Source of the DNA: Desulfobulbaceae bacterium
Lineage (GTDB): Bacteria > Desulfobacterota > Desulfobulbia > Desulfobulbales > Desulfocapsaceae
DNA length: 64,000 nt
Assembly: GCA_011390165.1 (NCBI GenBank)
Contig: JAABSV010000014.1
Coordinates: 1 to 64,000, forward strand
Direction: 5' to 3'
Shown: one piece after another, positions 1 to 64,000 of the stretch
Layout: every line of letters starts with the position of its first letter
Numbering within the stretch: the first letter of the stretch is position 1
Translations under genes and position numbers: made by a program
Notes under the pieces: generated by a model
Seen by the model: the letters and a program-made list of their open reading frames with translations, nothing else
Database searches by the model: none
What the model was told of the DNA's origin: nothing

Positions 1-649
1 GTTCGGCGACCCTGGCCGGGTCGACCAGGAGGCCCTGCTCCTGACTGCGGATAAAGCGCTCCTGGTTCGGGAAGTCGGCCGGGTGGGCGGCGCGGATCGC
101 CGCCTGCATCGCGGTATCCATCACCCCGGGATTGATGTTGATCGGCAGGAAGGGGTGTTCCTCTTCCTGCTGCTCGATGGCCAGGGTCTCGATAAAATGC
201 TCCATGCCCGCCTTGGCGGCACAGTACAGTGACCAGCCGGCATACCCTTTTCTCGCCGCGCCGGAGGAGATGTTGACAAGCACCTTCCGGCAGGGTGATT
301 TCTGGAATTTGGCGATGATCTCAGTGAGGACAAGGATGGCCGAAGTGTAGTTGGTGTTGAGGTTGGCTACTACTGCCGCCCGGGGTTTTTTCGCCGCCGG
401 GCCGATCGGCGCCAGGATTCCGGCATTGCTGACCACCAGCAGTTCGGTCAGCGCCTCAGGGGCTAGAGCGGCAATGGCCCGGCGGACCGTCTGGCGGCTT
501 TTTACCGGCTGTGTCAGGTCGACTGGGACCGAAAAGGGGTGGGGGGCACGCCGGGAGAATTCGACAACCTGGTAACCATGCTCGGCGCACAGCCTGCAGA
601 GCGCCAGTCCCAGTCCCGCTGATCCTCCGGTGATGATTGCCAGTCGCAT
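1..649 (-). CDS. SDR family NAD(P)-dependent oxidoreductase (3' end outside window)
   Basis: Reading the minus strand from the ATG at 649 gives 216 codons with no stop before the window edge. The N-terminus has the Rossmann cofactor motif TGGSAGLG (residues 7-14), then NAG (75-77), Ser129 and the catalytic pair Tyr142-x3-Lys146 (YCAAK). These define a classical short-chain dehydrogenase/reductase in the cytosol. The NPGVMDT stretch after the active site resembles YueD/sepiapterin-reductase-like SDRs (benzil reductase type), but the substrate cannot be read from the sequence. The C-terminal end lies beyond base 1. It is followed on the same strand, upstream, by the cytidylate-kinase-like gene at a distance of 145 bases. 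Confidence 0.85.
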   Translation of the reverse strand, partial: MRLAIITGGSAGLGLALCRLCAEHGYQVVEFSRRAPHPFSVPVDLTQPVKSRQTVRRAIAALAPEALTELLVVSNAGILAPIGPAAKKPRAAVVANLNTNYTSAILVLTEIIAKFQKSPCRKVLVNISSGAARKGYAGWSLYCAAKAGMEHFIETLAIEQQEEEHPFLPININPGVMDTAMQAAIRAAHPADFPNQERFIRSQEQGLLVDPARVAE

Positions 650-794
650 TGTCGTCCTCCCTGCAGAGTTGTCTTGACCACTTCTCTCAAGAAGTGTCGG
701 CTAAAGCGTATGTTCCTCTCCGGGGTTCTCCCGCCATGCCTGCTTGGCTGTAGGCGATGGACCCTCGGCTTCACCAGGAGAAGCCGGCTGATGC

Positions 795-1589
795 TCAATA
801 ATAGTGTTCGAATTGTACGGAATAGCCTTTCACCCCCTTGGTAGTGGCGAGCACTTCGGCGATACGTTCTTCTATTACTGACTGCTGCTCCATTGGGACT
901 TTCATGGTAATCATCAGCTGCCCCCGGTGTGCAGTGGTTGCAGCATGGGGAAAGTCAAACAGTCTGTAGCTGACCCGGGCCGCCAGGGCCTCATCTTCGA
1001 GAAGTGCCTGCGATTCGGCAGTCTCCTGGAAGGCGGGAAGTTGAACGGCGTTGGCCAGTATATCGACCGCATCGTCCTCCTTCATATGGCCGATCCTGAT
1101 AACCATGTTGTAATTGTCGGCATTGAGGATGTCGATACCGTACAGGAACATCGCCCACTTCCGCCGCTCTTCGTCATCTTTTTTGAGGATGAACCTTGCC
1201 TCTTCTGCCGAGACGTTTTCCCTGGCCATCTCGTCAGCTATCCGCCGTTCGGTATCGGCAATTATACGAATTTTCAATACATGTGAAATGTTTCTGAGAA
1301 AATATTGGCCGACAAGGCCGTGATAGACAACTCTGCCCCGGACAAACTGGTCGAGGAGGGTGGCGCGGATGGCGGTGACGAACCGTTTTTTGCCGTGGGG
1401 AAAGCGCTCGAGCACCGAAAAAGCATCGTCAAGACAGCGGACCAGTTTGATCTCGGGAAGATGAAACTCATCGAGATGGGCAATAACATCGTCTCGGGAC
1501 AGACAGGTGTAACCCAGTTCAGCCGCCAGTTTCTCAGCAATTGATTTCCCGTGGTAGTAACTTCCTCGCGATATGGTAATTATCGGCAT
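795..1589 (-). CDS. Cytidylate kinase-like family protein
   Basis: 264 aa. The N-terminus (ITISRGSYYHGKSIAEKLA region) is the glycine/lysine phosphate-binding loop of the cytidylate-kinase-like family (Cytidylate_kin2). A later stretch with ERRIADEMARENVSAEEA resembles the lid region. It would be a cytosolic nucleoside-monophosphate-kinase-fold protein. Its real substrate is unknown, since this family is distinct from housekeeping Cmk. The last 55 residues or so form a separate alpha/beta segment (ITMKVPMEQQ...GVKGYSV) that looks like a small ACT/BON-like sensory domain. That is inference from the pattern. The ATG at 1589 follows GTGGAGGTCACGG, so the start is well supported. Confidence 0.75.
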   Translation of the reverse strand: MPIITISRGSYYHGKSIAEKLAAELGYTCLSRDDVIAHLDEFHLPEIKLVRCLDDAFSVLERFPHGKKRFVTAIRATLLDQFVRGRVVYHGLVGQYFLRNISHVLKIRIIADTERRIADEMARENVSAEEARFILKKDDEERRKWAMFLYGIDILNADNYNMVIRIGHMKEDDAVDILANAVQLPAFQETAESQALLEDEALAARVSYRLFDFPHAATTAHRGQLMITMKVPMEQQSVIEERIAEVLATTKGVKGYSVQFEHYY

Positions 1590-1985
1590 CCGTGACCTCC
1601 ACTAAAAAGAGAGCAGATGAGGGAAACAGTGCATCAGGCATCGGCAGCCTGTTTCAGGTTGCTTGGAAATTCTTCGGAGAATTATTACTTGATATTGGCA
1701 TCTATTGCAAAAGCTACTTGAAATTGCACCATTTTCAGTGAATTTCAGAAAGAGTGCTGCCGGAGAAAGCGCCCCCCTTTGGTCAAGCAAAATTGACTCA
1801 ACCATTCAGAGATACTTATGTAATTCTGCTGTTAGTTGTCGCTGGCAGGCAGCCGGCAGGGATATTTCGACACATTAATGGAGGAGGGCTTGGGGCATAA
1901 CGGACCGGCCATGGGCAACCGATTCCGAGTCCGGGAGGCGAGTACCCCCGGCCGGGGCAACGGTTCAGCCTGGCGGCTGGTGAGA
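1590..1985. other. Intergenic region, no gene seen
   Basis: This stretch lies between two minus-strand genes. I see no convincing ORF. A short hairpin, GCAGCCTG / CAGGTTGC (1644-1662, 3-base loop), is present but lacks a T-tract. The middle part (about 1670-1745) is AT-richer than its surroundings and probably carries the promoter of the kinase-like gene. Confidence 0.4.
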
Positions 1986-2390
1986 TCAGCGTTGCCGGCG
2001 GTGTGGCGGATAATACCACCAGCTTGCCGCCACGGCCAGCCCGAACAGGGTGTAGGCCAGGATGAAGGCCCAGGCGGGCGCATTCCAATAGAGGAGGGTT
2101 TGCAGCCAGTGGCCAATGAAGCTGCCGCTGTAGGTGGTGGCCCCGGCTTGCTCGCGCAGCCACATCTCCAGTGTGGTCAGCGGACAGAGTCTGCCCAGCC
2201 AGGCTTGGCCGGCGATGAAGGCAATCGCCGCCAGATGGGTGAGCCGGAACCGCAGGCCGTTGACCCGGGACCAGCCGAGCCGGTTGCCGATCAGCACTGC
2301 CGCCAGACCAACGACCACAAAGAGGGCAACGCCACAATGGAGGGCCAGGACCAGGTCGGCCAGGAGAAGATACGGCAGGGAAGCGTTCAC
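1986..2390 (-). CDS. DUF2784 family membrane protein
   Basis: 134 aa with about four hydrophobic segments, starting with a long one (LLLADLVLALHCGVALFVVVGLAAVL). The pattern H-x-x-V/I-A-L-F-V-V-x-G, the R-L-T-H-L segment and a late Y/W-rich helix match the DUF2784 family of small integral membrane proteins. No biochemical function is known. The gene stands alone: downstream is the 1590-1985 gap, upstream the divergent receiver-lpxC gene. The ATG at 2390 is the only in-frame start that keeps the first membrane helix. Confidence 0.7.
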   Translation of the reverse strand: MNASLPYLLLADLVLALHCGVALFVVVGLAAVLIGNRLGWSRVNGLRFRLTHLAAIAFIAGQAWLGRLCPLTTLEMWLREQAGATTYSGSFIGHWLQTLLYWNAPAWAFILAYTLFGLAVAASWWYYPPHRRQR

Positions 2391-2597
2391 GGTGGTGGTT
2401 CCAGTTTGGGAATGGGTTGCATCAGTGGGTTGTCCCTACGGCTCATCTTCGCAAGGTACACCACTTTCCCGGTATGTTCGATATACCCCCGATCACTGGA
2501 AGTGGCAACGAAACATGACCAGCCTGCATTTCATTTCATTCTTCTCTCATTCAGGTTAGGATAGGGTGCACCGATGTTGCCGGCGATGATGATCATC

Positions 2598-2641
2598 GCG
2601 GCACCCCGCAATCGCTCACGGGGTGCCGCATAGCGTTTTTT
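2598..2641 (+). terminator. Strong intrinsic-terminator hairpin in the leader of the receiver-lpxC gene
   Basis: An 11-bp perfect stem (GCGGCACCCCG at 2598-2608, CGGGGTGCCGC at 2619-2629) with a 10-base loop is followed by ATAGCG and six T residues (2636-2641). It points along the plus strand, yet no plus-strand gene precedes it. The neighbour upstream is the divergent DUF2784 gene, and the lpxC ATG is only 13 bases past the T-tract. It therefore looks like an attenuator rather than an operon terminator. The structure is seen directly; the regulatory role is inferred. Confidence 0.6.
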
Positions 2642-2654
2642 GGACACCAGGAAC

Positions 2655-4070
2655 ATGAACCCCATCTGTATTGTTGACGACCAACCGCTTATCTGTTCGA
2701 CCGTAGCGAACATCCTCGAGGACGAGGGCTATGAGGCCATCGCCTTTGCCGATGCGGAGAGCTTCTGGCAGCGGCTCGATTCCATGGAACCCGCTCTGGT
2801 CATGCTTGATATCTGGCTGCCGGGTACGGACGGCCTGCAGTTGCTGCAACGCCTGCACGAACGTTTCCCGGAGTTGCCGGTCATCATGATGAGCGGCCAC
2901 GCCGGCATCGAAGCGGCCGTTGCCGCCATCAAGTTCGGCGCTGCCGATTTCATGGAAAAACCGCTGCATCTCGAGGTGTTGCTGGACAAGGTCAAGTCGG
3001 CCCTGAACCTGCACCCGGCCCGGCTCGATGCAGGCCTGCCGCCGGACACCAGGCTTGCCAGAAAGCCGTCCGAAATGGCGATGATTTCCGGTGCCGTCGA
3101 ACTTGTCGCGTCAGCGGAACCGCAACGGACCCTGAAAGAATACCTCGTTCTCAATGGGGTTGGGCTGCTGAGCGGCCGGAAGACCGGTATCAGCCTGAGC
3201 CCGCTCGGGGTGAACGAGGGGATCATTTTTCAAACACTCGATGGCCAGACCATCCGCGGACATATCACCTCGCTGCGCAACTTTATGAAACCTGCCGAGA
3301 CAAAGTCCTTCTCGGCCAACTCGACGACGCTCGACAACGGCCGGCATCAGGTGCGCACCGTCGAACACCTGATGGCGGTTTTTTCCATGTTCGGTATCAC
3401 CAACGTACTGGTCAGGGTCGGCAACGAGGTGCCGAACATCGACGGCTCCGCAAAAGACTTCTGCGAACTCATCTCCCAGGCGGGAATCATCGAACAGCCG
3501 GCCGGCACCCAGGTTGCCGTCATTCGCCAGAAGATCGGCATGGGGGCCGAAGAAAAACAAGAAAAACATCTCTATGTGGAACCATTCGACGGGTTTGAAA
3601 TAGTAATGCGGGTCGATTACCCGCCCCCTATCGGAGAACAGGTGCTCACCTTTAACCCGGCGCAGGGATCGTTCGCCGCGGAGATCGCCCCGGCTCGATC
3701 ATTCAACACCTTCGAGAATATCGACATGGCCCAGAAACTGGGCAAAGTCGGCAGCGGCTATCTCAATTCCCATATCATCATGCACGATGGCAAGGTCATC
3801 AATACCGTGCTCCGCTTTGCCGACGAGTTCGTGCGCCACAAGATCCTCGATATGATCGGCGACCTCTCTCTCCTCGGCTATCCTCTCAGAGGACGCATCA
3901 TTGCCAACATGACCTCGCACGGCCACAATCATGTCCTGGTGGAACGCCTGTACCAGGCGCTCCAGCATCGCCAGTTTGAAGGGGATAATTACCTGGAGAC
4001 CTTTGCCGACCGAAGAGAGTTCGTCGAGAGCATCCGCCCCCTTGCACCGCCTCGAAGGAGCAAAACCTGA
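2655..4070 (+). CDS. lpxC: Receiver domain-LpxC fusion (UDP-3-O-acyl-GlcNAc deacetylase)
   Basis: 471 aa counted from the ATG at 2655 (AGGA four bases upstream; a TTG at 2640 is also in frame). Residues 1-120 are a CheY-type receiver with Asp8-Asp9, phosphoacceptor Asp52 (VMLDIW), Ser80 and Lys102 (MEKP). Residues about 157-465 are a full LpxC domain. It has TVEHL (His238 zinc ligand, preceded by Glu237), the E-V-P-N-I-D-G-S-A motif, F-V-R-H-K-I-L-D (His395 and Asp399) and S-H-G-H-N-H (His424, equivalent to E. coli His265). LpxC does the first committed step of lipid A synthesis, zinc-dependent deacetylation, in the cytosol. The usual length is about 305 aa, so the extra 160 residues are the receiver and linker. 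All metal ligands are intact, so it should be active, perhaps phospho-regulated. Confidence 0.93.
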   Translation: MNPICIVDDQPLICSTVANILEDEGYEAIAFADAESFWQRLDSMEPALVMLDIWLPGTDGLQLLQRLHERFPELPVIMMSGHAGIEAAVAAIKFGAADFMEKPLHLEVLLDKVKSALNLHPARLDAGLPPDTRLARKPSEMAMISGAVELVASAEPQRTLKEYLVLNGVGLLSGRKTGISLSPLGVNEGIIFQTLDGQTIRGHITSLRNFMKPAETKSFSANSTTLDNGRHQVRTVEHLMAVFSMFGITNVLVRVGNEVPNIDGSAKDFCELISQAGIIEQPAGTQVAVIRQKIGMGAEEKQEKHLYVEPFDGFEIVMRVDYPPPIGEQVLTFNPAQGSFAAEIAPARSFNTFENIDMAQKLGKVGSGYLNSHIIMHDGKVINTVLRFADEFVRHKILDMIGDLSLLGYPLRGRIIANMTSHGHNHVLVERLYQALQHRQFEGDNYLETFADRREFVESIRPLAPPRRSKT

Positions 4071-4151
4071 GTTGTACCGGGGTCGAGAATGCGGTAGCCT
4101 GACACCACCCTTGAGCAGATCCGCTCGCTGATCAGAGAGGGAACAGAGCCA

Positions 4152-4880
4152 ATGCGACTGGCAGTACTTTCCGATATCCACGGTAACCTGGAAGCCCTGC
4201 AGGCGGTCCTGGCCGATCTGGATGGCCAGGCTCCCGGGGCGGTGGTCTGTCTGGGCGATGCTGTCGGCTATGGCCCGGACCCCGAAGCGGTCGTCCGCCT
4301 GCTCACCGACAGGGAGATACCCTGCATCCAGGGGAACCACGAGCAGGCGGTGCTCTCTGCCGAACGGCGCCGCTGGTTCAACCCCACCAGCCGTCGATCG
4401 CTCGACATCACCCTGACCCTGCTCACCCCGCCAATCCTGAAGATCATCGACTGTTGGCCGAGCCATATTGCCTGTGCAGAGTATTACGCCGTGCACGGTT
4501 GTCCGCCCGACGATGCCTACAGCTACCTCTTTGCCCTGGAGGAGGAGGAACTTGCCGCCCTTTTTGGCCGCTTTTCGCAAACGGTCTGCTTTGTCGGCCA
4601 TACCCACACCCTTTTTTTGGCCACCTGGCAGGGCAACCAGGCCAAACTCGACGAGATACGACCTGGGCTCTTGCCGCTGCACCGGGCCGACCGCTATGTC
4701 ATCAACGTCGGCAGTGTCGGCCAGCCTCGTGACGGGAGCCGAGCCGCCAAGTACGCCCTGTGGGATAGCGACCGGTTTACCCTGGAGATCCGTTCGGTTC
4801 GCTACGATACCGGGCCGACCATCGCCAAAATCAAGGCGCTTGGTTTTCCGGAGATCAATCTCCGCGCCCTGGGGGGCTGA
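4152..4880 (+). CDS. Calcineurin-like metallophosphoesterase
   Basis: 242 aa. It carries all metallophosphoesterase motifs in order: SDIHGN (Asp8, His10), GDAVGYGP (Asp36), GNHE (Asn62, His63), AVHG (His115) and GHTH (His150, His152). The family hydrolyses phosphomono- or diesters using two metal ions in the cytosol. Size and motif spacing fit the YfcE/ApaH-like single-domain group, some of which act as protein phosphatases or nucleotide hydrolases. It starts 81 bases after receiver-lpxC, and its stop is two bases before the GTG of the kinase gene, so it is translationally linked to the kinase. That linkage suggests, but does not prove, that it dephosphorylates the kinase or its targets. Confidence 0.88.
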   Translation: MRLAVLSDIHGNLEALQAVLADLDGQAPGAVVCLGDAVGYGPDPEAVVRLLTDREIPCIQGNHEQAVLSAERRRWFNPTSRRSLDITLTLLTPPILKIIDCWPSHIACAEYYAVHGCPPDDAYSYLFALEEEELAALFGRFSQTVCFVGHTHTLFLATWQGNQAKLDEIRPGLLPLHRADRYVINVGSVGQPRDGSRAAKYALWDSDRFTLEIRSVRYDTGPTIAKIKALGFPEINLRALGG

Positions 4881-4882
4881 AC

Positions 4883-6256
4883 GTGCGCTTCATTGACGGA
4901 TATCAGGTTCTCGGCATGCTCGGCCAGGGTGGAATGGCGAGGGTGCTGAAGGTCCGCGCCGCCGCAGATGGCCCTATCCTGGCCCTCAAGCTGCTGGCCC
5001 CGCACCCCCATCTGCAGGAGGTGCTCGGCATGGAGGAGATCCGCCGCCGCTTTCTCTTTGAAGCCGAGATCATCGGCCGGGTCGATCACCCCCACCTGGT
5101 CCGACTGGTTGGCCAGAGGCTGGAAGGGGAGAACTGCTATATCCTTCTCGAGTACCATTGCCGCACGGTCAGCGAATGGATCGGTGAGGGGGCAATGGTG
5201 GAGGAGATGAGCCGGCCGATCCGTCCTGATCTTGCCCTGACGGTGGTCCGTCAGACCGCCCTTGCCCTGCGGGCCCTGCACGCCCATGGCCTGGTGCACC
5301 GCGATGTGAAGCCGGCCAACCTGCTGCTGACTGCCGAACGGCAGGTGAAGCTTGCCGATTTCGGTCTCTCCAAGCTGCGTGGCGAGGGGGAATTCCGCCC
5401 CCCACAGCTGCTGATTGGCAGCCCCTTCTATGCCTCGCCGGAGCAGGAACGGGAGCCGGAGCATGTCGACCAGCGAGCCGACTGGTACTCCCTTGGGGTG
5501 ATCCTCTATCGGCTGGTTACCGGCAGGCTGCCGGGAAACAGGCCCGACTGGGAGCCGGTGGAAAGGGAGTTTGGGGCGGGTGGGGCAGGGCTTCTTGGGC
5601 GGATAGTTGCCAAAAAACCGGCCGATCGCCCCGAGCACCCGGCGGAGATTCTTGCCGGGCTCGATCAGATGGAAGGGTACTGGCGGGAACGGCGGGCGGC
5701 GGTCTGTCGGATCCGTTGGCACGACCATTTTCAGGCCGGGCGGCCGGCCGACGCAGCGACCACCCTGCGCAGCCAACCGGTGAAGGTGGGCGGCCGGGAG
5801 GCCGGCAAATTCTTTCCGGTCACCCCTCTCTGGCAAAGCGCCCAGCATGTCACCACTGCGCTGGTGGCCGGCGGCAAAACCATCCGTGACGAGGCCACCG
5901 GTCTGGTGTGGCAACAGGGCGGGTCGACCAGCCCGATGGTCTGGACGACGGCCCCGGCCTATCTGGACCAGCTCAACCGCAGCCATTGGGGCGGCAGGTG
6001 TACCTGGCGGCTGCCCACTGTCGATGAACTCCTCTCTCTCCTCGAGCCCGGTGCGCCGCTGGATGATTTCTGCCTCCAGCCCCTCTTCGACGCCCGTCAA
6101 CACCGCCTGTGGAGCGCTGATCGCCGCTCGTTCATTGCCGCCTGGCTGGTCGATGTCGAGTCCGGCTATCTCGGCTGGCAGGATTTTACCTGTCCCGCCT
6201 ATGTCCGGGCGGTGAGCAGCGTCGGGGAACCGATGCCGCTCCCTGCAGGCAGTTGA
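4883..6256 (+). CDS. Hanks-type Ser/Thr protein kinase with C-terminal DUF1566 domain
   Basis: 457 aa from a GTG start two bases after the phosphoesterase stop. The N-terminal kinase domain (about 5-275) has the glycine loop LGQGGMARV, Lys36, HRDVKPAN (Asp141, Lys143, Asn146), DFG (159-161), a SPE in place of APE (185-187) and the D-W-Y-S-L-G-V helix. All catalytic residues are present. The C-terminal part (about 325-455, TGLVWQQGG... WRLPTVDEL... YVRAVSS) is a DUF1566/Lcl-type domain, usually found in extracellular or sensor proteins. No membrane helix separates the two, so both would be cytosolic, which is unusual for DUF1566. It is the last gene of the lpxC operon and converges on the glycosyltransferase gene 13 bases away. 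Confidence 0.9.
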   Translation: MRFIDGYQVLGMLGQGGMARVLKVRAAADGPILALKLLAPHPHLQEVLGMEEIRRRFLFEAEIIGRVDHPHLVRLVGQRLEGENCYILLEYHCRTVSEWIGEGAMVEEMSRPIRPDLALTVVRQTALALRALHAHGLVHRDVKPANLLLTAERQVKLADFGLSKLRGEGEFRPPQLLIGSPFYASPEQEREPEHVDQRADWYSLGVILYRLVTGRLPGNRPDWEPVEREFGAGGAGLLGRIVAKKPADRPEHPAEILAGLDQMEGYWRERRAAVCRIRWHDHFQAGRPADAATTLRSQPVKVGGREAGKFFPVTPLWQSAQHVTTALVAGGKTIRDEATGLVWQQGGSTSPMVWTTAPAYLDQLNRSHWGGRCTWRLPTVDELLSLLEPGAPLDDFCLQPLFDARQHRLWSADRRSFIAAWLVDVESGYLGWQDFTCPAYVRAVSSVGEPMPLPAGS

Positions 6257-6269
6257 CCTGCCGCCGGCA

Positions 6270-7508
6270 TCAGTTCTGCCGTTTTTCGCCCCGCAGTCCC
6301 AGCTTGAACTGATCAAGCCGCCTGAGCATGGTATCGAGGCCGGAGAGCTTGAATCCGGCCATGTTCTTGCGGAAACTTTTGCCGTCAGAGAGTCTGGCCA
6401 GGATCCTTTCCCGCAGCAGGCTGGAGGTGACCTCATTCCAGGGAATGTAATCGAGGAGCCCCTCGCGGTGGAGCTGCCTGGCCCGAATAAGTTGCTCCAG
6501 GCGGGGTACTTCCCGGGGGATGATGAGTGCGGGGGTCTGCTGGGTGAGGATCTCGCAGATGGTGTTGTAGCCGCCCATGGAGATCACCAGGTCGGCGGCG
6601 ACCATCAGCTCTTCCAGGTGCGGGTGGAAGGGGAGGATCTCGATGGCGTGCTTCTTCGCCCGCCGCTTGAGCAGGTCCCGTACCGGTTTGGCCATGAAGG
6701 GGCCGGTGACGATCAGTGCCCGGAATTCCAGGGTATCGGGGTAGGTATCAAACATGGTGAGAAAATGGTCGATCACCTCCGAACCATCGCCACCGCCGCC
6801 GGTAGTGACCAGGACGAATTTTTCCTCGGGGTGAACCCGGTGCCGTTTCCTGACCCGTTTGCTGATTTTTTTCCGTGTTTCGTCGCTGAAGCGTTGCCGG
6901 GGGATGTAGCCGGTGAAATGGATTCTGCTCTGGATAAGCTCTGGAATCCGGTACATGGCGATCGGGTCGTAGATTGCCTGGTTGCCGTAGACCCAGATTT
7001 CGTCATACAACTGCTCGAGGTGGGTGTAGATATTTTTCTCCTGCCAGTCCTGGCAAACCACTGCCGCCTCGTCGAGAATATCGCGCAGGCCGAGTACCAT
7101 TCTGGTCTCCGGTCGTTCCTTCTTCAGCCACTGCAGGGTGGGCAGCATCTCCTTTTTCAGGCCGAGGGGCTCCTTATCGACAATCACCAGATGCGGCTCG
7201 AAGGCCCTGGCGGTGGCGAGAATGATATTGGTACGGATGGTCAGGGCCTTTTCCGGATCGATCCGGATGGAGAGGGCATGGTACTCGTCGTTGGTTTTCT
7301 TGATCACCCCGGGGATGCGGACAAAGTCCACCTGGTCGGGGAAATGGAAACGGCCGGCAATCGGTGAGCCGGTGAGGATGAGGATATTGGTGGAGGCGTC
7401 GCGCAGATGGTCGGCAATGGCCATGGTCCGGCGGATATGTCCCAGCCCGTAGGTGTCATGGGAGTACATCAGGACGTTGTAGGCCTCGGGACTGTGGTCG
7501 GTGTGCAT
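6270..7508 (-). CDS. GT28-like glycosyltransferase family protein
   Basis: 412 aa from the ATG at 7508. The frame stays open upstream to a TTG at 7592. The N-terminus NVLMYSHDTYGLGHIRR is the acceptor-side glycine loop seen in MurG/MGT-like GT-B enzymes. The C-terminal half has G-G-G-G-D-G and H-P-H-L-E-E-L-M-V-A-A-D-L-V-I-S-M-G-G-Y-N-T, the UDP-sugar-binding signature of Glyco_tran_28_C. It is a soluble or membrane-associated transferase, probably using a nucleotide sugar. The acceptor is unknown. A distant paralogue with the same opening motif (YAHDGRGLGHVSR) lies at 47205-48383. The start is uncertain because no strong ribosome-binding site is visible at 7508. Confidence 0.8.
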   Translation of the reverse strand: MHTDHSPEAYNVLMYSHDTYGLGHIRRTMAIADHLRDASTNILILTGSPIAGRFHFPDQVDFVRIPGVIKKTNDEYHALSIRIDPEKALTIRTNIILATARAFEPHLVIVDKEPLGLKKEMLPTLQWLKKERPETRMVLGLRDILDEAAVVCQDWQEKNIYTHLEQLYDEIWVYGNQAIYDPIAMYRIPELIQSRIHFTGYIPRQRFSDETRKKISKRVRKRHRVHPEEKFVLVTTGGGGDGSEVIDHFLTMFDTYPDTLEFRALIVTGPFMAKPVRDLLKRRAKKHAIEILPFHPHLEELMVAADLVISMGGYNTICEILTQQTPALIIPREVPRLEQLIRARQLHREGLLDYIPWNEVTSSLLRERILARLSDGKSFRKNMAGFKLSGLDTMLRRLDQFKLGLRGEKRQN

Positions 7509-7690
7509 GCCGGAACCCGTTTCGGGAAGTAATGGGTGGAGCAGCCCCCTCTGATTTTCCTTTACGATACCTTCTCTTATGCCAAGTGGCAAAGCTTGTC
7601 AAGTTGTTCATTGGCGAGATCTGTGCTGAGAGGCCGGGCAAGCTGGCGGCTGGTTTCACCTTTGCCTCGACTCGGCGGCGTGGAGTGATC

Positions 7691-8953
7691 CTACGGGTGG
7701 CGGCGGCTACGCAGGCTGCCGAGCAGGGCGGTCAACTCGTCAGCGGAAAGGGGGAGGGGGTTGTTCTTGTTGGCAGCCCGGGCGACCACCCCGTTGATCA
7801 GTGCCGGGGTGAGGGCGGGGCTATCGCCCAGGTGGCCGGGTAGCCTTTCTTGCAGTGCTTCCAGCCAGGCGATGAAGGCCTCCTGATACCACTCCGCCGT
7901 GGCCCCCGGTCGCTGGCTGCACAGTTTGCCGAGGGTGGTGTACTTGTCCAGGGCGGGGTTGCCGTTCGCCTGGCGGCGGAGGCCGGTGAGGGTGAGCCGG
8001 TTGACGGCGGCCATCAGGCTGCCGCAGATCACCCCGTGGGGCAGGGCAAGGCGGCCGCCGAGCTCGGCGGCGAGGCCGTGCACGGTGCCAAGACCGGCAT
8101 TGCTGAGGACAATTCCGGAGAGCAGAGCGGCGTAGGCGAGATCACAGCGGGCGTCGTGGTCGTTGCCATCCCGGCAGACCCTTTCCAGGGAGCGGCAGAT
8201 TGTCCGCAGGCCGTCAAGGGCCAGGGCATCGGTCACTGCCGAGGCCCTGGTCGAGAGGTACCCTTCAACCAGTTGGCTGAGGCAGTCCATGGCGCAGGCC
8301 AGGGTAAGGCCGGGTGGGCAGGAGAGGGCCAGGAGCGGATCGACCAGGGCGAGGTCGGGGAGATAGCGATGGTGGCGCAGGGATTTTTTGAAGCCAGCCT
8401 CACCCACCTCGCTGAGGACCGCGTTGGCGGTGGCCTCACTGCCGGTGCCGGCGGTGGTGGGGACGGCAATCAGCGGCAACCGTCGACCGCTGGGGCTGGC
8501 ATCGCCGACCCCTTCCAGGAAGCGGCGAACCGGGCCTCCCTCCACCAGCATGGCACTGACCGCCTTGCCGGCATCAAGTACGGCACCACCGCCGATGGCG
8601 ACCACAACCGGTTGCTCACTACTGGTACCGGCAGTCGTGGTGGCGCCGGCGATGGAGTTGACGATGGTATCGACAGTTGTCGGGGTAGGTTCGCCGACCA
8701 CCCTGGCCAGGGAAAAGGCAATCCCCCGTCGCTGCAGTTGCTCACACAGTTCACGAAAATGGCTGGCAGCGGTGAAGGAACCGCCACCGACGACGAGGAG
8801 TGCCTGGCGTCCCAGGCCGCCGATCTCCGCTGCCAGTTCCCTGAACCGTCCCGCCCCGAAGAGGATGCGGGGCGGGGTCTGCAGGCTGAAGGGGGCGATG
8901 GCGCGCATCGCTGCACCGGGCGGCAGGGGGGCGGGGACGGCCGGCGGCGCCAT
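7691..8953 (-). CDS. Iron-containing alcohol dehydrogenase
   Basis: 420 aa, cytosolic. The N-terminal nucleotide domain has the GGGS and V-A-I-G-G-G-A-V-L-D-A-G-K motifs (NAD(P) binding). The C-terminal helical domain has the metal ligands in D-C-L-S-Q-L-V-E-G and G-T-V-H-G-L-A-A-E-L-G-G-x-L-A-L-P-H-G. These define group III Fe-dependent alcohol dehydrogenases, which interconvert alcohols and aldehydes or ketones. The preferred substrate is not readable. The first 15 residues are proline/alanine-rich, and a Met at residue 16 could be the true start. It begins three bases past the CBS-protein stop, so the two genes are cotranscribed, in the wake of the nuo operon. Confidence 0.9.
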   Translation of the reverse strand: MAPPAVPAPLPPGAAMRAIAPFSLQTPPRILFGAGRFRELAAEIGGLGRQALLVVGGGSFTAASHFRELCEQLQRRGIAFSLARVVGEPTPTTVDTIVNSIAGATTTAGTSSEQPVVVAIGGGAVLDAGKAVSAMLVEGGPVRRFLEGVGDASPSGRRLPLIAVPTTAGTGSEATANAVLSEVGEAGFKKSLRHHRYLPDLALVDPLLALSCPPGLTLACAMDCLSQLVEGYLSTRASAVTDALALDGLRTICRSLERVCRDGNDHDARCDLAYAALLSGIVLSNAGLGTVHGLAAELGGRLALPHGVICGSLMAAVNRLTLTGLRRQANGNPALDKYTTLGKLCSQRPGATAEWYQEAFIAWLEALQERLPGHLGDSPALTPALINGVVARAANKNNPLPLSADELTALLGSLRSRRHP

Positions 8954-8956
8954 GGT

Positions 8957-9397
8957 TCAACCGGGGTAGCGGTCGGCGATATAGTCCTTCAAATAGCGGT
9001 TTTCAACATCCTTTTCCTTCAGCAGGGCCTTGACCACATCACCGATGGAGATCAGCCCTTTCAGTTCCCGGCCGTCGAGGATCGGGACGTGGCGGATGCG
9101 GTTCTCGGTCATGATCGCCTGGATGTAGTCGATATCATCGTTTTCCGTGCCGACGATGAGGTTGCTGGTCATGATCTTCTCGACGGTGATCTCCTTGATT
9201 GTCTCGTAATGGCTCAGTACCGCCATCAGCACGTCGCGGGCGGCAATGATCCCGAGGATGTCACCTTCAGGGCTGAGTACCAGCAGGGAACCGACCCGGT
9301 TTTTCGAGAAGACCCACATCGCGTCGAAGACCGCCATATCCTTGTCGACGGTGAGAACACGACTCCCCTTATTGGCGAGAATATCTTTTACTTTCAT
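8957..9397 (-). CDS. Tandem CBS domain protein
   Basis: 146 aa made of two CBS repeats: residues about 1-65 (VKDILANKG...VGSLLVLSPEGDILGIIAARDV) and 75-135 (VEKIMTSN...RHVPILDGRELKGLISIGDVVKALL). CBS pairs bind adenosine nucleotides and act as energy or signal sensors. As a stand-alone pair it is likely a cytosolic regulator. It starts 47 bases beyond the nuoN stop on the same strand, and read-through from the nuo operon is plausible. A second CBS-pair gene is at 38593-39150. Confidence 0.88.
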   Translation of the reverse strand: MKVKDILANKGSRVLTVDKDMAVFDAMWVFSKNRVGSLLVLSPEGDILGIIAARDVLMAVLSHYETIKEITVEKIMTSNLIVGTENDDIDYIQAIMTENRIRHVPILDGRELKGLISIGDVVKALLKEKDVENRYLKDYIADRYPG

Positions 9398-9443
9398 ATC
9401 TCCTGCTCCCTCTTGGCAAAGGTGGGAAGGGCACTCGGCCCAT

Positions 9444-10850
9444 TCAGACGATGATCGGGTAGAGGCCGATGGCGAAGACGCTCACCGCCAGGGCGATGGT
9501 ACCCACCCCGGCCCAGGGTGAGCCGGTGGTGGCAAAAGTTTCTTCTGCCGGTTGGAAGTACATCGCCACGATCAGCCGCAGGTAGTACCACATGGACAGG
9601 ATACTGCTCACCACCGCCAGCACCGCCAGGGCGATCTGGCCGGCCTCGATGGCACTGGTGATGATGTAGAACTTGCCCATGAAACCGGCAGTTGGCGGGA
9701 TCCCGGCCATGGACAGAAGGAAGATGGTGATGGCCGCCGCCGAGTAGGGACGGACCCTGGCCAGGCCGCGGAAGTCGGCAAAGGTGGCCCGCTTCTCCCC
9801 CTCGCCGCCAAGGTAGGAGAGGGCGGCGAAGATTCCCAGGGTGCCGGCGGCGTAGGCGGCCAGATAGTAGCCGATCACCGCGCCGGTGAAGGTGTCGGCG
9901 CTGATCGCCACCAGGCCGACCAGCAGATAGCCGGTGTGGACGATGCCGGAGGCGGCGAGCATCCGTTTCAGACTGTTCTGGCCGATGGCGATCAGGTTGC
10001 CGGCGAACATGGTGAACACCGCCAGGTAGAAGAGAATCTCCACCCAGCCCTGGTGCAGGGCGCCATGGATCGCCAGGATATTGGCAAAGAGGGTGAATAC
10101 CGCCGCCTTCAGGGCAGTGGCCATGAAGCCGGTGACCGGGGCCGCCGCCCCGTCGTAGACATCGATCACCCAGGCATGGAAGGGGAAGGCGGCGACCTTG
10201 AAGAGCAGGGCGACAAAGAGCAGAAAGGCGCCACCCAGAAGAAGCGGGCTGCCCGCTTCACTGGCGGCAACGGTGGCGATGGCGGTAAAATGGGTGCTGC
10301 CGGCCGCCCCATAGAGAAGGGCGGTACCCATGGCGAAGAAGGCCCCGGCGAAGGCGCCGAGCATCAGGTATTTGAGCAGGGCCTCGGTGGCCGTCACCCG
10401 GTTGCGGTCATAGCCGACCAGGACGTAGATGGCCAGAGACATAACCTCCAGGGCAATGAAGGCGGTGATCAATTCGGCGGCCATGGTCAGCAGCACCATG
10501 CCGGCGGCGGCAAAGAGGAGCAGCGAGTAGAATTCGAGGCCGTCGAAGCGGTTGACCTGGAAGTAGGTGTGCGAGCTCGTCGTCGAAAAAAAGCCGCAGG
10601 CAAAGATCACCAGCGCTGCCACCATGGTGAAGTTGCCGGCCACCAGCATGCCGTTGAAGATTTCTTCGAACACCAGGCGTTGCGGGCCACAGCCGGCCAG
10701 TAACTGGGCGGCGAAAGCGGCGGCGAAAAAACCCATGCTGATACCGGCGGCGGTGGTCAGCGATACCTTTTCGAAGGCGGCGAGCAACATCAGCACCACG
10801 GCACCAAAGACGATGATGAGCAGCGGCAGTATGGTCAGAAAATCGTGCAT
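9444..10850 (-). CDS. nuoN: NADH-quinone oxidoreductase subunit N
   Basis: 468 aa, about 14 membrane helices. Subunit N is one of three antiporter-like proton-pumping subunits of respiratory complex I in the inner membrane. It shows the typical helix-loop pattern with A-L-E-V-M-S-L-A-I-Y-V-L-V-G, a conserved Lys in F-K-V-A-A-F-P-F-H-A-W and K-R-M-L-A-A-S-G-I-V-H-T-G-Y. It is the last nuo gene; nuoM ends 15 bases upstream. Confidence 0.95.
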   Translation of the reverse strand: MHDFLTILPLLIIVFGAVVLMLLAAFEKVSLTTAAGISMGFFAAAFAAQLLAGCGPQRLVFEEIFNGMLVAGNFTMVAALVIFACGFFSTTSSHTYFQVNRFDGLEFYSLLLFAAAGMVLLTMAAELITAFIALEVMSLAIYVLVGYDRNRVTATEALLKYLMLGAFAGAFFAMGTALLYGAAGSTHFTAIATVAASEAGSPLLLGGAFLLFVALLFKVAAFPFHAWVIDVYDGAAAPVTGFMATALKAAVFTLFANILAIHGALHQGWVEILFYLAVFTMFAGNLIAIGQNSLKRMLAASGIVHTGYLLVGLVAISADTFTGAVIGYYLAAYAAGTLGIFAALSYLGGEGEKRATFADFRGLARVRPYSAAAITIFLLSMAGIPPTAGFMGKFYIITSAIEAGQIALAVLAVVSSILSMWYYLRLIVAMYFQPAEETFATTGSPWAGVGTIALAVSVFAIGLYPIIV

Positions 10851-10865
10851 GGTCGGTACCCTGGC

Positions 10866-12392
10866 TTAGTTCTTATGGTTGTGGGGCGATGGGGCCAAGT
10901 CAATGCTCGCAGCGATCCCGCCGCTCTCGCCGCCCTTCTGCAACTGGGCTACCTGAAGCTGAGCGGCCGGTTCGATCTTGCCGATAAAGGCCTGGGGAAA
11001 GATCCCCATGGCGACGATCAACAGGATCACCGGCAGGAAGGTGAGTATCTCGGCCAGGCGCAAATCCTTAAACTGGGCGGTCCGTTCGTTGCTCTTCTCG
11101 AAAAAGACCCGCTGGTACATCCACAGCATGTAGCAGACCCCGACGATCAGGGTGGTGCCGGCGAGGACGGCGATGAAGATGCTGAACTTGATCGCCCCGA
11201 GGATGATGAGAAACTCGCCGATGAAGCCACTGGTCCCCGGCAGCCCCACCGAGGCGAGCATGGCGATGGCAAAAAAGGTGGCGAAGATCGGTGCTTGGTA
11301 GGCAATCCCGCCGAACTCGTCGATCTGCCGGCTCTCCATTCTCTCCTCCATCAGGCCGACGAAGAGGAACAGCACCCCGGTGCTGGTGGCGTGGGCGGCG
11401 ATCTGGAAGAGGCTGCCGGTGAGGGCCTGGACGTTCATGCAGAAGACGCCGAGGGCGATGATCCCCATATGCGAGGCGGAGGAGAAGGCGAGCATCCGCT
11501 TGAGATCCTTCTGGGCGATGGCGGCAAGGCCGCAGTAGAGCATCCCCGCCACCCCGGCGAGGGCGAGGAGGAGTGCCCAGCGGGCAAATTCGATCTCGAA
11601 AACCGGGATGACAAAGCGGATAACCCCGTACACCCCGATCTTGGCCATGATCGCCGAGAGGACGAAGGTGGTGGAGGTGGGTGCCTCGGTATAGGCGTCC
11701 GGAAGCCAGGTGTGAAATGGGAAGAGGGGAATTTTGATGGCGAAGGCCACCATGAACATGAAGAAGGCCCAGACTGTGAAACCGCCACTGAGATTGAGGG
11801 CCGCCAGGTCGGCGATGGCAAAGCTCCAGAAGCCGAACTGGGCCTGGTGGGCGACACCGACGTAGATGAGGGCGGCCAGCATCAGCAGGGAGCCGGCGAT
11901 GGTGTAGATGGTGATTTTCAGCGTCGCCGGCAGACGCCCGGCACCGCCGTGGATACCGATCATGAAGAAGACCGGCAGCAGCATGATCTCCCAGAAGAGG
12001 TAGAAGAGCACCAGGTCGGTGGCGCAGATCGCCCCGATCATCGCCCCCTGAACGAGCAGCAGGTTGGCGTAAAAGCCCTTGGTTCGAGTGGTGAACACCG
12101 CATAGACCAGGGGAAAGAGGACCGCCCCGGCCATCAGCACCAGCAGGCTGATCCCATCAACCCCGAGGCTGTAGCTGATCCCCAAAGAGAGATTCCACGG
12201 CCGGTGTTCGACATGCTGCATCCCCCCCACGGGCGAAAAACCGAGAAAGATTTCGATGCCCATGGCCAGCACCGCCAGGGCGATCGCCATGCCGATGGCG
12301 CGCGCCGCCCCGCGGCCGACCGGGGCCGCGAACAGGGCCAGGCCGCCGAGGATGGGAAGAAAGATCATCACGGAAAGGGCGTAGGAAAACAT
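10866..12392 (-). CDS. nuoM: NADH-quinone oxidoreductase subunit M
   Basis: 508 aa polytopic membrane protein, antiporter-like proton channel subunit of complex I. Diagnostic segments are L-F-P-F-H-T-W-L-P-D-A-Y-T-E-A-P, followed by A-K-I-G-V-Y-G-V-I-R-F, and K-D-L-K-R-M-L-A-F-S-S-A-S-H-M-G. The length agrees with the family (about 500). It lies between nuoL (stop 12406) and nuoN. Confidence 0.96.
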   Translation of the reverse strand: MFSYALSVMIFLPILGGLALFAAPVGRGAARAIGMAIALAVLAMGIEIFLGFSPVGGMQHVEHRPWNLSLGISYSLGVDGISLLVLMAGAVLFPLVYAVFTTRTKGFYANLLLVQGAMIGAICATDLVLFYLFWEIMLLPVFFMIGIHGGAGRLPATLKITIYTIAGSLLMLAALIYVGVAHQAQFGFWSFAIADLAALNLSGGFTVWAFFMFMVAFAIKIPLFPFHTWLPDAYTEAPTSTTFVLSAIMAKIGVYGVIRFVIPVFEIEFARWALLLALAGVAGMLYCGLAAIAQKDLKRMLAFSSASHMGIIALGVFCMNVQALTGSLFQIAAHATSTGVLFLFVGLMEERMESRQIDEFGGIAYQAPIFATFFAIAMLASVGLPGTSGFIGEFLIILGAIKFSIFIAVLAGTTLIVGVCYMLWMYQRVFFEKSNERTAQFKDLRLAEILTFLPVILLIVAMGIFPQAFIGKIEPAAQLQVAQLQKGGESGGIAASIDLAPSPHNHKN

Positions 12393-12405
12393 TCTGGCAC
12401 CTAGG

Positions 12406-14319
12406 CTAGTTGATCGATTGGGAGAGGATCAGGCTCATCAGACTCAGCCCGATCACCATGTAGAGAGCGTAGACCCGGACATAGCCCACCTGCAGCACCT
12501 TGAAGGCGTTGCCGGCCCAGCGGTAGAGCCAGGTGGAGAGCCGCACCGGCAGGTCGGTCACCTTCGGTTCGAGGATCCGGCTGATCACTCCGCCAAAGGC
12601 CTTGTAGGGCTGCACGAAAAGGGCGTTGTAGAGCTCGTCGACATAGAACTTGTGGTAGGCGAAGCGGGCAAAACCACGGTATTCCGGTTCCGTCGCCCCT
12701 TTGCCGAATTTTCGGTAGGCGAGGGTGATGCCCACCACGAAGGCGGCCACCCCGGCAAAGACGGCCAGCAGTTCCACCCCGAGGCCGACGTGCGGGTGGC
12801 TCTCCACCAGGCTCGGCGCCAGCCAGTGGGAGACCCGCAGACCGCCGCCGAAGAGCCCGGGCAGGTTGAGGAAGCCGACAAAAAAGGCACCGAAGGCGAG
12901 GATCAGCAGCGGCCAGGTCATCACCGCCGGGGCATCCTTGGCCTGCTCCCAGGCGTGCTGGTCGCGGGGCTGGCCATGGAAGACCACGAAGATCATCCGG
13001 AAGGTGTAGTAGGCGGTCAGCGCCGCCACCACCACCCCGACCAGCCAGATGCCGATGTGGCCGTGGGCCAGGGCGGAAAAGAGAATCTCATCCTTGCTGA
13101 AAAAGCCGGAAAGGGGTGGGCAGCCGGCCAGGGCCAGGGCGCCGATCAGCATGGTCCAGTAGGTTTTCGGCATCTTCTCCTTAAGCCCGCCCATCTTCCA
13201 GATATCCTGCTGATGGTGGAGGGCGTAGATCACCGCGCCGGCACCGAGAAAGAGCAGGGCCTTGAAAAAGGCATGGGTGAAGACGTGGAAGATACCGGCC
13301 GAATAGGCGGCAACCCCCACCCCGGCAAACATGTACCCCAGTTGGCTGACCGTCGAGTAGGCGAGGATTTTCTTGATATCGCGCTGGAAGAGGCCGAAGA
13401 TCGCCGCCAGCAGGGCGGTGAGGATACCGACCCAGGCGACCACCGATCCGGCCACCGGAAACTGGACATAGAGGAAACTGAAGCGGGCGACCATGTACAC
13501 CCCGGCGGTGACCATGGTGGCGGCGTGGATCAGTGCCGAAACCGGGGTGGGACCAGCCATGGCATCGGGCAGCCAGACGTAGAGGGGGATCTGCGCCGAT
13601 TTGCCGCAGGCGCCGAGGAAGAGCAGCAGGCAGACGGCGATGCCGACTCCGGGGGTAAGCGAGCCGGCATTGGCCTGCAGCGCCAGGTAATCAAAGCCGC
13701 CGGCGCCGATTGCCCAGAAGAGCAGGGAGACTCCGAGGACAAAGCCGAAGTCGCCGATGCGGTTGACGATAAAGGCCTTGTTGCCGGCCAGGACATTCTC
13801 CCGCTCCTTGCTGTAGAAGCTGATCAGCAGATAGGAGCAGAGCCCGACCCCCTCCCAGCCGACAAACATCACCACCGGGCCATTGCCGAGGACCAGAATC
13901 AGCATCGAGCCGAGAAAAAGGTTGAGGTAGGAGAAGAACTTGCCGAAATTCTCGTCACCGGCCATGTAGCCGATGGAGTAGATATGGATCAGCGAGCCGA
14001 TGAAGGTGACGAAGAGGAGCATCAGCGAGCTTAAGGGGTCGGCCAAAAAGCCCATGTCGACCCGGAGATCACCCACCGCAAACCAGGTGTAGGGGATGTG
14101 GCTGAGGAAGCGCTCCTCGGCCGGCATACCTTTCAGGTGGAAGAAGAGCACCAGGGCGAAGAAGAAGGCGAGCAGCGGGCCGATACAGCCCACCACCCCG
14201 TAGAAGAGCTCCGGCAGGGGCTTGCGTCGGCAGGTGAGCATATGGAGCAGACCGGTGACGAGAGCGCCGGCCAAAGGAAGAAGGGGGATCAGGCCGAGAT
14301 ATGTGGCGGTATTTTCCAT
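12406..14319 (-). CDS. nuoL: NADH-quinone oxidoreductase subunit L
   Basis: 637 aa. Subunit L is the distal antiporter-like subunit of complex I, with the long lateral helix at the C-terminus. Visible hallmarks are V-G-W-E-G-V-G-L-C-S-Y-L-L-I, W-L-P-D-A-M-A-G-P-T-P-V-S-A-L-I-H-A-A-T-M-V-T-A-G, and D-I-K-K-I-L-A-Y-S-T-V-S-Q-L-G. The length matches typical NuoL (610-650). It follows nuoK by four bases. Confidence 0.97.
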   Translation of the reverse strand: MENTATYLGLIPLLPLAGALVTGLLHMLTCRRKPLPELFYGVVGCIGPLLAFFFALVLFFHLKGMPAEERFLSHIPYTWFAVGDLRVDMGFLADPLSSLMLLFVTFIGSLIHIYSIGYMAGDENFGKFFSYLNLFLGSMLILVLGNGPVVMFVGWEGVGLCSYLLISFYSKERENVLAGNKAFIVNRIGDFGFVLGVSLLFWAIGAGGFDYLALQANAGSLTPGVGIAVCLLLFLGACGKSAQIPLYVWLPDAMAGPTPVSALIHAATMVTAGVYMVARFSFLYVQFPVAGSVVAWVGILTALLAAIFGLFQRDIKKILAYSTVSQLGYMFAGVGVAAYSAGIFHVFTHAFFKALLFLGAGAVIYALHHQQDIWKMGGLKEKMPKTYWTMLIGALALAGCPPLSGFFSKDEILFSALAHGHIGIWLVGVVVAALTAYYTFRMIFVVFHGQPRDQHAWEQAKDAPAVMTWPLLILAFGAFFVGFLNLPGLFGGGLRVSHWLAPSLVESHPHVGLGVELLAVFAGVAAFVVGITLAYRKFGKGATEPEYRGFARFAYHKFYVDELYNALFVQPYKAFGGVISRILEPKVTDLPVRLSTWLYRWAGNAFKVLQVGYVRVYALYMVIGLSLMSLILSQSIN

Positions 14320-14323
14320 GCTA

Positions 14324-14620
14324 TCATCCTCGCAGCAGGCTGAAGACGTTGGTGTCCAATTTGCCCTTGTGCTTGTGGAGCAGAATCACCACCGCCAGGG
14401 CCAGGGCCGCCTCGGCGGCGGCCACTGCCATCACCATCATCGCCAGGACGTGGCCATCCATGCTCTCGTGCAGCCTGGAAAGGGCGATAAAGGCGAGGTT
14501 GGCGGCGTTGAGCATCAGTTCGATGGACATGAACACGGTGAAGACATTCCGCCGGGATATGACCCCCAGAATCCCCAAGGAGAAGAGAATGATGCTGAGA
14601 ATGAGATAATCCTGAATCAC
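14324..14620 (-). CDS. nuoK: NADH-quinone oxidoreductase subunit K
   Basis: 98 aa with three membrane helices. The two buried glutamates needed for proton transfer are present as Glu34 (MSIELMLNAANL) and Glu70 (AVAAAEAALALA), matching E. coli Glu36 and Glu72. It is a complex I membrane-arm subunit. The start overlaps the nuoJ stop by four bases (ATGA-type coupling). Confidence 0.97.
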   Translation of the reverse strand: MIQDYLILSIILFSLGILGVISRRNVFTVFMSIELMLNAANLAFIALSRLHESMDGHVLAMMVMAVAAAEAALALAVVILLHKHKGKLDTNVFSLLRG

Positions 14621-15126
14621 TTGACGAACCTCCTCTTCCCCGCCAGGACCACCGCCCCGATCAGGGCGACCAGCAGGAGTAGTGAGACGATTTCAAAGGG
14701 GAGCAGCCAGTCCTGGAAGAGCACCAGGCCCACCTCCTTCACCCCGCCGAAGCCGCTGCCGACGATGGTCGCCTCGGTGGCCGGCAGGCTCTTCACCACC
14801 TTGATCAGAAAGGAGGCGACCGGTACGAGCAGGACAATGCCGCCGAGCAGGTAGAGAATCCGCCCCTTCTCTTCCGGCAGGTCTCTCGTCTGGATGTTGA
14901 GGAACATGATGATGAAGAGAATCAGCGACATGATCGCACCGGCATAGACGATCAACTGGAGGACAAAGATCAGTCGGGCCGACAGCAGGGCGTAAAGTCC
15001 GGCCAGGGAGACCATGGTCACCACCAGGCTCATGGCGCCGTGCATCGGGTGGCGGAAGAGGATCAGGCCGATCGCGCCGAGGATCGATAGCAGCGCAAAT
15101 GCGGTAAACAACCATTCGGCAAACAT
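14617..15126 (-). CDS. nuoJ: NADH-quinone oxidoreductase subunit J
   Basis: 169 aa with five predicted helices. It has the conserved third-helix segment V-L-Q-L-I-V-Y-A-G-A-I-M-S-L-I-L-F, the pi-bulge region involved in coupling in complex I. The length is normal. It begins one base after the nuoI stop and overlaps nuoK. Confidence 0.96.
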   Translation of the reverse strand: MFAEWLFTAFALLSILGAIGLILFRHPMHGAMSLVVTMVSLAGLYALLSARLIFVLQLIVYAGAIMSLILFIIMFLNIQTRDLPEEKGRILYLLGGIVLLVPVASFLIKVVKSLPATEATIVGSGFGGVKEVGLVLFQDWLLPFEIVSLLLLVALIGAVVLAGKRRFVK

Positions 15127-15127
15127 T

Positions 15128-15652
15128 TCATGCGCCCCCTTTCTGGTAGTCGTCTTCGGGAAAAGCCCCCTGGCCGGCCTGCAATGCCGTCAGGTCGAGG
15201 AGAAAGGCGTCCCGCCTGGTGCCGTTTACCGAATAGATGCCGGTATCCATGCGGATGGCGTCCAGCGGACAGGCCTCGACGCAGTAGCCGCAATAGATGC
15301 ACTCGAGCAGGTCGATCTGAAAACGGCGCGGCATTTTTTCGGCCCGGCCGTCCAGACGCTCGCCGGCCTCAATGGTGATGCAGTGGGCCGGGCAGTTGGT
15401 CTGGCACATGAAACAGGCGACACACTTCATCGTCCCGTCGGGATGGTTGGTGAGGCGGTGTCGGCCACGCCAGCGCACCGGAATCTCCGGCGGCACTTCC
15501 GGGTAGTGGCGCACCGCCAGCCGGGAGTTGTCGAGGAGATTGCGGAAGAAGTGGCCGAAACTGGTGGCCATCCCCTTGCATATCTCGATCAGGTAGAGCC
15601 GTTCCTGCAGGCTTGCCCCCCGGCGGGCGATGGTTTTTACGCGTGCACTCAT
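15128..15652 (-). CDS. nuoI: NADH-quinone oxidoreductase subunit I (2x[4Fe-4S])
   Basis: 174 aa. Two ferredoxin motifs are seen: C-V-A-C-F-M-C-Q-T-N-C-P and C-I-Y-C-G-Y-C-V-E-A-C-P. These bind clusters N6a and N6b, which carry electrons through the peripheral arm toward N2 in NuoB. The N-terminal amphipathic region would contact the membrane arm. It lies 50 bases downstream of nuoH, the widest gap inside the operon. Confidence 0.97.
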   Translation of the reverse strand: MSARVKTIARRGASLQERLYLIEICKGMATSFGHFFRNLLDNSRLAVRHYPEVPPEIPVRWRGRHRLTNHPDGTMKCVACFMCQTNCPAHCITIEAGERLDGRAEKMPRRFQIDLLECIYCGYCVEACPLDAIRMDTGIYSVNGTRRDAFLLDLTALQAGQGAFPEDDYQKGGA

Positions 15653-15702
15653 GTTGTTCTCCCGCTGCCGCGTACGGCAGTTTTCCGGTGTCCTATTGAT
15701 GT

Positions 15703-16992
15703 TCAGCTCAAGATGACTACCACCGCACTGGTGACGAAGATGTTCAGCAGCGCCAGGGGCAGGAGGATCTGCCAGCCGAGTTTTTGCAACTGGTCATAAC
15801 GAAAGCGGGGCAGGGTCCAGCGTACCCAGACGTAGACAAAGAGCATCAGGGTCACCTTGACCAGGAAGGTGCAGACCTGCAGCAGGGCGGCAAAGATATG
15901 GGCCGCCGGGCCGCCGGGGCTGGCAAAGAAAAGGATTGCCAGGAGCGCCAGTTCGATCACCACCACCAGCCCCCAGAGGCCACGGATGTAGACCTTTGCC
16001 TCGAAGGCCCGCGGGTCGTTTTCCCGCGGGTAGTGGCTGACGTTGTTGCGGCGGATCCAGCCGGCGAAGAAGTACATGGCCACCGGCAGGAGGAGCAGGA
16101 GGAGGAAGGCCACCGGTCGGGCATTGTCGATCAGCGTGGCGGTGGCGAGAAAGGGCACCTGGTAGCCGCCGAAAAAGAGGGTGACGATGATGGCGCTGGA
16201 GACGAACAGGGCAACGTACTCACCCATGAAGAAGACGGCAAACTTCATCGCGCTGTACTCAACGTGGAAGCCGGCGACGATCTCGCTCTCCCCCTCGGCC
16301 AGGTCGAAGGGGGTGCGGTTGGTCTCGGCAAAGGCGGCAACGATAAAGATCACCATCCCCAGAGGCTGCAGGACCGCCCCCCACATGGGGATGAAGCCAA
16401 AGAGGAGCTGCCCCTGGAACTGGGCCATTTCGTTGAGGTTGACCGTGCCGTAGACGATGAGGACGCCGATGACGGCCAGGGCCATGGGGATCTCGTAGCT
16501 GATCACCTGCGCCGCCGAACGCAGCCCACCGAGGATGCCGTATTTGTTGGTGGAGGACCAGCCGGCGAGAATGATGCCGTAGACGGCAAAACCGGCCAGG
16601 GCGAGGAACCAGAGGATGCCGAGGTCGACGGGGACCCCCTGCATGATGTAGCTCCTGCCACCGAGGACCAGGGTGTCGGCGAAGGGGACCACGGCAAAGG
16701 AGACCAGGGCGGCAAAAAAGACGATGACCGGCGCCAGGACGAAGATGAACTTGTGCTTGATATGGCCGGAGATCACATCTTCCTTGAAGATCAGCTTGGC
16801 GGCATCGGCCAGATTCTGCACCAGGCCGGCGGCCCGGAAGCCGAAGATCGCTGCCCGGTTGGGGCCGGAGCGGTCCTGAAAAAAGCCGGCACCGCGTCGC
16901 TCCATCCAGACGCAGACGGCGATGAAGCAGAGCGGCACGAAGGCGGCAAAGGCGACCCTGAGGGCGATGAGCAGATAATCAAGGCTGGTCAT
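15703..16992 (-). CDS. nuoH: NADH-quinone oxidoreductase subunit H (long form)
   Basis: 429 aa polytopic subunit forming the quinone-entry site at the arm junction of complex I. Recognisable segments are M-E-R-R-G-A-G-F-F-Q-D-R-x-G-P-N-R, F-D-L-A-E-G-E-S-E-I-V-A-G-F-H-V-E-Y and the C-terminal W-V-R-W-T-L-P-R-F-R-Y-D-Q-L. It is about 80-100 residues longer than the 325-345 aa common form. The extra length lies between the G-G-Y-Q-V-P-F loop and the WVRWTLPRFRYD segment and carries added hydrophobic segments. Its ATG overlaps the end of nuoG by 14 bases. Confidence 0.95.
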   Translation of the reverse strand: MTSLDYLLIALRVAFAAFVPLCFIAVCVWMERRGAGFFQDRSGPNRAAIFGFRAAGLVQNLADAAKLIFKEDVISGHIKHKFIFVLAPVIVFFAALVSFAVVPFADTLVLGGRSYIMQGVPVDLGILWFLALAGFAVYGIILAGWSSTNKYGILGGLRSAAQVISYEIPMALAVIGVLIVYGTVNLNEMAQFQGQLLFGFIPMWGAVLQPLGMVIFIVAAFAETNRTPFDLAEGESEIVAGFHVEYSAMKFAVFFMGEYVALFVSSAIIVTLFFGGYQVPFLATATLIDNARPVAFLLLLLLPVAMYFFAGWIRRNNVSHYPRENDPRAFEAKVYIRGLWGLVVVIELALLAILFFASPGGPAAHIFAALLQVCTFLVKVTLMLFVYVWVRWTLPRFRYDQLQKLGWQILLPLALLNIFVTSAVVVILS

Positions 16993-18535
16993 GGGCGGCC
17001 TCGTTGTCGTTGAGTTGCAATCCCTCAGTCGGGATCGTGGCGGGGTCAGCGGGCAGGCCGGGGAGTCGGGCCAGTTCTTGCCAGCAGTCGGCCTCGCTCT
17101 GCAGAGGGCTGCCGAGGCGGGCGATCAACTCGACCAGTTCCATCGGCGGCTGGTTTCTAACCACTGCTCGCGGAAAGTGCTGCAGGATTCCCTGGCAGTT
17201 GATGACACTGCCGGCGTATTCGCTCCACGAGGCGACCGGGATGACGATTTCGGCCTGGTTGTCGATTTCCCGACGGTGGCTGGCAAAGCTGATCAGCCGG
17301 CGGCTCTGGAAGAGCTGGCCGAGTTCCTCGGCGCTCAGTGAGCGGCCAAGGTCGTTGTTGCAGTTGACCACCAGGTCTGCTGCCTCCACCGCGGCAGTGA
17401 AGCCTGTCCGGCTGCAGTCGATGCCGAGCAGTTCCAGGCCGGCCCGGTTGGCCGCCTTATCGTCGCGGATGAGGAAGTCATCGCCATCACCCGGGATAAT
17501 CCAGCCGTCACTGAAGCCGGAGAGGGTGGCGCCGAGTTTTTCCGCCAGGGCGCGGATGGTGACCATCTGCTCCAGGGAGGAGTCGGGTGAGAGGATGAAG
17601 GTGATCTTGCCCCCTTGGGCCAGATCCTCGGCCACGGCGAGCAGCGCCTGGTCAACGCTCCTGGCCAGGCGACCGTGTCGGGCCTCGTTGAGGCGCCCCT
17701 CCTCCTCTGCCTTGTAGCTCATCCGGCCGCTGTCGCAGATGAAATAGCCGTTCACCAGCGGGTTGTGGCGGGGACGGAGGCGGTAGATCCGCGCCTCCTG
17801 CTCTTTTTCGCGGTTGTGGTCGACGGTGATGCTGCAGCCCCGGGCGCAGCCATGGCAGACCCCGGGGGATTTCTTCAGGAACCAGACCCGCTGCTGGAAA
17901 CGGAAATCGGCGCTGGTCATCGCCCCCACCGGGCAGAGATCGACAACGTTCAGGGCGTAACGGTTGTGCAAGGGACGGCCGGGAAAGATGTTCACCCGGG
18001 CATCGTCGCTGCGGTTGATGATCCCCAGTTCGCCGGTCTTGGTGATCTGCCGGCAGAACCGGACACAGCGGCCGCAGAGGACGCAGCGCTCCTGGTCGTG
18101 GACCACCCCGCAGCCGAAAGCCATCTTCTTGCCCTTGACCACCTGGGGCACGGTCATCCGGCTCTGCCGCCGGTCATAGGACATGTAGTAGTCCTGGAGG
18201 CGGCATTCGCCGGCCTGGTCGCAGACCGGACAATCGGTGGGGTGGTTGATCAACTCCAGCTCCATCACATCGCGCTGGATCTTTCTGATGTGTTCGGCAT
18301 CGAGGAGCACCTTCATTCCGGCCATCGCCGGGGTCTTGCAGGCCGGCACCAGGGGCGGGCGGCCATCCTCAATGCCGACCAGGCACATCCGGCAGTTGCC
18401 GTCGGCGCCAAGTGCCGGGTGATAACAAAGGTGGGGGATCTCGATGCCGACGGCACCGATGGCGTCGATCAGGTTCTTGCCCGCCTCGACTTCGACCTCC
18501 ACTCCGTTGACGAAAAGTTTCACCATATCAGCCAT
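16979..18535 (-). CDS. nuoG: NADH-quinone oxidoreductase subunit G (short form)
   Basis: 518 aa. The N-terminus has the [2Fe-2S] set (C-Y-H-P ... C-R-M-C ... C-K-T-P), the His/Cys [4Fe-4S] N5 site (H-P-T-D-C-P-V-C-D-Q-A-G-E-C) and C-V-L-C-G-R-C-V-R-F-C-R. Next comes a C-H-G-C-A-R-G-C-S motif at the start of the molybdopterin-oxidoreductase-like part. E. coli NuoG is 908 aa; here most of the molybdopterin-like region is missing. Short NuoG forms are typical of several anaerobic lineages, so it should still pass electrons from NuoF. It starts eight bases past the nuoF stop. Confidence 0.94.
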   Translation of the reverse strand: MADMVKLFVNGVEVEVEAGKNLIDAIGAVGIEIPHLCYHPALGADGNCRMCLVGIEDGRPPLVPACKTPAMAGMKVLLDAEHIRKIQRDVMELELINHPTDCPVCDQAGECRLQDYYMSYDRRQSRMTVPQVVKGKKMAFGCGVVHDQERCVLCGRCVRFCRQITKTGELGIINRSDDARVNIFPGRPLHNRYALNVVDLCPVGAMTSADFRFQQRVWFLKKSPGVCHGCARGCSITVDHNREKEQEARIYRLRPRHNPLVNGYFICDSGRMSYKAEEEGRLNEARHGRLARSVDQALLAVAEDLAQGGKITFILSPDSSLEQMVTIRALAEKLGATLSGFSDGWIIPGDGDDFLIRDDKAANRAGLELLGIDCSRTGFTAAVEAADLVVNCNNDLGRSLSAEELGQLFQSRRLISFASHRREIDNQAEIVIPVASWSEYAGSVINCQGILQHFPRAVVRNQPPMELVELIARLGSPLQSEADCWQELARLPGLPADPATIPTEGLQLNDNEAAHDQP

Positions 18536-18543
18536 GGGATGCC

Positions 18544-19827
18544 CTATTCCTGTTGCAATCCTGCCGGGGAAGCATTGGTTTTGGTGACGTACGCCTCAAA
18601 CTCGGGTCGAAACTTGTCGAGATAGCTGCGCACCGGCATGGTGCAGGCAGCCGACAGGACGCACACCGTCTTCATTTCGATATTGTCGCAGAGCTCGCGC
18701 AAGAGGTCGATATCGGCCGGGCTCCCCTCGCCACGCAGAATCTTCTTGATCAGTTTCAGCATCCAGCCGAGCCCTTCCCGGCAGGGGGTGCACTGGCCGC
18801 AGGATTCGTGGTGGTAGAAGTCGATCAGGTTCTTCACCAGGGCGACGATGTCCACCGTCTCGTCGAGGACGACGATGCCGCCGGAGCCGAACATGGTCTT
18901 GTGGGCGGCCATGGACTCATAGTCGAGAGTGACGGTTTTCGCTTCTTCGGGGAGGAGTACCGGGGTGGAACTGCCGCCGGGGATCACCCCCTTCAGTTTC
19001 CGTCCCTTCCACACCCCGCCGGCGATAGTGTCGATCACCTCGAGCAGGGGCAGGCCGAGGGGCAGTTCGTACATTCCCGGCCGTTCCACATGGCCGGAGA
19101 TGCCGAACAGGTGGGTGCCGCTGCTCTTCTCGGTACCGTAGGCCCGGTAGGCATCGGCACCCTTGTCGAGGATGTAGGGGAGGGAGGCGATGCTCTGCAC
19201 GTTGTTGATGATCGTCGGGCAGCCGTAGAGCCCAGCCACCGCCGGAAAGGGCGGCTTGGCCCGGGGCTGCCCCTTCTTGCCCTCGATGGACTCGAGCAGG
19301 GCGGTCTCCTCGCCGCAGACATAGGCGCCGGCGCCGCGGTGGACGGTGACATCGATCCGGTAATCTTGGCCGGCCACCTTGTCACCGAGATAGCCCGCCT
19401 TGTAGGCCTCGTCGATGGCCGCCTGCAGGGCTTTCACCTGGGTGGTGTACTCGCCGCGGATGTAGATGTAGGTGTCGTGGGAGCCGATGGCGTAGCTGCA
19501 GATGATGATCCCCTCGATGAGCAGGTGCGGGTCCTTCACCAGGATGTAGCGGTCCTTGAAGGTGGCCGGTTCCGACTCGTCCGAATTCACCGCCAGGTAG
19601 ACCGGCTTGCCGGTATCCTTGGGCAGAAAGCCCCACTTCACCCCGGCCGGGAAACCGGCACCGCCGCGGCCGCGCAGACCGCTGCGCTTGACCTCGTCGA
19701 TGACATCCACCGGTGCCATGGCAAAGAGCTTGTCCAGGGTGGCGTAGGCACCGTGCTTTTTCGCCACCTTCAGCTTGTGGGCATCCTTGATGGCGAACTT
19801 GGCACTGAGAATTTTCACCTCTTCCAT
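18544..19827 (-). CDS. nuoF: NADH-quinone oxidoreductase subunit F
   Basis: 427 aa, the NADH-binding flavoprotein of complex I. The glycine-rich FMN/NADH loop G-R-G-G-A-G-F-P is at residues 53-60, with G-A-G-A-Y-V-C-G-E-E-T-A-L at 165-177. The [4Fe-4S] N3 ligands are Cys343, Cys346, Cys349 and Cys389. The length is standard for the free NuoF subunit, without the extra ferredoxin and thioredoxin domains of HydB-like homologues. That supports a complex I role rather than an Fe-Fe hydrogenase. Confidence 0.96.
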   Translation of the reverse strand: MEEVKILSAKFAIKDAHKLKVAKKHGAYATLDKLFAMAPVDVIDEVKRSGLRGRGGAGFPAGVKWGFLPKDTGKPVYLAVNSDESEPATFKDRYILVKDPHLLIEGIIICSYAIGSHDTYIYIRGEYTTQVKALQAAIDEAYKAGYLGDKVAGQDYRIDVTVHRGAGAYVCGEETALLESIEGKKGQPRAKPPFPAVAGLYGCPTIINNVQSIASLPYILDKGADAYRAYGTEKSSGTHLFGISGHVERPGMYELPLGLPLLEVIDTIAGGVWKGRKLKGVIPGGSSTPVLLPEEAKTVTLDYESMAAHKTMFGSGGIVVLDETVDIVALVKNLIDFYHHESCGQCTPCREGLGWMLKLIKKILRGEGSPADIDLLRELCDNIEMKTVCVLSAACTMPVRSYLDKFRPEFEAYVTKTNASPAGLQQE

Positions 19828-19842
19828 TCCGGTACGCCTCCT

Positions 19843-20349
19843 TTATTGCAGACTGGCCAGCAGCGCCTTGAGCTTTTCCACGTCCATGTCCTCATGGAAT
19901 TCGCCGTTCAGCTGGACCACCGGGGCGCTGCCGCAGTGTCCGAGGCACTCCACCTCCTCGAGGCTGTAGCGGCCGTCTTCGCTGACCATCCCCGGTGTGA
20001 GAGACAACTCGTTGCGCAGATAGTCAACGATCTCCTGTTTGCCGCGCAGCCAGCAGGAGAGGGTGCGACAGACACAGATATGGTACCGGCCGGTGGGCCG
20101 CAGGTGGTACATGGTGTAGAAGGTCGCCGCCTCGTACACCTTGCTGGCGAAGGTACCGATCCGGTCGGCGATATAGGCGATCGCCTCCTGGCAGACCCAG
20201 CCCTCCTGCTCCTGGGTGAGCCAGAGGGCGGGAAGGATCAGCGATTCTCGGGTTGGATAGCGTTTGCTCAGCTGTTCGAAGGCGGCATCCCTTTTCTTGT
20301 CGAAGCTGAAGGGCTTGCCGGTGGAAATCAGTTCGGAACGATCGCTCAT
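19843..20349 (-). CDS. nuoE: NADH-quinone oxidoreductase subunit E
   Basis: 168 aa with a thioredoxin-like [2Fe-2S] domain. The ligands Cys94, Cys99, Cys135 and Cys139 have the C-x4-C ... C-x3-C spacing of cluster N1a. The N-terminal helical bundle contacts NuoF. Its start overlaps the nuoCD stop by four bases. Confidence 0.96.
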   Translation of the reverse strand: MSDRSELISTGKPFSFDKKRDAAFEQLSKRYPTRESLILPALWLTQEQEGWVCQEAIAYIADRIGTFASKVYEAATFYTMYHLRPTGRYHICVCRTLSCWLRGKQEIVDYLRNELSLTPGMVSEDGRYSLEEVECLGHCGSAPVVQLNGEFHEDMDVEKLKALLASLQ

Positions 20350-22067
20350 CTGTCCAACTCCCCGCCGATGATATTGATGCAGCTCAGGTTGATGATCGCG
20401 TCGGCGATCATGCTCCCCTCGACCATTTTGTGGAAGCCGCCCATGGTGTAGAAACAGGGCGGGCGGACCTTCAGCTTGTAGGGGCGGCCGCTGCCGTCGG
20501 AGACGAAGTGGAAGCCCAGTTCACCGTTGGCGGCCTCGTAGGAGTCGTACCACTGTCCGGGGGGCGTCTTGACCCCCTCGAAGACCAGCTTGAAGTGGTT
20601 GGCCAGCCCCTCGATGGAGTTGTAGACCGCCTCTTTCGGCGGCAGGCTGACCTGCGGGTCGGCAACGTTCACCGGGCCCTCGGGGATATGGCGGATCGCC
20701 TGGCGGATGATGCTGATCGACTGGGCCATCTCCTCGAAACGGACCATCATTCGGTCGTAGACGTCGCCGGTACTGCCCACCGGTACGGTGAAGTCGAACG
20801 CTTCATAGCCGTAGTAGGGGGCGTCTTTGCGCAGGTCGAAGGGAACCCCGCTGGCCCGCAGGTTGGGGCCGGTGAAGCCATAGCTGAGGGCGGCCGCCGC
20901 CGGCATGATGCACACCCCTTGAGTCCGGTCATGGAAGATCCGGTTGGTCGCCACCAGCTTCAGGGCGTCGCTGATCCCCTTTTCGATGGCCCGCAGGTGG
21001 CTTTCCAGGTCACTTTGCCAGCCGTCATAAAAATCACGGTACATCCCGCCGATGCGGGTGAAGCTGCTGGTCAGCCGGGCACCGGTGAGGCGGGAGATGA
21101 AGTCGTAAGCGTCCTCTTTTTCGTTGTAGAGGTACCAGTAGTTGGTCAGCCCGCCGATATCGACCATGAAGGCGGCACAGCAGACCAGGTGGTCAAGGAC
21201 CCGGTAGAATTCGCTCAGCACCACCCGCATGAAGCGGGCCCGCTCGGTTATCTCCACCCCCAGCCAGCTCTCCACTGCCTTGACATAGGCGATGTTGTTG
21301 AGCATCGACGAACAGTAGTTGAGGCGGTCGGTGAGCGGCACGATCTGGTTGTAGGTGCGCTGCTCGGCAGTCTTCTCAAAGCCGCGGTGGAGGTAGCCGA
21401 TCTCGTTGACGTTGGCGAGGATGGTCTCGCCGTCGAGGGCGGCCAGGATGCGGATCGCCCCGTGGGTGGCGGGGTGGGAGGGGCCGAGATTGAGAAACAT
21501 CACCTCAGTGTTGATATCCTTGAGGGTGGCATCATCAACCCCTTTTTCGGCCAGCCTGGCCCGGATTTCCTTTTCCAGACTGTCGGTTTCGGTACAGATT
21601 TGGCGGCGGTCGATGGGGTAGTCCTTGCGCAACGGGTGCCCCTCGAACTGCCAATGGTTGAGAATTCGCCGCAGGTCGGGGTGCCCCTGGAAACGGATAC
21701 CATACTGGTCGAAGACCTCCCGTTCCCCCCAGTTGGCCGAATCCCACAGACCGGTGGCCGTGGTCAGGCCGACATCCGGGTCGGCCACCGGGGTGCGCAC
21801 CTGGACCAGCAGGTTGTCCTGCCAGTTACGCAGGGTGTGGACCACCTGGAAGCGGGCCGCCTGGGGCGGCGGGTGGGGATAGTCGAGGTAGTCGATGGCG
21901 GTGACGTCGAGGAGCATGCCGCAGTTGCAGGCCGGGTCCTCTTTCAGCCTGGTGAGGGTGCCGGCCAGTTCTTCCGGGCGAACCTCGACCACCACCGCCT
22001 CCAGTGCCATTTGGCAGGCCGCACCGGGCAGGGCCGCCTGGATCTTTTCTAGCGCCGTCGCTTTCAT
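20346..22067 (-). CDS. nuoCD: NADH-quinone oxidoreductase fused subunits C and D
   Basis: 573 aa. Residues 1-165 or so are NuoC (V-D-Q-Y-G-I-R-F-x-G-H-P-D-L-R-R-I, then H-P-L-R-K-D-Y-P). Residues about 185-573 are NuoD, with N-L-G-P-S-H-P-A-T-H-G, G-Y-L-H-R-G-F-E-K and the quinone-site end G-G-E-L-D-R. The fusion is known in many proteobacteria. It forms the quinone-binding part of the connecting module. It starts one base after the nuoB stop. Confidence 0.97.
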   Translation of the reverse strand: MKATALEKIQAALPGAACQMALEAVVVEVRPEELAGTLTRLKEDPACNCGMLLDVTAIDYLDYPHPPPQAARFQVVHTLRNWQDNLLVQVRTPVADPDVGLTTATGLWDSANWGEREVFDQYGIRFQGHPDLRRILNHWQFEGHPLRKDYPIDRRQICTETDSLEKEIRARLAEKGVDDATLKDINTEVMFLNLGPSHPATHGAIRILAALDGETILANVNEIGYLHRGFEKTAEQRTYNQIVPLTDRLNYCSSMLNNIAYVKAVESWLGVEITERARFMRVVLSEFYRVLDHLVCCAAFMVDIGGLTNYWYLYNEKEDAYDFISRLTGARLTSSFTRIGGMYRDFYDGWQSDLESHLRAIEKGISDALKLVATNRIFHDRTQGVCIMPAAAALSYGFTGPNLRASGVPFDLRKDAPYYGYEAFDFTVPVGSTGDVYDRMMVRFEEMAQSISIIRQAIRHIPEGPVNVADPQVSLPPKEAVYNSIEGLANHFKLVFEGVKTPPGQWYDSYEAANGELGFHFVSDGSGRPYKLKVRPPCFYTMGGFHKMVEGSMIADAIINLSCINIIGGELDR

Positions 22068-22068
22068 A

Positions 22069-22581
22069 TCAGTCTAGAATCCCTCTGTACTCTTTGTGGC
22101 GTTCCTGCAGGACACTCTCGCCTTTGATCTGCTCCTGAATCTTTATCAGGGCATCAAGGATCGCCTCCGGCCGCGGCGGACAGCCGGAGATGTAAATGTC
22201 CACCGGGATGATGGTGTCGATACCCTGCACCGTACAGTAATTGTCGTAAATTCCGCCGGAGCTGGCACAGGCGCCCATGGCGACCACCCACTTCGGGTAG
22301 GCGATCTGTTCGTAGATCCTTTTAAGGATCGGCGCCTGCTTGTAGCTGATGGTGCCGCAGACCAGCATCAGGTCGGCCTGCCGGGGAGAGAAACGGACCA
22401 CCTCGGCACCGAAGCGGGAGACATCGTGCTGGCTTGCCGCCGCGCTCATGAACTCGATGGCGCAGCAGGCGGTGCCGAAGACGTACGGCCAGAGCGAGTA
22501 CTGCCGGCCCCAGTTGATGATCGCGTCAAGTTTGGTGGTAATGACGGTGTCGCCGAGCGTTGCTTCCAGTCCTAGCGCCAA
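22069..22581 (-). CDS. nuoB: NADH-quinone oxidoreductase subunit B
   Basis: 170 aa from a TTG start at 22581, which overlaps the nuoA stop by ten bases. A GGGGGTG ribosome site lies five bases before it. No ATG or GTG occurs near the true N-terminus, and the frame is open further upstream only because it overlaps nuoA. The cluster N2 ligands are Cys39-Cys40 (GTACCAIEF), Cys105 and Cys134 (SGCPPRPE). N2 is the last cluster before quinone. The rare start codon with overlap suggests translational coupling to nuoA. Confidence 0.94.
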   Translation of the reverse strand: MALGLEATLGDTVITTKLDAIINWGRQYSLWPYVFGTACCAIEFMSAAASQHDVSRFGAEVVRFSPRQADLMLVCGTISYKQAPILKRIYEQIAYPKWVVAMGACASSGGIYDNYCTVQGIDTIIPVDIYISGCPPRPEAILDALIKIQEQIKGESVLQERHKEYRGILD

Positions 22582-22931
22582 TTGAGCACCCCCTTCTGCA
22601 GAATATAGATCAGCCCGGTGACCAGCAGCAGCATGAAGGTGACCATCTCGGCAAAGCCGAACCACCCCAGTTCCCGTACCGCCACCGCCCATGGGTACAT
22701 GAAGACCGCTTCGATATCGAAAATGAGAAAGAGGATGGCGAGCAGGTAGAACTTGACACTGAATTTCTGGTCGGCCGCGCCGATGGTGGGGCCGATGCCG
22801 CTCTCGTAGGCCTCGTTCTTGACCGTGCCGCCGGAGCGGGGGCCAAACACCGCAGTCAGCACCATCAGACAGGGAACAAGGGCGGCGATTCCCAGCAGGG
22901 TTGCTGCCGATAGAACCAGCTCTGTTGACAT
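22572..22931 (-). CDS. nuoA: NADH-quinone oxidoreductase subunit A
   Basis: 119 aa with three membrane helices and the conserved loop K-N-E-A-Y-E-S-G and helix F-D-I-E-A-V-F-M-Y-P-W-A. It is a small membrane-arm subunit near the quinone cavity. It is the first gene of the nuo operon, with a strong GGAGGAG site seven bases before the ATG at 22931. Confidence 0.96.
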   Translation of the reverse strand: MSTELVLSAATLLGIAALVPCLMVLTAVFGPRSGGTVKNEAYESGIGPTIGAADQKFSVKFYLLAILFLIFDIEAVFMYPWAVAVRELGWFGFAEMVTFMLLLVTGLIYILQKGVLNWR

Positions 22932-22948
22932 ACTTTCTCCTCCCGCGG

Positions 22949-22978
22949 CATATTGCGGACAATTTCAGACGCAGTCAA
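22949..22978 (-). promoter_or_regulatory. Weak candidate promoter for the nuo operon
   Basis: On the minus strand TTGACT (22978-22973) is followed after 18 bases by AATATG (22954-22949). The -35 matches five of six consensus bases, the -10 only three. It would start transcription just before the nuoA ribosome site. A better -10, TATAAT at 23519-23514, lies about 580 bases upstream with a poor -35. Confidence 0.3.
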
Positions 22979-23697
22979 ACCCTGTCCGGGGAGAGGGGGA
23001 ATCCTGCTCTGCGCCTGGCACTCCTTCCTGTTGGCTGTTTCGGCCTGCTCCTCCGCTCTGCTGCCCCGCTCCCGCCATGGCTGTGGCCCGGAGCGAAGCG
23101 AACCGGCCCCGTTCCATTCGGGCCACCCAGAGCCTGACCGGCTGGTATGGACGGTTTACGGCTGGCTGGGGACCAGGTGAAGGGGGCGGCAGATTGCCGG
23201 AACTGAACAATAATCCATTAACAGGCCCATTCCTCCCCTGTCAAGAGAATCTCCCTCCGGGCAAAGAGGTACCCGTGTGAGGGTGAAAACGGGCGAAAGA
23301 CGGGTTTTGCTGTGCGAGTTAGATCGGCTTTTTTGGGCATGTTGTGCCATCCTGATCTAGTCACCCGGGTCTTCGCCTCTTTGGCGGTATGGCCGCCTTG
23401 TTAACCATTTTCTTATTCTGTAACGGTTTCCAGTAGCTGGTGATGGCTTGGGGCATCCCATGCGGACAGAAGATCTTTGATTCAACACTGACAGCGCATA
23501 CTCTGCACAGGGTATTATACTGCAATGGCAACGGCGTGTTGCCTGCCCAGAGAAGAACTTTCACCTTTTAAAGAAAATATTTAATTTATTTAATTTCGTG
23601 ATTGTAAGGAGATAGGCTGGAGTGTTCCCCCATTCATTCCTGTGATTGAGAACTCAAGGATCGTTTATGGTGATTAAGGTGGGGCTCGCCGGTGGCA
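22979..23697. other. Long intergenic region upstream of nuo, no convincing gene
   Basis: About 720 bases between nuoA and the end of nfnB, both minus-strand genes. The only ORFs are short, start poorly and look like chance. An AT-rich block (about 23560-23600) adjoins a perfect minus-strand TATAAT at 23519-23514. If that is a promoter, the transcript would have a 580-base leader or be a separate small RNA. I recognise no riboswitch class here. Confidence 0.4.
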
Positions 23698-23729
23698 GCC
23701 GCCGGTCAGCTGGTGCGCTGACCGGCGGC
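23698..23729 (-). terminator. Hairpin after nfnB (stem without T-tract)
   Basis: A perfect 13-bp stem (GCCGCCGGTCAGC / GCTGACCGGCGGC, 6-base loop) sits 27 bases past the nfnB stop. No run of T follows on the minus strand. It may be a transcript-end stabiliser or a Rho-type end rather than a classical terminator. Confidence 0.45.
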
Positions 23730-23756
23730 CGAAAGAGGGGGGTACTGCCAAGGGCT

Positions 23757-25169
23757 CTACCAACCCAGGGTCAGGAAATCGTGGATGGAGTTGGCGGCAT
23801 CCCGGCCGGCTCCCATGGCCAGAATGACGGTGGCCGCACCGGTGACGATGTCGCCGCCGGCCCAGACCCCCTTCTTGGTGGTCTTGCCGGTCTTTTCGTC
23901 GGTTATGACATTGCCCCACCGGTTGAGCCGCATATCCGGGGTCTCGCTGGTCAGCAGTGGGTTGGCGCCGGAACCGACGGCAACGATGCAGAGGTCGCAG
24001 GCAATCTCGAATTCGGAGCCGGCCACCGCCACCGGTCGGCGGCGGCCGGAGGCATCCGGTTCGCCGAGTTCCATGCGCAGGCACTCCATGCCGGTCAACC
24101 GTCCCTTGTCGTTGCCCAGGTAGCGGGTTGGGTTGGTGAGCAGGAACAGTTCGATCCCCTCCTCCTCAGCGTGATGGATCTCCGCCTTTCTGGCCGGCAT
24201 CTCCTCGCGGGAGCGGCGGTAGACGATCTTGACGCTTTCGGCACCCAGGCGCATGGCGGTTCGGGCGCTGTCCATGGCCACGTTGCCGGCGCCGAGCACC
24301 ACGACATTTTTGCCGAGGGGAATGGGGGTGTCCACTTCCGGGTACTTGTAGGCCTTCATCAGGTTGGCCCGGGTGAGATATTCGTTTGCGGAGAGGATGC
24401 CCACCAGATTTTCGCCGGCAATATTCATGAAGCGCGGCAGGCCGGCCCCGACTCCGACGTAGATTGCGTCGAAGCCTTCCTCGAACAGTTCGTCCAAAGA
24501 GACGGTGCGGCCAACCACGGCGTTACACTGGATATTCACCCCCAGGCGGGCAAGAAAATCGACCTCCTGGGCGACGATGGCCTTCGGCAGGCGGAATTCC
24601 GGGATGCCGTAGACCAACACCCCGCCGGGCTTATGGAAGGCCTCGTAGATGGTGACATCGTGTCCTTTGGTGATCAGGTCGCCGGCAACGGTCAACCCTG
24701 AAGGTCCGGAACCGACCACTGCCACCTTCTTGCCGGTGGCTGGCGCCTTGGGGGGGAGTTCACCGTGGCCGTTCTCCCGCTCGTAGTCGGCGCAGAAGCG
24801 TTCCAGATTGCCGATGGCCACCGGCTCGCCCTTCTTGCCGACGATGCATTTCCCCTCGCACTGTACCTCCTGGGGACAGACTCGGCCGCAAACAGCCGGC
24901 AGGGCATTCTTACTCCAGAGGTTACGGATGGCCCCGGTCATGTCGCCCTGGGCGATCAACTCGATGAAGCCGGGGATGTCCACCCCAACCGGACAGCCGC
25001 TGACACAGCCTGGTTTCTTGCACTGCAGGCAGCGGGCCGCTTCCTCCTGGGCCATCTTGACGGTGTAGCCGGTGGGCACTTCAAGAAAATTTCTTGCCCG
25101 CACTTTTGGCTCCTGCTCCGGCATCGGCACCCGGCCGCCGCCGCTTTTTCTTTCTGCTGTACTGGCCAT
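23757..25169 (-). CDS. nfnB: NADPH-binding large subunit of NfnAB (GltD-like)
   Basis: 470 aa. The N-terminal domain binds two [4Fe-4S] clusters (C-L-Q-C-K-K-P-G-C-V-S-G-C-P and C-G-R-V-C-P-Q-E-V-Q-C-E-G-K-C). The rest is a glutamate-synthase-small-subunit-like double Rossmann fold with V-G-S-G-P-S-G and G-A-G-N-V-A-M-D. Alone it could be called gltD. Next to the nfnA gene it fits the bifurcating NADH-dependent reduced-ferredoxin:NADP+ oxidoreductase, which links NADPH to NADH plus ferredoxin in the cytosol. It lies 62 bases downstream of nfnA. No glutamate synthase large subunit is nearby, which favours Nfn over GltD. Confidence 0.87.
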   Translation of the reverse strand: MASTAERKSGGGRVPMPEQEPKVRARNFLEVPTGYTVKMAQEEAARCLQCKKPGCVSGCPVGVDIPGFIELIAQGDMTGAIRNLWSKNALPAVCGRVCPQEVQCEGKCIVGKKGEPVAIGNLERFCADYERENGHGELPPKAPATGKKVAVVGSGPSGLTVAGDLITKGHDVTIYEAFHKPGGVLVYGIPEFRLPKAIVAQEVDFLARLGVNIQCNAVVGRTVSLDELFEEGFDAIYVGVGAGLPRFMNIAGENLVGILSANEYLTRANLMKAYKYPEVDTPIPLGKNVVVLGAGNVAMDSARTAMRLGAESVKIVYRRSREEMPARKAEIHHAEEEGIELFLLTNPTRYLGNDKGRLTGMECLRMELGEPDASGRRRPVAVAGSEFEIACDLCIVAVGSGANPLLTSETPDMRLNRWGNVITDEKTGKTTKKGVWAGGDIVTGAATVILAMGAGRDAANSIHDFLTLGW

Positions 25170-25231
25170 GACATCCTCCCGTGGCCTGCCGCCACGATCC
25201 GTGAAAAAGGTAAAGGGCTTCAGACCGCTTC

Positions 25232-26068
25232 TCAGGCGGCGTCCCGGACGTTGCAGTAGTGCTGGTGGCTCTTCTGTTCCTCTTCCTGGTAGGCGCGGAG
25301 GCGGAGGATCAGCTCGTCGTAGTCCACCTGGTGGCCGTCGAACTCCGGCCCGTCAACACAGGCAAATTTGGTCTCCCCGCCGACGGTGACCCGGCAGCCG
25401 CCGCACATGCCGGTGCCGTCAACCATGATCGGGTTGAGGCTGACCATGGTGGCCACGCCGAACTCGCGGGTGATGGCGCTCACCGCCTTCATCATCGGCA
25501 CCGGGCCGATTGCCACCACCAGCTTCACTTCGCCGGCCTGGAGGACCTCTTTCAGCACTTCGGTGACAAAACCGTGGTGGCCGTAGGAGCCGTCATCGGT
25601 ACAGACCCGCAGGTCGTGGGAGGCTGCCTTCATCTGCTCTTCGAGAATGAGCAGGCCATGGTTGCGGGCCCCGATGATGCAGGTAACCTCGTTGCCGACC
25701 TCCTTCAGCCCCCGGGTGATCGGGTGGAGTACGGCCACACCGGTGCCGCCGCCGACACAGACCACCTTGCCAACCCTCTCCAGATGGGTCGGTTTGCCTA
25801 AGGGGCCGATAACGTCCTGGTAGGCGTCACCCACCTTGAGGTCCCGAAAGAGGGCGGTGGATTTACCCACTACCATGTAGACTATGGTAATCGTTCCCCG
25901 GGCAGGGTCGGTATCTGCCATGGTGAGCGGGATCCGCTCGCCTTCCTCGTTGGCCTTCAGGATGACAAATTGGCCGGGACGGGCTTTTTTGGCGATCAGC
26001 GGTGCCTCAATCTCGTTAAGGATGATGGTCCCTGCCGCCATTTCTTCGCGTTTGACTATCGTGAACAT
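25232..26068 (-). CDS. nfnA: NADH-binding small subunit of NfnAB
   Basis: 278 aa from the ATG at 26068, preceded by GGAGG five bases upstream. The frame also reaches 26155 without a ribosome site. It is a ferredoxin-NADP reductase-like FAD/NAD module (P-G-Q-F-V-I-L, V-C-V-G-G-G-T-G-V-A-V) ending in a [2Fe-2S] site D-G-T-G-M-C-G-G-C-R ... F-A-C-V-D-G-P. Homologues are often called sulfide dehydrogenase or dihydroorotate dehydrogenase electron-transfer subunit. The neighbour nfnB makes NfnA the best reading. It is the first gene of a two-gene operon. Confidence 0.87.
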   Translation of the reverse strand: MFTIVKREEMAAGTIILNEIEAPLIAKKARPGQFVILKANEEGERIPLTMADTDPARGTITIVYMVVGKSTALFRDLKVGDAYQDVIGPLGKPTHLERVGKVVCVGGGTGVAVLHPITRGLKEVGNEVTCIIGARNHGLLILEEQMKAASHDLRVCTDDGSYGHHGFVTEVLKEVLQAGEVKLVVAIGPVPMMKAVSAITREFGVATMVSLNPIMVDGTGMCGGCRVTVGGETKFACVDGPEFDGHQVDYDELILRLRAYQEEEQKSHQHYCNVRDAA

Positions 26069-26381
26069 TGCTTCCTCCGGGGATGTAATACCGTTGCTTG
26101 CAGCCTTTTGCTGCATACCGGTGAACGAGTTTATTTCCGTGTGCCAGGAAAGCACAGTAAGGCGGCAAAAGCAAGTTCTATGTGCGGCAAGAAAGGAAAA
26201 GGCAGGCCCTTTTCAGCCCTTTGCCAACCGCTTGGCGAGGCGGTTTCCAACGCGGCCCCGGTCGTGGCCAGCGGTAGCCAGCCAGGTGGCGGTGGGGGCC
26301 TGCCGGCGGCGGGTTGGCAACGGTTGCTGGTGGCGGTGGTGGTGACGGCAAGGGTGGTTGAGGGGGAGAAGAAAATAGTGG
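26069..26381. other. Divergent intergenic region between nfnA and csp
   Basis: About 310 bases, rich in G and T on the plus strand near 26280-26370 (GGTGGCGGTGGGG, GGTGGCGGTGGTGGTG). No ORF with a credible start was found. It must contain the nfnA promoter, but I see no strong consensus hexamers on the minus strand. Confidence 0.35.
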
Positions 26382-26409
26382 TTGTTTTTTATGGCGGCGA
26401 CGGTATAAA
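26382..26409 (+). promoter_or_regulatory. Candidate csp promoter
   Basis: TTGTTT (26382-26387), a 16-base spacer and TATAAA (26404-26409). The expected start site is near 26416, just before the leader hairpin of the cold-shock gene. Confidence 0.5.
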
Positions 26410-26419
26410 AAAACAAGGT

Positions 26420-26444
26420 GACTTTTTGTGGCTCACAAAAAGTC
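26420..26444 (+). promoter_or_regulatory. Perfect 25-base hairpin in the csp 5' leader
   Basis: GACTTTTTGTG / CACAAAAAGTC, 11 perfect pairs around the loop GCT, placed at the predicted 5' end of the csp mRNA and 34 bases before its ATG. Cold-shock mRNAs often carry temperature-sensitive leader structures, and an operator is the alternative. The pairing is seen; the role is inferred. Confidence 0.5.
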
Positions 26445-26478
26445 GTATAAGCATACCGCGCGAGAAAGGAGTCACGAA

Positions 26479-26679
26479 ATGGCAGAAGGGACAGTGAAAT
26501 GGTTTAACAATTCCAAAGGGTTTGGTTTCATTGAACAGGATGGTGGCAAGGATGTTTTTGTGCACCATTCGGCCATCAAGATGGACGGCTTTCGTTCATT
26601 GACTGAAGGTGATCGGGTGGCCTTTGATATTGTCGATGGCGAAAAGGGGCCGGCGGCGGAAAATGTCGTAAAGATCTGA
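26479..26679 (+). CDS. csp: Cold-shock domain protein
   Basis: 66 aa, the exact length of the CspA family. It has G-T-V-K-W-F-N at the start, RNP1 K-G-F-G-F-I and RNP2 V-F-V-H-H. It is a single OB-fold nucleic-acid chaperone that melts RNA structure. The ATG at 26479 has AAAGGAG eight bases upstream. The frame extends 51 bases further upstream to a GTG-type start, but that part is the leader hairpin. It is closed by a strong terminator at 26715-26753. Confidence 0.95.
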
Positions 26680-26714
26680 TTCCTTTTTATCCGGTAAACA
26701 CGGACCGGCGAACC

Positions 26715-26753
26715 AGCGCCATGGAAACGGTGAGTTTTCATGGCGCTTTTTTT
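26715..26753 (+). terminator. Intrinsic terminator of csp
   Basis: AGCGCCATGGAAAC / GTTTTCATGGCGCT forms a 14-position stem with one mismatch and a 5-base loop, followed by seven or more T residues. Confidence 0.9.
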
Positions 26754-26772
26754 GTAAACGTTCCCCGGTATG

Positions 26773-26855
26773 GAGCAAAAGATCGCACAACCCGGAGTGT
26801 ACCCGTTGAGGCGGTGCTGCAGGTTCGTTCAGGCGGGCAGCCGAGCTGGAGTTGG
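26773..26855. repeat. Dispersed intergenic repeat, copy 1
   Basis: The 57 bases from 26799 match 62475-62531 at 45 of 57 positions without gaps (shared cores GTACCCGTT, TTCGTTCAGGC, GCCGAGC, GAGTTGG). The similarity continues about 25 bases upstream (GCAAAA ... AACCCGGA). Both copies are intergenic. Confidence 0.6.
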
Positions 26856-26948
26856 CTCTCTCAGTTGACCTGAGCGGACCCAAATATGAGGTGCTGGTGA
26901 GCGGGGACTCTTTTTTTGCCGACAAAGACGGAGGGGGGGAGGGCGCCG

Positions 26949-27782
26949 ATGGCTGGAAATCTGAAAGAGGCGCTGTGCCAATTCCTCGACGCCGACGAAC
27001 TGGCTCAGCTGAACCGGGCCTTTGAGCTGATCGGTGATATCGCCGTGATTGCCATTCCGCCGGTCCTCAAGAAACATCAGCAGCGAATCGCCGCCGCCCT
27101 TCTTGCCGCCAACCGGCGGATCAGGGTGGTGGCAACACCCACCGGCGTCCATGCCGGCGAGTACCGCACCCGCCCGCTACGGGTGGTAGCCGGTGAACAG
27201 CGGTTGGAAACGGAAACGAGAGAGCACGGGGTTCGCCTGTGGGTCGATCTCGCCCGGGTTTACTACTCGGCCCGCAGTGGTCAGGAGAGAAGGCGGATCG
27301 CCAACCTGGTCGGTCCGGGCGAGTCGGTTCTGGTGCTCTTCTCCGGGGTCGCACCCTACCCTTTGGTGATTGCCGCCCATGCCCGGCCACGGCTGGTGGT
27401 CGGCATCGAAAAAAATCCCGATGCCCATCACTGTGCCCTGGAGAGTCTGCGCCGTAACCGACGACTGCAAAACGTTCATCTCCGCCAAGGCGACGCGGCT
27501 GGGCCGGCCAGTTCGTTCGCCGCTGGTTTCGACCGGGTTCTCCTTCCCCTGCCGGGGGGGGCGGAACCATTTCTGCCGGTGGCGCTTGCCGCTCTCCGGC
27601 AGACGGGTTGGCTCCATTTCTACGATATGCAAAGTTCGGGGCAGGAAGGGGAATCGGTGGCCAGGCTCACCGCCGCCTGTGCCGCAGCCGGCAGAAAAAT
27701 TACCGCAACGACGGTTACCCGTTGCGGCCACTGCGCACCGCAGCTCTACCGGCTTTGTGTCGATGCCCGGATCGAGGGTTGA
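26949..27782 (+). CDS. Trm5/TYW2-like class I SAM methyltransferase
   Basis: 277 aa from the ATG at 26949 (GGAGGGGGGGAGG upstream). The N-terminal part has I-G-D-I-A-V-I, then the T-G-V-H-A-G-E-Y-R and Y-Y-S-A-R-S-G-Q-E-R-R-R-I-A segments. The methyltransferase core has V-L-V-L-F-S-G-V-A-P-Y, a G-I-E-K-N-P-D-A motif and a Q-G-D-A-A motif. This is the Met-10+ (Trm5/TYW2) fold that makes m1G37 or wyosine intermediates in archaeal and eukaryotic tRNA. Bacteria normally use the unrelated TrmD. The N-x-P catalytic motif of Trm5 is replaced by L-L-P-L-P, so the reaction may differ. It sits between csp and an RNase-like gene. Confidence 0.72.
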   Translation: MAGNLKEALCQFLDADELAQLNRAFELIGDIAVIAIPPVLKKHQQRIAAALLAANRRIRVVATPTGVHAGEYRTRPLRVVAGEQRLETETREHGVRLWVDLARVYYSARSGQERRRIANLVGPGESVLVLFSGVAPYPLVIAAHARPRLVVGIEKNPDAHHCALESLRRNRRLQNVHLRQGDAAGPASSFAAGFDRVLLPLPGGAEPFLPVALAALRQTGWLHFYDMQSSGQEGESVARLTAACAAAGRKITATTVTRCGHCAPQLYRLCVDARIEG

Positions 27783-27923
27783 GCCGGCCCCGGCCGCCAC
27801 CGGAAAAAGCCTGTCCAGCGGGCCGGTTGCGGTTGAGTTTTTGCCTTACCCCTGTTATGAAGCAGCCAGGCTGGCAGCTCGCCGATCAGGCCACCCCATT
27901 CCACCCTCTACCCAGGAGCAGCC

Positions 27924-29501
27924 ATGCATCTCAGTTTTTACGGGGCAACCCAGGAGGTGACCGGGTCTTTTCACACCCTGACCACCGACCACGACACCAT
28001 TCTCCTGGACTGCGGACTTTTCCAGGGGCGGCGCAAGGAGGCCGAAGCCAAGAACCGGGTGCTGCCGGTCGATCCGGCCCTCTTCACCAATGTAATCCTC
28101 TCGCACGCCCACATCGACCACTCCGGCCGCCTGCCGATGCTGCCGAAAAACGGCTTCCGTGGCCAGGTCTTCTGCTCCCGGGCCACCGCCCATGCCTGTC
28201 GCTACCTCCTGGAGGATTCGGCCAAGATCCAGGAAGGGGACGCTGCCTATATCAACTACAAGACGGCCAGGAATTTCCTCGCCGAGGTTGCCGCCGGCGG
28301 CGGCAAAAGCAAGTTGAGCAAGGATCGGCTGAAAGAAATTCGCACTCTGCTCAAATCGGGCGACCACGACCTGCGCAAGGAGGTGATAGAAAAGCTCCTC
28401 CACGAGCACCGCCTGGAACTGATCCGCCCCCTCTACTCCCTCACCGATGTCGAGGTGGCCCTCGACCACTTTCACGGCATCCCCTTTCAGGAGACGGTGG
28501 CAATCGGCCGGGATCTTGACTGCACCTTCTACGTCGCCGGCCATATCCTTGGCTCGGCAATGTCTCTGCTCCAGTACCGGCAGGGAGAGAGGACCAGAAC
28601 CGTGCTCTATTCCGGCGATGTTGGCCGCTTTGACAAGCCGATCATCAAGGATCCCTGCCTCGACTTTGCGCCGGAACACCGCGAAATCGATCTGCTGATC
28701 ATGGAGAGCACCTACGGCAACCGCTTCCATGAGCCGGTGGTCGATATGAAACCGCTGTTGAAGAAGGTACTTCTGGAAACCTTTGCCCGCGGCGGTTCAG
28801 TGATCGTACCGGCTTTCGCCTATGGCCGCACCCAGGAGTTGATCTACTTTCTCCACGAACTCTATATGGCCGGGGAGGTGCCGCCGATGCCGGTATGGGT
28901 GGACAGCCCGCTGGCAACCAAACTGACCCAGGTCTTCGGGGAACACCCGGAAACCTATGACACCGATACCCAGGCCACTTTTCTCAGCCAGGGGCTGAAC
29001 CCCTTCGATTTTCAACAGCTTGGTTTCGTCCAGAGCGTTCAGGAGTCGATGGCCCTCAACCGGGAGAGCAGATCGCATGTGGTGCTGGCCGGCGCCGGAA
29101 TGTGCGAGGGGGGGCGGATCCTCCACCACCTTCGCCACAAGATCCACGACGCCCGCAATACCCTCCTTATCGTCGGCTTCATGGCCCAGCATACCTTTGG
29201 TCGGCTGCTCCAGGTGAAGGGGGAGGCCTATGCCGCCGCCGGTCGTCAGGGGCCGGCCCCACTGGTGCGTTTTTACAACAAGGAGTATCCGCTTCGCGCC
29301 GAGGTGGTCACCCTTGGCGGTTTCAGTGCCCACGGCGACCAGCGGGAGCTGACTCGGGTGATCGAGGAGTCTGGCCTGAAGATCAAAAAAATTGCCCTGG
29401 TCCATGGTGAAGAGGAGCAAAGCCGTTCCTTTGCCGAACACCTCCGGGGACGTGGGCATGAGGTGGTGGTCCCCCGTCACGGGCAGAGTCTGCTTCTGTA
29501 G
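27924..29501 (+). CDS. MBL-fold/beta-CASP RNase-like metallohydrolase
   Basis: 525 aa. The N-terminus has S-H-A-H-I-D-H-S-G (His61, His63, Asp65, His66), the zinc site of metallo-beta-lactamase-fold nucleases. The middle has G-D-V-G-R and the beta-CASP insert (A-F-A-Y-G-R-T-Q-E). The C-terminus has the RMMBL region with G-G-F-S-A-H-G-D-Q-x-E-L and V-H-G-E. This is the bacterial CPSF73-like/YsiA group, expected to cut or trim RNA in the cytosol. All metal ligands are visible. The ATG follows CAGGAGCAGCC. A terminator-like hairpin follows at 29542. Confidence 0.9.
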   Translation: MHLSFYGATQEVTGSFHTLTTDHDTILLDCGLFQGRRKEAEAKNRVLPVDPALFTNVILSHAHIDHSGRLPMLPKNGFRGQVFCSRATAHACRYLLEDSAKIQEGDAAYINYKTARNFLAEVAAGGGKSKLSKDRLKEIRTLLKSGDHDLRKEVIEKLLHEHRLELIRPLYSLTDVEVALDHFHGIPFQETVAIGRDLDCTFYVAGHILGSAMSLLQYRQGERTRTVLYSGDVGRFDKPIIKDPCLDFAPEHREIDLLIMESTYGNRFHEPVVDMKPLLKKVLLETFARGGSVIVPAFAYGRTQELIYFLHELYMAGEVPPMPVWVDSPLATKLTQVFGEHPETYDTDTQATFLSQGLNPFDFQQLGFVQSVQESMALNRESRSHVVLAGAGMCEGGRILHHLRHKIHDARNTLLIVGFMAQHTFGRLLQVKGEAYAAAGRQGPAPLVRFYNKEYPLRAEVVTLGGFSAHGDQRELTRVIEESGLKIKKIALVHGEEEQSRSFAEHLRGRGHEVVVPRHGQSLLL

Positions 29502-29541
29502 AAGAAGGGTGTCGGCCCGGGGTATCGACCCGGGGGCTCGG

Positions 29542-29588
29542 TTGGGGCGGAAGGGGGAGCGCTTTGCCCCCCAATGCGGTCTTTTTTT
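29542..29588 (+). terminator. Probable intrinsic terminator after the beta-CASP gene
   Basis: TTGGGG (29542) pairs with CCCCAA (about 29569-29574) around a GC-rich loop, and a T7 run lies at 29582-29588. A second hairpin of CCCGGG-type inverted repeats lies just upstream (29518-29535). Confidence 0.5.
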
Positions 29589-29732
29589 GTTGAACAGGAT
29601 GCAAATAGGGCTATAACCAGAAAAACAGCCCAGCCGGCTACGGCAGATTTCCCCTTGGTGAACCGGTAAGCAGGGCAGTTCCCGAAGCAGGTTGTCAACC
29701 AACTCTTAAAACCATTTTTTTGGAGGTTACCG

Positions 29733-29930
29733 ATGGCACAGAAGGTCACCCTGGACGAAGCGGAGTGCATAGGCTGCCAGAGCTGTATCGAGCTTTGTCC
29801 CGATGTCTTCGGTTTTGACGACGAGACGGAAAAGGCCTATGTCTACGAGCAGTATACCGGTGAGGAGGAGTGTATCGAAGACGCCGCCGCCGCCTGTCCG
29901 GTCGACTGTATCGAGGTCGAGGAGGAGTAG
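29733..29930 (+). CDS. Monocluster [4Fe-4S] ferredoxin
   Basis: 65 aa, very acidic. Cys12, Cys15, Cys18, Cys22, Cys47 and Cys55 match the spacing of Desulfovibrio gigas ferredoxin (8, 11, 14, 18, 42, 50). By analogy the cluster ligands are 12, 15, 18 and 55, with 22-47 as a possible disulfide. An extra Cys59 is present. It is a soluble one-electron carrier that could serve NfnAB or the downstream U32 protein. TTGGAGG precedes the ATG by six bases. Its stop is one base from the U32 gene, so the two are co-translated. Confidence 0.93.
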   Translation: MAQKVTLDEAECIGCQSCIELCPDVFGFDDETEKAYVYEQYTGEEECIEDAAAACPVDCIEVEEE

Positions 29931-29931
29931 C

Positions 29932-31845
29932 TTGTGCCCGGTCGGTGGCAGGTCGGAAAACTGCTTGCCGCCCCCCTCCCCCTGGCCGCTGGAACTGCTG
30001 GCTCCGGCGGCCGACCTCAACTGCGGCCTGGCCGCCCTCGACCACGGGGCCGATGCGGTCTACATCGGTGGGCCCCGTTTCGGTGCCAGAGCTGCCGCCG
30101 GTAACAGCCTTGCCGACATTGAACGGCTGGTGGAACGGGCCCACGCCTTCGGGGCAAGGGTCTACGTTGCCCTCAATACCCTGCTGAGCGATGCCGAACT
30201 GGCGGAGGCCGTCGAACTGGCGCACCAGTGCCACCGGATAGGGGTGGATGCCCTGATCATCCAGGACATGGGGCTGCTGGAGGCGGATCTCCCCCCCATC
30301 GCCCTGCACGCCTCCACCCAGATGGACAACCGGCTGCCGGCAAAAATTCGTTTCCTTGAGGAGGTCGGCCTGAGCCAGGTGGTGCTGGCGCGGGAACTGA
30401 GCCTCGCCGAGATTGGTCGGATCCGGGCCGCCACGACCCTGCCGCTGGAGTTTTTCGTCCACGGTTCTCTCTGTGTTTCCTACAGCGGCCGGTGCTATAT
30501 CAGCGAACTGCAGGCCGGGCGCTCCGCCAACCGCGGCGAATGCGCCCAGTACTGTCGCCACCGCTACACTCTCCATGACCGGCAGGGTCGGGTGCTGGCC
30601 CGGGATCGCTATCTCCTCAGCCTGAAAGACCTTGACCTCTCTGCCCATCTCCGTGCCCTGATCGATGCGGGGATCAGCTCATTCAAGATCGAGGGCCGCC
30701 TGAAGGAGAGCAACTACGTCAAAAATGTCACCGCCCACTACCGGCTAGCCCTCGACCGGTTGCTTGCCGCCGACCCCGCTCTTCGCCGCGCCTCGTCCGG
30801 GCAGTGTCGCTTCAGCTTCACTCCTAACCCGGAAAAGAGCTTTCACCGGGGCGGAACCGACTACTTTCTCCGGGGCGGACGACGGACCCCCGGAGCGATC
30901 GACAGCCCCAAGGCCACCGGTGAACTGCTTGGCCGGGTGGTCGGGGCGGGTAAGGGTTTTTGTACCCTCGACAGTGCCGTCGCGGTGAACAACGGTGACG
31001 GGCTCTGCTACTTTGACTGGCAACAGGAACTGGTCGGGATGCGGGTCAACCGGGTTGAAGGCAGGCGGATCTATCTCTATCAGACGGCTCCGCCGCCAGC
31101 CGGTACCCTGCTGTACCGCAATCTCGATACCGCCTTTAACCGCCTTCTGGCGGCAAGTTCCGGTTGCCGCCGCCTCTCTCTCAAGCTGAGCCTGCAACAG
31201 GTCGGGGATGCGCTGCAGCTGTCTCTGGTTGACGAAGAGGGGATCGCCTCAGAGACCGAGCTGGCCGCGCCGCCGGCAGTTGCCCGGCAGCCCGGCAGTG
31301 CCGCCGCCCTGGCCGAACTGGCCGAAAGGCAGCTGCGCAAATGCGGCGGGACAATCTTTACCGTCGGCGATGTGCAGCTGCAGCTGGATGCCCGCTGCCA
31401 CTACCCGGTCGCCCTTTTTAACGAGTTGCGCCGGCAGGCCTTTGCCAACCACCTGGCAGTGCGGCTGCACCGGCACCGACCCGGCCCGGTAGAGCGTCCG
31501 GCCAACGCCTTCCCCTGGCCTGTGCCAACGCTCAGCTATCGGGACAATATCACCAACAGCTCTGCCCTGGCCTTTTTCCGCCGTCATGGAGTGGTCGCCA
31601 TCGATCCAGCCGGTCTTGAGGCGACATCGGCCGCCGATTGTGCCCTGATGACCTGCAGATACTGTCTCAGGGCGCAGTTGCAACTCTGCCCGGGCGTACG
31701 GTCTCTCCCCGGAACCGACCCCGGAACCGACGCGCCGCCCTTACTCCTCGCCGACAGGCACGAACAGTATGAGCTGCGCTTCGATTGCCGTGCCTGCCGG
31801 ATGACCCTCCATTGCCTTCCACCGGAAGGTGTCTCCAAAGGTTGA
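29932..31845 (+). CDS. U32 family protein, RlhA-like (23S rRNA hydroxylation candidate)
   Basis: 637 aa from a TTG at 29932, one base after the ferredoxin stop and with GGAGGAG five bases upstream. The frame is open further upstream only as overlap with ferredoxin. The start gives L-E-L-L-A-P-A-A-D-L at the right place for U32 proteins. The U32 signature F-V-H-G-S-L-C-V-S-Y-S-G-R-C is intact, followed by R-G-E-C-A-Q-Y-C-R and F-K-I-E-G-R-L-K. The C-terminal half is the DUF3656/collagenase-like part. Length and domain order match RlhA (YdcP), which hydroxylates C2501 of 23S rRNA with help from Fe-S proteins. The adjacent ferredoxin fits that need. The function is inferred; U32 also includes TrhP/UbiU relatives. 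Confidence 0.83.
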   Translation: MCPVGGRSENCLPPPSPWPLELLAPAADLNCGLAALDHGADAVYIGGPRFGARAAAGNSLADIERLVERAHAFGARVYVALNTLLSDAELAEAVELAHQCHRIGVDALIIQDMGLLEADLPPIALHASTQMDNRLPAKIRFLEEVGLSQVVLARELSLAEIGRIRAATTLPLEFFVHGSLCVSYSGRCYISELQAGRSANRGECAQYCRHRYTLHDRQGRVLARDRYLLSLKDLDLSAHLRALIDAGISSFKIEGRLKESNYVKNVTAHYRLALDRLLAADPALRRASSGQCRFSFTPNPEKSFHRGGTDYFLRGGRRTPGAIDSPKATGELLGRVVGAGKGFCTLDSAVAVNNGDGLCYFDWQQELVGMRVNRVEGRRIYLYQTAPPPAGTLLYRNLDTAFNRLLAASSGCRRLSLKLSLQQVGDALQLSLVDEEGIASETELAAPPAVARQPGSAAALAELAERQLRKCGGTIFTVGDVQLQLDARCHYPVALFNELRRQAFANHLAVRLHRHRPGPVERPANAFPWPVPTLSYRDNITNSSALAFFRRHGVVAIDPAGLEATSAADCALMTCRYCLRAQLQLCPGVRSLPGTDPGTDAPPLLLADRHEQYELRFDCRACRMTLHCLPPEGVSKG

Positions 31846-32020
31846 AGCACCTCCCCGGGCGGACTTTTTCACCATCCTCCCTCCCTTCTCCCCCTCTTTC
31901 CTCCGTCTGGCTTGTCCTTTTCTCCCAGCTGTTGAAGAGCTGGGTTGGTTGCTTCGAAAAATGCTTTTCTGTTCGTGCTCCGGAGAACTCCATGGGCCGG
32001 AGGCAGTTCCGTTAAAGAAC

Positions 32021-32047
32021 TTGACAGATAGTATGTGTTGATGTAAT
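32021..32047 (+). promoter_or_regulatory. Candidate promoter upstream of proVWX
   Basis: A perfect TTGACA (32021-32026) is followed after 15 bases by TGTAAT (32042-32047, five of six). The surroundings are strongly AT-rich (about 32030-32100). The short spacer lowers confidence. The terminator-like hairpin at 32111-32171 would lie in the transcript. Confidence 0.4.
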
Positions 32048-32110
32048 TTTGTATAAAATTAGTTTATTTAATTTAGTTTGTTGAAAAATACTATGGCGTA
32101 ATTGAAAGCC

Positions 32111-32171
32111 AACCTCTCCCAGCCCCTAAATATCCCCTTCTTTGCAAGGGGAGCGGAGGTTTCGTTTTTTT
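32111..32171 (+). terminator. Terminator-like hairpin between the U32 gene and proV
   Basis: AACCTC (32111) pairs with GAGGTT, and within it CCCCTT pairs with AAGGGG. A T-rich tail with seven T residues ends at 32171. It could end the ferredoxin-U32 transcript or attenuate a transcript from 32021. Confidence 0.55.
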
Positions 32172-32455
32172 GCGTCTGCCTCCCGAGTGCCCGGCGTCTA
32201 TATATTGGCCCTACGACGTACTGGGCCTACAAAGTAAGATTGCCGAAAATTACCGGAAGTCGCAGCCAGGAAGCCACAGCCGATTAGAAAGAAGGAAGAG
32301 TGACGGGATACCGGTCCTCAACCGTGGTGGTATGCGTCTCGATCGGTCTGCACTGTGACGGCATCGTCCCAGGCAGGACTGGTCGGAGCAACCGCCAAAG
32401 GGAAGGCCGGTCAGCCGGGAGATCATGATTTGTCTATAACGAGACGGTGCAAATA
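32172..32455 (+). promoter_or_regulatory. Long leader of proVWX with inverted repeats
   Basis: About 280 bases without a credible ORF. Several local inverted repeats are visible, such as ACCGGT-like and CCC-GGC / GCCGGG pairs (around 32368 and 32420). The stretch GGACTGGTCGGAG ... GCCGGGAGA recalls pieces of ykkC-type leaders but lacks a full consensus, so I do not name a riboswitch. Confidence 0.3.
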
Positions 32456-33736
32456 ATGGAAAAAATTGAAATACGCAACCTCTATAAGATTTTTGGAGAC
32501 GACCCGAAAATCGGCATCAAAATGCTGCGGGAGGGGAAGAGCAAAGAGGAGATATACGAAAAGACCGGCATGACCGTCGGGGTTCATGATGCCAGCTTTA
32601 CCATCAACAGCGGCGAAATCTTCGTGGTGATGGGGCTCTCCGGCTCGGGAAAATCAACCCTCGTACGCCTATTAAACCGTTTGATCGAGCCGACCTCTGG
32701 TGAGGTCCTGGTGGACGGCGTGGATGTGTTGAAGATGGGCCGGGCGGAGCTGGTGGCCTTCCGGCGCCAGAAGACCTGCATGGTCTTCCAGTCCTTTGCC
32801 CTGCTGCCGCAGATGACCGTGGCCGAAAATGTCGCATTTGGTCTGGAACTCTCCGGTATGGCCAAAGAGCAGCGGCTGGAACGGGCCGGTGATGCCCTGC
32901 GCCAGGTAGGGCTGGAAGGTTGGGAAAATGCCTATCCCAGTGAGTTGAGCGGCGGAATGCAGCAGCGGGTGGGGATTGCCCGGGGCCTGGCGGTAGACCC
33001 GGAAATAATGTTGATGGATGAGGCCTTCTCGGCCCTCGACCCGCTGATCCGCACCGAGATGCAGGACCAACTGCTCAATCTTCAGGACCAGCACGAGCGG
33101 ACGGTGGTCTTCATCTCCCACGATCTCGACGAGGCCCTCCGGATCGGCGACCGGATCGCCATCATGGAGGGAGGGCGGATTGTCCAGGTCGGCACACCGG
33201 AAGAGATTCTGCAAAACCCAGCCGACGACTATGTCCGCGCCTTCTTCCGAGGGGTTGACCCGACCGGGGTGATCACTGCCGGCGACATTGCCCGGGACAA
33301 CCAGCCGACGGTAATCTGGCACAGCCCCTCTGGCCGGATTCGTTCCACTCTGGAAATGCTCAACAATCTGGACCGCGAGTTTGCCTATGTCCTCGACTCC
33401 GCCCACCGCTTCCATGGCGTGGTTTCCACCGATTCCCTGCGGGAGCTGATGGAGCGGAAGAATGGCCAAGCCAATATCAAGGATGCCTTTATCCGGGAGG
33501 CCCTGGCGGTTGGGACCCAGGAGTGCCTCCATGATATTCTCCCGGAGGTCGCCTCACATCCCTGGCCGGTACCGGTGGTGGATGAAGGCAATACGTACCG
33601 GGGGGTGGTGTCGAAAAACCGCTTTCTCCGGACCCTCTACCGGGCGGAGAACAGCTCCTCTTCTGAACCCTCTCTGATTGAGCAACCCGGGGATGCCCAA
33701 CTGGAGCCGGCTGATGCCGGAGCGGGGGCTGGATGA
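32456..33736 (+). CDS. proV: Glycine betaine/proline ABC transporter ATP-binding protein
   Basis: 426 aa from the ATG at 32456 (a GTG at 32447 is also in frame; the ribosome site is weak). It has Walker A G-L-S-G-S-G-K-S-T, signature L-S-G-G-M-Q-Q-R, Walker B I-M-L-M-D-E-A-F-S-A-L-D and the switch His in F-I-S-H-D. The N-terminal extension with K-I-F-G and the K-T-G-M-T-V-G-V motif is specific for ProV/OpuAA. The C-terminal 130 residues or so are a CBS pair, the ionic-strength sensor in this family. It energises osmolyte uptake with ProW and ProX. Confidence 0.96.
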   Translation: MEKIEIRNLYKIFGDDPKIGIKMLREGKSKEEIYEKTGMTVGVHDASFTINSGEIFVVMGLSGSGKSTLVRLLNRLIEPTSGEVLVDGVDVLKMGRAELVAFRRQKTCMVFQSFALLPQMTVAENVAFGLELSGMAKEQRLERAGDALRQVGLEGWENAYPSELSGGMQQRVGIARGLAVDPEIMLMDEAFSALDPLIRTEMQDQLLNLQDQHERTVVFISHDLDEALRIGDRIAIMEGGRIVQVGTPEEILQNPADDYVRAFFRGVDPTGVITAGDIARDNQPTVIWHSPSGRIRSTLEMLNNLDREFAYVLDSAHRFHGVVSTDSLRELMERKNGQANIKDAFIREALAVGTQECLHDILPEVASHPWPVPVVDEGNTYRGVVSKNRFLRTLYRAENSSSSEPSLIEQPGDAQLEPADAGAGAG

Positions 33737-33880
33737 TCTTCATCACTCTCGCCGGGCAGATTGACCGGCAGTCGGTTCCGCCGCGCCGGGCTGGATTCGC
33801 TCCGGCCGAAAAGAGAGAATCGTACCGCCTCCCCTTGGTATGCCGGGAGACAAAGCGGAGTATTGTTAAGGAGCGCACCA

Positions 33881-34735
33881 ATGTTTGAATTTGAAGAGAA
33901 AATTATCCCACTTGATGATTGGATCAGCTACTTTATCGACTGGCTGGTGGAAGGCTACCGCTGGTTTTTCCAGGGCCTGAAATGGCCGGTGGAGATGACC
34001 CTGAGCGGCATCGAGAACGGCCTGCTGGCCCTGCCACCGCTCCTCGTCATTGCCGTCTTCACCCTGATCGCCTGGCGCTCTTCCGGGTATAAACTGGCCG
34101 GGTTCAGCGCCGTCACCCTGGTGCTCATCGGAATGCTCGGTCTCTGGGCCGAGACCATGACCACCCTGGCGATGGTTTTTTCTTCAGTGGTTTTCTGTAC
34201 CTTGGCGGGTATCCCCCTCGGCATCTGGGCCGGTCGCAGCGACCGTTTCGACAGCCTGCTCCGCCCGTTGCTGGACGCGATGCAGACCACCCCGGCATTC
34301 GTTTACCTGGTGCCGATCGTCATGCTCTTTTCCATCGGCAACGTCGCCGGGGTCCTGGCCACGATCATTTTTTCCCTGCCACCGATCATCCGTCTGACCA
34401 GTCTTGGTATTCGTCAGGTCCATCCCGAACTGATCGAGGCGGCTCAAGCCTTTGGCGCAACCAGCCATCAGGTTCTGCTCAAGGTACAGATCCCCATGGC
34501 CATGCCGACCATAATGGCCGGGCTGAACCAGACGATGATGATGGCCCTGTCAATGGTCGTGATCGCCGCCCTGATCGGGGCGGGCGGCCTTGGTGCCCCG
34601 GTGGTGCTCGGTTTGAACACCCTGGATATTGGCCTGGCTACCATTGGCGGGCTGGCAATCGTTCTGATGGCGATTATCCTGGACCGGATAACCCAATCGT
34701 TGGGACAAAAAAATAACAATGGAAGGAGGAGTTAA
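33881..34735 (+). CDS. proW: Glycine betaine/proline ABC transporter permease
   Basis: 284 aa from the ATG at 33881 (TAAGGAG eight bases upstream). It is a membrane protein of the ProW/OpuAB type with A-G-I-P-L-G-I-W-A-G, D-A-M-Q-T-T-P-A-F-V-Y-L-V-P and the ATPase-contacting EAA loop E-A-A-Q-A-F-G-A-T-S. It lies 144 bases after proV. Its stop is one base before the proX ATG. Confidence 0.96.
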   Translation: MFEFEEKIIPLDDWISYFIDWLVEGYRWFFQGLKWPVEMTLSGIENGLLALPPLLVIAVFTLIAWRSSGYKLAGFSAVTLVLIGMLGLWAETMTTLAMVFSSVVFCTLAGIPLGIWAGRSDRFDSLLRPLLDAMQTTPAFVYLVPIVMLFSIGNVAGVLATIIFSLPPIIRLTSLGIRQVHPELIEAAQAFGATSHQVLLKVQIPMAMPTIMAGLNQTMMMALSMVVIAALIGAGGLGAPVVLGLNTLDIGLATIGGLAIVLMAIILDRITQSLGQKNNNGRRS

Positions 34736-34736
34736 G

Positions 34737-35768
34737 ATGCTGAAGAATGTCCTTGTCGGAGCACTGTTCGCGACAATCACCCTCACCGCTGTCGGTTCGC
34801 CGCAGGCGGCCGACCAGCCTGGGAAGGGGGTCACCCTGCAACCGGCCCGGGCGACCTGGAATACCGGCTTTTTTCAGGAGGCCCTGGTTCGCCGTGGTCT
34901 GGAAAGCCTTGGTTACCAGGTCAAGTCACCAAAGGACCTGAGCAACCCAATCTTCTACAAATCGGTTGCTCTGGGCGATGTCGACTACTGGACCAACGGC
35001 TGGTTTCCAAGCCATAACGGACAGTTACCAAAAAACTTTTATGACGATGCCGAAGCCTACGGCTATGTTGTCAAGGCCGGTGGCCTCCAGGGGTACCTGG
35101 TCTCCAAGCGCGACGCAGACAAGTACGGGATCAGCTCCCTTGCTGATTTCAAGCGTCCGGAAGTGAAGAAGGCCTTCGATAAAACCGGCGATGGCAAGGC
35201 CGATCTTACCGCCTGCCCGCCCGGTTGGGGCTGTGAAAAGATCATCGACCACCATATGAAGGTGTATGGTCTGGGTGAACATATCAACCCCAACAAGGCC
35301 ACCTACGAGGCCGGCATGGCATCGGCCATTGCCGCCTACAGGGACAACGAGCCGATATTCTTCTATACCTGGGCCCCCAACTGGACAATTTTCAAGCTCA
35401 AGCCGGGTGAGGATGTCCTGTGGATCAACGTCCCGGAGATCAATCCGACCGAGGCGCAGTCGACGGCTGTTGAGCGGATGACCGTCTCCGGGGTCGTCGG
35501 GTCAGTCTCTGATCCGTTGAAGGCAGGTTTTGTCGTCTCCGATATCCGGGTGGTCGCCAACAAGAAGTTCATTGAGAAAAACCCTGCCGCCCAGGCCTTT
35601 TTCGAGGTGTTCACCTTGCCTCTGCTCGATATCAACGAACAGAACACCAGAATGAACGAGGGGGAGAAGGGCGCCAAAGATATAGAGCGCCACGTCAATG
35701 AGTGGATCGCCGCCAACCAGGAGACCTGGAACGGCTGGTTGGACCATGCCCGCCAGGCGGCCAAGTAG
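34737..35768 (+). CDS. proX: Glycine betaine/proline ABC transporter substrate-binding protein
   Basis: 343 aa from the ATG at 34737 (GGAGG upstream). A signal peptide covers about 1-25 (L-V-G-A-L-F-A-T-I-T-L-T-A-V-G ... A-D), so the protein is periplasmic. Tryptophan- and tyrosine-rich segments (D-V-D-Y-W-T-N-G-W and F-Y-T-W-A-P-N-W) form the quaternary-amine aromatic box of ProX. The C-P-P-G-W-G-C-E pair of cysteines fits the ProX disulfide. A strong terminator follows. Confidence 0.95.
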   Translation: MLKNVLVGALFATITLTAVGSPQAADQPGKGVTLQPARATWNTGFFQEALVRRGLESLGYQVKSPKDLSNPIFYKSVALGDVDYWTNGWFPSHNGQLPKNFYDDAEAYGYVVKAGGLQGYLVSKRDADKYGISSLADFKRPEVKKAFDKTGDGKADLTACPPGWGCEKIIDHHMKVYGLGEHINPNKATYEAGMASAIAAYRDNEPIFFYTWAPNWTIFKLKPGEDVLWINVPEINPTEAQSTAVERMTVSGVVGSVSDPLKAGFVVSDIRVVANKKFIEKNPAAQAFFEVFTLPLLDINEQNTRMNEGEKGAKDIERHVNEWIAANQETWNGWLDHARQAAK

Positions 35769-35804
35769 ATTAGTTATCTCCAGCGCCAGGCGTTGTCTCA
35801 CTGC

Positions 35805-35844
35805 CACAGCCGGGGCCTGTTTCAGGCCCCGGCTGTGTTGTTCT
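35805..35844 (+). terminator. Intrinsic terminator of proVWX
   Basis: CACAGCCGGGGCCTG / CAGGCCCCGGCTGTG, 15 perfect pairs with a 3-base loop, followed by TTGTTCTT. Confidence 0.9.
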
Positions 35845-35992
35845 TGGCGGTTGCTGGAAGCCCTTTTACCCCTTCCGGAAGCCGTGCATTAAAACAGCAA
35901 TCGGGTGGGAGAATCCTGCAAAAATTCCTGGTGCCGGGCGCTGAAAAAGGGTACTAAGCGACGATTGGCAGCAGGTGATTTCAGGAGAAAAA

Positions 35993-36472
35993 ATGCAGAG
36001 CACAAACGAACAGATTCAAGCGGTCACCAAACGGCTGCGGATCATCTTCCGGGCCATGCAGGCCCATTCCAAACTGGTCGAGAAGGCCTGTGGCCTGAGC
36101 AGCGCCAAGTTGTCGATGCTGTACGAAATCGCCGCCAGCCCGGGGCTGAAGGTCTCTACTCTGGCCGCATCGCTTTTTATCCACCCCTCCACCTGCAGCA
36201 ACATGCTCGGGCGACTTGAGGAGAAAAATCTGGTGGTGCGTGACCGCCAGAAGGTCGACCAGCGGTCGGTACACCTCTACATCACCGAGGAGGGGGCGCA
36301 GCTACTGGCCAAGGCCCCCAACCCCTTTCACGGAAAAGTGAGCAGCGCCCTGCAGCAACTCTCGGAAGAGGATTTGCGTCTGCTGGATGGCGGTTTGACC
36401 AGGATCACTGATTCCCTGGCCGAGGTTCGCTACGAGGAGGTGGAGGCCTGGTCCTCTGCCGCCGGCAAGTAG
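35993..36472 (+). CDS. MarR family transcriptional regulator
   Basis: 159 aa from the ATG at 35993 (CAGGAG upstream). It is a winged-helix protein with the MarR layout: helix-turn-helix L-K-V-S-T-L-A-A-S-L-F-I-H-P-S-T-C-S-N-M-L-G-R-L-E, then the wing V-V-R-D-R-Q-K-V-D-Q-R-S-V. It acts as a DNA-binding dimer in the cytosol. It lies 220 bases after proX beyond a terminator, so it probably has its own promoter. Whether it controls proVWX is unknown. It converges on DUF2062. Confidence 0.88.
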   Translation: MQSTNEQIQAVTKRLRIIFRAMQAHSKLVEKACGLSSAKLSMLYEIAASPGLKVSTLAASLFIHPSTCSNMLGRLEEKNLVVRDRQKVDQRSVHLYITEEGAQLLAKAPNPFHGKVSSALQQLSEEDLRLLDGGLTRITDSLAEVRYEEVEAWSSAAGK

Positions 36473-36597
36473 AGGTCGCGCCACACCTTTCCACCACCAG
36501 GGCAGCCGGCCGGCACATCTGCCTTCTCAACCACTGCGGTCGTTACGGGCACACCTGCCCGGGACACTACTTTTCCAGCCCTCTATTTCAGTCAGCT

Positions 36598-37134
36598 TCA
36601 GCGGCGGTTGTTGAGCAGCTTCTTCTCCACCCGGCGGGTGAAAAAGATCGACAGCAGCTTGAAGGAGAGGAAGGTGACCGCCAGGCCACTGACCACCCCG
36701 ACCAGCAGCGAGCCGATCAGCAGGGGGATGAAGATGTCCCAGCCGATGTGCAGAATGGCGAAAAACTGCTCCTTGATATTCCAGAACTCCAGGTGGGCCA
36801 TGGTCTTGCCGATGTCGACAAAGAGCCCGGAGACCTCTCCCAGGGGCGGCCCGCTGACCACCTTTTTGCCTAGCCAGTAGTTGAAGGTGTAGATCGGTGC
36901 CACCGTCACCGGGTTGGTGATCCATACCGGCACCAGGGCTGCCGGTCGGTTCATGTTGAACAGAGTAGCAATGACCACCGCCAGGATCAGTTGGATGCCG
37001 ATGGTCGGGGTGAAGGCGATGAAGGTTCCCAGTCCCAGCCCCCCGGCAATTGCCCGGGGGGAGCTGCGCAGCTTGATCACCCAGCGCAGCAGGGGACGAA
37101 TGCGGAGCAGCAGGTTGCGCCGGCTGTCGCTCAT
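36598..37134 (-). CDS. DUF2062 membrane protein
   Basis: 178 aa. The family core is visible as S-P-R-A-I-A-G-G-L-G-L-G-T-F-I-A-F-T-P-T-I-G-I-Q and N-P-V-T-V-A-P-I-Y-T-F-N-Y-W-L-G. There are three or four membrane helices and a basic C-terminal tail. No function is established; homologues often lie beside glycosyltransferases. It overlaps the hexapeptide gene stop by four bases (ATGA), so it is co-translated. Confidence 0.85.
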   Translation of the reverse strand: MSDSRRNLLLRIRPLLRWVIKLRSSPRAIAGGLGLGTFIAFTPTIGIQLILAVVIATLFNMNRPAALVPVWITNPVTVAPIYTFNYWLGKKVVSGPPLGEVSGLFVDIGKTMAHLEFWNIKEQFFAILHIGWDIFIPLLIGSLLVGVVSGLAVTFLSFKLLSIFFTRRVEKKLLNNRR

Positions 37135-38552
37135 GGTCGAATGGTGATGGTTGGATACATGCCTTGCATTGGGCCAAACTGGAAGGGCTGGATGGTGTTG
37201 AGGGAGAGTTTCTGGTTCCGCTGGGCGTGGCCGTCGTTCTCGCCGTTGGCAAAGAAGGCGCCGTTCACCTCGAGGATGTGGTCGATACGATCGCTCAAGG
37301 CCTTGACGAAGAGCCCTCCCTTCCCTTCAAAATGCATTCTGCCCTGAGTCAGCGACGAATCGACGGCACTCAAGGTTGTCTTGGGAAGGGAGTTGAGGGC
37401 CAGATCGGCCTCGTTTCTGATCAGCCCCCAGACCAGGTGGTCGGCGGGGATTTCCAGCGGTTTTTTGATATCGATGATGGTGTGGGGCATGATCACGCAG
37501 CCTTCGCCGATCGTGAGCATCTGTTCGGTATTGCCGTTCAGGAAACTGTTGAAGCCGACAAAGACCTTCCGCCCCAACCGGGCCTCGATGATTTTTGCTC
37601 CATGGGCGGTGACGTTAAACCCCTCGAGGGTCGAATTGATGATAAAACAGTTTTCCTGGGCGTTGGCTCCCCTGCCGAGGCTTGAGTTTTTCAGATAGGC
37701 GCGCTGGCTGACCAGAACATTTTCGCCGATTTTGATATTGGGCAGAACCACGGCGTAGCGGTCAACCTTGGCCGATTCCGGCACCGAGCCGATCTCTTTC
37801 AGGTTGACGACGTCAAAGACCCGTTGGAACTCCACCTTGCGCTCCTCGATGAAATCGATGAGCAATCCCCAGGGCACCTTGTCGGGGGAGAGGGAGATAT
37901 AGTGCTCCAGCTGCTCGGGCGGGTGCCGGTAGTAGAAGTTGAAATTTCCCGGGCTGTTGACCCAGATCGTTCCCGGTTCGATATGGAGGTGGCTGATCTC
38001 GCCGGCCTGGATGTAGGAGTAGGCACCGATAACACTGTCGCGGACAGTGGTGAGATCAACGGTGGCAAAAGGGCCGAGAAACGAGCCGTCGGTCGGCGAG
38101 CCGTGGATATTGGCATAGTCCATGGCCAGGGTGTCAGTGATAAAAAAGACCTCCGGGGTCTCCGGGTCGTGGGAGTAGTTGTGCACCAGGGTCTTCACCA
38201 GGGCACTGTTGCGGATGTCAATCATCTCGTCGTTGGTCAGGGTGATGCTGAACCTTTTGAAGGTGACCGTATCACCCTTTCGTTTCAACTCGTCGCCGCG
38301 GATATCGCTTTTGTAGAGGAGGGAGTTGCGCACCTGGCATTTACCGAGAAAATAGCTGCCGGCCAGGGCGGAGTGCTGGAAATGGAGGTCGAGGGGGTGG
38401 TCCGGGGTGATCCCGTAGAAGGCGTAAAACTTGCTCATCTGATCGGGGGGAATCAATTCAACGGCAAAAGGGTTGACGTCAAAGTCAATTTCTCTCAGGT
38501 TGATATTGACTCTCTGTACGATCCGGGCAAAGATCTTATCCAGTTCTTTCAT
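37131..38552 (-). CDS. Left-handed beta-helix (hexapeptide-repeat) protein
   Basis: 473 aa, cytosolic. The central and C-terminal parts show hexapeptide periodicity ([LIV]-G-x4): A-K-V-D-R-Y-A-V-V-L-P-N-I-K-I-G-E-N-V-L, I-I-N-S-T-L-E-G-F-N-V-T-A-H-G-A-K and L-T-I-G-E-G-C-V-I-M-P-H-T. The N-terminal 150 residues belong to no family I recognise. It may be an acyl- or nucleotidyltransferase-type scaffold, but the usual catalytic His is not clear, so no reaction is assigned. It sits between a CBS protein and DUF2062. Confidence 0.65.
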   Translation of the reverse strand: MKELDKIFARIVQRVNINLREIDFDVNPFAVELIPPDQMSKFYAFYGITPDHPLDLHFQHSALAGSYFLGKCQVRNSLLYKSDIRGDELKRKGDTVTFKRFSITLTNDEMIDIRNSALVKTLVHNYSHDPETPEVFFITDTLAMDYANIHGSPTDGSFLGPFATVDLTTVRDSVIGAYSYIQAGEISHLHIEPGTIWVNSPGNFNFYYRHPPEQLEHYISLSPDKVPWGLLIDFIEERKVEFQRVFDVVNLKEIGSVPESAKVDRYAVVLPNIKIGENVLVSQRAYLKNSSLGRGANAQENCFIINSTLEGFNVTAHGAKIIEARLGRKVFVGFNSFLNGNTEQMLTIGEGCVIMPHTIIDIKKPLEIPADHLVWGLIRNEADLALNSLPKTTLSAVDSSLTQGRMHFEGKGGLFVKALSDRIDHILEVNGAFFANGENDGHAQRNQKLSLNTIQPFQFGPMQGMYPTITIRP

Positions 38553-38592
38553 GGCAAAACTCCCTGCTGGTGAGGAAAAGGAGGCGGTTGAA

Positions 38593-39150
38593 TCAGCTCT
38601 CTATGCTTGCCATCTCATTGAAAACAGCGGCAAAGACATCGGCGATCCGGAGGATGCCGACGATCTTGCTGTCTCTCGTGACCAGGAGGCTGAGATGGGT
38701 GCCGGCGACCAGTTTGTGGATGGCGGTGTCCAGCCCCGACTCTTCGGCGACAAACTCTCCAGGGGTCGGTTGCTGCATGAACTCCTCCACCTTCTGGTTG
38801 GCCGCCTGACGCAGGGTCTGTACCGTCATCACCTCGCCACGGGAGCGGTAGTGTTCGCGAAGTTCAGCGACGTAGGTATCGCTGAACTGGAACTTTCGCA
38901 CCTCCTCAATCTCCTCGTTGCAGTCAAACTGGCGATCGATCGCCTTCAAGGCCCGCAGCTGGCCGACCTTGCCGACCACATTGTCGTTGTCGTCAAGGAC
39001 CAAGATGGCCCGGTGCTGGTATTTGCTGGTGGTGTAGGCCTCCTGCGCCTTCTCCAAGGCTCGCACCGCATCAATCAGTCTGGTTCCGACTTTGACCGTG
39101 GCGTATTCGGAAATCGGGACCATCAGGTTTTTAACCAGAAAATTTTCCAT
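38593..39150 (-). CDS. CBS domain pair protein
   Basis: 185 aa. Two CBS repeats flank a helical linker: residues about 1-75 (L-M-V-P-I-S-E-Y-A-T-V...A-I-L-V-L-D-D-N-D-N-V-V-G-K-V-G) and 115-180 (V-M-T-V-Q-T-L...H-L-S-L-L-V-T-R-D-S-K-I-V-G-I-L-R-I-A-D-V). It is a probable cytosolic nucleotide sensor. It is the first gene of a three-gene operon, 40 bases before the hexapeptide gene, whose activity it may tune. Confidence 0.85.
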   Translation of the reverse strand: MENFLVKNLMVPISEYATVKVGTRLIDAVRALEKAQEAYTTSKYQHRAILVLDDNDNVVGKVGQLRALKAIDRQFDCNEEIEEVRKFQFSDTYVAELREHYRSRGEVMTVQTLRQAANQKVEEFMQQPTPGEFVAEESGLDTAIHKLVAGTHLSLLVTRDSKIVGILRIADVFAAVFNEMASIES

Positions 39151-39469
39151 ACTCTCTCCTGGGGTTGTGGGGAAAAGGATACATCCAGCCCTGTAATTCC
39201 TCCCCGCCGGTTCTCTTCCGGTCAGGGTTGGGCTACGCCGAACAGTGACTGAGCCAGAGGACAGGAGACCTGTCGGCAGCGCAATGGCACGCCAAGATAA
39301 GGCAATGGCAAGTGGCGATTTTTAGGATAAAAGGAGAGATTTGTCAATCTCCGCGGCGTCCAGTCGGGGAAAATTGCCGGAGGGAAGGTGGCGTCTGGAA
39401 CCGGTTCGGAGTGAAAAGAAGCCGGGAGGGGCAGGGAAGAAGAGTGCCGGTGGGGGGGATTTGGCGCTG
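39151..39469. other. Intergenic, no gene seen
   Basis: 319 bases between the GT39 stop and the CBS start, both minus strand. It should hold the CBS-operon promoter. A short AT-richer patch is at 39310-39345. No terminator hairpin with a T-tract was found after the GT39 gene. Confidence 0.35.
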
Positions 39470-40972
39470 CTATGCCTCGGGAAGGCGGAAGTGGACCACC
39501 GCCAGCTGGACGGTTTCTTTGCTGGCATGGGTGTAGAGGTGCTGGAAACGGAGGACCGGCAGGGTTGTTGGGTCAACCTGCCAGGTGGCGGCGATGTAGG
39601 CGGCAAGGGCCGGTGGCAGTTCGGCGCTGCGTTGCCCATCCCAGACCACCACCCCCTCCATCCCCTCTCTTTGATCTTGCCGCCACCCTTGGCTCAGGTG
39701 CTCCTCAAAGCGGTAGCCGGGTATCAGGGCGGTGCTGCCGGGGAAGCGCCAACCCAGATTGCCGGCGAGAAAGCGGTCGTTGCTGACAATCAGGTCGGGT
39801 GCCATACCGCTCTCCCGCAGGTCGGTGGCCATTGCCGTGAACGGGTAATTGAGTCGGGAGAAATGGCCGCTGTAGGGGGCCGCCACCACCCGCAAGGTGA
39901 AGGCGCTGTAGATACCCACCGCCGCTGCCACGGCAAGGGCGAAAAAGAGCTGCTGGCGCCGCCCGCCGAGTTGGTCCGGGGTCAGCCGGGAAAAGAGATA
40001 GAGGGGGGCGACGAAGAGCAGGGGCTGGAGCCAGCGGTCCTTGACGTAGGTGACCTTGAAGAGGAGGACCATGGCCAGCAGGAGGAGCATGAGGAGGAGG
40101 AGATAGCGGCCGATGACCATACGGGGAAAGCCTGTTGCCGGCCGGTTGCCGGGGCGGAAGGCGGCTGGAAAGAGCAGCAGGAGCAGCAACCAGAGCGGGG
40201 TGAGAAAGAGGATGCTTTTCCCGGCCAGGCTGAGGATGCCGGCCAGGTAGTCCGGTTCCAGGGTGCGTTTGAACTTATGGCTGGCGGAAAAGACGATATC
40301 CTGGTTGCCGGCCATCCAGACGAGATAGCTGCCGGCGGCGGCCAGGGCGACGGCCACGGCGAGCAACATGGCCGGCCGGCAGAGCCCCTGCCGTCCTTCC
40401 CGGGTGGTGAGCAGGCTGGCCAGGAGGACGGCGAGAAAGAGCAGGTAGTTGGCCTTGGCCAGGATACCGGCACCGATGCACAGGCCAAGGAGGGCATAGC
40501 CACTGCCGGTGGGGTGGCGGAGCAGCCGCAAGGCCTGCCAGAGAGTGGCGGCAGCGGCGGCCACCGCCAGGGTGGTATGGGTCATGTCGCGCTGCGATTC
40601 CCAGGCGATTTGCGGGATGAAGAGCAGGGCGGTGCTGGCCAGGACTGCTGCCCGGCTGTTAGCGAGGAGTTCCCGGCCGGCAAGCAGGAAAAAGAGGTAG
40701 GTGACAAAGAGCAGGCAGTTTTTCAGCAGGCTGATGGCAAGGACGTTTTCGCCCATCAGGGAGAAGAAGAGAATCTGCAGCCAGGTGTAGAGAGGTGGTT
40801 GTTCGGTGTAGCCGGGGAGCAACCACTGGCCGAGGAGGGCCTGTTCCGCCTCGTCATAGTCGAGGCTGTCGCTGAGTACCACCCGAAGCAGGACATGCAG
40901 GGCGAAGTAGAGGGCCATGACGGCCAGAAAGCGCCGTTCCAGCCGGCTGTCCAGATGGCCGGGGGCGGTCAC
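39470..40972 (-). CDS. GT39 (ArnT/PMT-like) membrane glycosyltransferase
   Basis: 500 aa with about 12 membrane helices. The first periplasmic loop has D-Y-D-E-A-E-Q-A (catalytic Asp-Glu of the ArnT/PMT superfamily), followed by T-E-Q-P-P-L-Y-T-W-L-Q. These inner-membrane enzymes use a polyprenyl-phosphate sugar and transfer it to lipid A or another periplasmic acceptor. Its start overlaps the tandem LAB_N gene by four bases. The GT2 gene upstream likely makes its donor. The sugar is unknown. Confidence 0.87.
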   Translation of the reverse strand: MTAPGHLDSRLERRFLAVMALYFALHVLLRVVLSDSLDYDEAEQALLGQWLLPGYTEQPPLYTWLQILFFSLMGENVLAISLLKNCLLFVTYLFFLLAGRELLANSRAAVLASTALLFIPQIAWESQRDMTHTTLAVAAAAATLWQALRLLRHPTGSGYALLGLCIGAGILAKANYLLFLAVLLASLLTTREGRQGLCRPAMLLAVAVALAAAGSYLVWMAGNQDIVFSASHKFKRTLEPDYLAGILSLAGKSILFLTPLWLLLLLLFPAAFRPGNRPATGFPRMVIGRYLLLLMLLLLAMVLLFKVTYVKDRWLQPLLFVAPLYLFSRLTPDQLGGRRQQLFFALAVAAAVGIYSAFTLRVVAAPYSGHFSRLNYPFTAMATDLRESGMAPDLIVSNDRFLAGNLGWRFPGSTALIPGYRFEEHLSQGWRQDQREGMEGVVVWDGQRSAELPPALAAYIAATWQVDPTTLPVLRFQHLYTHASKETVQLAVVHFRLPEA

Positions 40973-41613
40973 TGCAGCTCCCGGCGGTGCGCTTGCCGCT
41001 GTCTCAGCCAGAGCAGGACATTGCGGCTGTAGACAAAGAGGCCGAAGGACTGGCCGACAAAGAGAACCGGGTCACGGCGGACGATGGCGTAGCTGAGCAC
41101 CATTGCCGAGCCGGTGATGCTGATCGCCCAGAAGCCGATGGGCAGCAGCGATTCGTGGCGTTTCTCGCTGTACCACCACTGGTAGACAAAGCGGAAGGTG
41201 AAGACGAACTGGCCGGCAATCCCCCAGAGGAGCAACGGGGTAGAGATCGCCTCGTTGGCGAGTAGCTGCTGGAGGTCGTAACTGCTGCCGGTGAGCAGCC
41301 AGATGGTCGCCGCTCCGGGAAAAAGAAGGCAGAACAGCCGCAGGGGCAGGGGGATCTTTGCCCAGAAACCATGGTAGTAGAGGTTGCGGATGTAGATGCC
41401 ATAGGTCACCAGCTGGCCGAGGATGATGGCCAGGTCGTGGCGAAGGAAGCCGTAGAGCATGAGCAGAAAGGAGGCCAGGATGCTCAGCTGCCAGAAGAGC
41501 AGTGGCGAGAGGATCCGCCCGGCCCTTTCCGAGGAGATCCACTGGCTGAGCTGCCTTGCCGAAAAGAGGAGCTGGGCGAGAAAGCCGACGGCGTAGATGA
41601 GGTTCTGGCTCAT
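40969..41613 (-). CDS. Tandem LAB_N (lipid-A-disaccharide synthase N-terminal-like) membrane protein
   Basis: 214 aa made of two copies of one three-helix unit. Copy 1 is about residues 5-85 (F-S-A-R-Q-L-S-Q-W-I-S-S-E ... P-L-L-F-W-Q-L-S ... Y-I-R-N-L-Y-Y) and copy 2 about 130-210 (F-T-F-R-F-V-Y-Q-W-W-Y-S-E ... P-I-G-F-W-A-I-S ... Y-S-R-N-V-L-L-W). A linking hydrophobic segment lies between. LAB_N belongs to the MtN3/PQ-loop superfamily, so the layout resembles a full SWEET-type carrier. A lipid-linked sugar flipping role is inferred from neighbours GT2 and GT39. It lacks the LpxB catalytic part. Confidence 0.8.
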   Translation of the reverse strand: MSQNLIYAVGFLAQLLFSARQLSQWISSERAGRILSPLLFWQLSILASFLLMLYGFLRHDLAIILGQLVTYGIYIRNLYYHGFWAKIPLPLRLFCLLFPGAATIWLLTGSSYDLQQLLANEAISTPLLLWGIAGQFVFTFRFVYQWWYSEKRHESLLPIGFWAISITGSAMVLSYAIVRRDPVLFVGQSFGLFVYSRNVLLWLRQRQAHRRELQ

Positions 41614-41614
41614 C

Positions 41615-42328
41615 TTAGTCGCTGTCGACCAGGGTATAGCGGATCGTCCGGCTGCGCATCCAGCGGAAGGCGAGGGTGTCGAAGAATGGGCCGATCAGGC
41701 GGTTACGGATATGGTACTTGCTGGTCCCGGCGGTGCGGGGGAAGTGGGCGATGGGGAGCTGCCGGACCCGGCCGCCCTGCAGTTGGACCAAGGCCGGCAG
41801 GAATCGGTGCATACCGGTGAAAAAGGGGATCTGCCTGGCAAAGCTGGTTTTGATGATTTTCAGCGGGCAGCAGGTGTCTTCGATGCCGTCATCGATCATC
41901 ATCCGCCGGTAGGCGTTGGCCAGCCTGGAGGCCAGCCGCTTGCTGAAGCCGTCCCGGCGCTGGCGGCGGATGCCGTTGACCATGTCGTATTCGGGAAAGA
42001 AATCGAGGTAGGGGAGAAAGTCCATTGGTCTGGTCTGCAGGTCGGCATCGATATAGCCGATCAGGGAAGTCCGGCAATGGTCGAAACCGGCCTTGATTGC
42101 ACTGCTCAGGCCGCAGTTGGCGGTAAAGGTGAGCAACTCCCGGCGGCTGTCGGCGCGACAGTGGTCTCGGAGCAGTTCACCGCTGCCGTCACTGGAACCA
42201 TCGTTGACGTACAGCAGCCGACAGGGCAGGGGGCAGTCGGCGGTAAACTGCTCGATGGCGGCAAAGAAGGCGGGAAGGCACTCCTCTTCGTTGTAGACCG
42301 GCACGACGACCGTAAGTTCATCACACAT
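41615..42328 (-). CDS. GT2 polyprenyl-phosphate glycosyltransferase
   Basis: 237 aa, GT-A fold: V-V-V-P-V-Y-N-E-E at the N-terminus, V-N-D-G-S-S-D-G-S, the metal-binding D-A-D-L-Q-T and R-x-A-G-x-S-K-Y at the C-terminus. This is the DPM1/ArnC-like group that loads a sugar onto undecaprenyl phosphate on the cytosolic face. It lacks the two C-terminal membrane helices of ArnC. It is the first gene of the GT2-LAB_N-GT39 operon, one base from the LAB_N start. Confidence 0.88.
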   Translation of the reverse strand: MCDELTVVVPVYNEEECLPAFFAAIEQFTADCPLPCRLLYVNDGSSDGSGELLRDHCRADSRRELLTFTANCGLSSAIKAGFDHCRTSLIGYIDADLQTRPMDFLPYLDFFPEYDMVNGIRRQRRDGFSKRLASRLANAYRRMMIDDGIEDTCCPLKIIKTSFARQIPFFTGMHRFLPALVQLQGGRVRQLPIAHFPRTAGTSKYHIRNRLIGPFFDTLAFRWMRSRTIRYTLVDSD

Positions 42329-42535
42329 ACAAAAAGTATCGCTGCGGGGAGGGGTGGCGTGGGCCCGGGCCGGTTCCCGGAAGGTGGCAACCCGACACTG
42401 CCACCAGCCGCCAACGGATACCAGAGTTTGTCCGGAAACTCAAGCCCTTTCAACGTCCACCGGGGCGGCGGCTCTTGTCGCCGGCGGCTGCGGCCGGCAA
42501 CTTTTTGCCGGTGCCTCCAGGGCTCTTCTCTAAGT

Positions 42536-43855
42536 TCAGCGGGAAATCGTGGCCAGTTCCTGTTCAGCGGTGATGCGCCAGCCGGCGGCCTCTTTCTCCA
42601 GGGTCAGTTCCTTGCGCACCACATCCCGGTAGGTATCGGATTCGTAGCGCTGGGTAAAGAGAACCCGGGCGTGGGTGGAATCTTCCATCTCCACCTTGGC
42701 ATCGTCAATGGTAATGCCGATCCGCTTAGGTCGGTCGAGGCTCTTTTGCCGCTGTTCCCGCCAGCCGGCCAGGCTCTCACCACCGGCCGGAGTGAAGCTG
42801 CCGCTGTAGGCCGCCAGGTAGGCGGTCAGATCCTGGGTCTGCCAACTTTTTTTCCACTGTTCAACGGCCGCCAGGACCTCCTGCCGGTCGGCCGCATCGG
42901 CCTCTTGTCCTGGCTGGGCCGGGCTTCTCTCCGGTTCGACACCTCCGGTCCTGACGGTCGTCGTGGTCGGTGGCGCCTGCGCCACAGTGCCGGGCGGGGT
43001 GCTTTTCAGCCAGCTCTCCGGATCGAAGGGGAGTATTTTCTGCATTATCCGGTAATCCGGGCCGGTGCGAATAATCTGCGGGGTACCGTAGGGGCGGCTG
43101 TGGCGGAGGGTTTCGGCCAGGGAGCTGTTCAGTTCGTCAAGCAGCATCATGCCGAAAACGGGTCCATCGCCGCTGGTACCGGCCAGTTCCAGTTCCAGGT
43201 TTTCCAAAAGCGCTCCCTGTTCGATCCGCTGGAGGATCTCTTTTGCCTGATCAAGGGAACGCACCTTGATGAACCGGAAGAGTTGCCGGGCCTCGTCGGC
43301 TGGGGTGCGCTCTTCGTCGGGACGGCTGCTCAGTGGGGTCAGTCGGCCCTGCAGGTGGAGACCACGGTGGCCGAGCCTGTGGGCCCGTTGCAGACTGAGC
43401 CAGGCCAAATCGTATTTTCCCTGGCGATAATAGAGTTCACCCAGATAGTAGTAACCGAGGGTGAAGCCGGGGTCGAGACGGAGCAGCTGGATAAATTCTC
43501 GCTCGGCCTTCTCCTCCTGCCGGTTGACGAAATAAAATTTCCCCAGATCGTATTTGTACCACTTCGAGGCCGGGGCCAGTTGTACGGCCCGTTCCCCTTC
43601 GGCGATCGCCTCCGGGAGCAGGCCAAGGCCGTAGTAGAGGATAGCGAGCCGCATGTGCAGGGAAGGATGCTGTGTCCCGGCCAGTCTGGTTGCCTCCCGC
43701 AGCGCGTCGACGGCCTGGAAGTGGCGGTGGCCCTGGATATGGCTGTTGGCCCGGTCGAGATGCTCTTTCAGGTCGGCAGCGGTGCCACCGGCGGGTAGGA
43801 TGGCGGCCAGGCTCCAGAGCAGAATGGCCGACAGAGTGGTTTTTTTTCCGGGCAT
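42536..43855 (-). CDS. Exported TPR protein with Cds6-like NTF2 domain
   Basis: 439 aa. A signal peptide is at 1-26 (A-I-L-L-W-S-L-A-A-I-L-P-A-G-G-T-A-A). Residues about 30-170 are TPR repeats (S-L-H-M-R-L-A-I-L-Y-Y-G-L-G-L, Y-K-Y-D-L-G-K-F-Y-F, G-Y-Y-Y-L-G-E-L-Y-Y). The middle holds a Thr/Pro-rich linker. Residues about 325-437 resemble the NTF2-like domain of Cds6-type L,D-transpeptidase partners (V-E-Q-W-K-K-S-W-Q-T-Q-D-L-T-A-Y-L). It should be a periplasmic adaptor, perhaps for cell-wall enzymes. It is divergent from the AAA-OmpA gene, 303 bases away. Confidence 0.72.
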   Translation of the reverse strand: MPGKKTTLSAILLWSLAAILPAGGTAADLKEHLDRANSHIQGHRHFQAVDALREATRLAGTQHPSLHMRLAILYYGLGLLPEAIAEGERAVQLAPASKWYKYDLGKFYFVNRQEEKAEREFIQLLRLDPGFTLGYYYLGELYYRQGKYDLAWLSLQRAHRLGHRGLHLQGRLTPLSSRPDEERTPADEARQLFRFIKVRSLDQAKEILQRIEQGALLENLELELAGTSGDGPVFGMMLLDELNSSLAETLRHSRPYGTPQIIRTGPDYRIMQKILPFDPESWLKSTPPGTVAQAPPTTTTVRTGGVEPERSPAQPGQEADAADRQEVLAAVEQWKKSWQTQDLTAYLAAYSGSFTPAGGESLAGWREQRQKSLDRPKRIGITIDDAKVEMEDSTHARVLFTQRYESDTYRDVVRKELTLEKEAAGWRITAEQELATISR

Positions 43856-44158
43856 GAAAGGGGCCTCGGCTGCCTCGCCGTTGACAAAAATTGCCCACCG
43901 TGGCAGGAAAGGGGCCGACCGGCGGAGCCGACGCTGCTCGCAGTAGGGGGCTGACGGAAAAACTGCCGGTATTGTAGCTTGAGCCGGCGGGCATGAAAAG
44001 GTAAAACAGAGTCAGAGTCGGGAAAAGGGCGTTCCATTCTCTTCTTGCCGGCAAAGAGCTGGCAGGGGATCTCCCGGCGGTGCAGGTTTGGTGGCAGTGC
44101 CACCGCCGGCCGGTTGTCACCGAAGCGCGGAGTTGGGAGAGAGGGGAAGAGGGTAGCC
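43856..44158. other. Divergent region between the TPR/Cds6 gene and the AAA-OmpA gene
   Basis: 303 bases with promoters expected in both directions. A plus-strand TTGACA lies at about 43882, but no good -10 follows at the right distance. No ORF with a credible start was found. Confidence 0.3.
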
Positions 44159-46015
44159 ATGTACAGAGAATACTACCAGCTGAACCGAAAACCATTTGCC
44201 GGAGCGTTTGCCGGAAAAGTTGTCGGACCAGGTGGCGGACCATTTGCCGGACCAGTTTCCGGACCATTTGCCGGACCATTTGTCGGGCCACTTTCCGGTG
44301 CAGTCGCCGACCGCCACGAGAATGATTTCTTCTGGCCCGGAGGCTCCTTTGCCGGGGCTCTCGCCCGCCTTCGTCAGGGGCTCGGGAACGGCGGGATCCT
44401 CCTGTTGAGCGGAGGGGCTGGTAGCGGCAAAAGCTGCCTCCTGCACCATCTTGCCGCCAACTTTCCCCGGCATCTGCTCTGGGCGATGGTGGCCGATGCC
44501 GGCCTGCCGCGGTTGGAGTTCTACCAGTCTATCGCGGCAGGGTTCGGCCTGGCCGGTGAGTGCTCGTCAAAGGTTGCCTTCTTGATCCAGTTCAGCCACT
44601 TCCTCCATCAGGCAGCGGCGGAGGGGCGGCAGGTGGTTCTCTTGGTCGACAATGGTCACCGCCTTTCCCAGGAGATGCTGGAGGAACTTCGCCTGCTGGC
44701 CGGCTTGAAAAAGGGTGACAGCCGCCTGCTCACCATTATTCTGGCCGGCCGGGAGCCGCTCGGCGCTCTCCTGGAACGGCCGAAGAATCGACAGCTCCGC
44801 CGTTCCCTGGCGGCCAACGTTTTGCTCGCCCCACTCGGGGTGGAGCAGACCGGCGACTATATCCGTCACCGGCTGGAAGTGGCCGGGGCAGTGAGCTCTC
44901 CCTTCACCACCGAGGCAGTCGCGGGCATTCACGCCTGCAGCGAGGGCAACCCCCGACGGATCAATACCCTCGGCGAGCACCTTCTCCTGGCCGGTGCCGC
45001 CGCCGGCTCACCCTGTATCGACCACGAACTGGTTGCCGATGTAGTGGGCAAGCTTGGTCTGCCCAGCAAAGCCATGCCAGAGCCCCCCCCTGTTGCCGGA
45101 GCTGACAACCGGAAAGGATTGGCCGGCAGGAGACTGCTCATATCGGCAGCCGCTTTTGCCGCCGCAAGCCTCCTCCTGGCCGGGCTGCTGCATCTCTACC
45201 TGGAACCAGGTGGTCGGATGGAGAGTCTTTCGGTCATTCCCGCTCCCACTCCCCTCCCCACCTCTCTTCCCCCTGCCCTCCTGCTCCCGCCCTCCCTTTC
45301 CCCCGGCCCCTTGCCTATTAAACGGCAAGAGGAACTGCCGTCGTCAGCACCGCCGCCCCTCGCCGAGGGGGGTGGTGGTGGAGAGAGAGGAGAGGAGTTG
45401 GCGCAGTCTCCCCCATCGGTGGCGACGGCACTGCTCCCTACCGCCCTTTCCCCCGGCCCCTTGCCTATTAAACGGCAAGAGGAGCTGCCGTCGTCAGCAC
45501 CGCCGCCCCTCGCCGAGGGGGAAGGTGCTGACGAGAAAGAAGATGAGCCGTCGCCAATACCGCTCCCCATCGTCGAGGTGGAGGGTGGTGGAGAGAGTGT
45601 GCAGATGGCGGTGGAAGAGGCTCAGGTTGAACAGGCTCCCCAGCCGCCCCTGGAGCCACGGCGATTGCGTCTTCCTCTACAGGCCAACCTTGCCCGCCTG
45701 ACCCCCGGGGCGGCAGTGGAACTGGAGCGTTTTGTCGGCAAGCTGGGCGAGTATCCCCGGGCAACCCTGTTGGTTAAAGGCTATGTCTCTTCTGACAACC
45801 ACTCGCCGGAAAATGTTGCCCTCTCCCGTCAGCGGGCGGTGGCGGTACAGCAGTTGCTGCTGGCCGCCGGGGTCGAGGAGGAAAGGGTCACCATCCAGGG
45901 GATGGGTGCCCTGGAGCCCCTGGCCAGCAATGCGACTCCGGCCGGGCGGGAGAAAAACCGCCGGGTGGAGATCGAAGTGGTGGACGACGGGACCAGGCCG
46001 CTTCAGGAGCGCTGA
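44159..46015 (+). CDS. ExeA/GspA-like AAA ATPase fused to a periplasmic OmpA domain
   Basis: 618 aa from the ATG at 44159. Residues 1-12 (M-Y-R-E-Y-Y-Q-L-N-R-K-P) match the ExeA start. Residues 11-50 are ten 4-aa Gly-Pro-Phe-Ala-type repeats encoded by 12-bp repeats, where ExeA has its T-P-D-P loop. Walker A is G-G-A-G-S-G-K-S (85-92). Walker B is L-L-V-D-N-G-H, with Asn in place of the catalytic Glu. A membrane helix lies at about 325-348. A proline-rich linker (355-500) contains two identical 24-aa units, and residues 505-608 are an OmpA/MotB-like peptidoglycan-binding domain (N-x-x-L-S-x-x-R-A, G-R-E-K-N-R-R-V-E-I). It bridges cytosol and cell wall. Its stop overlaps the convergent GT4 gene by 13 bases. 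Confidence 0.82.
   Translation: MYREYYQLNRKPFAGAFAGKVVGPGGGPFAGPVSGPFAGPFVGPLSGAVADRHENDFFWPGGSFAGALARLRQGLGNGGILLLSGGAGSGKSCLLHHLAANFPRHLLWAMVADAGLPRLEFYQSIAAGFGLAGECSSKVAFLIQFSHFLHQAAAEGRQVVLLVDNGHRLSQEMLEELRLLAGLKKGDSRLLTIILAGREPLGALLERPKNRQLRRSLAANVLLAPLGVEQTGDYIRHRLEVAGAVSSPFTTEAVAGIHACSEGNPRRINTLGEHLLLAGAAAGSPCIDHELVADVVGKLGLPSKAMPEPPPVAGADNRKGLAGRRLLISAAAFAAASLLLAGLLHLYLEPGGRMESLSVIPAPTPLPTSLPPALLLPPSLSPGPLPIKRQEELPSSAPPPLAEGGGGGERGEELAQSPPSVATALLPTALSPGPLPIKRQEELPSSAPPPLAEGEGADEKEDEPSPIPLPIVEVEGGGESVQMAVEEAQVEQAPQPPLEPRRLRLPLQANLARLTPGAAVELERFVGKLGEYPRATLLVKGYVSSDNHSPENVALSRQRAVAVQQLLLAAGVEEERVTIQGMGALEPLASNATPAGREKNRRVEIEVVDDGTRPLQER
44189..44308 (+). repeat. In-frame 12-bp tandem repeat (10 copies) in the AAA-OmpA gene
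   Basis: Degenerate units of GGACCATTTGCC type give Gly-Pro-Phe-Ala-like quartets. Units three to nine are the best conserved. The period of 12 keeps the frame when copies are gained or lost. Confidence 0.8.
45294..45371 (+). repeat. 78-bp direct repeat, copy 1, inside the linker of the AAA-OmpA gene
   Basis: Nearly identical to 45444-45521 (one A/G change seen). It contains two palindromes: CTTGCC ... GGCAAG with an 8-base loop, and CCCCTCG-C-CGAGGGG. Confidence 0.85.
45444..45521 (+). repeat. 78-bp direct repeat, copy 2
   Basis: Second copy, exactly 150 bases downstream of the first. It encodes the same 24 residues, including LPIKRQEEL and APPPLAEG. Confidence 0.85.
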
Positions 46016-47139
46016 GGGGTGAGGGCGGCCCGGTCGGCAAGCTGTTGCAGGGCCAGTTCCAGTGTCGCGTAATTGCGGCGCAGGTCGTGTTGTCGGCGCA
46101 CATGTCGGGCTGCCTCTTCGCCCAGACGCCGCCGCAAATCCGGCTCGCGGATCAGCCGGCCGATGTTGGCGGTGAACTGCTCCGGCCTGGCGGCGGGGGA
46201 GAGGAGGCCGGTCTGACCGGCGACCACCGCCTCGCCGCCGCCCCAGTCGGCGCAGGCTACCACCGGCAGGCGGCAGGACTGTGCTTCCAGGTAGACCATG
46301 CCGAGCGACTCCTCGAATCCCGGGAAGGCGAAGATGTCGGCGGCGCTGTAGCAGCGGTGCAGTTCCTGCCGGGGAATCCTGCCGAGGAAGTGGAGACGGT
46401 GGCCGGGCAGCTGTGCACCCAGCCGTTCCAACTCAATCCGGCCGCTGCCGTCGCCGGCTACCACCAGGTGCAGCGGCAGCCCGGTCCGGTGGAGCTCGGC
46501 GCAGGCCTTGATCACCGTGGCGATACCGGCGGTTTTCACCCCGGGGCGCATCATCGCCGCGGCCAGCACCACCGTCTCGTCGCCAACCCCCCAGGAGTGG
46601 CGGAGAGCAGCGCGCCACTCCGGCTGAAAGGGAAACTGCTCCGGCAGGAGACCGGGGGCGATGTAGCGCAACCGCTCGGCCGGCAGCAGCCGGGCAAGAT
46701 TCTTCAGGTCGCGGTTCTTGTTGCTGAAGACCATGTCGGCGGCGAGCAGGGTGGCCCGATTGAGGAGAAAACCTGGCAGGGTGAGCAGCTGTCGACGGCG
46801 GCTGGTGGAATAGATGCCTTGGAAAAGGGCATAGGGAATCCCCAGTCGGCGGCTGCAGGCTGGTCCGAGCAGATCCGGGGCCTTGTAGTAGGAGTGGTAG
46901 CTGAGCCAGAGGTCGGGGGGGGCCAGGCGACAGGCGGCAACCACCCGTCGCCTCTCCAGCAGCAGCCGAAGGAAGGTTATCGGGCGGTAGTAGAGCCAGC
47001 GGCAGCGCAGCCGGCTGACCAGCCGGAGGTGGTGGCCGCGTTCCTGCAGGTGGGAGAATATTTCGCTGCCAATGATCAGGTCGCCGGAAGGGTTACGGTG
47101 GCCCATCGGTTTGAACGGCATATAATAGGCAATTCGCAT
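46003..47139 (-). CDS. GT4 family glycosyltransferase
   Basis: 378 aa, GT-B fold. The N-terminal G-D-L-I-I-G-S-E-I-F-S-H-L (acceptor side) and the C-terminal donor motif F-P-G-F-E-E-S-L-G-M-V-Y-L-E-A-Q-S are those of GT4 retaining transferases (E-x7-E). It probably uses a nucleotide sugar to build an envelope glycan. The acceptor is unknown. It overlaps the AAA-OmpA stop by 13 bases (convergent) and is divergent from the GT28-like gene at 47205. Confidence 0.87.
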   Translation of the reverse strand: MRIAYYMPFKPMGHRNPSGDLIIGSEIFSHLQERGHHLRLVSRLRCRWLYYRPITFLRLLLERRRVVAACRLAPPDLWLSYHSYYKAPDLLGPACSRRLGIPYALFQGIYSTSRRRQLLTLPGFLLNRATLLAADMVFSNKNRDLKNLARLLPAERLRYIAPGLLPEQFPFQPEWRAALRHSWGVGDETVVLAAAMMRPGVKTAGIATVIKACAELHRTGLPLHLVVAGDGSGRIELERLGAQLPGHRLHFLGRIPRQELHRCYSAADIFAFPGFEESLGMVYLEAQSCRLPVVACADWGGGEAVVAGQTGLLSPAARPEQFTANIGRLIREPDLRRRLGEEAARHVRRQHDLRRNYATLELALQQLADRAALTPQRS

Positions 47140-47204
47140 GGCTGACAGGGGCTCCGGGAACCTTATCTCCCCGGCCGGGCGGCGGGGAAGCAGAGGAGAA
47201 AGTA

Positions 47205-48383
47205 ATGGTGATTGATCAGAGTGTTGCCCGGCTGGATGTGCTGCTCTATGCCCACGACGGGCGGGGGTTGGGCCATGTCAGCCGGAGTATCGGCATCGGC
47301 ATGGCCCTGCGTCGGCTCCATCCGGAACTGCGGGTGCTCTTTGTCACCGGCAGCCGTCATGCCGCCGAACTGATCGGTGCGGCCCCTCTCGACTGGTTGA
47401 AGCTGCCCGCCTACGCCACCCGGGTGGTCGCCGGCCGCTCCAGCGGCGTTGCCGGCAGCAGCATGTTCTCCGACCCACAGCTCGCCCACCTGCGGGCGGC
47501 AGAACTGGCCCATTTGGTCCGTCTCTATCGGCCGCGCCTGGTTCTGGTCGACCACACCCCACAGGGGAAGCACCGCGAACTGGTCCCCGCTCTGGCTGCC
47601 GCCACCGACAGCCGCTGGATCCTTGGCGTACGCGGTGTTCTCGGCGAGGTCAGCCAGGCGAAATCCCCCCTTGCCGGGCAGCTCTTCGCCGACCACTACA
47701 GCGGCCTGCTCTGGTACGGGGACAGCAGTGTCCTCGGGCCGGACCACTGCCGCCAGCTTGCCGGGCAGTACCGCTGTCGGCCGGTGGAGTGCGGCTATGT
47801 CCTCCGCCTTGGCGAACTGGCCCACTGGTCCGGCCGCCGGCCGGTTGCCGCCGAACCGCTGGCCGGGCTGGTCTCGGTGCCCTGGGTCGGTGAGAAGAGC
47901 CGGGCCTTTCTGGGCGTACTGGCCCAGGCCCTGGGCAAAATCCCCACCACATTCGGTCTCTGGCGGGTGTTCGTCGATGATGACGAGGCGGCCAGGCCCT
48001 TTCAGGGTGTCGCCAACTGTCGCCTGGAGAGGGTTGGTGCCGGCTATGGCGAGGCCCTCCTCCAGGCGAGAGCCCTGGTCATCTACGGCGGGTACAACAG
48101 TCTGATGGATGTGCTCCACGCCCGTCTGCCCGCCCTGGTGGTCTTGCGGGAGATGGATGACGCCGAGCAGGAGCGTCACCTGGCCAGCCTTGGCCGGGCG
48201 GCCGGAGAACTTTTCGTCACCATCCCGGAGACGCTGACCGATGCCGACCAGCTGGCCAATCTCCTCGGTGAGCGGTTGACCACCGGCGGCGGCGGACCGC
48301 TGGCGCCGCCGGCCATCAATACCGACGGGGCTGCTGCCGCCGCCGGCTATCTGTACGGCCTGCTCAACCCCTCTTCCTGTTAA
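47205..48383 (+). CDS. GT28-like glycosyltransferase family protein (paralogue of the 6270 gene)
   Basis: 392 aa. It opens with V-L-L-Y-A-H-D-G-R-G-L-G-H-V-S-R-S-I, the same glycine loop as the enzyme at 6270-7508. The C-terminal half has Y-G-E-A-L-L-Q-A-R-A-L-V-I-Y-G-G-Y-N-S-L-M-D-V-L, equivalent to the nucleotide-sugar site of Glyco_tran_28_C. It is a cytosolic GT-B-type transferase of unknown acceptor. The ATG at 47205 follows GAGGAGAAAGTA. It is divergent from GT4. Confidence 0.78.
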   Translation: MVIDQSVARLDVLLYAHDGRGLGHVSRSIGIGMALRRLHPELRVLFVTGSRHAAELIGAAPLDWLKLPAYATRVVAGRSSGVAGSSMFSDPQLAHLRAAELAHLVRLYRPRLVLVDHTPQGKHRELVPALAAATDSRWILGVRGVLGEVSQAKSPLAGQLFADHYSGLLWYGDSSVLGPDHCRQLAGQYRCRPVECGYVLRLGELAHWSGRRPVAAEPLAGLVSVPWVGEKSRAFLGVLAQALGKIPTTFGLWRVFVDDDEAARPFQGVANCRLERVGAGYGEALLQARALVIYGGYNSLMDVLHARLPALVVLREMDDAEQERHLASLGRAAGELFVTIPETLTDADQLANLLGERLTTGGGGPLAPPAINTDGAAAAAGYLYGLLNPSSC

Positions 48384-48429
48384 CGGCAAGCGGCAGCCTG
48401 GGCACCGATCGGCTGGAAACGGCCGCCGG

Positions 48430-48816
48430 CTAGCGGAAGGCGCTGTCGGCGACCTTGCCCAGAAAGACCCGGGTGCAGATCAGCACGTTGCGCGGGCTGT
48501 CGCCGGCCTGGATACGCAGCAGCCCCTCGCGGATAATGATTTTTTTCAGCAGTTCCCGACCGTTGGAGTGGTTGTAGTAGATGTCTGAGTCGAGAATGTA
48601 CTGGACATTCTCCGGTTCGACCTTGTCGATGATCAACTGCACCCCGAGGTTGAAAAAGGGGTCGCTGATCTGCGCCAGTTCACCCTCCAGGGCAAGCAGC
48701 CCCTGTTTGCCGGCCAGTTCGGCCAGTTTTTTCAAGTGCAGGACAAGGGGGGCGAGGGACGCTTGGTCCTCGCTACTGCAAGATGCCTTTGCGGCAAGGG
48801 CTAAATCGCGTATCAT
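48430..48816 (-). CDS. Small soluble protein resembling the cytoplasmic loop of MotA
   Basis: 128 aa from the ATG at 48816; the frame is open upstream but only as a shadow of the divergent gene. The core L-A-G-K-Q-G-L-L-A-L-E-G-E-L-A-Q-I-S-D-P-F plus V-Q-L-I-I-D and P-E-N-V-Q-Y-I-L closely follows the MotA/PomA loop motif G-L-L-x-L-E-x-x-L-x-x-I-x-D-P-F and I-D-G-x-x-P-E-x-x. No membrane helix is present, so it cannot form a stator by itself. The function is unknown. It is divergent from the RND adaptor, 66 bases away. Confidence 0.65.
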   Translation of the reverse strand: MIRDLALAAKASCSSEDQASLAPLVLHLKKLAELAGKQGLLALEGELAQISDPFFNLGVQLIIDKVEPENVQYILDSDIYYNHSNGRELLKKIIIREGLLRIQAGDSPRNVLICTRVFLGKVADSAFR

Positions 48817-48882
48817 GGGTTGGTTTTTCCGCTGGTGTGGTGGTTGGCCGGCAGGATAGTCACGGATGACTGGAGGTTGCTG

Positions 48883-49905
48883 ATGCGTCTGCTTGTCGGG
48901 GTACTGCTCTTTCTTGTTGTTCTTTCTGGGCCGCTGCCCCTGGTAGCCGGCTCGGCGGAGGACACCTTCCTCCTGCGGCCACACCAGCGGCGCCTGGCCC
49001 TGACCGGTTTTACCCGGCCGGTGGCGGAGATGGAGGTCTCCAGCGAGGTCGGTGGCCGCTACCTGGCCATAACTGTCCAGTTGGGCGATGTGGTCAGCGG
49101 GCCGGTGGCCCGCCTCGACAGCACCTTCGTCGAGCTTGATCTCGAAGCCAACAAGATAGCGCAACGGCAGGCGGCCCGTCAACTCGAACTGGAGAAAAAA
49201 ACCGCCGCCCGCTTCGCCAGCCTGATCGGCAGCCGTTCCACCGATCAGGCCTCCTACGAGGAGGCGGTGCTCCGCGCCGATATCCTTGAACTGACTCTGG
49301 CCAGTCTGGCCAATGACGAGGCCCGCCTCCGCCAGCACCTGCTCCGCCATCGTCTCACCGGGCCGGTCGGCTGGGAGGTGATGGCCCGCTACGCCGAGGA
49401 GGGAGAGTACCTCCCGGTCGGGGCGCCGTTGCTCCGCCTGGGTGATTTTCGCCGCCTCCTTCTCCCCCTGCTACTCAGCTACGAAGAACTCGAAATCCTC
49501 CGCCGGTTGCCGGAGGTGCCGCTTTTCTTCCCGGAGATCGGGGTGGAGGTGGCCGCCCGGCTCCACCGGTTTGCCCCGGGCGCGGCGGCGGAGAGCCGGA
49601 AGTTTTTGCTGGAGTTGCTGATCGACAGCAGCGATGCCGCCCGCCTGGGCAAGGTTCGTGGTGGGTTGCGGGCGCAGCTCGAACTGGTCGGTAAAGAGGA
49701 GGCCGGAGTCTTTGTCGCCCCGTCAGAGGCCCTCGACAGCTACCATCAGGCCCACTGGTTGACCACCGCCGACGGCGAGCGGCAGCAGGTGGTGCTCCTC
49801 GCCACCACTGCCGACGGGGAGGTGGTGGTGAGCGGGGAAGGGCTTCGGGCCGGGGGGCAATACCGCCTTCGGGCCAGACCGGCCACGGTCGGGCAGGGGC
49901 GGTGA
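48883..49905 (+). CDS. RND efflux periplasmic adaptor subunit
   Basis: 340 aa from the ATG at 48883 (GGAGG eight bases upstream). A hydrophobic signal is at 1-22 (L-L-V-G-V-L-L-F-L-V-V-L-S-G). The lipoyl half-motif L-T-G-F-T-R-P-V-A-E-M-E-V-S-S-E-V-G-G-R is followed by a coiled-coil hairpin (A-Q-R-Q-A-A-R-Q-L-E-L-E-K-K-T-A) and a second lipoyl half. It is the HlyD/AcrA-type membrane fusion protein for the pump encoded next. Its stop overlaps the pump start (TGATG). No outer-membrane channel gene is adjacent. Confidence 0.88.
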   Translation: MRLLVGVLLFLVVLSGPLPLVAGSAEDTFLLRPHQRRLALTGFTRPVAEMEVSSEVGGRYLAITVQLGDVVSGPVARLDSTFVELDLEANKIAQRQAARQLELEKKTAARFASLIGSRSTDQASYEEAVLRADILELTLASLANDEARLRQHLLRHRLTGPVGWEVMARYAEEGEYLPVGAPLLRLGDFRRLLLPLLLSYEELEILRRLPEVPLFFPEIGVEVAARLHRFAPGAAAESRKFLLELLIDSSDAARLGKVRGGLRAQLELVGKEEAGVFVAPSEALDSYHQAHWLTTADGERQQVVLLATTADGEVVVSGEGLRAGGQYRLRARPATVGQGR

Positions 49906-52900
49906 TGCGACAGTTCGTCTCCTTCACCCTTGGCCAGAAGGTGGTGATGAACCTCTTCTTCGTCCTGCTGATGGTGATCGGTGCCTTCACCGTGCTGCGC
50001 ATGCCGGTGGAGCGCTACCCGAACATCCAGTTCGGCAAGATGACCATCACCACCTTTCTCCCCGGGGCGGCACCGGCAGAGGTGGAGACCCTGGTCACCA
50101 AGGTGGTCGAGGAGGCCCTCGAGGATATCCCGGACATTGATTTCGTCCGCTCCGCCTCGTACGGCGAGCGTTCCGCGGTGGTGGTCAAATTCCTTGACGA
50201 CAGCGACTACCGACGGCGCTTTGACGACGTGCGGCTGAAGGTGCTGGCCATCCTCGGCGACTTCCCGGCCGGCGCCGAGCCCCCCATCTTCAACTTTCTC
50301 GAGGTGGACGACTGGTTTCCGGCCATCAGTGTCAACGTTGCCGGTGGCCATGGCAATGCCACCCTCACCCTGGTCGCCGAAGAGTTGAAGATCTCCCTCA
50401 CCCAGTTGCCGGGGGTGCGGGAGGTGAAACTGAGCGGCGATTTCAGCCGCGAGTTCCACCTGCTCTTTTCCATGGAAAAGGGGCGATTGGCGGGTGTCAC
50501 CTACAGCGAGGTGGCGGCCGCCCTCCGTGCCGCTGGAGTCTCCTATCCTGCCGGCCATATCGAGTCGCTGGAAGGGGATCTGGTGCTGCGGGTCGATGAG
50601 CAGTTCACTTCCCGGGAGGAGGTTCTGGCCACCGTCATTCGCCGGGATGGCGACTCGGCCCTGCTCCGCCTGGGCGATCTGGTCGACGATGCCCGCTTCG
50701 GCTACCGTGACCCCCACCTGATCACCTCGGTGAACGGCGAGGAGTGCGTTACCCTGCAGATCCTGAAAAAACCGGAAGGGAACGCCCTGAGCATCGCCCG
50801 GGAGGTGCGCCGGCTGGTGGATAAGCTACGACCGGTGTATGCCGAAAAGGGGATCAACCTGCTGGTCACCCAGGATTCCAGTACCCGGATCGCCGATTCG
50901 GTGCGGGTGCTCGGGGCCAACCTCTTTCTCGGGATTTTCCTGGTCTGCCTGATCATCTGGCTCTTCATGGGCTTTCGCAACGCGGCGATCACCACCATCG
51001 GCATCCCCTTCGCCTTCCTGGTTACCATCATACTGATGTACCTCACCGGCAATTCCCTCAATGAGGTATCGCTCTTTGCCTTTGTGCTGGTATCCGGGAT
51101 CATCGTTGACGATGCGATTGTGGTGGTTGAAAACTGCTACCGCCACCTTCAGGCCGGCAAGCAACGCTTGCAGGCGGTGCTTGATGGGACCGCCGAGGTA
51201 TTTCTGCCGGTGGTCAGCGCCACCCTGACCACAGTGGTTGCCTTTCTGCCGATGCTGATCATGACCGGGATGGTCGGCGATTTCTTTGCCATTGTCCCGA
51301 AGACGGTGGCCTTTGCCCTGGCCGCCTCCCTGCTCGAGTGCCTGCTCATCCTTCCCTGCCACTATCTCGAGTTTGGCCCGGCGGAACGGGGAGCCGAACC
51401 CTCCTTTCAGCGGACAATCAACCCGGTCGTGGCAAACCCGACGGCAAAGGGGGCGATTTCTCCCTCTGCCCAGAGAGAGACCCCCCTCACCGCCGGCCTG
51501 CGCCGGCTGATCCACCGGTTGATTCTCCTCACGCTTCGTTTTCGCACGCTCTCCCTGCTCATGCTCCTCTTTCTTTTCGTCGGATCGCTGGCGGTCTTTG
51601 TCGGTTCGCTGCAGGGGTGGAGCAACCTGGTCAGAATCCGCTTTTTCCCCGACAGCTATTCCCTCTACTATGCCGAACTGACCGGCCCCCCTGCCGCCCC
51701 TCTGGCCACCACCCACCAGTTGCTCAAGGAGATGGCCGTGGCGGTGGTTGCCGGCGGCCCCGGTGAGGCGGAATCGGCCCTCGGCTATGCCGGCTATTAT
51801 ATCAGTGAGGATTTCAGCCCACTCTACGGCAACAACCTCGGCTATGTGGCGGTGGCCCTGCCGTCGTCGGCCGAGCGGGGGTTCGCCGATTACCCGACAA
51901 ACGATGTCGTCGCCCATCTCGACACCATCCGTAAGCGCCTGGAACGGTTACTGCCGGCAGGCTTCACCGTTTCCGTCCGCCCCGACAAGGATGGGCCACC
52001 GGCGGGCCGGGATCTCAACATCCGGGTGCTGGGGGGCGATTCGGCCATGGTCCATGCCCTGGCGGCACGGATTTCCACCTTTCTCAGCGACAGCCCGGAA
52101 CTTGCCCCCTGGCTGCTCGACCTCCAGGATGATCTCGGTCGGGAAGTGCCGGTCTACCGGCTGCGGGTGGATGGTGACCGGGCGGCGGAGTGGGGGTTGC
52201 GGGTGGAGGAGGTGGCCCGCCTGGCCGCCTCGGTCATGGAGGGACAATTGGTGGGGCAGATACGACTGCCGGGAGAGATGGTCGACATCCGCCTGAAGGC
52301 AGTCCCCCCCGGGGGGGACCCACTGGCAGTTGGGGACCTGCCGTTGCTCGATTTCCCCGGCGGTACCCTGCGGCTCGCCGAGGTGACCCGTGGCGAGTAC
52401 CTTTTCGAACCGGGGTCGCTGAACCGTTTTCAGCGGCAGCGGGCGATCACCCTCACCGCCGACCTGAAAAGCGGTGCCCCCTTGGCCACCGGTGCGGTGG
52501 TCAGGGCGGTGGAGGAGTTCTATGCCGGCATCCGGGCGGAGTACCCCGGTGCCGGCCTCAGTTTCGCCGGCGAATACGAGTCGACCCGCGCCTCTTTCAC
52601 CTCACTGGCCTACGCCTTCGCCATCGCCATCGTGATCATCTATTTGATTCTCGCTGCCCAGTTCCAATCCGCTCTGCAGCCGCTGGTGGTCATCGCGGCC
52701 GTGGCCTTTGCCCTGATCGGCGTGGTCTGCGGCACAGTGCTGACGAGAAGCCTCTTTACGGTGAACAGTTTTGTCGCAGTGATCGGGGTTACCGGAGTGG
52801 TGGTGAACGACTCCCTGGTGCTGGTGGAGTTCATCAACCGCTGCCTGCGGCAGGGCCTCGAACGGCGCGAGGCGCTGCTCCGGGCGACCCATATCCGCCT

Positions 52901-53153
52901 GCGGCCGATTCTGCTCACCACCCTCACGACCACCCTCGGCCTGCTGCCCATGGCCCTCGGTATCCCCGAGTATTCGGTGATCTGGGGGAGCATGGCGATG
53001 ACCTTCGTCACCGGCCTCTGTACCGCAACCTTTCTCACCATCACCATCGTCCCGGTACTCTGGGACCTGACTACTCCCCCGGCAGCAGTCGAGTTACCAG
53101 ATCCTTCCACTCCCCGTTTCCCCCCGCCTCCCCCGCAGCAGTCGTTGGACTGA
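49905..53153 (+). CDS. RND efflux transporter permease
   Basis: 1082 aa from the ATG at 49905 (GTG at 49902 is also possible). It has twelve membrane helices in two halves, each with a large periplasmic loop. Visible hallmarks are R-M-P-V-E-R-Y-P-N-I after helix 1, V-S-G-I-I-V-D-D-A-I-V-V-V-E-N (the helix 4 Asp pair for protons) and V-V-V-N-D-S-L-V-L-V-E-F in the second half. It is an AcrB-type proton-driven exporter; the substrate is unknown. A charged loop at about 480-530 is longer than usual. Confidence 0.94.
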   Translation: MRQFVSFTLGQKVVMNLFFVLLMVIGAFTVLRMPVERYPNIQFGKMTITTFLPGAAPAEVETLVTKVVEEALEDIPDIDFVRSASYGERSAVVVKFLDDSDYRRRFDDVRLKVLAILGDFPAGAEPPIFNFLEVDDWFPAISVNVAGGHGNATLTLVAEELKISLTQLPGVREVKLSGDFSREFHLLFSMEKGRLAGVTYSEVAAALRAAGVSYPAGHIESLEGDLVLRVDEQFTSREEVLATVIRRDGDSALLRLGDLVDDARFGYRDPHLITSVNGEECVTLQILKKPEGNALSIAREVRRLVDKLRPVYAEKGINLLVTQDSSTRIADSVRVLGANLFLGIFLVCLIIWLFMGFRNAAITTIGIPFAFLVTIILMYLTGNSLNEVSLFAFVLVSGIIVDDAIVVVENCYRHLQAGKQRLQAVLDGTAEVFLPVVSATLTTVVAFLPMLIMTGMVGDFFAIVPKTVAFALAASLLECLLILPCHYLEFGPAERGAEPSFQRTINPVVANPTAKGAISPSAQRETPLTAGLRRLIHRLILLTLRFRTLSLLMLLFLFVGSLAVFVGSLQGWSNLVRIRFFPDSYSLYYAELTGPPAAPLATTHQLLKEMAVAVVAGGPGEAESALGYAGYYISEDFSPLYGNNLGYVAVALPSSAERGFADYPTNDVVAHLDTIRKRLERLLPAGFTVSVRPDKDGPPAGRDLNIRVLGGDSAMVHALAARISTFLSDSPELAPWLLDLQDDLGREVPVYRLRVDGDRAAEWGLRVEEVARLAASVMEGQLVGQIRLPGEMVDIRLKAVPPGGDPLAVGDLPLLDFPGGTLRLAEVTRGEYLFEPGSLNRFQRQRAITLTADLKSGAPLATGAVVRAVEEFYAGIRAEYPGAGLSFAGEYESTRASFTSLAYAFAIAIVIIYLILAAQFQSALQPLVVIAAVAFALIGVVCGTVLTRSLFTVNSFVAVIGVTGVVVNDSLVLVEFINRCLRQGLERREALLRATHIRLRPILLTTLTTTLGLLPMALGIPEYSVIWGSMAMTFVTGLCTATFLTITIVPVLWDLTTPPAAVELPDPSTPRFPPPPPQQSLD

Positions 53154-53214
53154 CCGGCGCAAGGGCTGGTCGACTTCCAGCCATCCGAACGACCAACTCT
53201 GCTCGGTCGATTCC

Positions 53215-53265
53215 GCATGACCCGAATGGCATCTCCGGCCCCACCCCAGGCGGTGGACGGGCAGA
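53215..53265. repeat. Local direct repeat, copy 1
   Basis: CATGACCCGAATGGCATC followed by a 28-base block (53235-53262). The block is repeated exactly at 53396-53423, and in degenerate form at 53358-53382. The spacing of the first two units is about 123 bases. Confidence 0.7.
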
Positions 53266-53337
53266 ACAGCCGCCGGTATGACGGTCTTGGTCTGATGACT
53301 CTGCTGCTGTCATGAAACGTCTGTCGTGACCAACCCT

Positions 53338-53423
53338 GCATGACCCGAATGTCATCGCCGGTCTACCCCAGGCGGTTGACGGTTGATTGACGTTTCCGGC
53401 CCCACCCCAGGCGGTGGACGGGC
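53338..53423. repeat. Local direct repeat, copies 2 and 3
   Basis: CATGACCCGAATGTCATC (53339 onward) plus a degenerate block (53358-53382) and then the exact 28-base block (53396-53423). It abuts the large foldback element. Confidence 0.7.
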
Positions 53424-53604
53424 TGATCGGTCCTCCTGTCGGCTGCATCGCGAAAGGCCCGGCAGGGCGGAGAAAAGGGGCCCGAAGGGTTGCGGACAGG
53501 ATGTCCGCAACCGGCGGTCAGGCCAGGGATGGCCTGTTCCGCCGGCCTCTCCGCCCTGACGAGCAGGCCGAAGCGCCGCAGCCGACTGGAGGGCCGGTCA
53601 GCCC
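53420..53604 (+). ncRNA. 185-nt multibranched foldback element (candidate structured RNA or MITE)
   Basis: Outer arms 53420-53446 and 53578-53604 pair over 27 positions: 24 Watson-Crick, two G-U (only if read on the plus strand) and one mismatch. Inside are CAGGGCGGAGA / TCTCCGCCCTG (53463-53473 with 53548-53558, 11 pairs), GGTTGCGGACA / TGTCCGCAACC (53488-53512, 11 pairs, loop GGA) and GGCGG-T-CAGGCCA / TGGCCTG-TT-CCGCC (53513-53543). The strand preference of the wobble pairs hints at plus-strand RNA. No known class is recognised. Confidence 0.6.
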
Positions 53605-53775
53605 TTTACAGGGGGGCGGGGCAGCAGAGCGGAAAATGGCGGAAAATACCCCAGCCGCGACGCTCAATCATCAAATAAAAAACACAAAAAAGTAACCATA
53701 ATATAAAAAATATTTCAATTATGTAACATAAAAGGAAAACGCAAGCCCATCGCGGCGCGTCCTGATACATACGAT

Positions 53776-53798
53776 AACATATTGATAAATAATATGTT
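53776..53798. promoter_or_regulatory. 8-7-8 inverted repeat upstream of the amt promoter
   Basis: AACATATT-GATAAAT-AATATGTT, perfectly symmetric half-sites, 19 bases before the sigma-54-like -24 element. It suits an activator or repressor binding site. It does not match the usual NtrC consensus (TGCACC-N5-GGTGCA). Confidence 0.55.
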
Positions 53799-53817
53799 TT
53801 TCACAATCCAGCACTCC

Positions 53818-53833
53818 TGGCACAAGAGTTGTA
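53818..53833 (+). promoter_or_regulatory. Sigma-54-like promoter of amt-glnK
   Basis: TGGCAC-N5-TTGTA fits the -24/-12 consensus TGGCAC-N5-TTGCA except for T instead of C at -12. The spacing is exact. The start site would be near 53844, directly at the edge of the 24-bp repeat array. Nitrogen-regulated amt-glnK operons commonly use sigma-54. Confidence 0.6.
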
Positions 53834-53846
53834 ATAGCAACGCAAG

Positions 53847-54062
53847 ATGTATCAAGCTGCCGGCAGGAGAATGTATCAAGCTGCCGGCAGGAGAATGTAT
53901 CAAGCTGCCGGCAGGAGAATGTATCAAGCTGCCGGCAGGAGAATGTATCAAGCTGCCGGCAGGAGAATGTATCAAGCTGCCGGCAGGAGAATGTATCAAG
54001 CTGCCGGCAGGAGAATGTATCAAGCTGCCGGCAAGAGAATGTATCAAGCTGCCGGCAGCAGA
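53847..54062 (+). repeat. Nine tandem 24-bp repeats in the amt leader
   Basis: Unit ATGTATCAAGCTGCCGGCAG plus GAGA, nine copies. Units eight and nine have single changes (AAGAGA, CAGCAGA). Each unit holds the perfect palindrome CTGCCGGCAG. The array is open in several frames because the period is a multiple of three. In the amt frame it reads Met-Tyr-Gln-Ala-Ala-Gly-Arg-Arg repeated. There are no spacers, so it is not CRISPR. Confidence 0.95.
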
Positions 54063-54143
54063 ACGGCTGTGCCGTCAAAAGTGACGAACCTAGTACCGGA
54101 ACGTGACAACATGACCACCATAAACAGATCAAGGAGGAGTATC

Positions 54144-55481
54144 GTGAACAACACAGGAAAATTCCGCAGGTATTGGGGCGTCGCCACCTTTCTTGCCGCG
54201 ACGGCTGTTGCTGTCCCGGCACTGGCCGCCGAGGGGGGGCTGGGGGACACGGTGATTCAGTTGGCCTACTCACTGGACACCTTTTACTTTCTCATGTCGG
54301 GAGCGCTGGTGATGTGGATGGCCGCCGGATTCGCCATGCTGGAAGCCGGGCTGGTGCGCGGCAAGAACACCGTCGAGATCCTTACCAAGAATGTCGCCCT
54401 CTACGCCATCGCCTGTATCATGTACATGTTGTTCGGCTACAACATCATGTACGGGGACGGGGTCAGCAGCCTCATTCCCGGCTTCAGCCTCTTCCTCGGT
54501 GCCGACCACGAGGTCGATGCGGTGCTGAAGAGCGGTGGTGAGACCTACTACTCGTCCATGGCCGACTTCTTCTTCCAGGTGGTGTTCGTCGCCACGGCGA
54601 TGTCCATCGTCTCCGGGGCGGTGGCTGAACGGATGAAACTCTGGGCCTTCCTCGCCTTTGCGGTGGTGATGACCGGTTTCATCTACCCGGTACAGGGTTT
54701 CTGGAAATGGGGCGGCGGCTTCCTGGATGGCCTTGGTTTTCTCGATTTCGCCGGTTCCGGGGTGGTCCACCTCTGTGGCGCCTCGGCCGCTCTCGCCGGG
54801 GTAATTCTCCTCGGCGCCAGGAAGGGAAAGTACGTCAATGGTCGAGTGAAGGCGATCCCCGGGGCCAATCTGCCCCTGGCCACCCTCGGGACCTTTATTC
54901 TCTGGCTCGGCTGGTTCGGCTTCAACGGCGGTTCTGAGCTGCGGATCAGCAATATCGAAGAGGCCAACGCGGTGGCCAAGATCTTTGTCAACACCAACAC
55001 CGCCGCCGCCGGTGGGCTGGTTACCGCCCTGCTCCTCTCCCGGGCCTGGTTCGGCAAGGCCGATCTCACCATGGCCCTGAACGGCGCCCTTGCCGGGCTG
55101 GTGGCGATAACCGCCGAACCCCTCACCCCCGGACCGTTGGCGGCGACTCTGATCGGGGCGGTGGGCGGCCTGATCGTTGTGGCTTCGATCATCACTATCG
55201 ACAAGGCCAAGGTCGATGACCCGGTGGGAGCGATCTCGGTACACGGTGTCTGCGGCATCTGGGGTCTGCTGGCGGTGGTGTTCACCAACCCGGAGGCCTC
55301 CCTTGTTGCCCAGTTGACCGGTATTGCGGTGATCTTTGCCTGGGTCTTCCTCACCAGTTTTGCGGTGTGGTTCGTGATCAAGGCGGTTGCCGGCATCCGG
55401 GTGAGCGAGGAGGAGGAGATGGAGGGTGTCGATGTCGCCGAGTGCGGCCTGGCCGCCTATCCGGAGTTCACCAAAGATTGA
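54144..55481 (+). CDS. amt: Ammonium transporter Amt
   Basis: 445 aa from the GTG at 54144, which follows AAGGAGG by six bases. An ATG at 54111 and the repeat-array ATGs from 53847 are in the same open frame, so a longer form is possible. A cleavable signal (A-T-F-L-A-A-T-A-V-A-V-P-A-L-A-A) precedes eleven membrane helices. Amt signatures are M-L-E-A-G-L-V-R, D-F-A-G-S-G-V-V-H (pore His), W-L-G-W-F-G-F-N-G-G-S and S-V-H-G-V-C-G-I-W-G (second His). It conducts ammonium across the inner membrane and is gated by GlnK, encoded next. Confidence 0.95.
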   Translation: MNNTGKFRRYWGVATFLAATAVAVPALAAEGGLGDTVIQLAYSLDTFYFLMSGALVMWMAAGFAMLEAGLVRGKNTVEILTKNVALYAIACIMYMLFGYNIMYGDGVSSLIPGFSLFLGADHEVDAVLKSGGETYYSSMADFFFQVVFVATAMSIVSGAVAERMKLWAFLAFAVVMTGFIYPVQGFWKWGGGFLDGLGFLDFAGSGVVHLCGASAALAGVILLGARKGKYVNGRVKAIPGANLPLATLGTFILWLGWFGFNGGSELRISNIEEANAVAKIFVNTNTAAAGGLVTALLLSRAWFGKADLTMALNGALAGLVAITAEPLTPGPLAATLIGAVGGLIVVASIITIDKAKVDDPVGAISVHGVCGIWGLLAVVFTNPEASLVAQLTGIAVIFAWVFLTSFAVWFVIKAVAGIRVSEEEEMEGVDVAECGLAAYPEFTKD

Positions 55482-55543
55482 TAGGCCTTTAGAATGACTT
55501 CGAGGTCGTGGCGGATTGGAACCTACCCGTGATAATGGCGGGA

Positions 55544-55950
<407 letters not shown>

Positions 55951-55995
55951 GGCCACCTTGAAAAATAGTATTTCCGCCCAATCTCTGCGTTGAAT

Positions 55996-56014
55996 CAAGG
56001 ACAATTTGTCCTTG
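55996..56014. promoter_or_regulatory. 19-base palindrome upstream of cydA
   Basis: CAAGGACAA-T-TTGTCCTTG, nine perfect pairs around one base. It lacks a T-tract, so it looks like an operator or a weak hairpin after glnK. Confidence 0.45.
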
Positions 56015-56090
56015 GAATATCAAATATATGCCAGCGAAAAATTGTTTACTTTTACCTTGATTTTGAACGGGAATTCTAATTTTTCAAGGC

Positions 56091-56207
56091 AGACTTAAGA
56101 GAAATTCCGGCTTTTGAGGTGGCTCGGCGACGGCCCTTTTCCCTCCGGCAACGGTGGGGGAGGGCCGTTTCTCTATCCGGCGGCAAATAGGAATTATTCT
56201 TAAGTCT
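56091..56207. repeat. 117-bp element bounded by 18-bp inverted repeats, with inner terminator-like stem
   Basis: AGACTTAAGAGAAATTCC (56091-56108) and GGAATTATTCTTAAGTCT (56190-56207) are inverted with 16 of 18 matches. Inside, ACGGCCCT (56130-56137) pairs with AGGGCCGT (56161-56168), followed by TTTCTCT. It may be the glnK terminator inside a foldback or MITE-like element. Confidence 0.6.
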
Positions 56208-56371
56208 TGACGGACAGCCACCTTTCCAGGTATATCACCATGAATTCCGCCCGTCGGCTGGGAAGGCTCCAGCCAACGGCAGCGGTGTATTCCCGATACG
56301 GCGGTTGGCCTTTGCAAGGGCCGGCCGGCAGCCACTATGGCGGCCAATACTTTAACTGGGAGGATGGTGGA

Positions 56372-57904
56372 ATGGTAGAAATTGATCTGGCAACGGTGAA
56401 CTGGGCGCGGGCCCAGTTCACCCTGACGGCGATGTACCACTGGCTGTTTGTTCCGATCACCCTGGGGCTCTCCTTTCTCTGTGCCTTTTACGAAACGATC
56501 TATGTCCGCACCGGCAACGAGGAGTGGAAAAGGCTGACCAAGTTCTGGATGACCCTCTTCGGAATCAACTTCGTGATCGGTATCGCCACCGGCATCATTC
56601 TTGAGTTCGAGTTCGGTACCAACTGGTCCAACTACTCCTGGATGGTTGGCGATATCTTCGGCGCACCGCTGGCCATCGAGGGAATATTCGCCTTTTTCCT
56701 CGAGGCAACCTTCTTTGTGGTGATGTTCTTCGGCTGGGACCGGGTATCAAAGAACTTCCATCTCTTTTCCACTTGGATGGTGGCCATTGGTTCGAACTTG
56801 TCGGCTCTGTGGATTCTGGTTGCCAACGGCTGGATGCAGTACCCGGTGGGGATGACCTTCAATCCCGACAACGCCCGTTTCGAGATGGAGAATTTCTGGG
56901 AGGTTCTCTTCTCGCCGGTGGCGATCTCCAAATTCACCCATGCCACAACTTCGAGTTTTGTCGTCGGCGCCCTCTTCGTCATCGCCATCTCCTCCTACTA
57001 TCTGCTGAAGGGACGCCATGTGCGGATGGCCCAGCGCTCCATCGCGGTGGCCTCGGTCTTCGGTCTGCTCGCCGGTATCGCCACCGCCATCACCGGTGAC
57101 GAGTCGGCTTACGAAAATGCCTCCCACCAGCCAATGAAACTGGCCGCCTACGAGGGGCTCTACGATGGCGGCCGCGGGGTGGACATTGTCGCTTTTGGGC
57201 TGCTCACCCCCGGCAAGAGACCGGGAGACGGCCAGGACCCCTTCCTCTTTGAGATTTCGATCCCGAAGGGTCTGTCGTTGCTCGCCACCCGCGAATTGAA
57301 CGGCTTTGTCCCCGGCATCAACGACCTGGTGTACGGCAATGCCGCCGAGGGGATTGCACCGGTCCAGGAGAAAATCGACCGCGGCAAGGTGGCCATCGCT
57401 GATTTCGCCGCCTACAAGGAGGCGAGCAAGGCCGGTGACGAGACGGCCCGGGCGGCGGCCCTGGCCCGCTTCACCCCGAATCAGCCCTACCTCGGCTTCG
57501 GCTATTTGAATAGCCCAGAGGAGGTGGTGCCGTCAGTTGCCTCCATCTACTACTCCTTCCATATCATGGTCTATGTGGGCAGCTTTATCATCTTCCTGCT
57601 GCTGCTCTTCCTCTGGGCGGTGAAAAGCGGCCGACTGGGCGAACAGCGTTGGCTCCTCCGCCTGGGTATCGTATCCTTCTTCCTCACCTATTTCGCCTCG
57701 GAGATGGGCTGGGTGGTGGCGGAGGTGGGGCGGCAACCTTGGGCGATCCAGGATATGTTGACCGTAAAGATGGCCAGCACCCAGATCGCCGCCGGCCACG
57801 TGCAGACAACGGTGGTTATGTTCTTTGTGGTGTTTACCGTGCTGCTGCTGGCGGAAGCAAAGATTATGCTCAGGCAGATCAAAATAGGACCGGAGGAGGT
57901 GTGA
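56372..57904 (+). CDS. cydA: Cytochrome bd quinol oxidase subunit I
   Basis: 510 aa from the ATG at 56372 (GGGAGG upstream; the frame is open further upstream without a good start). It has nine membrane helices. His23 (T-A-M-Y-H-W-L-F-V-P) ligates a heme, K-F-T-H-A holds the b558 His, E-G-I-F-A-F-F-L-E holds the two proton-path Glu, and G-R-Q-P-W and E-M-G-W-V are conserved. It reduces oxygen with quinol electrons. The periplasmic Q-loop region (about 250-420) is of moderate size. An oxidase in a likely anaerobe suggests oxygen defence. Confidence 0.96.
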   Translation: MVEIDLATVNWARAQFTLTAMYHWLFVPITLGLSFLCAFYETIYVRTGNEEWKRLTKFWMTLFGINFVIGIATGIILEFEFGTNWSNYSWMVGDIFGAPLAIEGIFAFFLEATFFVVMFFGWDRVSKNFHLFSTWMVAIGSNLSALWILVANGWMQYPVGMTFNPDNARFEMENFWEVLFSPVAISKFTHATTSSFVVGALFVIAISSYYLLKGRHVRMAQRSIAVASVFGLLAGIATAITGDESAYENASHQPMKLAAYEGLYDGGRGVDIVAFGLLTPGKRPGDGQDPFLFEISIPKGLSLLATRELNGFVPGINDLVYGNAAEGIAPVQEKIDRGKVAIADFAAYKEASKAGDETARAAALARFTPNQPYLGFGYLNSPEEVVPSVASIYYSFHIMVYVGSFIIFLLLLFLWAVKSGRLGEQRWLLRLGIVSFFLTYFASEMGWVVAEVGRQPWAIQDMLTVKMASTQIAAGHVQTTVVMFFVVFTVLLLAEAKIMLRQIKIGPEEV

Positions 57905-57905
57905 G

Positions 57906-59039
57906 ATGATCGGTAAACTGGATATTGTCACCCTGCAGCAGATCTGGTGGATACTCTGCTCGGTGGTCGGCTCGTTGTTTCTCTTCCTCAACTTTGTCCA
58001 GGGCGGGCAGACCCTGCTCTGGCAGGTGGCCCGTGACGAGCGGGAAAAGGCGCTGGTGATCAACTCCCTGGGGCGCAAATGGGAACTCACCTTCACCACC
58101 CTGGTGCTTTTCGGCGGCGCCCTTTTTGCCGCCTTCCCCAAGTTTTATGCCACCAGTTTCGGCGGTGCCTACTGGGTATGGATGCTCATTTTGTTCACCT
58201 TCATCCTCCAGGCGGTCAGCTACGAGTACCGGAAAAAACCGGAAAACCTGCTCGGCGCCAGGACCTACGAGGCCTTTCTGCTTGTCAACGGTTCGGTGGG
58301 GATCCTCCTCGTCGGTGCGGCGGTGGGGACCTTCTTCACCGGCTCCAACTTTATCCTGAACGATTACAACCAGGTCACCTGGACCAGCAGACTGCGCGGG
58401 GTGGAGGCGGCCTTCTCGCTGTTCAACCTCTCCTTTGGCCTCTTCCTGGTGTTCAACGCCCGGGTTCTCGGGGCGATGTACCTGGTCAACAACATCGATT
58501 TTACCGGGGCCCGGGAACTGGAGGCGCGGATCAGAAAGAGCTGCCTGACCAGTTTTCTTCTCGCCCTCCCCTTCCTTCTTTACGTGGTGGTGGCCCTGCT
58601 GCTCATCGATGGATTCGGCACCGACACCAATGGGGTGGTGAGCATGGTCGCCAACAAGTACCTGCACAACCTGCTGGCCATGCCGGCGGTGCTGGTGCTC
58701 CTCCTCGCCGGCCTCTTCCTGGTGATTCTCGGGGTGACCCGGACCGGTCTCGGCACCACCACCAACGGTATCTGGTTCGGCGGTCTTGGCACGGTGCTGG
58801 TTGGTCTGGCGATCTTTTTCACCGCCGGCTTCAACAACACCCCCTTCTACCCATCGAAGGTCGACCTGCAGTCCAGCCTCACCATCTACAACGCCTCCTC
58901 AAGCCACTACACCCTCACCGCGATGAGCTATGTCGCCCTGTTCATCCCGCTGGTGCTCGGCTACATCGCCTATGTCTGGCGACTGATGGATGGGCGAAAG
59001 ATCGGCGCCGCCGATATCGGCGACAAAAAGGCGTACTGA
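57906..59039 (+). CDS. cydB: Cytochrome bd quinol oxidase subunit II
   Basis: 377 aa, eight or nine membrane helices, one base after the cydA stop. The start L-Q-Q-I-W-W-I-L-C-S-V-V-G-S-L-F-L-F-L-N-F-V-Q-G-G and the W-E-L-T-F-T-T-L-V-L-F-G-G-A-L-F-A-A-F-P segment are typical of CydB. It forms the heterodimer with CydA. Confidence 0.95.
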   Translation: MIGKLDIVTLQQIWWILCSVVGSLFLFLNFVQGGQTLLWQVARDEREKALVINSLGRKWELTFTTLVLFGGALFAAFPKFYATSFGGAYWVWMLILFTFILQAVSYEYRKKPENLLGARTYEAFLLVNGSVGILLVGAAVGTFFTGSNFILNDYNQVTWTSRLRGVEAAFSLFNLSFGLFLVFNARVLGAMYLVNNIDFTGARELEARIRKSCLTSFLLALPFLLYVVVALLLIDGFGTDTNGVVSMVANKYLHNLLAMPAVLVLLLAGLFLVILGVTRTGLGTTTNGIWFGGLGTVLVGLAIFFTAGFNNTPFYPSKVDLQSSLTIYNASSSHYTLTAMSYVALFIPLVLGYIAYVWRLMDGRKIGAADIGDKKAY

Positions 59040-59091
59040 TACCTTATAGTTGAACACTCTGCCCAATACAGGCAGGAAGGAAAAGGAAAAG

Positions 59092-59187
59092 ATGATGATC
59101 ACAGCGATGCTGATAGGCTGGGTTGCCCTGATAGCCCTCTCGTACCGAGGGGCGGTGGCCCTGTTGGACAAGACCGGTCTCCTCTGA
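59092..59187 (+). CDS. 31-aa single-helix membrane peptide, candidate third bd oxidase subunit
   Basis: ATG at 59092 with AAGGAAAAG directly upstream; it is too short for ordinary gene callers. The peptide begins MMITAMLIGWVALIAL and ends LLDKTGLL, giving one membrane helix followed by a short basic/acidic tail. It lies 52 bases after cydB on the same strand, the place where cydX or cydS is found in other bacteria. It shares size and topology with CydX but no clear sequence identity. The gene is seen; the role is inferred. Confidence 0.55.
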   Translation: MMITAMLIGWVALIALSYRGAVALLDKTGLL

Positions 59188-59217
59188 TTGTGGCAGGCGG
59201 CTTCCCCTGGGGGTATA

Positions 59218-59682
59218 TCAGGAGAGGAGGCCGCCGATCCCCCACCAGAGCAACTGCAGGCAGAGCAGGGCGTAGAGTCCGGCAAAAAGGTCGTCGAGCA
59301 TGATGCCGAGACCGCCGTGGATGTGGCGGTCGAACCAGGAGACCGGGAAGGGCTTGACGATGTCGAAGAGTCGGAAGAGGAGAAAGCCGAGCAGCCAGGC
59401 GGCGGGGTGGGCCGGGGCGGCGGTGAGGGTGACGAACATGCCGAGGAATTCGTCGATGACGATGCAGCCGGCATCGGGTCGGTCAAGAATCTTTTCGGCG
59501 GCGCCGGCGACAAAAAATCCGACCACGAACAGGGCCACCACGACCAGCAGGTAGGTGGCCAAGGGGAGGTCCCGGCAGAGCAGCCAGGGAAGGATCGCCG
59601 CCAGGGAGCCCCAGGTCCCCGGGGCCTTGGGGATCAGGCCGACGTAGCAGCCGGTGGCCAGGGCGATGATTACTTTCGGCAC
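59218..59682 (-). CDS. pgpA: Phosphatidylglycerophosphatase A
   Basis: 154 aa from a GTG at 59682, with GGGGAG seven bases upstream and a 13-base overlap with the larC stop. It shows P-K-A-P-G-T-W-G-S near the N-terminus, I-V-I-D-E-F-L-G-M and F-R-L-F-D-I-V-K-P-F-P, the PgpA metal/phosphate motifs, and several membrane helices. It removes the phosphate of phosphatidylglycerophosphate in the inner membrane. It is the last gene of the def-fmt-larC-pgpA operon. Confidence 0.92.
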   Translation of the reverse strand: MPKVIIALATGCYVGLIPKAPGTWGSLAAILPWLLCRDLPLATYLLVVVALFVVGFFVAGAAEKILDRPDAGCIVIDEFLGMFVTLTAAPAHPAAWLLGFLLFRLFDIVKPFPVSWFDRHIHGGLGIMLDDLFAGLYALLCLQLLWWGIGGLLS

Positions 59683-60857
59683 AGCTGTCTCCCCTGCTCC
59701 CGCACCTCGCGGTACACCTCGTGCAGGGGTACCCCGGCACGGATCGCCAGCAGCCGGCACTCCTCGTACTCCGGGTGGACCACCGGGCCGGTGGGCGTGT
59801 CGACCCTCTTGGCGTTGATCTCCCCCCAGCGGGTGGCCACCAGCACCGGCTGGCGGGGCAGGGTCCGCCTTTCCTCGCGGCGAAAGCGAAGGCCGATGGC
59901 GGTGGTTTCGCTGAGCAGCAGTTCCTTCAGAGGGTGGGCGACGGCCAGCGGGCTGATCACCTGAAGGGTGAAACCCGGCCGTCCCTTTTTCATCTGGATC
60001 GGACTGAGGCTGACATCGACCGCCCCGGCGGCAAAGAGCCGCTCGCAGAGAAAGGGGAAGCCCTCCGGACTCCAGTCATCGAGGTTGGTCTCGATCACCT
60101 CGACCAGCTGGCTTTCAGCCACCAGGGTGCTGGTGCCGAGCAACAGGCGGAGCATGTTGGGCTGGCCGTTACCCAGCTGGCGGCTGCCGGCACCGTAACC
60201 GGTGGCCTTGATCTGCATCGGCGGTATCGGCCCGAAACCGTCGGCCAGGGTGGCGATCAGGGCGGCGGCGGTGGGGGTGACCAGCTCCTCGGTCAGTTCC
60301 ACCCCATAGCTTGGCACCCCCCGGAGCAACTCGCAGACCGCCGGCGCCGGCAACGGCAGCAGGCCGTGGGCGCAGCGGACAAACCCCCGTCCCAGGGGGA
60401 GGGGGGAGCAGAGCAGCCGGTGGATACCGAGACTTTCCAGGGCAAAGACGGTGCCGACCACATCGACGATGGTGTCGAGGGCACCGACCTCGTGAAAGTG
60501 GACCTTCTCCTCGGCAATGCCGTGGACCCGCGCCTCGGCCCGGGCCAGAGCGGCAAAGACCGCCAGGGAACGTTCGCGTACCCTGGCGGAGAGCGGGCTG
60601 CGGTCGAGCAGGTCGGCAATGACCGGCAGGGTGCGTAGCATCTGGCCATCCGGCGAATGGACGGTGAGATGCCGGCCACGGATGCCCTGATCGGTCTTTT
60701 CCCCGAACTCGAGACGCAGGCCGGGGAGGGCCAACTTGTCGATCTCGGCGGTGAGCAGGGTCGGGTCGAGGCCGGCATCAACCAGGGCGGCCAGCAGCAT
60801 ATCACCGCCGGCTCCGGAGAAACAGTCGAGATAGGCGGTCAGGCCACTGCTGCTCAT
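59670..60857 (-). CDS. larC: Nickel-pincer cofactor biosynthesis protein LarC
   Basis: 395 aa from the ATG at 60857, which overlaps the fmt stop (ATGA). It shows Y-L-D-C-F-S-G-A-G-G-D-M near the start, V-H-F-H-E-V-G-A-L-D-T-I-V-D-V-V-G and E-T-N-L-D-D-W-S-P-E in the second half, all typical of LarC (DUF111). It inserts nickel into the pyridinium-bisthiocarboxylate mononucleotide. In some lactobacilli larC is split by a programmed frameshift; here it is one continuous frame. No larA, larB or larE is seen in the window. Confidence 0.92.
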   Translation of the reverse strand: MSSSGLTAYLDCFSGAGGDMLLAALVDAGLDPTLLTAEIDKLALPGLRLEFGEKTDQGIRGRHLTVHSPDGQMLRTLPVIADLLDRSPLSARVRERSLAVFAALARAEARVHGIAEEKVHFHEVGALDTIVDVVGTVFALESLGIHRLLCSPLPLGRGFVRCAHGLLPLPAPAVCELLRGVPSYGVELTEELVTPTAAALIATLADGFGPIPPMQIKATGYGAGSRQLGNGQPNMLRLLLGTSTLVAESQLVEVIETNLDDWSPEGFPFLCERLFAAGAVDVSLSPIQMKKGRPGFTLQVISPLAVAHPLKELLLSETTAIGLRFRREERRTLPRQPVLVATRWGEINAKRVDTPTGPVVHPEYEECRLLAIRAGVPLHEVYREVREQGRQLCRK

Positions 60858-61819
60858 ACACTTTCTCCCTGCCGGCCCAGCCTGCTGCCGACGGCAATTG
60901 ACCGACCGCGGAGAAAGGCGCCGGCCGCCATTCGTTTTTTCCCCTCCGGCTGGATCTCCCGGATCAGCAGGGCGTTGCGGCCGCAGGCCACCAGCAGGCC
61001 ATCGCCATCGGCCGCCAGCACCGTTCCCGGCGGGATATCCTCTACCTGGCGGAACACCACCTCCGGGCGGAAGAGCTGGAGGCGCCGGCCGGCAGCAAAG
61101 GTGAAGGCGGTCGGCCAGGGGTCGAGGCCGCGGATGCGGCAATCGATCTCGCCGGCATCCCGGCGCCAGTCGATCAGCCCATCGTCCTTGTGCAGCATCG
61201 GTGCCATGGTGGCCTGGTTGTGGTCCTGGGGGACAGGGTTCACAGTCCCCTCCTTCAGTCCCCGGATCGTCTTCATAAGGGTCTCGCTGCCAAGTTGCGC
61301 CAGTTTGCCGGTGAGGCTGCCCGCCGTTTCCCCGGCGGCCACCTTGATTCTGGCCCGCAGCAGCATATCGCCGGTATCCATGCCGGCATCCATCTGGATG
61401 ATGGTGACCCCCGCCTCCTCCTCCCCGGAGAGCACTGTCCACTGGATCGGGGCGGCGCCCCGGTAGCGGGGAAGGAGAGAACCGTGGACGTTGATGCAGC
61501 CGAAGGGGGGGAGATTCAGCAGTGACGGGGGGAGGATCCGGCCATAGGCGGCGACCACGATCAGATCGGGCTGGTAGCTGCGCAGGCCGTTGGCAAACTC
61601 GACGGTTCGAATCCTGGTCGGCTGGAGAACCGGCATGGCCGCCGCTTCTGCAGCCACCTTCACCGGAGTCGGGGTGACCTTTCTGCCCCGTCCCCGGGCC
61701 TTGTCCGGCTGGGTGACCACTGCCACCACCTGATCCGGGCCGGCCAAGAGGGCCTGGAGACCGGCGGCGGCAAAATCGGCGGTCCCCATGAAGACAATGC
61801 GTAACGGCGGAGGTGCCAT
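60854..61819 (-). CDS. fmt: Methionyl-tRNA formyltransferase
   Basis: 321 aa from the ATG at 61819 (AGGAG upstream). F-M-G-T-A-D-F-A at the start, the folate site N-V-H-G-S-L-L-P-R-Y-R-G-A-A-P-I (catalytic Asn/His) and M-D-A-G-M-D-T-G-D are diagnostic. It formylates initiator Met-tRNA with 10-formyl-THF. It starts two bases past the def stop, the usual def-fmt pair. Confidence 0.96.
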   Translation of the reverse strand: MAPPPLRIVFMGTADFAAAGLQALLAGPDQVVAVVTQPDKARGRGRKVTPTPVKVAAEAAAMPVLQPTRIRTVEFANGLRSYQPDLIVVAAYGRILPPSLLNLPPFGCINVHGSLLPRYRGAAPIQWTVLSGEEEAGVTIIQMDAGMDTGDMLLRARIKVAAGETAGSLTGKLAQLGSETLMKTIRGLKEGTVNPVPQDHNQATMAPMLHKDDGLIDWRRDAGEIDCRIRGLDPWPTAFTFAAGRRLQLFRPEVVFRQVEDIPPGTVLAADGDGLLVACGRNALLIREIQPEGKKRMAAGAFLRGRSIAVGSRLGRQGESV

Positions 61820-61821
61820 GG

Positions 61822-62325
61822 TTACTCCTCTTCCTGCCATTTCCTGACTTTTTTCTTGTACAGGCTGCGTTTCAGGGGGCTGAGATGGTCGAGAAAGAGT
61901 ACCCCGTCGAGATGGTCCAGCTCGTGCTGCAGGACCACGGCAAAACGGTCCTGGGCACAGAGCTCTCTGGGCGCGCCGGCAAGGTCCTGGAAGGTGACGG
62001 TGACCCGCCGGTGCCGCTTGACCTGGGCGATCAGCTCCGGTACGCTCAGGCAGCCCTCTTCGTCGAACTGGCTCCCCTCGTGGGCGATGATCTCCGGGTT
62101 GATCATGGCGAAGTACTTTCTGTCGGCGTCCCGGCTGGTATCGAGCACCACCACCTTCAGCGAACGGCCCACCTGGGGTGCGGCCAGGCCGATACCGGGG
62201 GCGGCGTACATGGTATCGGCCATATCCTCGACAAGTTTGCCCAACTCGTCGTCAAAGCTCTCCACCTTCCGCGTCTCCTCGCGGAGAACAGCCTCCGGGT
62301 ACTGGTAAATTTTCAGGATGCTCAT
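61822..62325 (-). CDS. def: Peptide deformylase
   Basis: 167 aa. All three motifs are present: G-I-G-L-A-A-P-Q, E-G-C-L-S and H-E-L-D-H (metal Cys and two His plus catalytic Glu). It removes the N-formyl group from nascent proteins. It is the first gene of a four-gene operon. Confidence 0.97.
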   Translation of the reverse strand: MSILKIYQYPEAVLREETRKVESFDDELGKLVEDMADTMYAAPGIGLAAPQVGRSLKVVVLDTSRDADRKYFAMINPEIIAHEGSQFDEEGCLSVPELIAQVKRHRRVTVTFQDLAGAPRELCAQDRFAVVLQHELDHLDGVLFLDHLSPLKRSLYKKKVRKWQEEE

Positions 62326-62449
62326 CGGGCGTTGTCCTCTTGCTGGTCAGAAATTACAGCCGGGTAGGGAAATCAGCCCGGCAATCTACCATACTCCGGT
62401 CGTATCGACCATACTTCCGCAAGGTAAACAGTAATCGTTCAGTGCAGCA

Positions 62450-62583
62450 GCAAAAAGCCGCTGAACCCGGATCTGTACCCGTTCAGCAAGTGCGCCATTT
62501 TCGTTCAGGCAGGCCGCCGAGCGAGAGTTGGTTTACGTGAGGTGGCATGAACGGGCGAAAATGGCCTGCTGGTAAAGGGGTAC
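62450..62583. repeat. Dispersed intergenic repeat, copy 2, with foldback
   Basis: 62475-62531 matches 26799-26855 at 45 of 57 positions. This copy also folds back: GTACCC (62475) with GGGTAC (62578-62583), CAGCA with TGCTG, and GCCATTTTCG (62494-62503) with CGAAAATGGC (62556-62565). The remainder of 62326-62789 holds no gene that I can support. Confidence 0.6.
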
Positions 62584-62659
62584 AGTAAACACGAACGGCC
62601 CACAAGTCACACCCACCTTCCCTGACCGTCGCAGGATGCCGTATATCACCATAAATGGC

Positions 62660-62688
62660 TTGACATATCAGGAAGAGTGTTGTGTCAT
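62660..62688 (+). promoter_or_regulatory. Weak candidate promoter of the TRAP gene
   Basis: A perfect TTGACA (62660-62665), a 17-base spacer and TGTCAT (62683-62688, three of six). It is about 100 bases before the ATG. Confidence 0.35.
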
Positions 62689-62789
62689 GGGGCGATATCC
62701 CCGGGCCAAAAATGAGAGTACCGTCAGTTGGCCTGCGCAATGCGGTGGTGTACCGGTGAACGATAACCGGGAGGAGGGAGCAAAAAGCG

Positions 62790-64000
62790 ATGACCAAGGC
62801 CAGCGAACAGCCCGAAGCCCACGAAGTGCAGGATTTGGTCGCCGAGGTCGATACCGGCGGTCGCAAACCAAAGGGGGCAATTTCCCGGAATGTGCTCTTT
62901 TTCGTCCCCCTCGCCTGGACCCTGTTCCAACTCTGGTATGCCTCGCCGCTCCCTTTCATGGTCAATTTTCTGGTCCTCAACGATACCGAGGCCAGGGCCA
63001 TCCACCTCGCCTTCGCCATCTTCCTCTCCTATACCGCCTTTCCCACCTTCAAGAGTTCGCCGAAGCGCTACATCCCGATTCAGGACTGGCTGGTGGCCTT
63101 TGTCGCCGCCTTCTGCGCCGCCTACATCTACATCATGTACAGCGAGTTGTCGGCTCGACCGGGCAAACCGGAGCCGGTTGACCTCTGGGTGGCGGTGACC
63201 GGCCTGGTCCTCCTTCTCGAGGCTACCCGCCGCGCCCTTGGTCCGCCGCTGATGGTGGTGGCCTCGGTCTTTCTCCTTTACACCTTCGCCGGTCCCTTCA
63301 TGCCCGATGTCATCGCCCACCGAGGGGCGAGTCTGACCAAGGGAATGTCCCATTTCTGGCTGAGTACCGAGGGGGTTTTCGGGGTGGCCCTGGGGGTCTC
63401 CACCGGCATGGTCTTCATGTTCGTCCTCTTCGGCTCCCTGCTTGAGGCGGCCGGGGCCGGAAACTACTTCATCCGCACCGCCTTCGCCGGTCTCGGCCAT
63501 ATGCGCGGCGGACCGGCCAAGGCGGCGGTCCTCTCCTCGGCGATGACCGGCCTCGTCTCGGGCTCCTCCATCGCCAACGTGGTGACCACCGGCACCTTCA
63601 CCATCCCCCTGATGAAAAAGGTCGGTTTCAGCGCCGAGAAGGCCGGTGCGGTTGAGGTGGCCTCCTCCACCAACGGCCAGCTTACCCCGCCGGTGATGGG
63701 GGCTGCCGCCTTCCTGATGGTCGAGTACGTGGGGATCTCCTACATCGAGGTGATCAAGCACGCCTTTCTGCCGGCGGTCATCTCCTACATCGCCCTGATC
63801 TACATCGTCCATCTCGAGGCCTGCAAGATGGGGCTGGAGGGGCTGCCGAGACTGAAGAAGAGCAGCTTTGGCCGGAGCCTTCTCACCTTTCTCCTTGTCG
63901 CTCTCGGCCTGGTGATCATCGGAGGCTGCACCTACTACGGCCTGGGCTGGATCAAGACGGTGGCCGGTGAGGGGGCAATCTGGATCATCTGTGTCCTGAT
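62790..64000 (+). CDS. Fused TRAP transporter permease (DctQM type), 3' end outside window
   Basis: 403 codons from the ATG at 62790 (GGGAG nine bases upstream) to the window edge. After a hydrophilic start come four helices (small-subunit part, to about residue 150). The DctM-like part follows, with G-M-V-F-M-F-V-L-F-G-S-L-L-E, S-A-M-T-G-L-V-S-G-S-S-I-A-N-V-V-T-T-G and S-S-T-N-G-Q-L-T-P-P-V-M-G-A-A-A-F. This is the 4TM/12TM fusion that works with TAXI-type binding proteins to import organic acids using ion gradients. The binding protein is probably beyond the edge. Confidence 0.93.
   Translation, partial: MTKASEQPEAHEVQDLVAEVDTGGRKPKGAISRNVLFFVPLAWTLFQLWYASPLPFMVNFLVLNDTEARAIHLAFAIFLSYTAFPTFKSSPKRYIPIQDWLVAFVAAFCAAYIYIMYSELSARPGKPEPVDLWVAVTGLVLLLEATRRALGPPLMVVASVFLLYTFAGPFMPDVIAHRGASLTKGMSHFWLSTEGVFGVALGVSTGMVFMFVLFGSLLEAAGAGNYFIRTAFAGLGHMRGGPAKAAVLSSAMTGLVSGSSIANVVTTGTFTIPLMKKVGFSAEKAGAVEVASSTNGQLTPPVMGAAAFLMVEYVGISYIEVIKHAFLPAVISYIALIYIVHLEACKMGLEGLPRLKKSSFGRSLLTFLLVALGLVIIGGCTYYGLGWIKTVAGEGAIWIICVL

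Follow-up and report, generated by a model that had tools for sequence, protein, structure and literature searches.

Nine 24-bp Units of a Probable Leader Minisatellite Between a Sigma-54 Type Promoter Element and amt in a Desulfobulbaceae Bacterium

Introduction

Within a window of 64,000 nucleotides, the whole stretch of Desulfobulbaceae DNA analysed here, nine near-identical 24-bp units lie between a promoter-like element of the sigma-54 (-24/-12) type and amt, the gene of an ammonium transporter. The explanation that we prefer, with a probability of about 0.72, is that the units form a recent and lineage-specific minisatellite in the leader of the amt-glnK mRNA, which is transcribed, is not translated and probably has little effect, or only a modest effect that is not under selection. 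According to this explanation the array would have arisen when replication slippage duplicated, in tandem, a single 24-bp stretch that lay where the amt-glnK leader has its 5' end. It would be transcribed from the sigma-54 type promoter, most likely without translation, while Amt would still be made from the GTG codon at position 54144. The array would lengthen the leader by approximately 190–215 bases and give it a self-pairing 5' part, situated ahead of a ribosome-binding site with unchanged predicted exposure.

The Repeat Array and the Genes Behind It

Tandem Repeats Finder places a 24-bp repeat with 9.0 copies, 98% matches and a score of 420 at 53847–54063, the runner-up in the window having a score of 120. 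The array, nine copies of ATGTATCAAGCTGCCGGCAGGAGA on the forward strand, spans 53847–54062. The nine 24-bp repeats reported between a sigma-54-like promoter and amt in a preliminary description of this DNA are hereby confirmed, but the span of 53818–54143 given there covers the promoter and the whole leader and not the array as such. Near-identical units arranged head to tail, a feature of minisatellites, are present. Units 1–7 are identical, and unit 8 (54015) and unit 9 (54039) have one base change each. Because the inner units are identical and single changes are found only in the last two copies, recent slippage fits the pattern. The palindrome CTGCCGGCAG is intact in eight of the nine units and lost in unit 8. 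AGGAGA-ATG follows seven of them, the ends of units 8 and 9 being AAGAGA-ATG and AGCAGA-ACG, respectively. Most units, but not each of them as previously described, thus carry both motifs. The remaining part of the amt leader (54063–54131) is free of repeats.

The amt gene occupies 54144–55481 of the forward strand (TIGR03644, 669 bits, cut-off 514), and it is followed on the same strand by a gene for a glnK-type P-II protein (55576–55950), which is matched by P-II models below their equivalog cut-offs. Among named Amt loci the closest carry the labels Desulfobulbaceae, Desulfogranum, Desulfocapsa and similar. The DNA upstream of 16 related amt loci was compared; in two of these relatives, L020 and L036, a P-II gene is, by eye, directly upstream of amt and the leader is not comparable, and they were left out, leaving 14.

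Promoter and Upstream Sites

The element TGGCAC-N5-TTGTA, located at 53818–53833 on the forward strand, occurs once in the window compared with 0.01 occurrences expected from shuffled sequences. Sigma-54 promoters have a TGGCAC-N5-TTGCW-like consensus, and the -12 part of the element here has GT instead of GC; TTGTAA is common to the relatives L010–L013 and L018. Transcription from sigma-54 promoters starts approximately 12 bases past the -12 element, and from this geometry we infer a start at about 53844, three bases ahead of the array. The genome also encodes RpoN (PF04552 match, E 9.2e-64). In all 14 related loci a -24/-12-like element is found 67–115 bases before the GTG, in 12 by pattern and in the two missed by the pattern (L010 and L016) by eye, as compared with 326 bases before the amt start in the window.

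Farther upstream of the element, inverted repeats near TTACA-N4-TGTAA are found in the relatives L010–L018, L035, L037, L038 and L063, and 10 of the 14 have two such repeats spaced by 31–33 bp, one near -130 and the other near -100 relative to the element. The best site beats shuffles of its own sequence (P 0.05 or less) in nine of the 14, the exceptions being L010, L013, L014, L019 and L035. In the window the inner site, TTTCAATTATGTAA (53713–53726, forward strand), has a score that none of 500 shuffles reaches, as judged with a matrix built on 23 hand-picked sites of the relatives, some of which are poor. The outer site, ACACAAAAAAGTAA (53682–53695, forward strand), lies 31 bp from the inner one and is weak, with three mismatches to TTACA-N4-TGTAA; the site pair is likewise matched by 0/500 shuffles, its score coming mostly from the inner site. 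These inverted repeats are probably an activator site. The exact 14-mer pattern of the inverted repeat occurs at a single place in the genome (C27:26944). Between the putative activator site and the promoter there is an IHF-like site, TAACATATTGATA (53775–53787, forward strand), exact to the IHF consensus YAANNNNTTGATW; among the 14 relatives an exact site is present in one (L011), and the other 13 have one or two mismatches, which is no better than chance.

A comparable spacing of element and GTG in the 14 relatives, the rpoN gene and an upstream inverted-repeat site in the position that such sites have in the relatives support the earlier notion of a sigma-54-like promoter, which we regard as credible. 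Since this predicted promoter lies just upstream, the array most likely constitutes the start of the amt-glnK leader, between the promoter and the start codon. The proposal that the repeats are part of the 5' leader is upheld to the same extent.

Structure of the Leader RNA and Effects of Copy Number

The leader RNA has a predicted folding energy of -118.4 kcal/mol, which gives a z of -5.9 when dinucleotide shuffles serve as the reference, and is predicted to pair with itself through CUGCCGGCAG and AUGUAU. The ensemble has no single dominant fold, with an optimal fold frequency of 0 and a mostly open centroid. Three units alone give a z of -2.0, and the single unit is self-complementary, with a self-duplex of -22.9 kcal/mol. 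The dinucleotide shuffles used as a control break the repetition, and shuffled units repeated nine times were as stable as the leader or more stable in 26 of 300 cases. Much of the stability would therefore come from the repetition itself, and a structure beyond repetition is only suggestive. The predicted unpaired values are 0.47 for the Shine-Dalgarno sequence and 0.24 for the GTG, and they are the same with 0, 1, 2, 3, 5, 7 and 9 units.

These predictions bear on a different explanation, according to which the number of units matters: the length of self-complementary RNA would alter the stability, early transcription or translation of the amt-glnK mRNA, and slippage would produce cells that differ in their setting. 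The self-complementarity of the unit and the z scores of the leader and of three units are in its favor, slippage is plausible since the inner units are identical, and there are precedents, in Moraxella uspA1 and uspA2 (PMC4679880, PMC7302503) and in the Helicobacter tlpB leader (PMC8295292), for an influence on expression of repeats located past the promoter and ahead of the start codon. However, the predicted exposure of the ribosome-binding site is independent of copy number, shuffled units can match the stability of the real ones, and the array was not found in relatives. We consider such an effect of copy number unlikely, and it is doubtful, too, that slippage in a 24-bp leader minisatellite serves as a dial by which a nitrogen-regulated ammonium transporter is adjusted heritably and reversibly. 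As the preliminary description had suggested, the array could possibly tune the uptake of ammonium by its copy number. The near-neutrality that we prefer to assume for the minisatellite also has its counterpoint in the location of the array, which starts almost at the predicted transcription start, and in the palindrome, which is predicted to make the leader strongly self-pairing.

Distribution of the Array and Other Minisatellites

Among 93 genomes of the family, with one genome per species, the array is present in one, its own. In 41 others there are short, chance-like matches only (E 0.0056 to 1). The best of these, in G012 (E 0.0056, 81% over approximately 41 bases), is a single short segment, located in what by eye is likely a reading frame, and not an array; the presence of the array in a sister species was consequently rejected. 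When 104 amt loci, the own one and 103 others including the 14 relatives, were scanned over approximately 600 bases ahead of their aligned portion, none of the 103 exceeded 2.4 tandem copies. In the own genome the nine units are the only ones found when up to three mismatches are allowed, the exact unit is absent from the viral contigs, and the region 53800–54160 has no match among plasmids, on which grounds a mobile or dispersed repeat was dismissed. Rfam models gave no match in the window at the gathering score, and a known structured RNA family was discarded as well.

Minisatellites are numerous in the sampled parts of this genome. Two samples totalling 793,249 bases contain 22 arrays (15 and 7) with at least 3.5 copies and a period of 7 or more; nine of them are mainly outside genes, which were roughly called as longest open frames, and four share a single long open frame of L148, so that they are not independent. 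The amt array has the top score of these samples, 420, the next being 207. For comparison, one contig from a member of the same genus (G007) is free of arrays over 340,000 bases and a member of the same family (G019) has two in 400,000 bases, one of which is CRISPR-array-like; this comparison covers two relatives, and the own contigs were an incidental pick. MutS is present in the own genome, as it is in 14 of the 15 genomes of the genus, and its loss therefore does not explain the many arrays; this cause was rejected.

A few other genes of the genome also seem to have minisatellites a short way before their starts. In L144:17505-17600 (G000:C42) a 13-bp repeat of 7.4 copies lies 51 bases before a minus-strand gene, by eye enoyl-CoA hydratase-like. 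In L149:12848-12940 (G000:C99) a 17-bp array ends approximately 14 bases before a possible ATG of a gene that is, by eye, glycosyltransferase-like. The long frame of L148 mentioned above (L148:3591-20000, G000:C42:80001-100000, minus strand) is stop-free for at least 5470 codons, until the stretch itself ends, and perhaps encodes a giant repetitive protein. Repeats of 12/24/36 bp are also found in the window itself, at 44191–44309, in an open frame of 656 amino acids (44045–46015), where they encode a Gly-Pro-rich segment near its start.

The copy number could also be partly a product of assembly, or vary in the population, which would be compatible with the other explanations. The genome is a draft assembly in 108 contigs, and 216 bp of near-identical units exceeds the length of common short reads. 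On the other hand, unique sequence borders the outermost units on either side, and units 8 and 9 each have a change of their own; we find this explanation improbable.

Protein Binding to the Repeats

Regularly spaced units might serve as a ladder for a protein, either a CsrA-like one binding RNA at CAGGAGA, or a DNA-binding one recognizing the palindrome just past the transcription start. In addition to the 24-bp spacing, the presence of CAGGAGA in seven units and of CsrA in nine of 15 genomes of the genus is consistent with this. The own genome, however, is one of the six in which no CsrA match was found. As this draft is approximately 91% complete, the absence of csrA is likely and not certain, and the idea of a CsrA target was set back by it. 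A search of the same draft for flagellin also gave no match. Furthermore, the genome has no other copy of the unit, and a period of 24 bp does not amount to an integral number of helical turns. Altogether, binding of this kind appears very unlikely.

Where Translation of Amt Starts

The GTG of amt is preceded at a distance of six bases by the Shine-Dalgarno sequence AGGAGG (54132–54137, forward strand), with similar stretches in the relatives, and it opens a hydrophobic, signal-peptide-like N terminus. In all 14 relatives a GTG is found at the same position behind a Shine-Dalgarno-like stretch of varying strength: AGGAGG or GGAGG 5–8 bases from the GTG in 12 of them (in L014, AGGAGG at 8 bases), GAGG at 7 bases in L037 and AGGAG at 9 bases in L063. 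Farther upstream, L035 has another GTG in frame. By eye, the relatives also have the hydrophobic segment after the GTG, hydropathy having been computed for the window only.

In the preliminary description a leaderless Amt extended at its N terminus by (MYQAAGRR)n was considered; internal starts within the array would give a similar product. It is correct that the nine units share the reading frame of amt. The frame is open from 53847, without a stop in any unit, into amt, and the first ATG is three bases past the predicted transcription start. Moreover, in six of the 14 relatives (L015, L018, L019, L035, L037 and L038) no stop in this frame separates the predicted start site from the GTG. Such open frames are nevertheless expected by chance. 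At least one forward frame is open in 98.9% of shuffled 24-bp units, and the real unit lacks stops in all three forward frames and in two of the reverse ones. The open frame through the array therefore says little, and some of the relatives' leaders are open in the amt frame by chance. The other eight relatives (L010–L014, L016, L017 and L063) do have an in-frame stop in this interval, that of L010 being the second codon and therefore dependent on the exact start site. As the GTG is common to all 14 and stops interrupt eight of the leaders, an upstream extension is not conserved.

The properties of the putative product do not favor it either. The ATGs of units 2–8 are only one base from AGGAG, that of unit 9 has AAGAG in this place and the first ATG has none; a further in-frame ATG in the repeat-free part of the leader, at 54111, is without a Shine-Dalgarno sequence. 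The extension would place 99 residues, 22 of them Lys or Arg and two Asp or Glu, ahead of the hydrophobic N-terminal segment, and its highest 15-residue hydropathy is 0.21 compared with 2.05 in the native N terminus of Amt. It has no NCBIfam match. Although six relatives are also open in frame, the comparative evidence on start sites led us to reject the extension, which is most likely wrong and, in our estimate, extremely improbable. Annotation by the longest open frame would begin Amt at 53847 and add the 99 residues to it.

Relation to Known Repeats and Significance

No report of tandem repeats in the leader of an ammonium transporter gene and glnK, or together with sigma-54 in Desulfobulbaceae, was found in one library of open-access papers. 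According to the cited text, uspA1 and uspA2 of Moraxella were, as of 2015, the two experimentally studied bacterial cases of repeats between promoter and start codon (PMC4679880), and the amount of uspA2 mRNA differs up to 3.37-fold with repeat number (PMC7302503). In the AGAT tract of Moraxella catarrhalis uspA2 and the G tract of uspA1, as in the array described here, the repeats are past the promoter and before an intact start codon (PMC4679880, PMC7302503). The Moraxella tracts, as these sources present them, have units of 1–4 bases, belong to surface-protein genes and show measured copy-number effects and strain variation, whereas here 24-bp units, a nitrogen-type promoter and an ammonium transporter are combined in an array known from one genome. 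The leader of Helicobacter pylori tlpB similarly contains a repeat, but in the account available this is a G-repeat targeted by the small RNA RepG (PMC8295292) and not a set of 24-bp units. The TAACTGA heptamers of Beggiatoaceae are, like the amt array, tandem repeats upstream of start codons, and they are mostly intergenic (PMC4679880). Their single 7-mer is described there as forming some 169 sets with two to six copies each, the majority near start codons, in contrast to one 24-mer at one locus.

Ordinary minisatellites (VNTR) resemble the amt array in the identical inner units, the changed end copies, the lack of counterparts in relatives and the company of other arrays in the genome. The amt array differs from them by having the top score in the window and in the 793 kb of samples, and by its position at the predicted transcription start. 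It belongs to the leader-repeat kind in its anatomy, and it might possibly be a member of the regulatory class.

A long and near-perfect array at the predicted start of an amt operon of the sigma-54 type is a clean natural construct, which lets one ask if a nutrient system is tuned by minisatellites in its leaders or just tolerates them. If the array did act as a dial, repeat-based tuning would extend from the surface proteins of host-bound bacteria to the uptake of nutrients.
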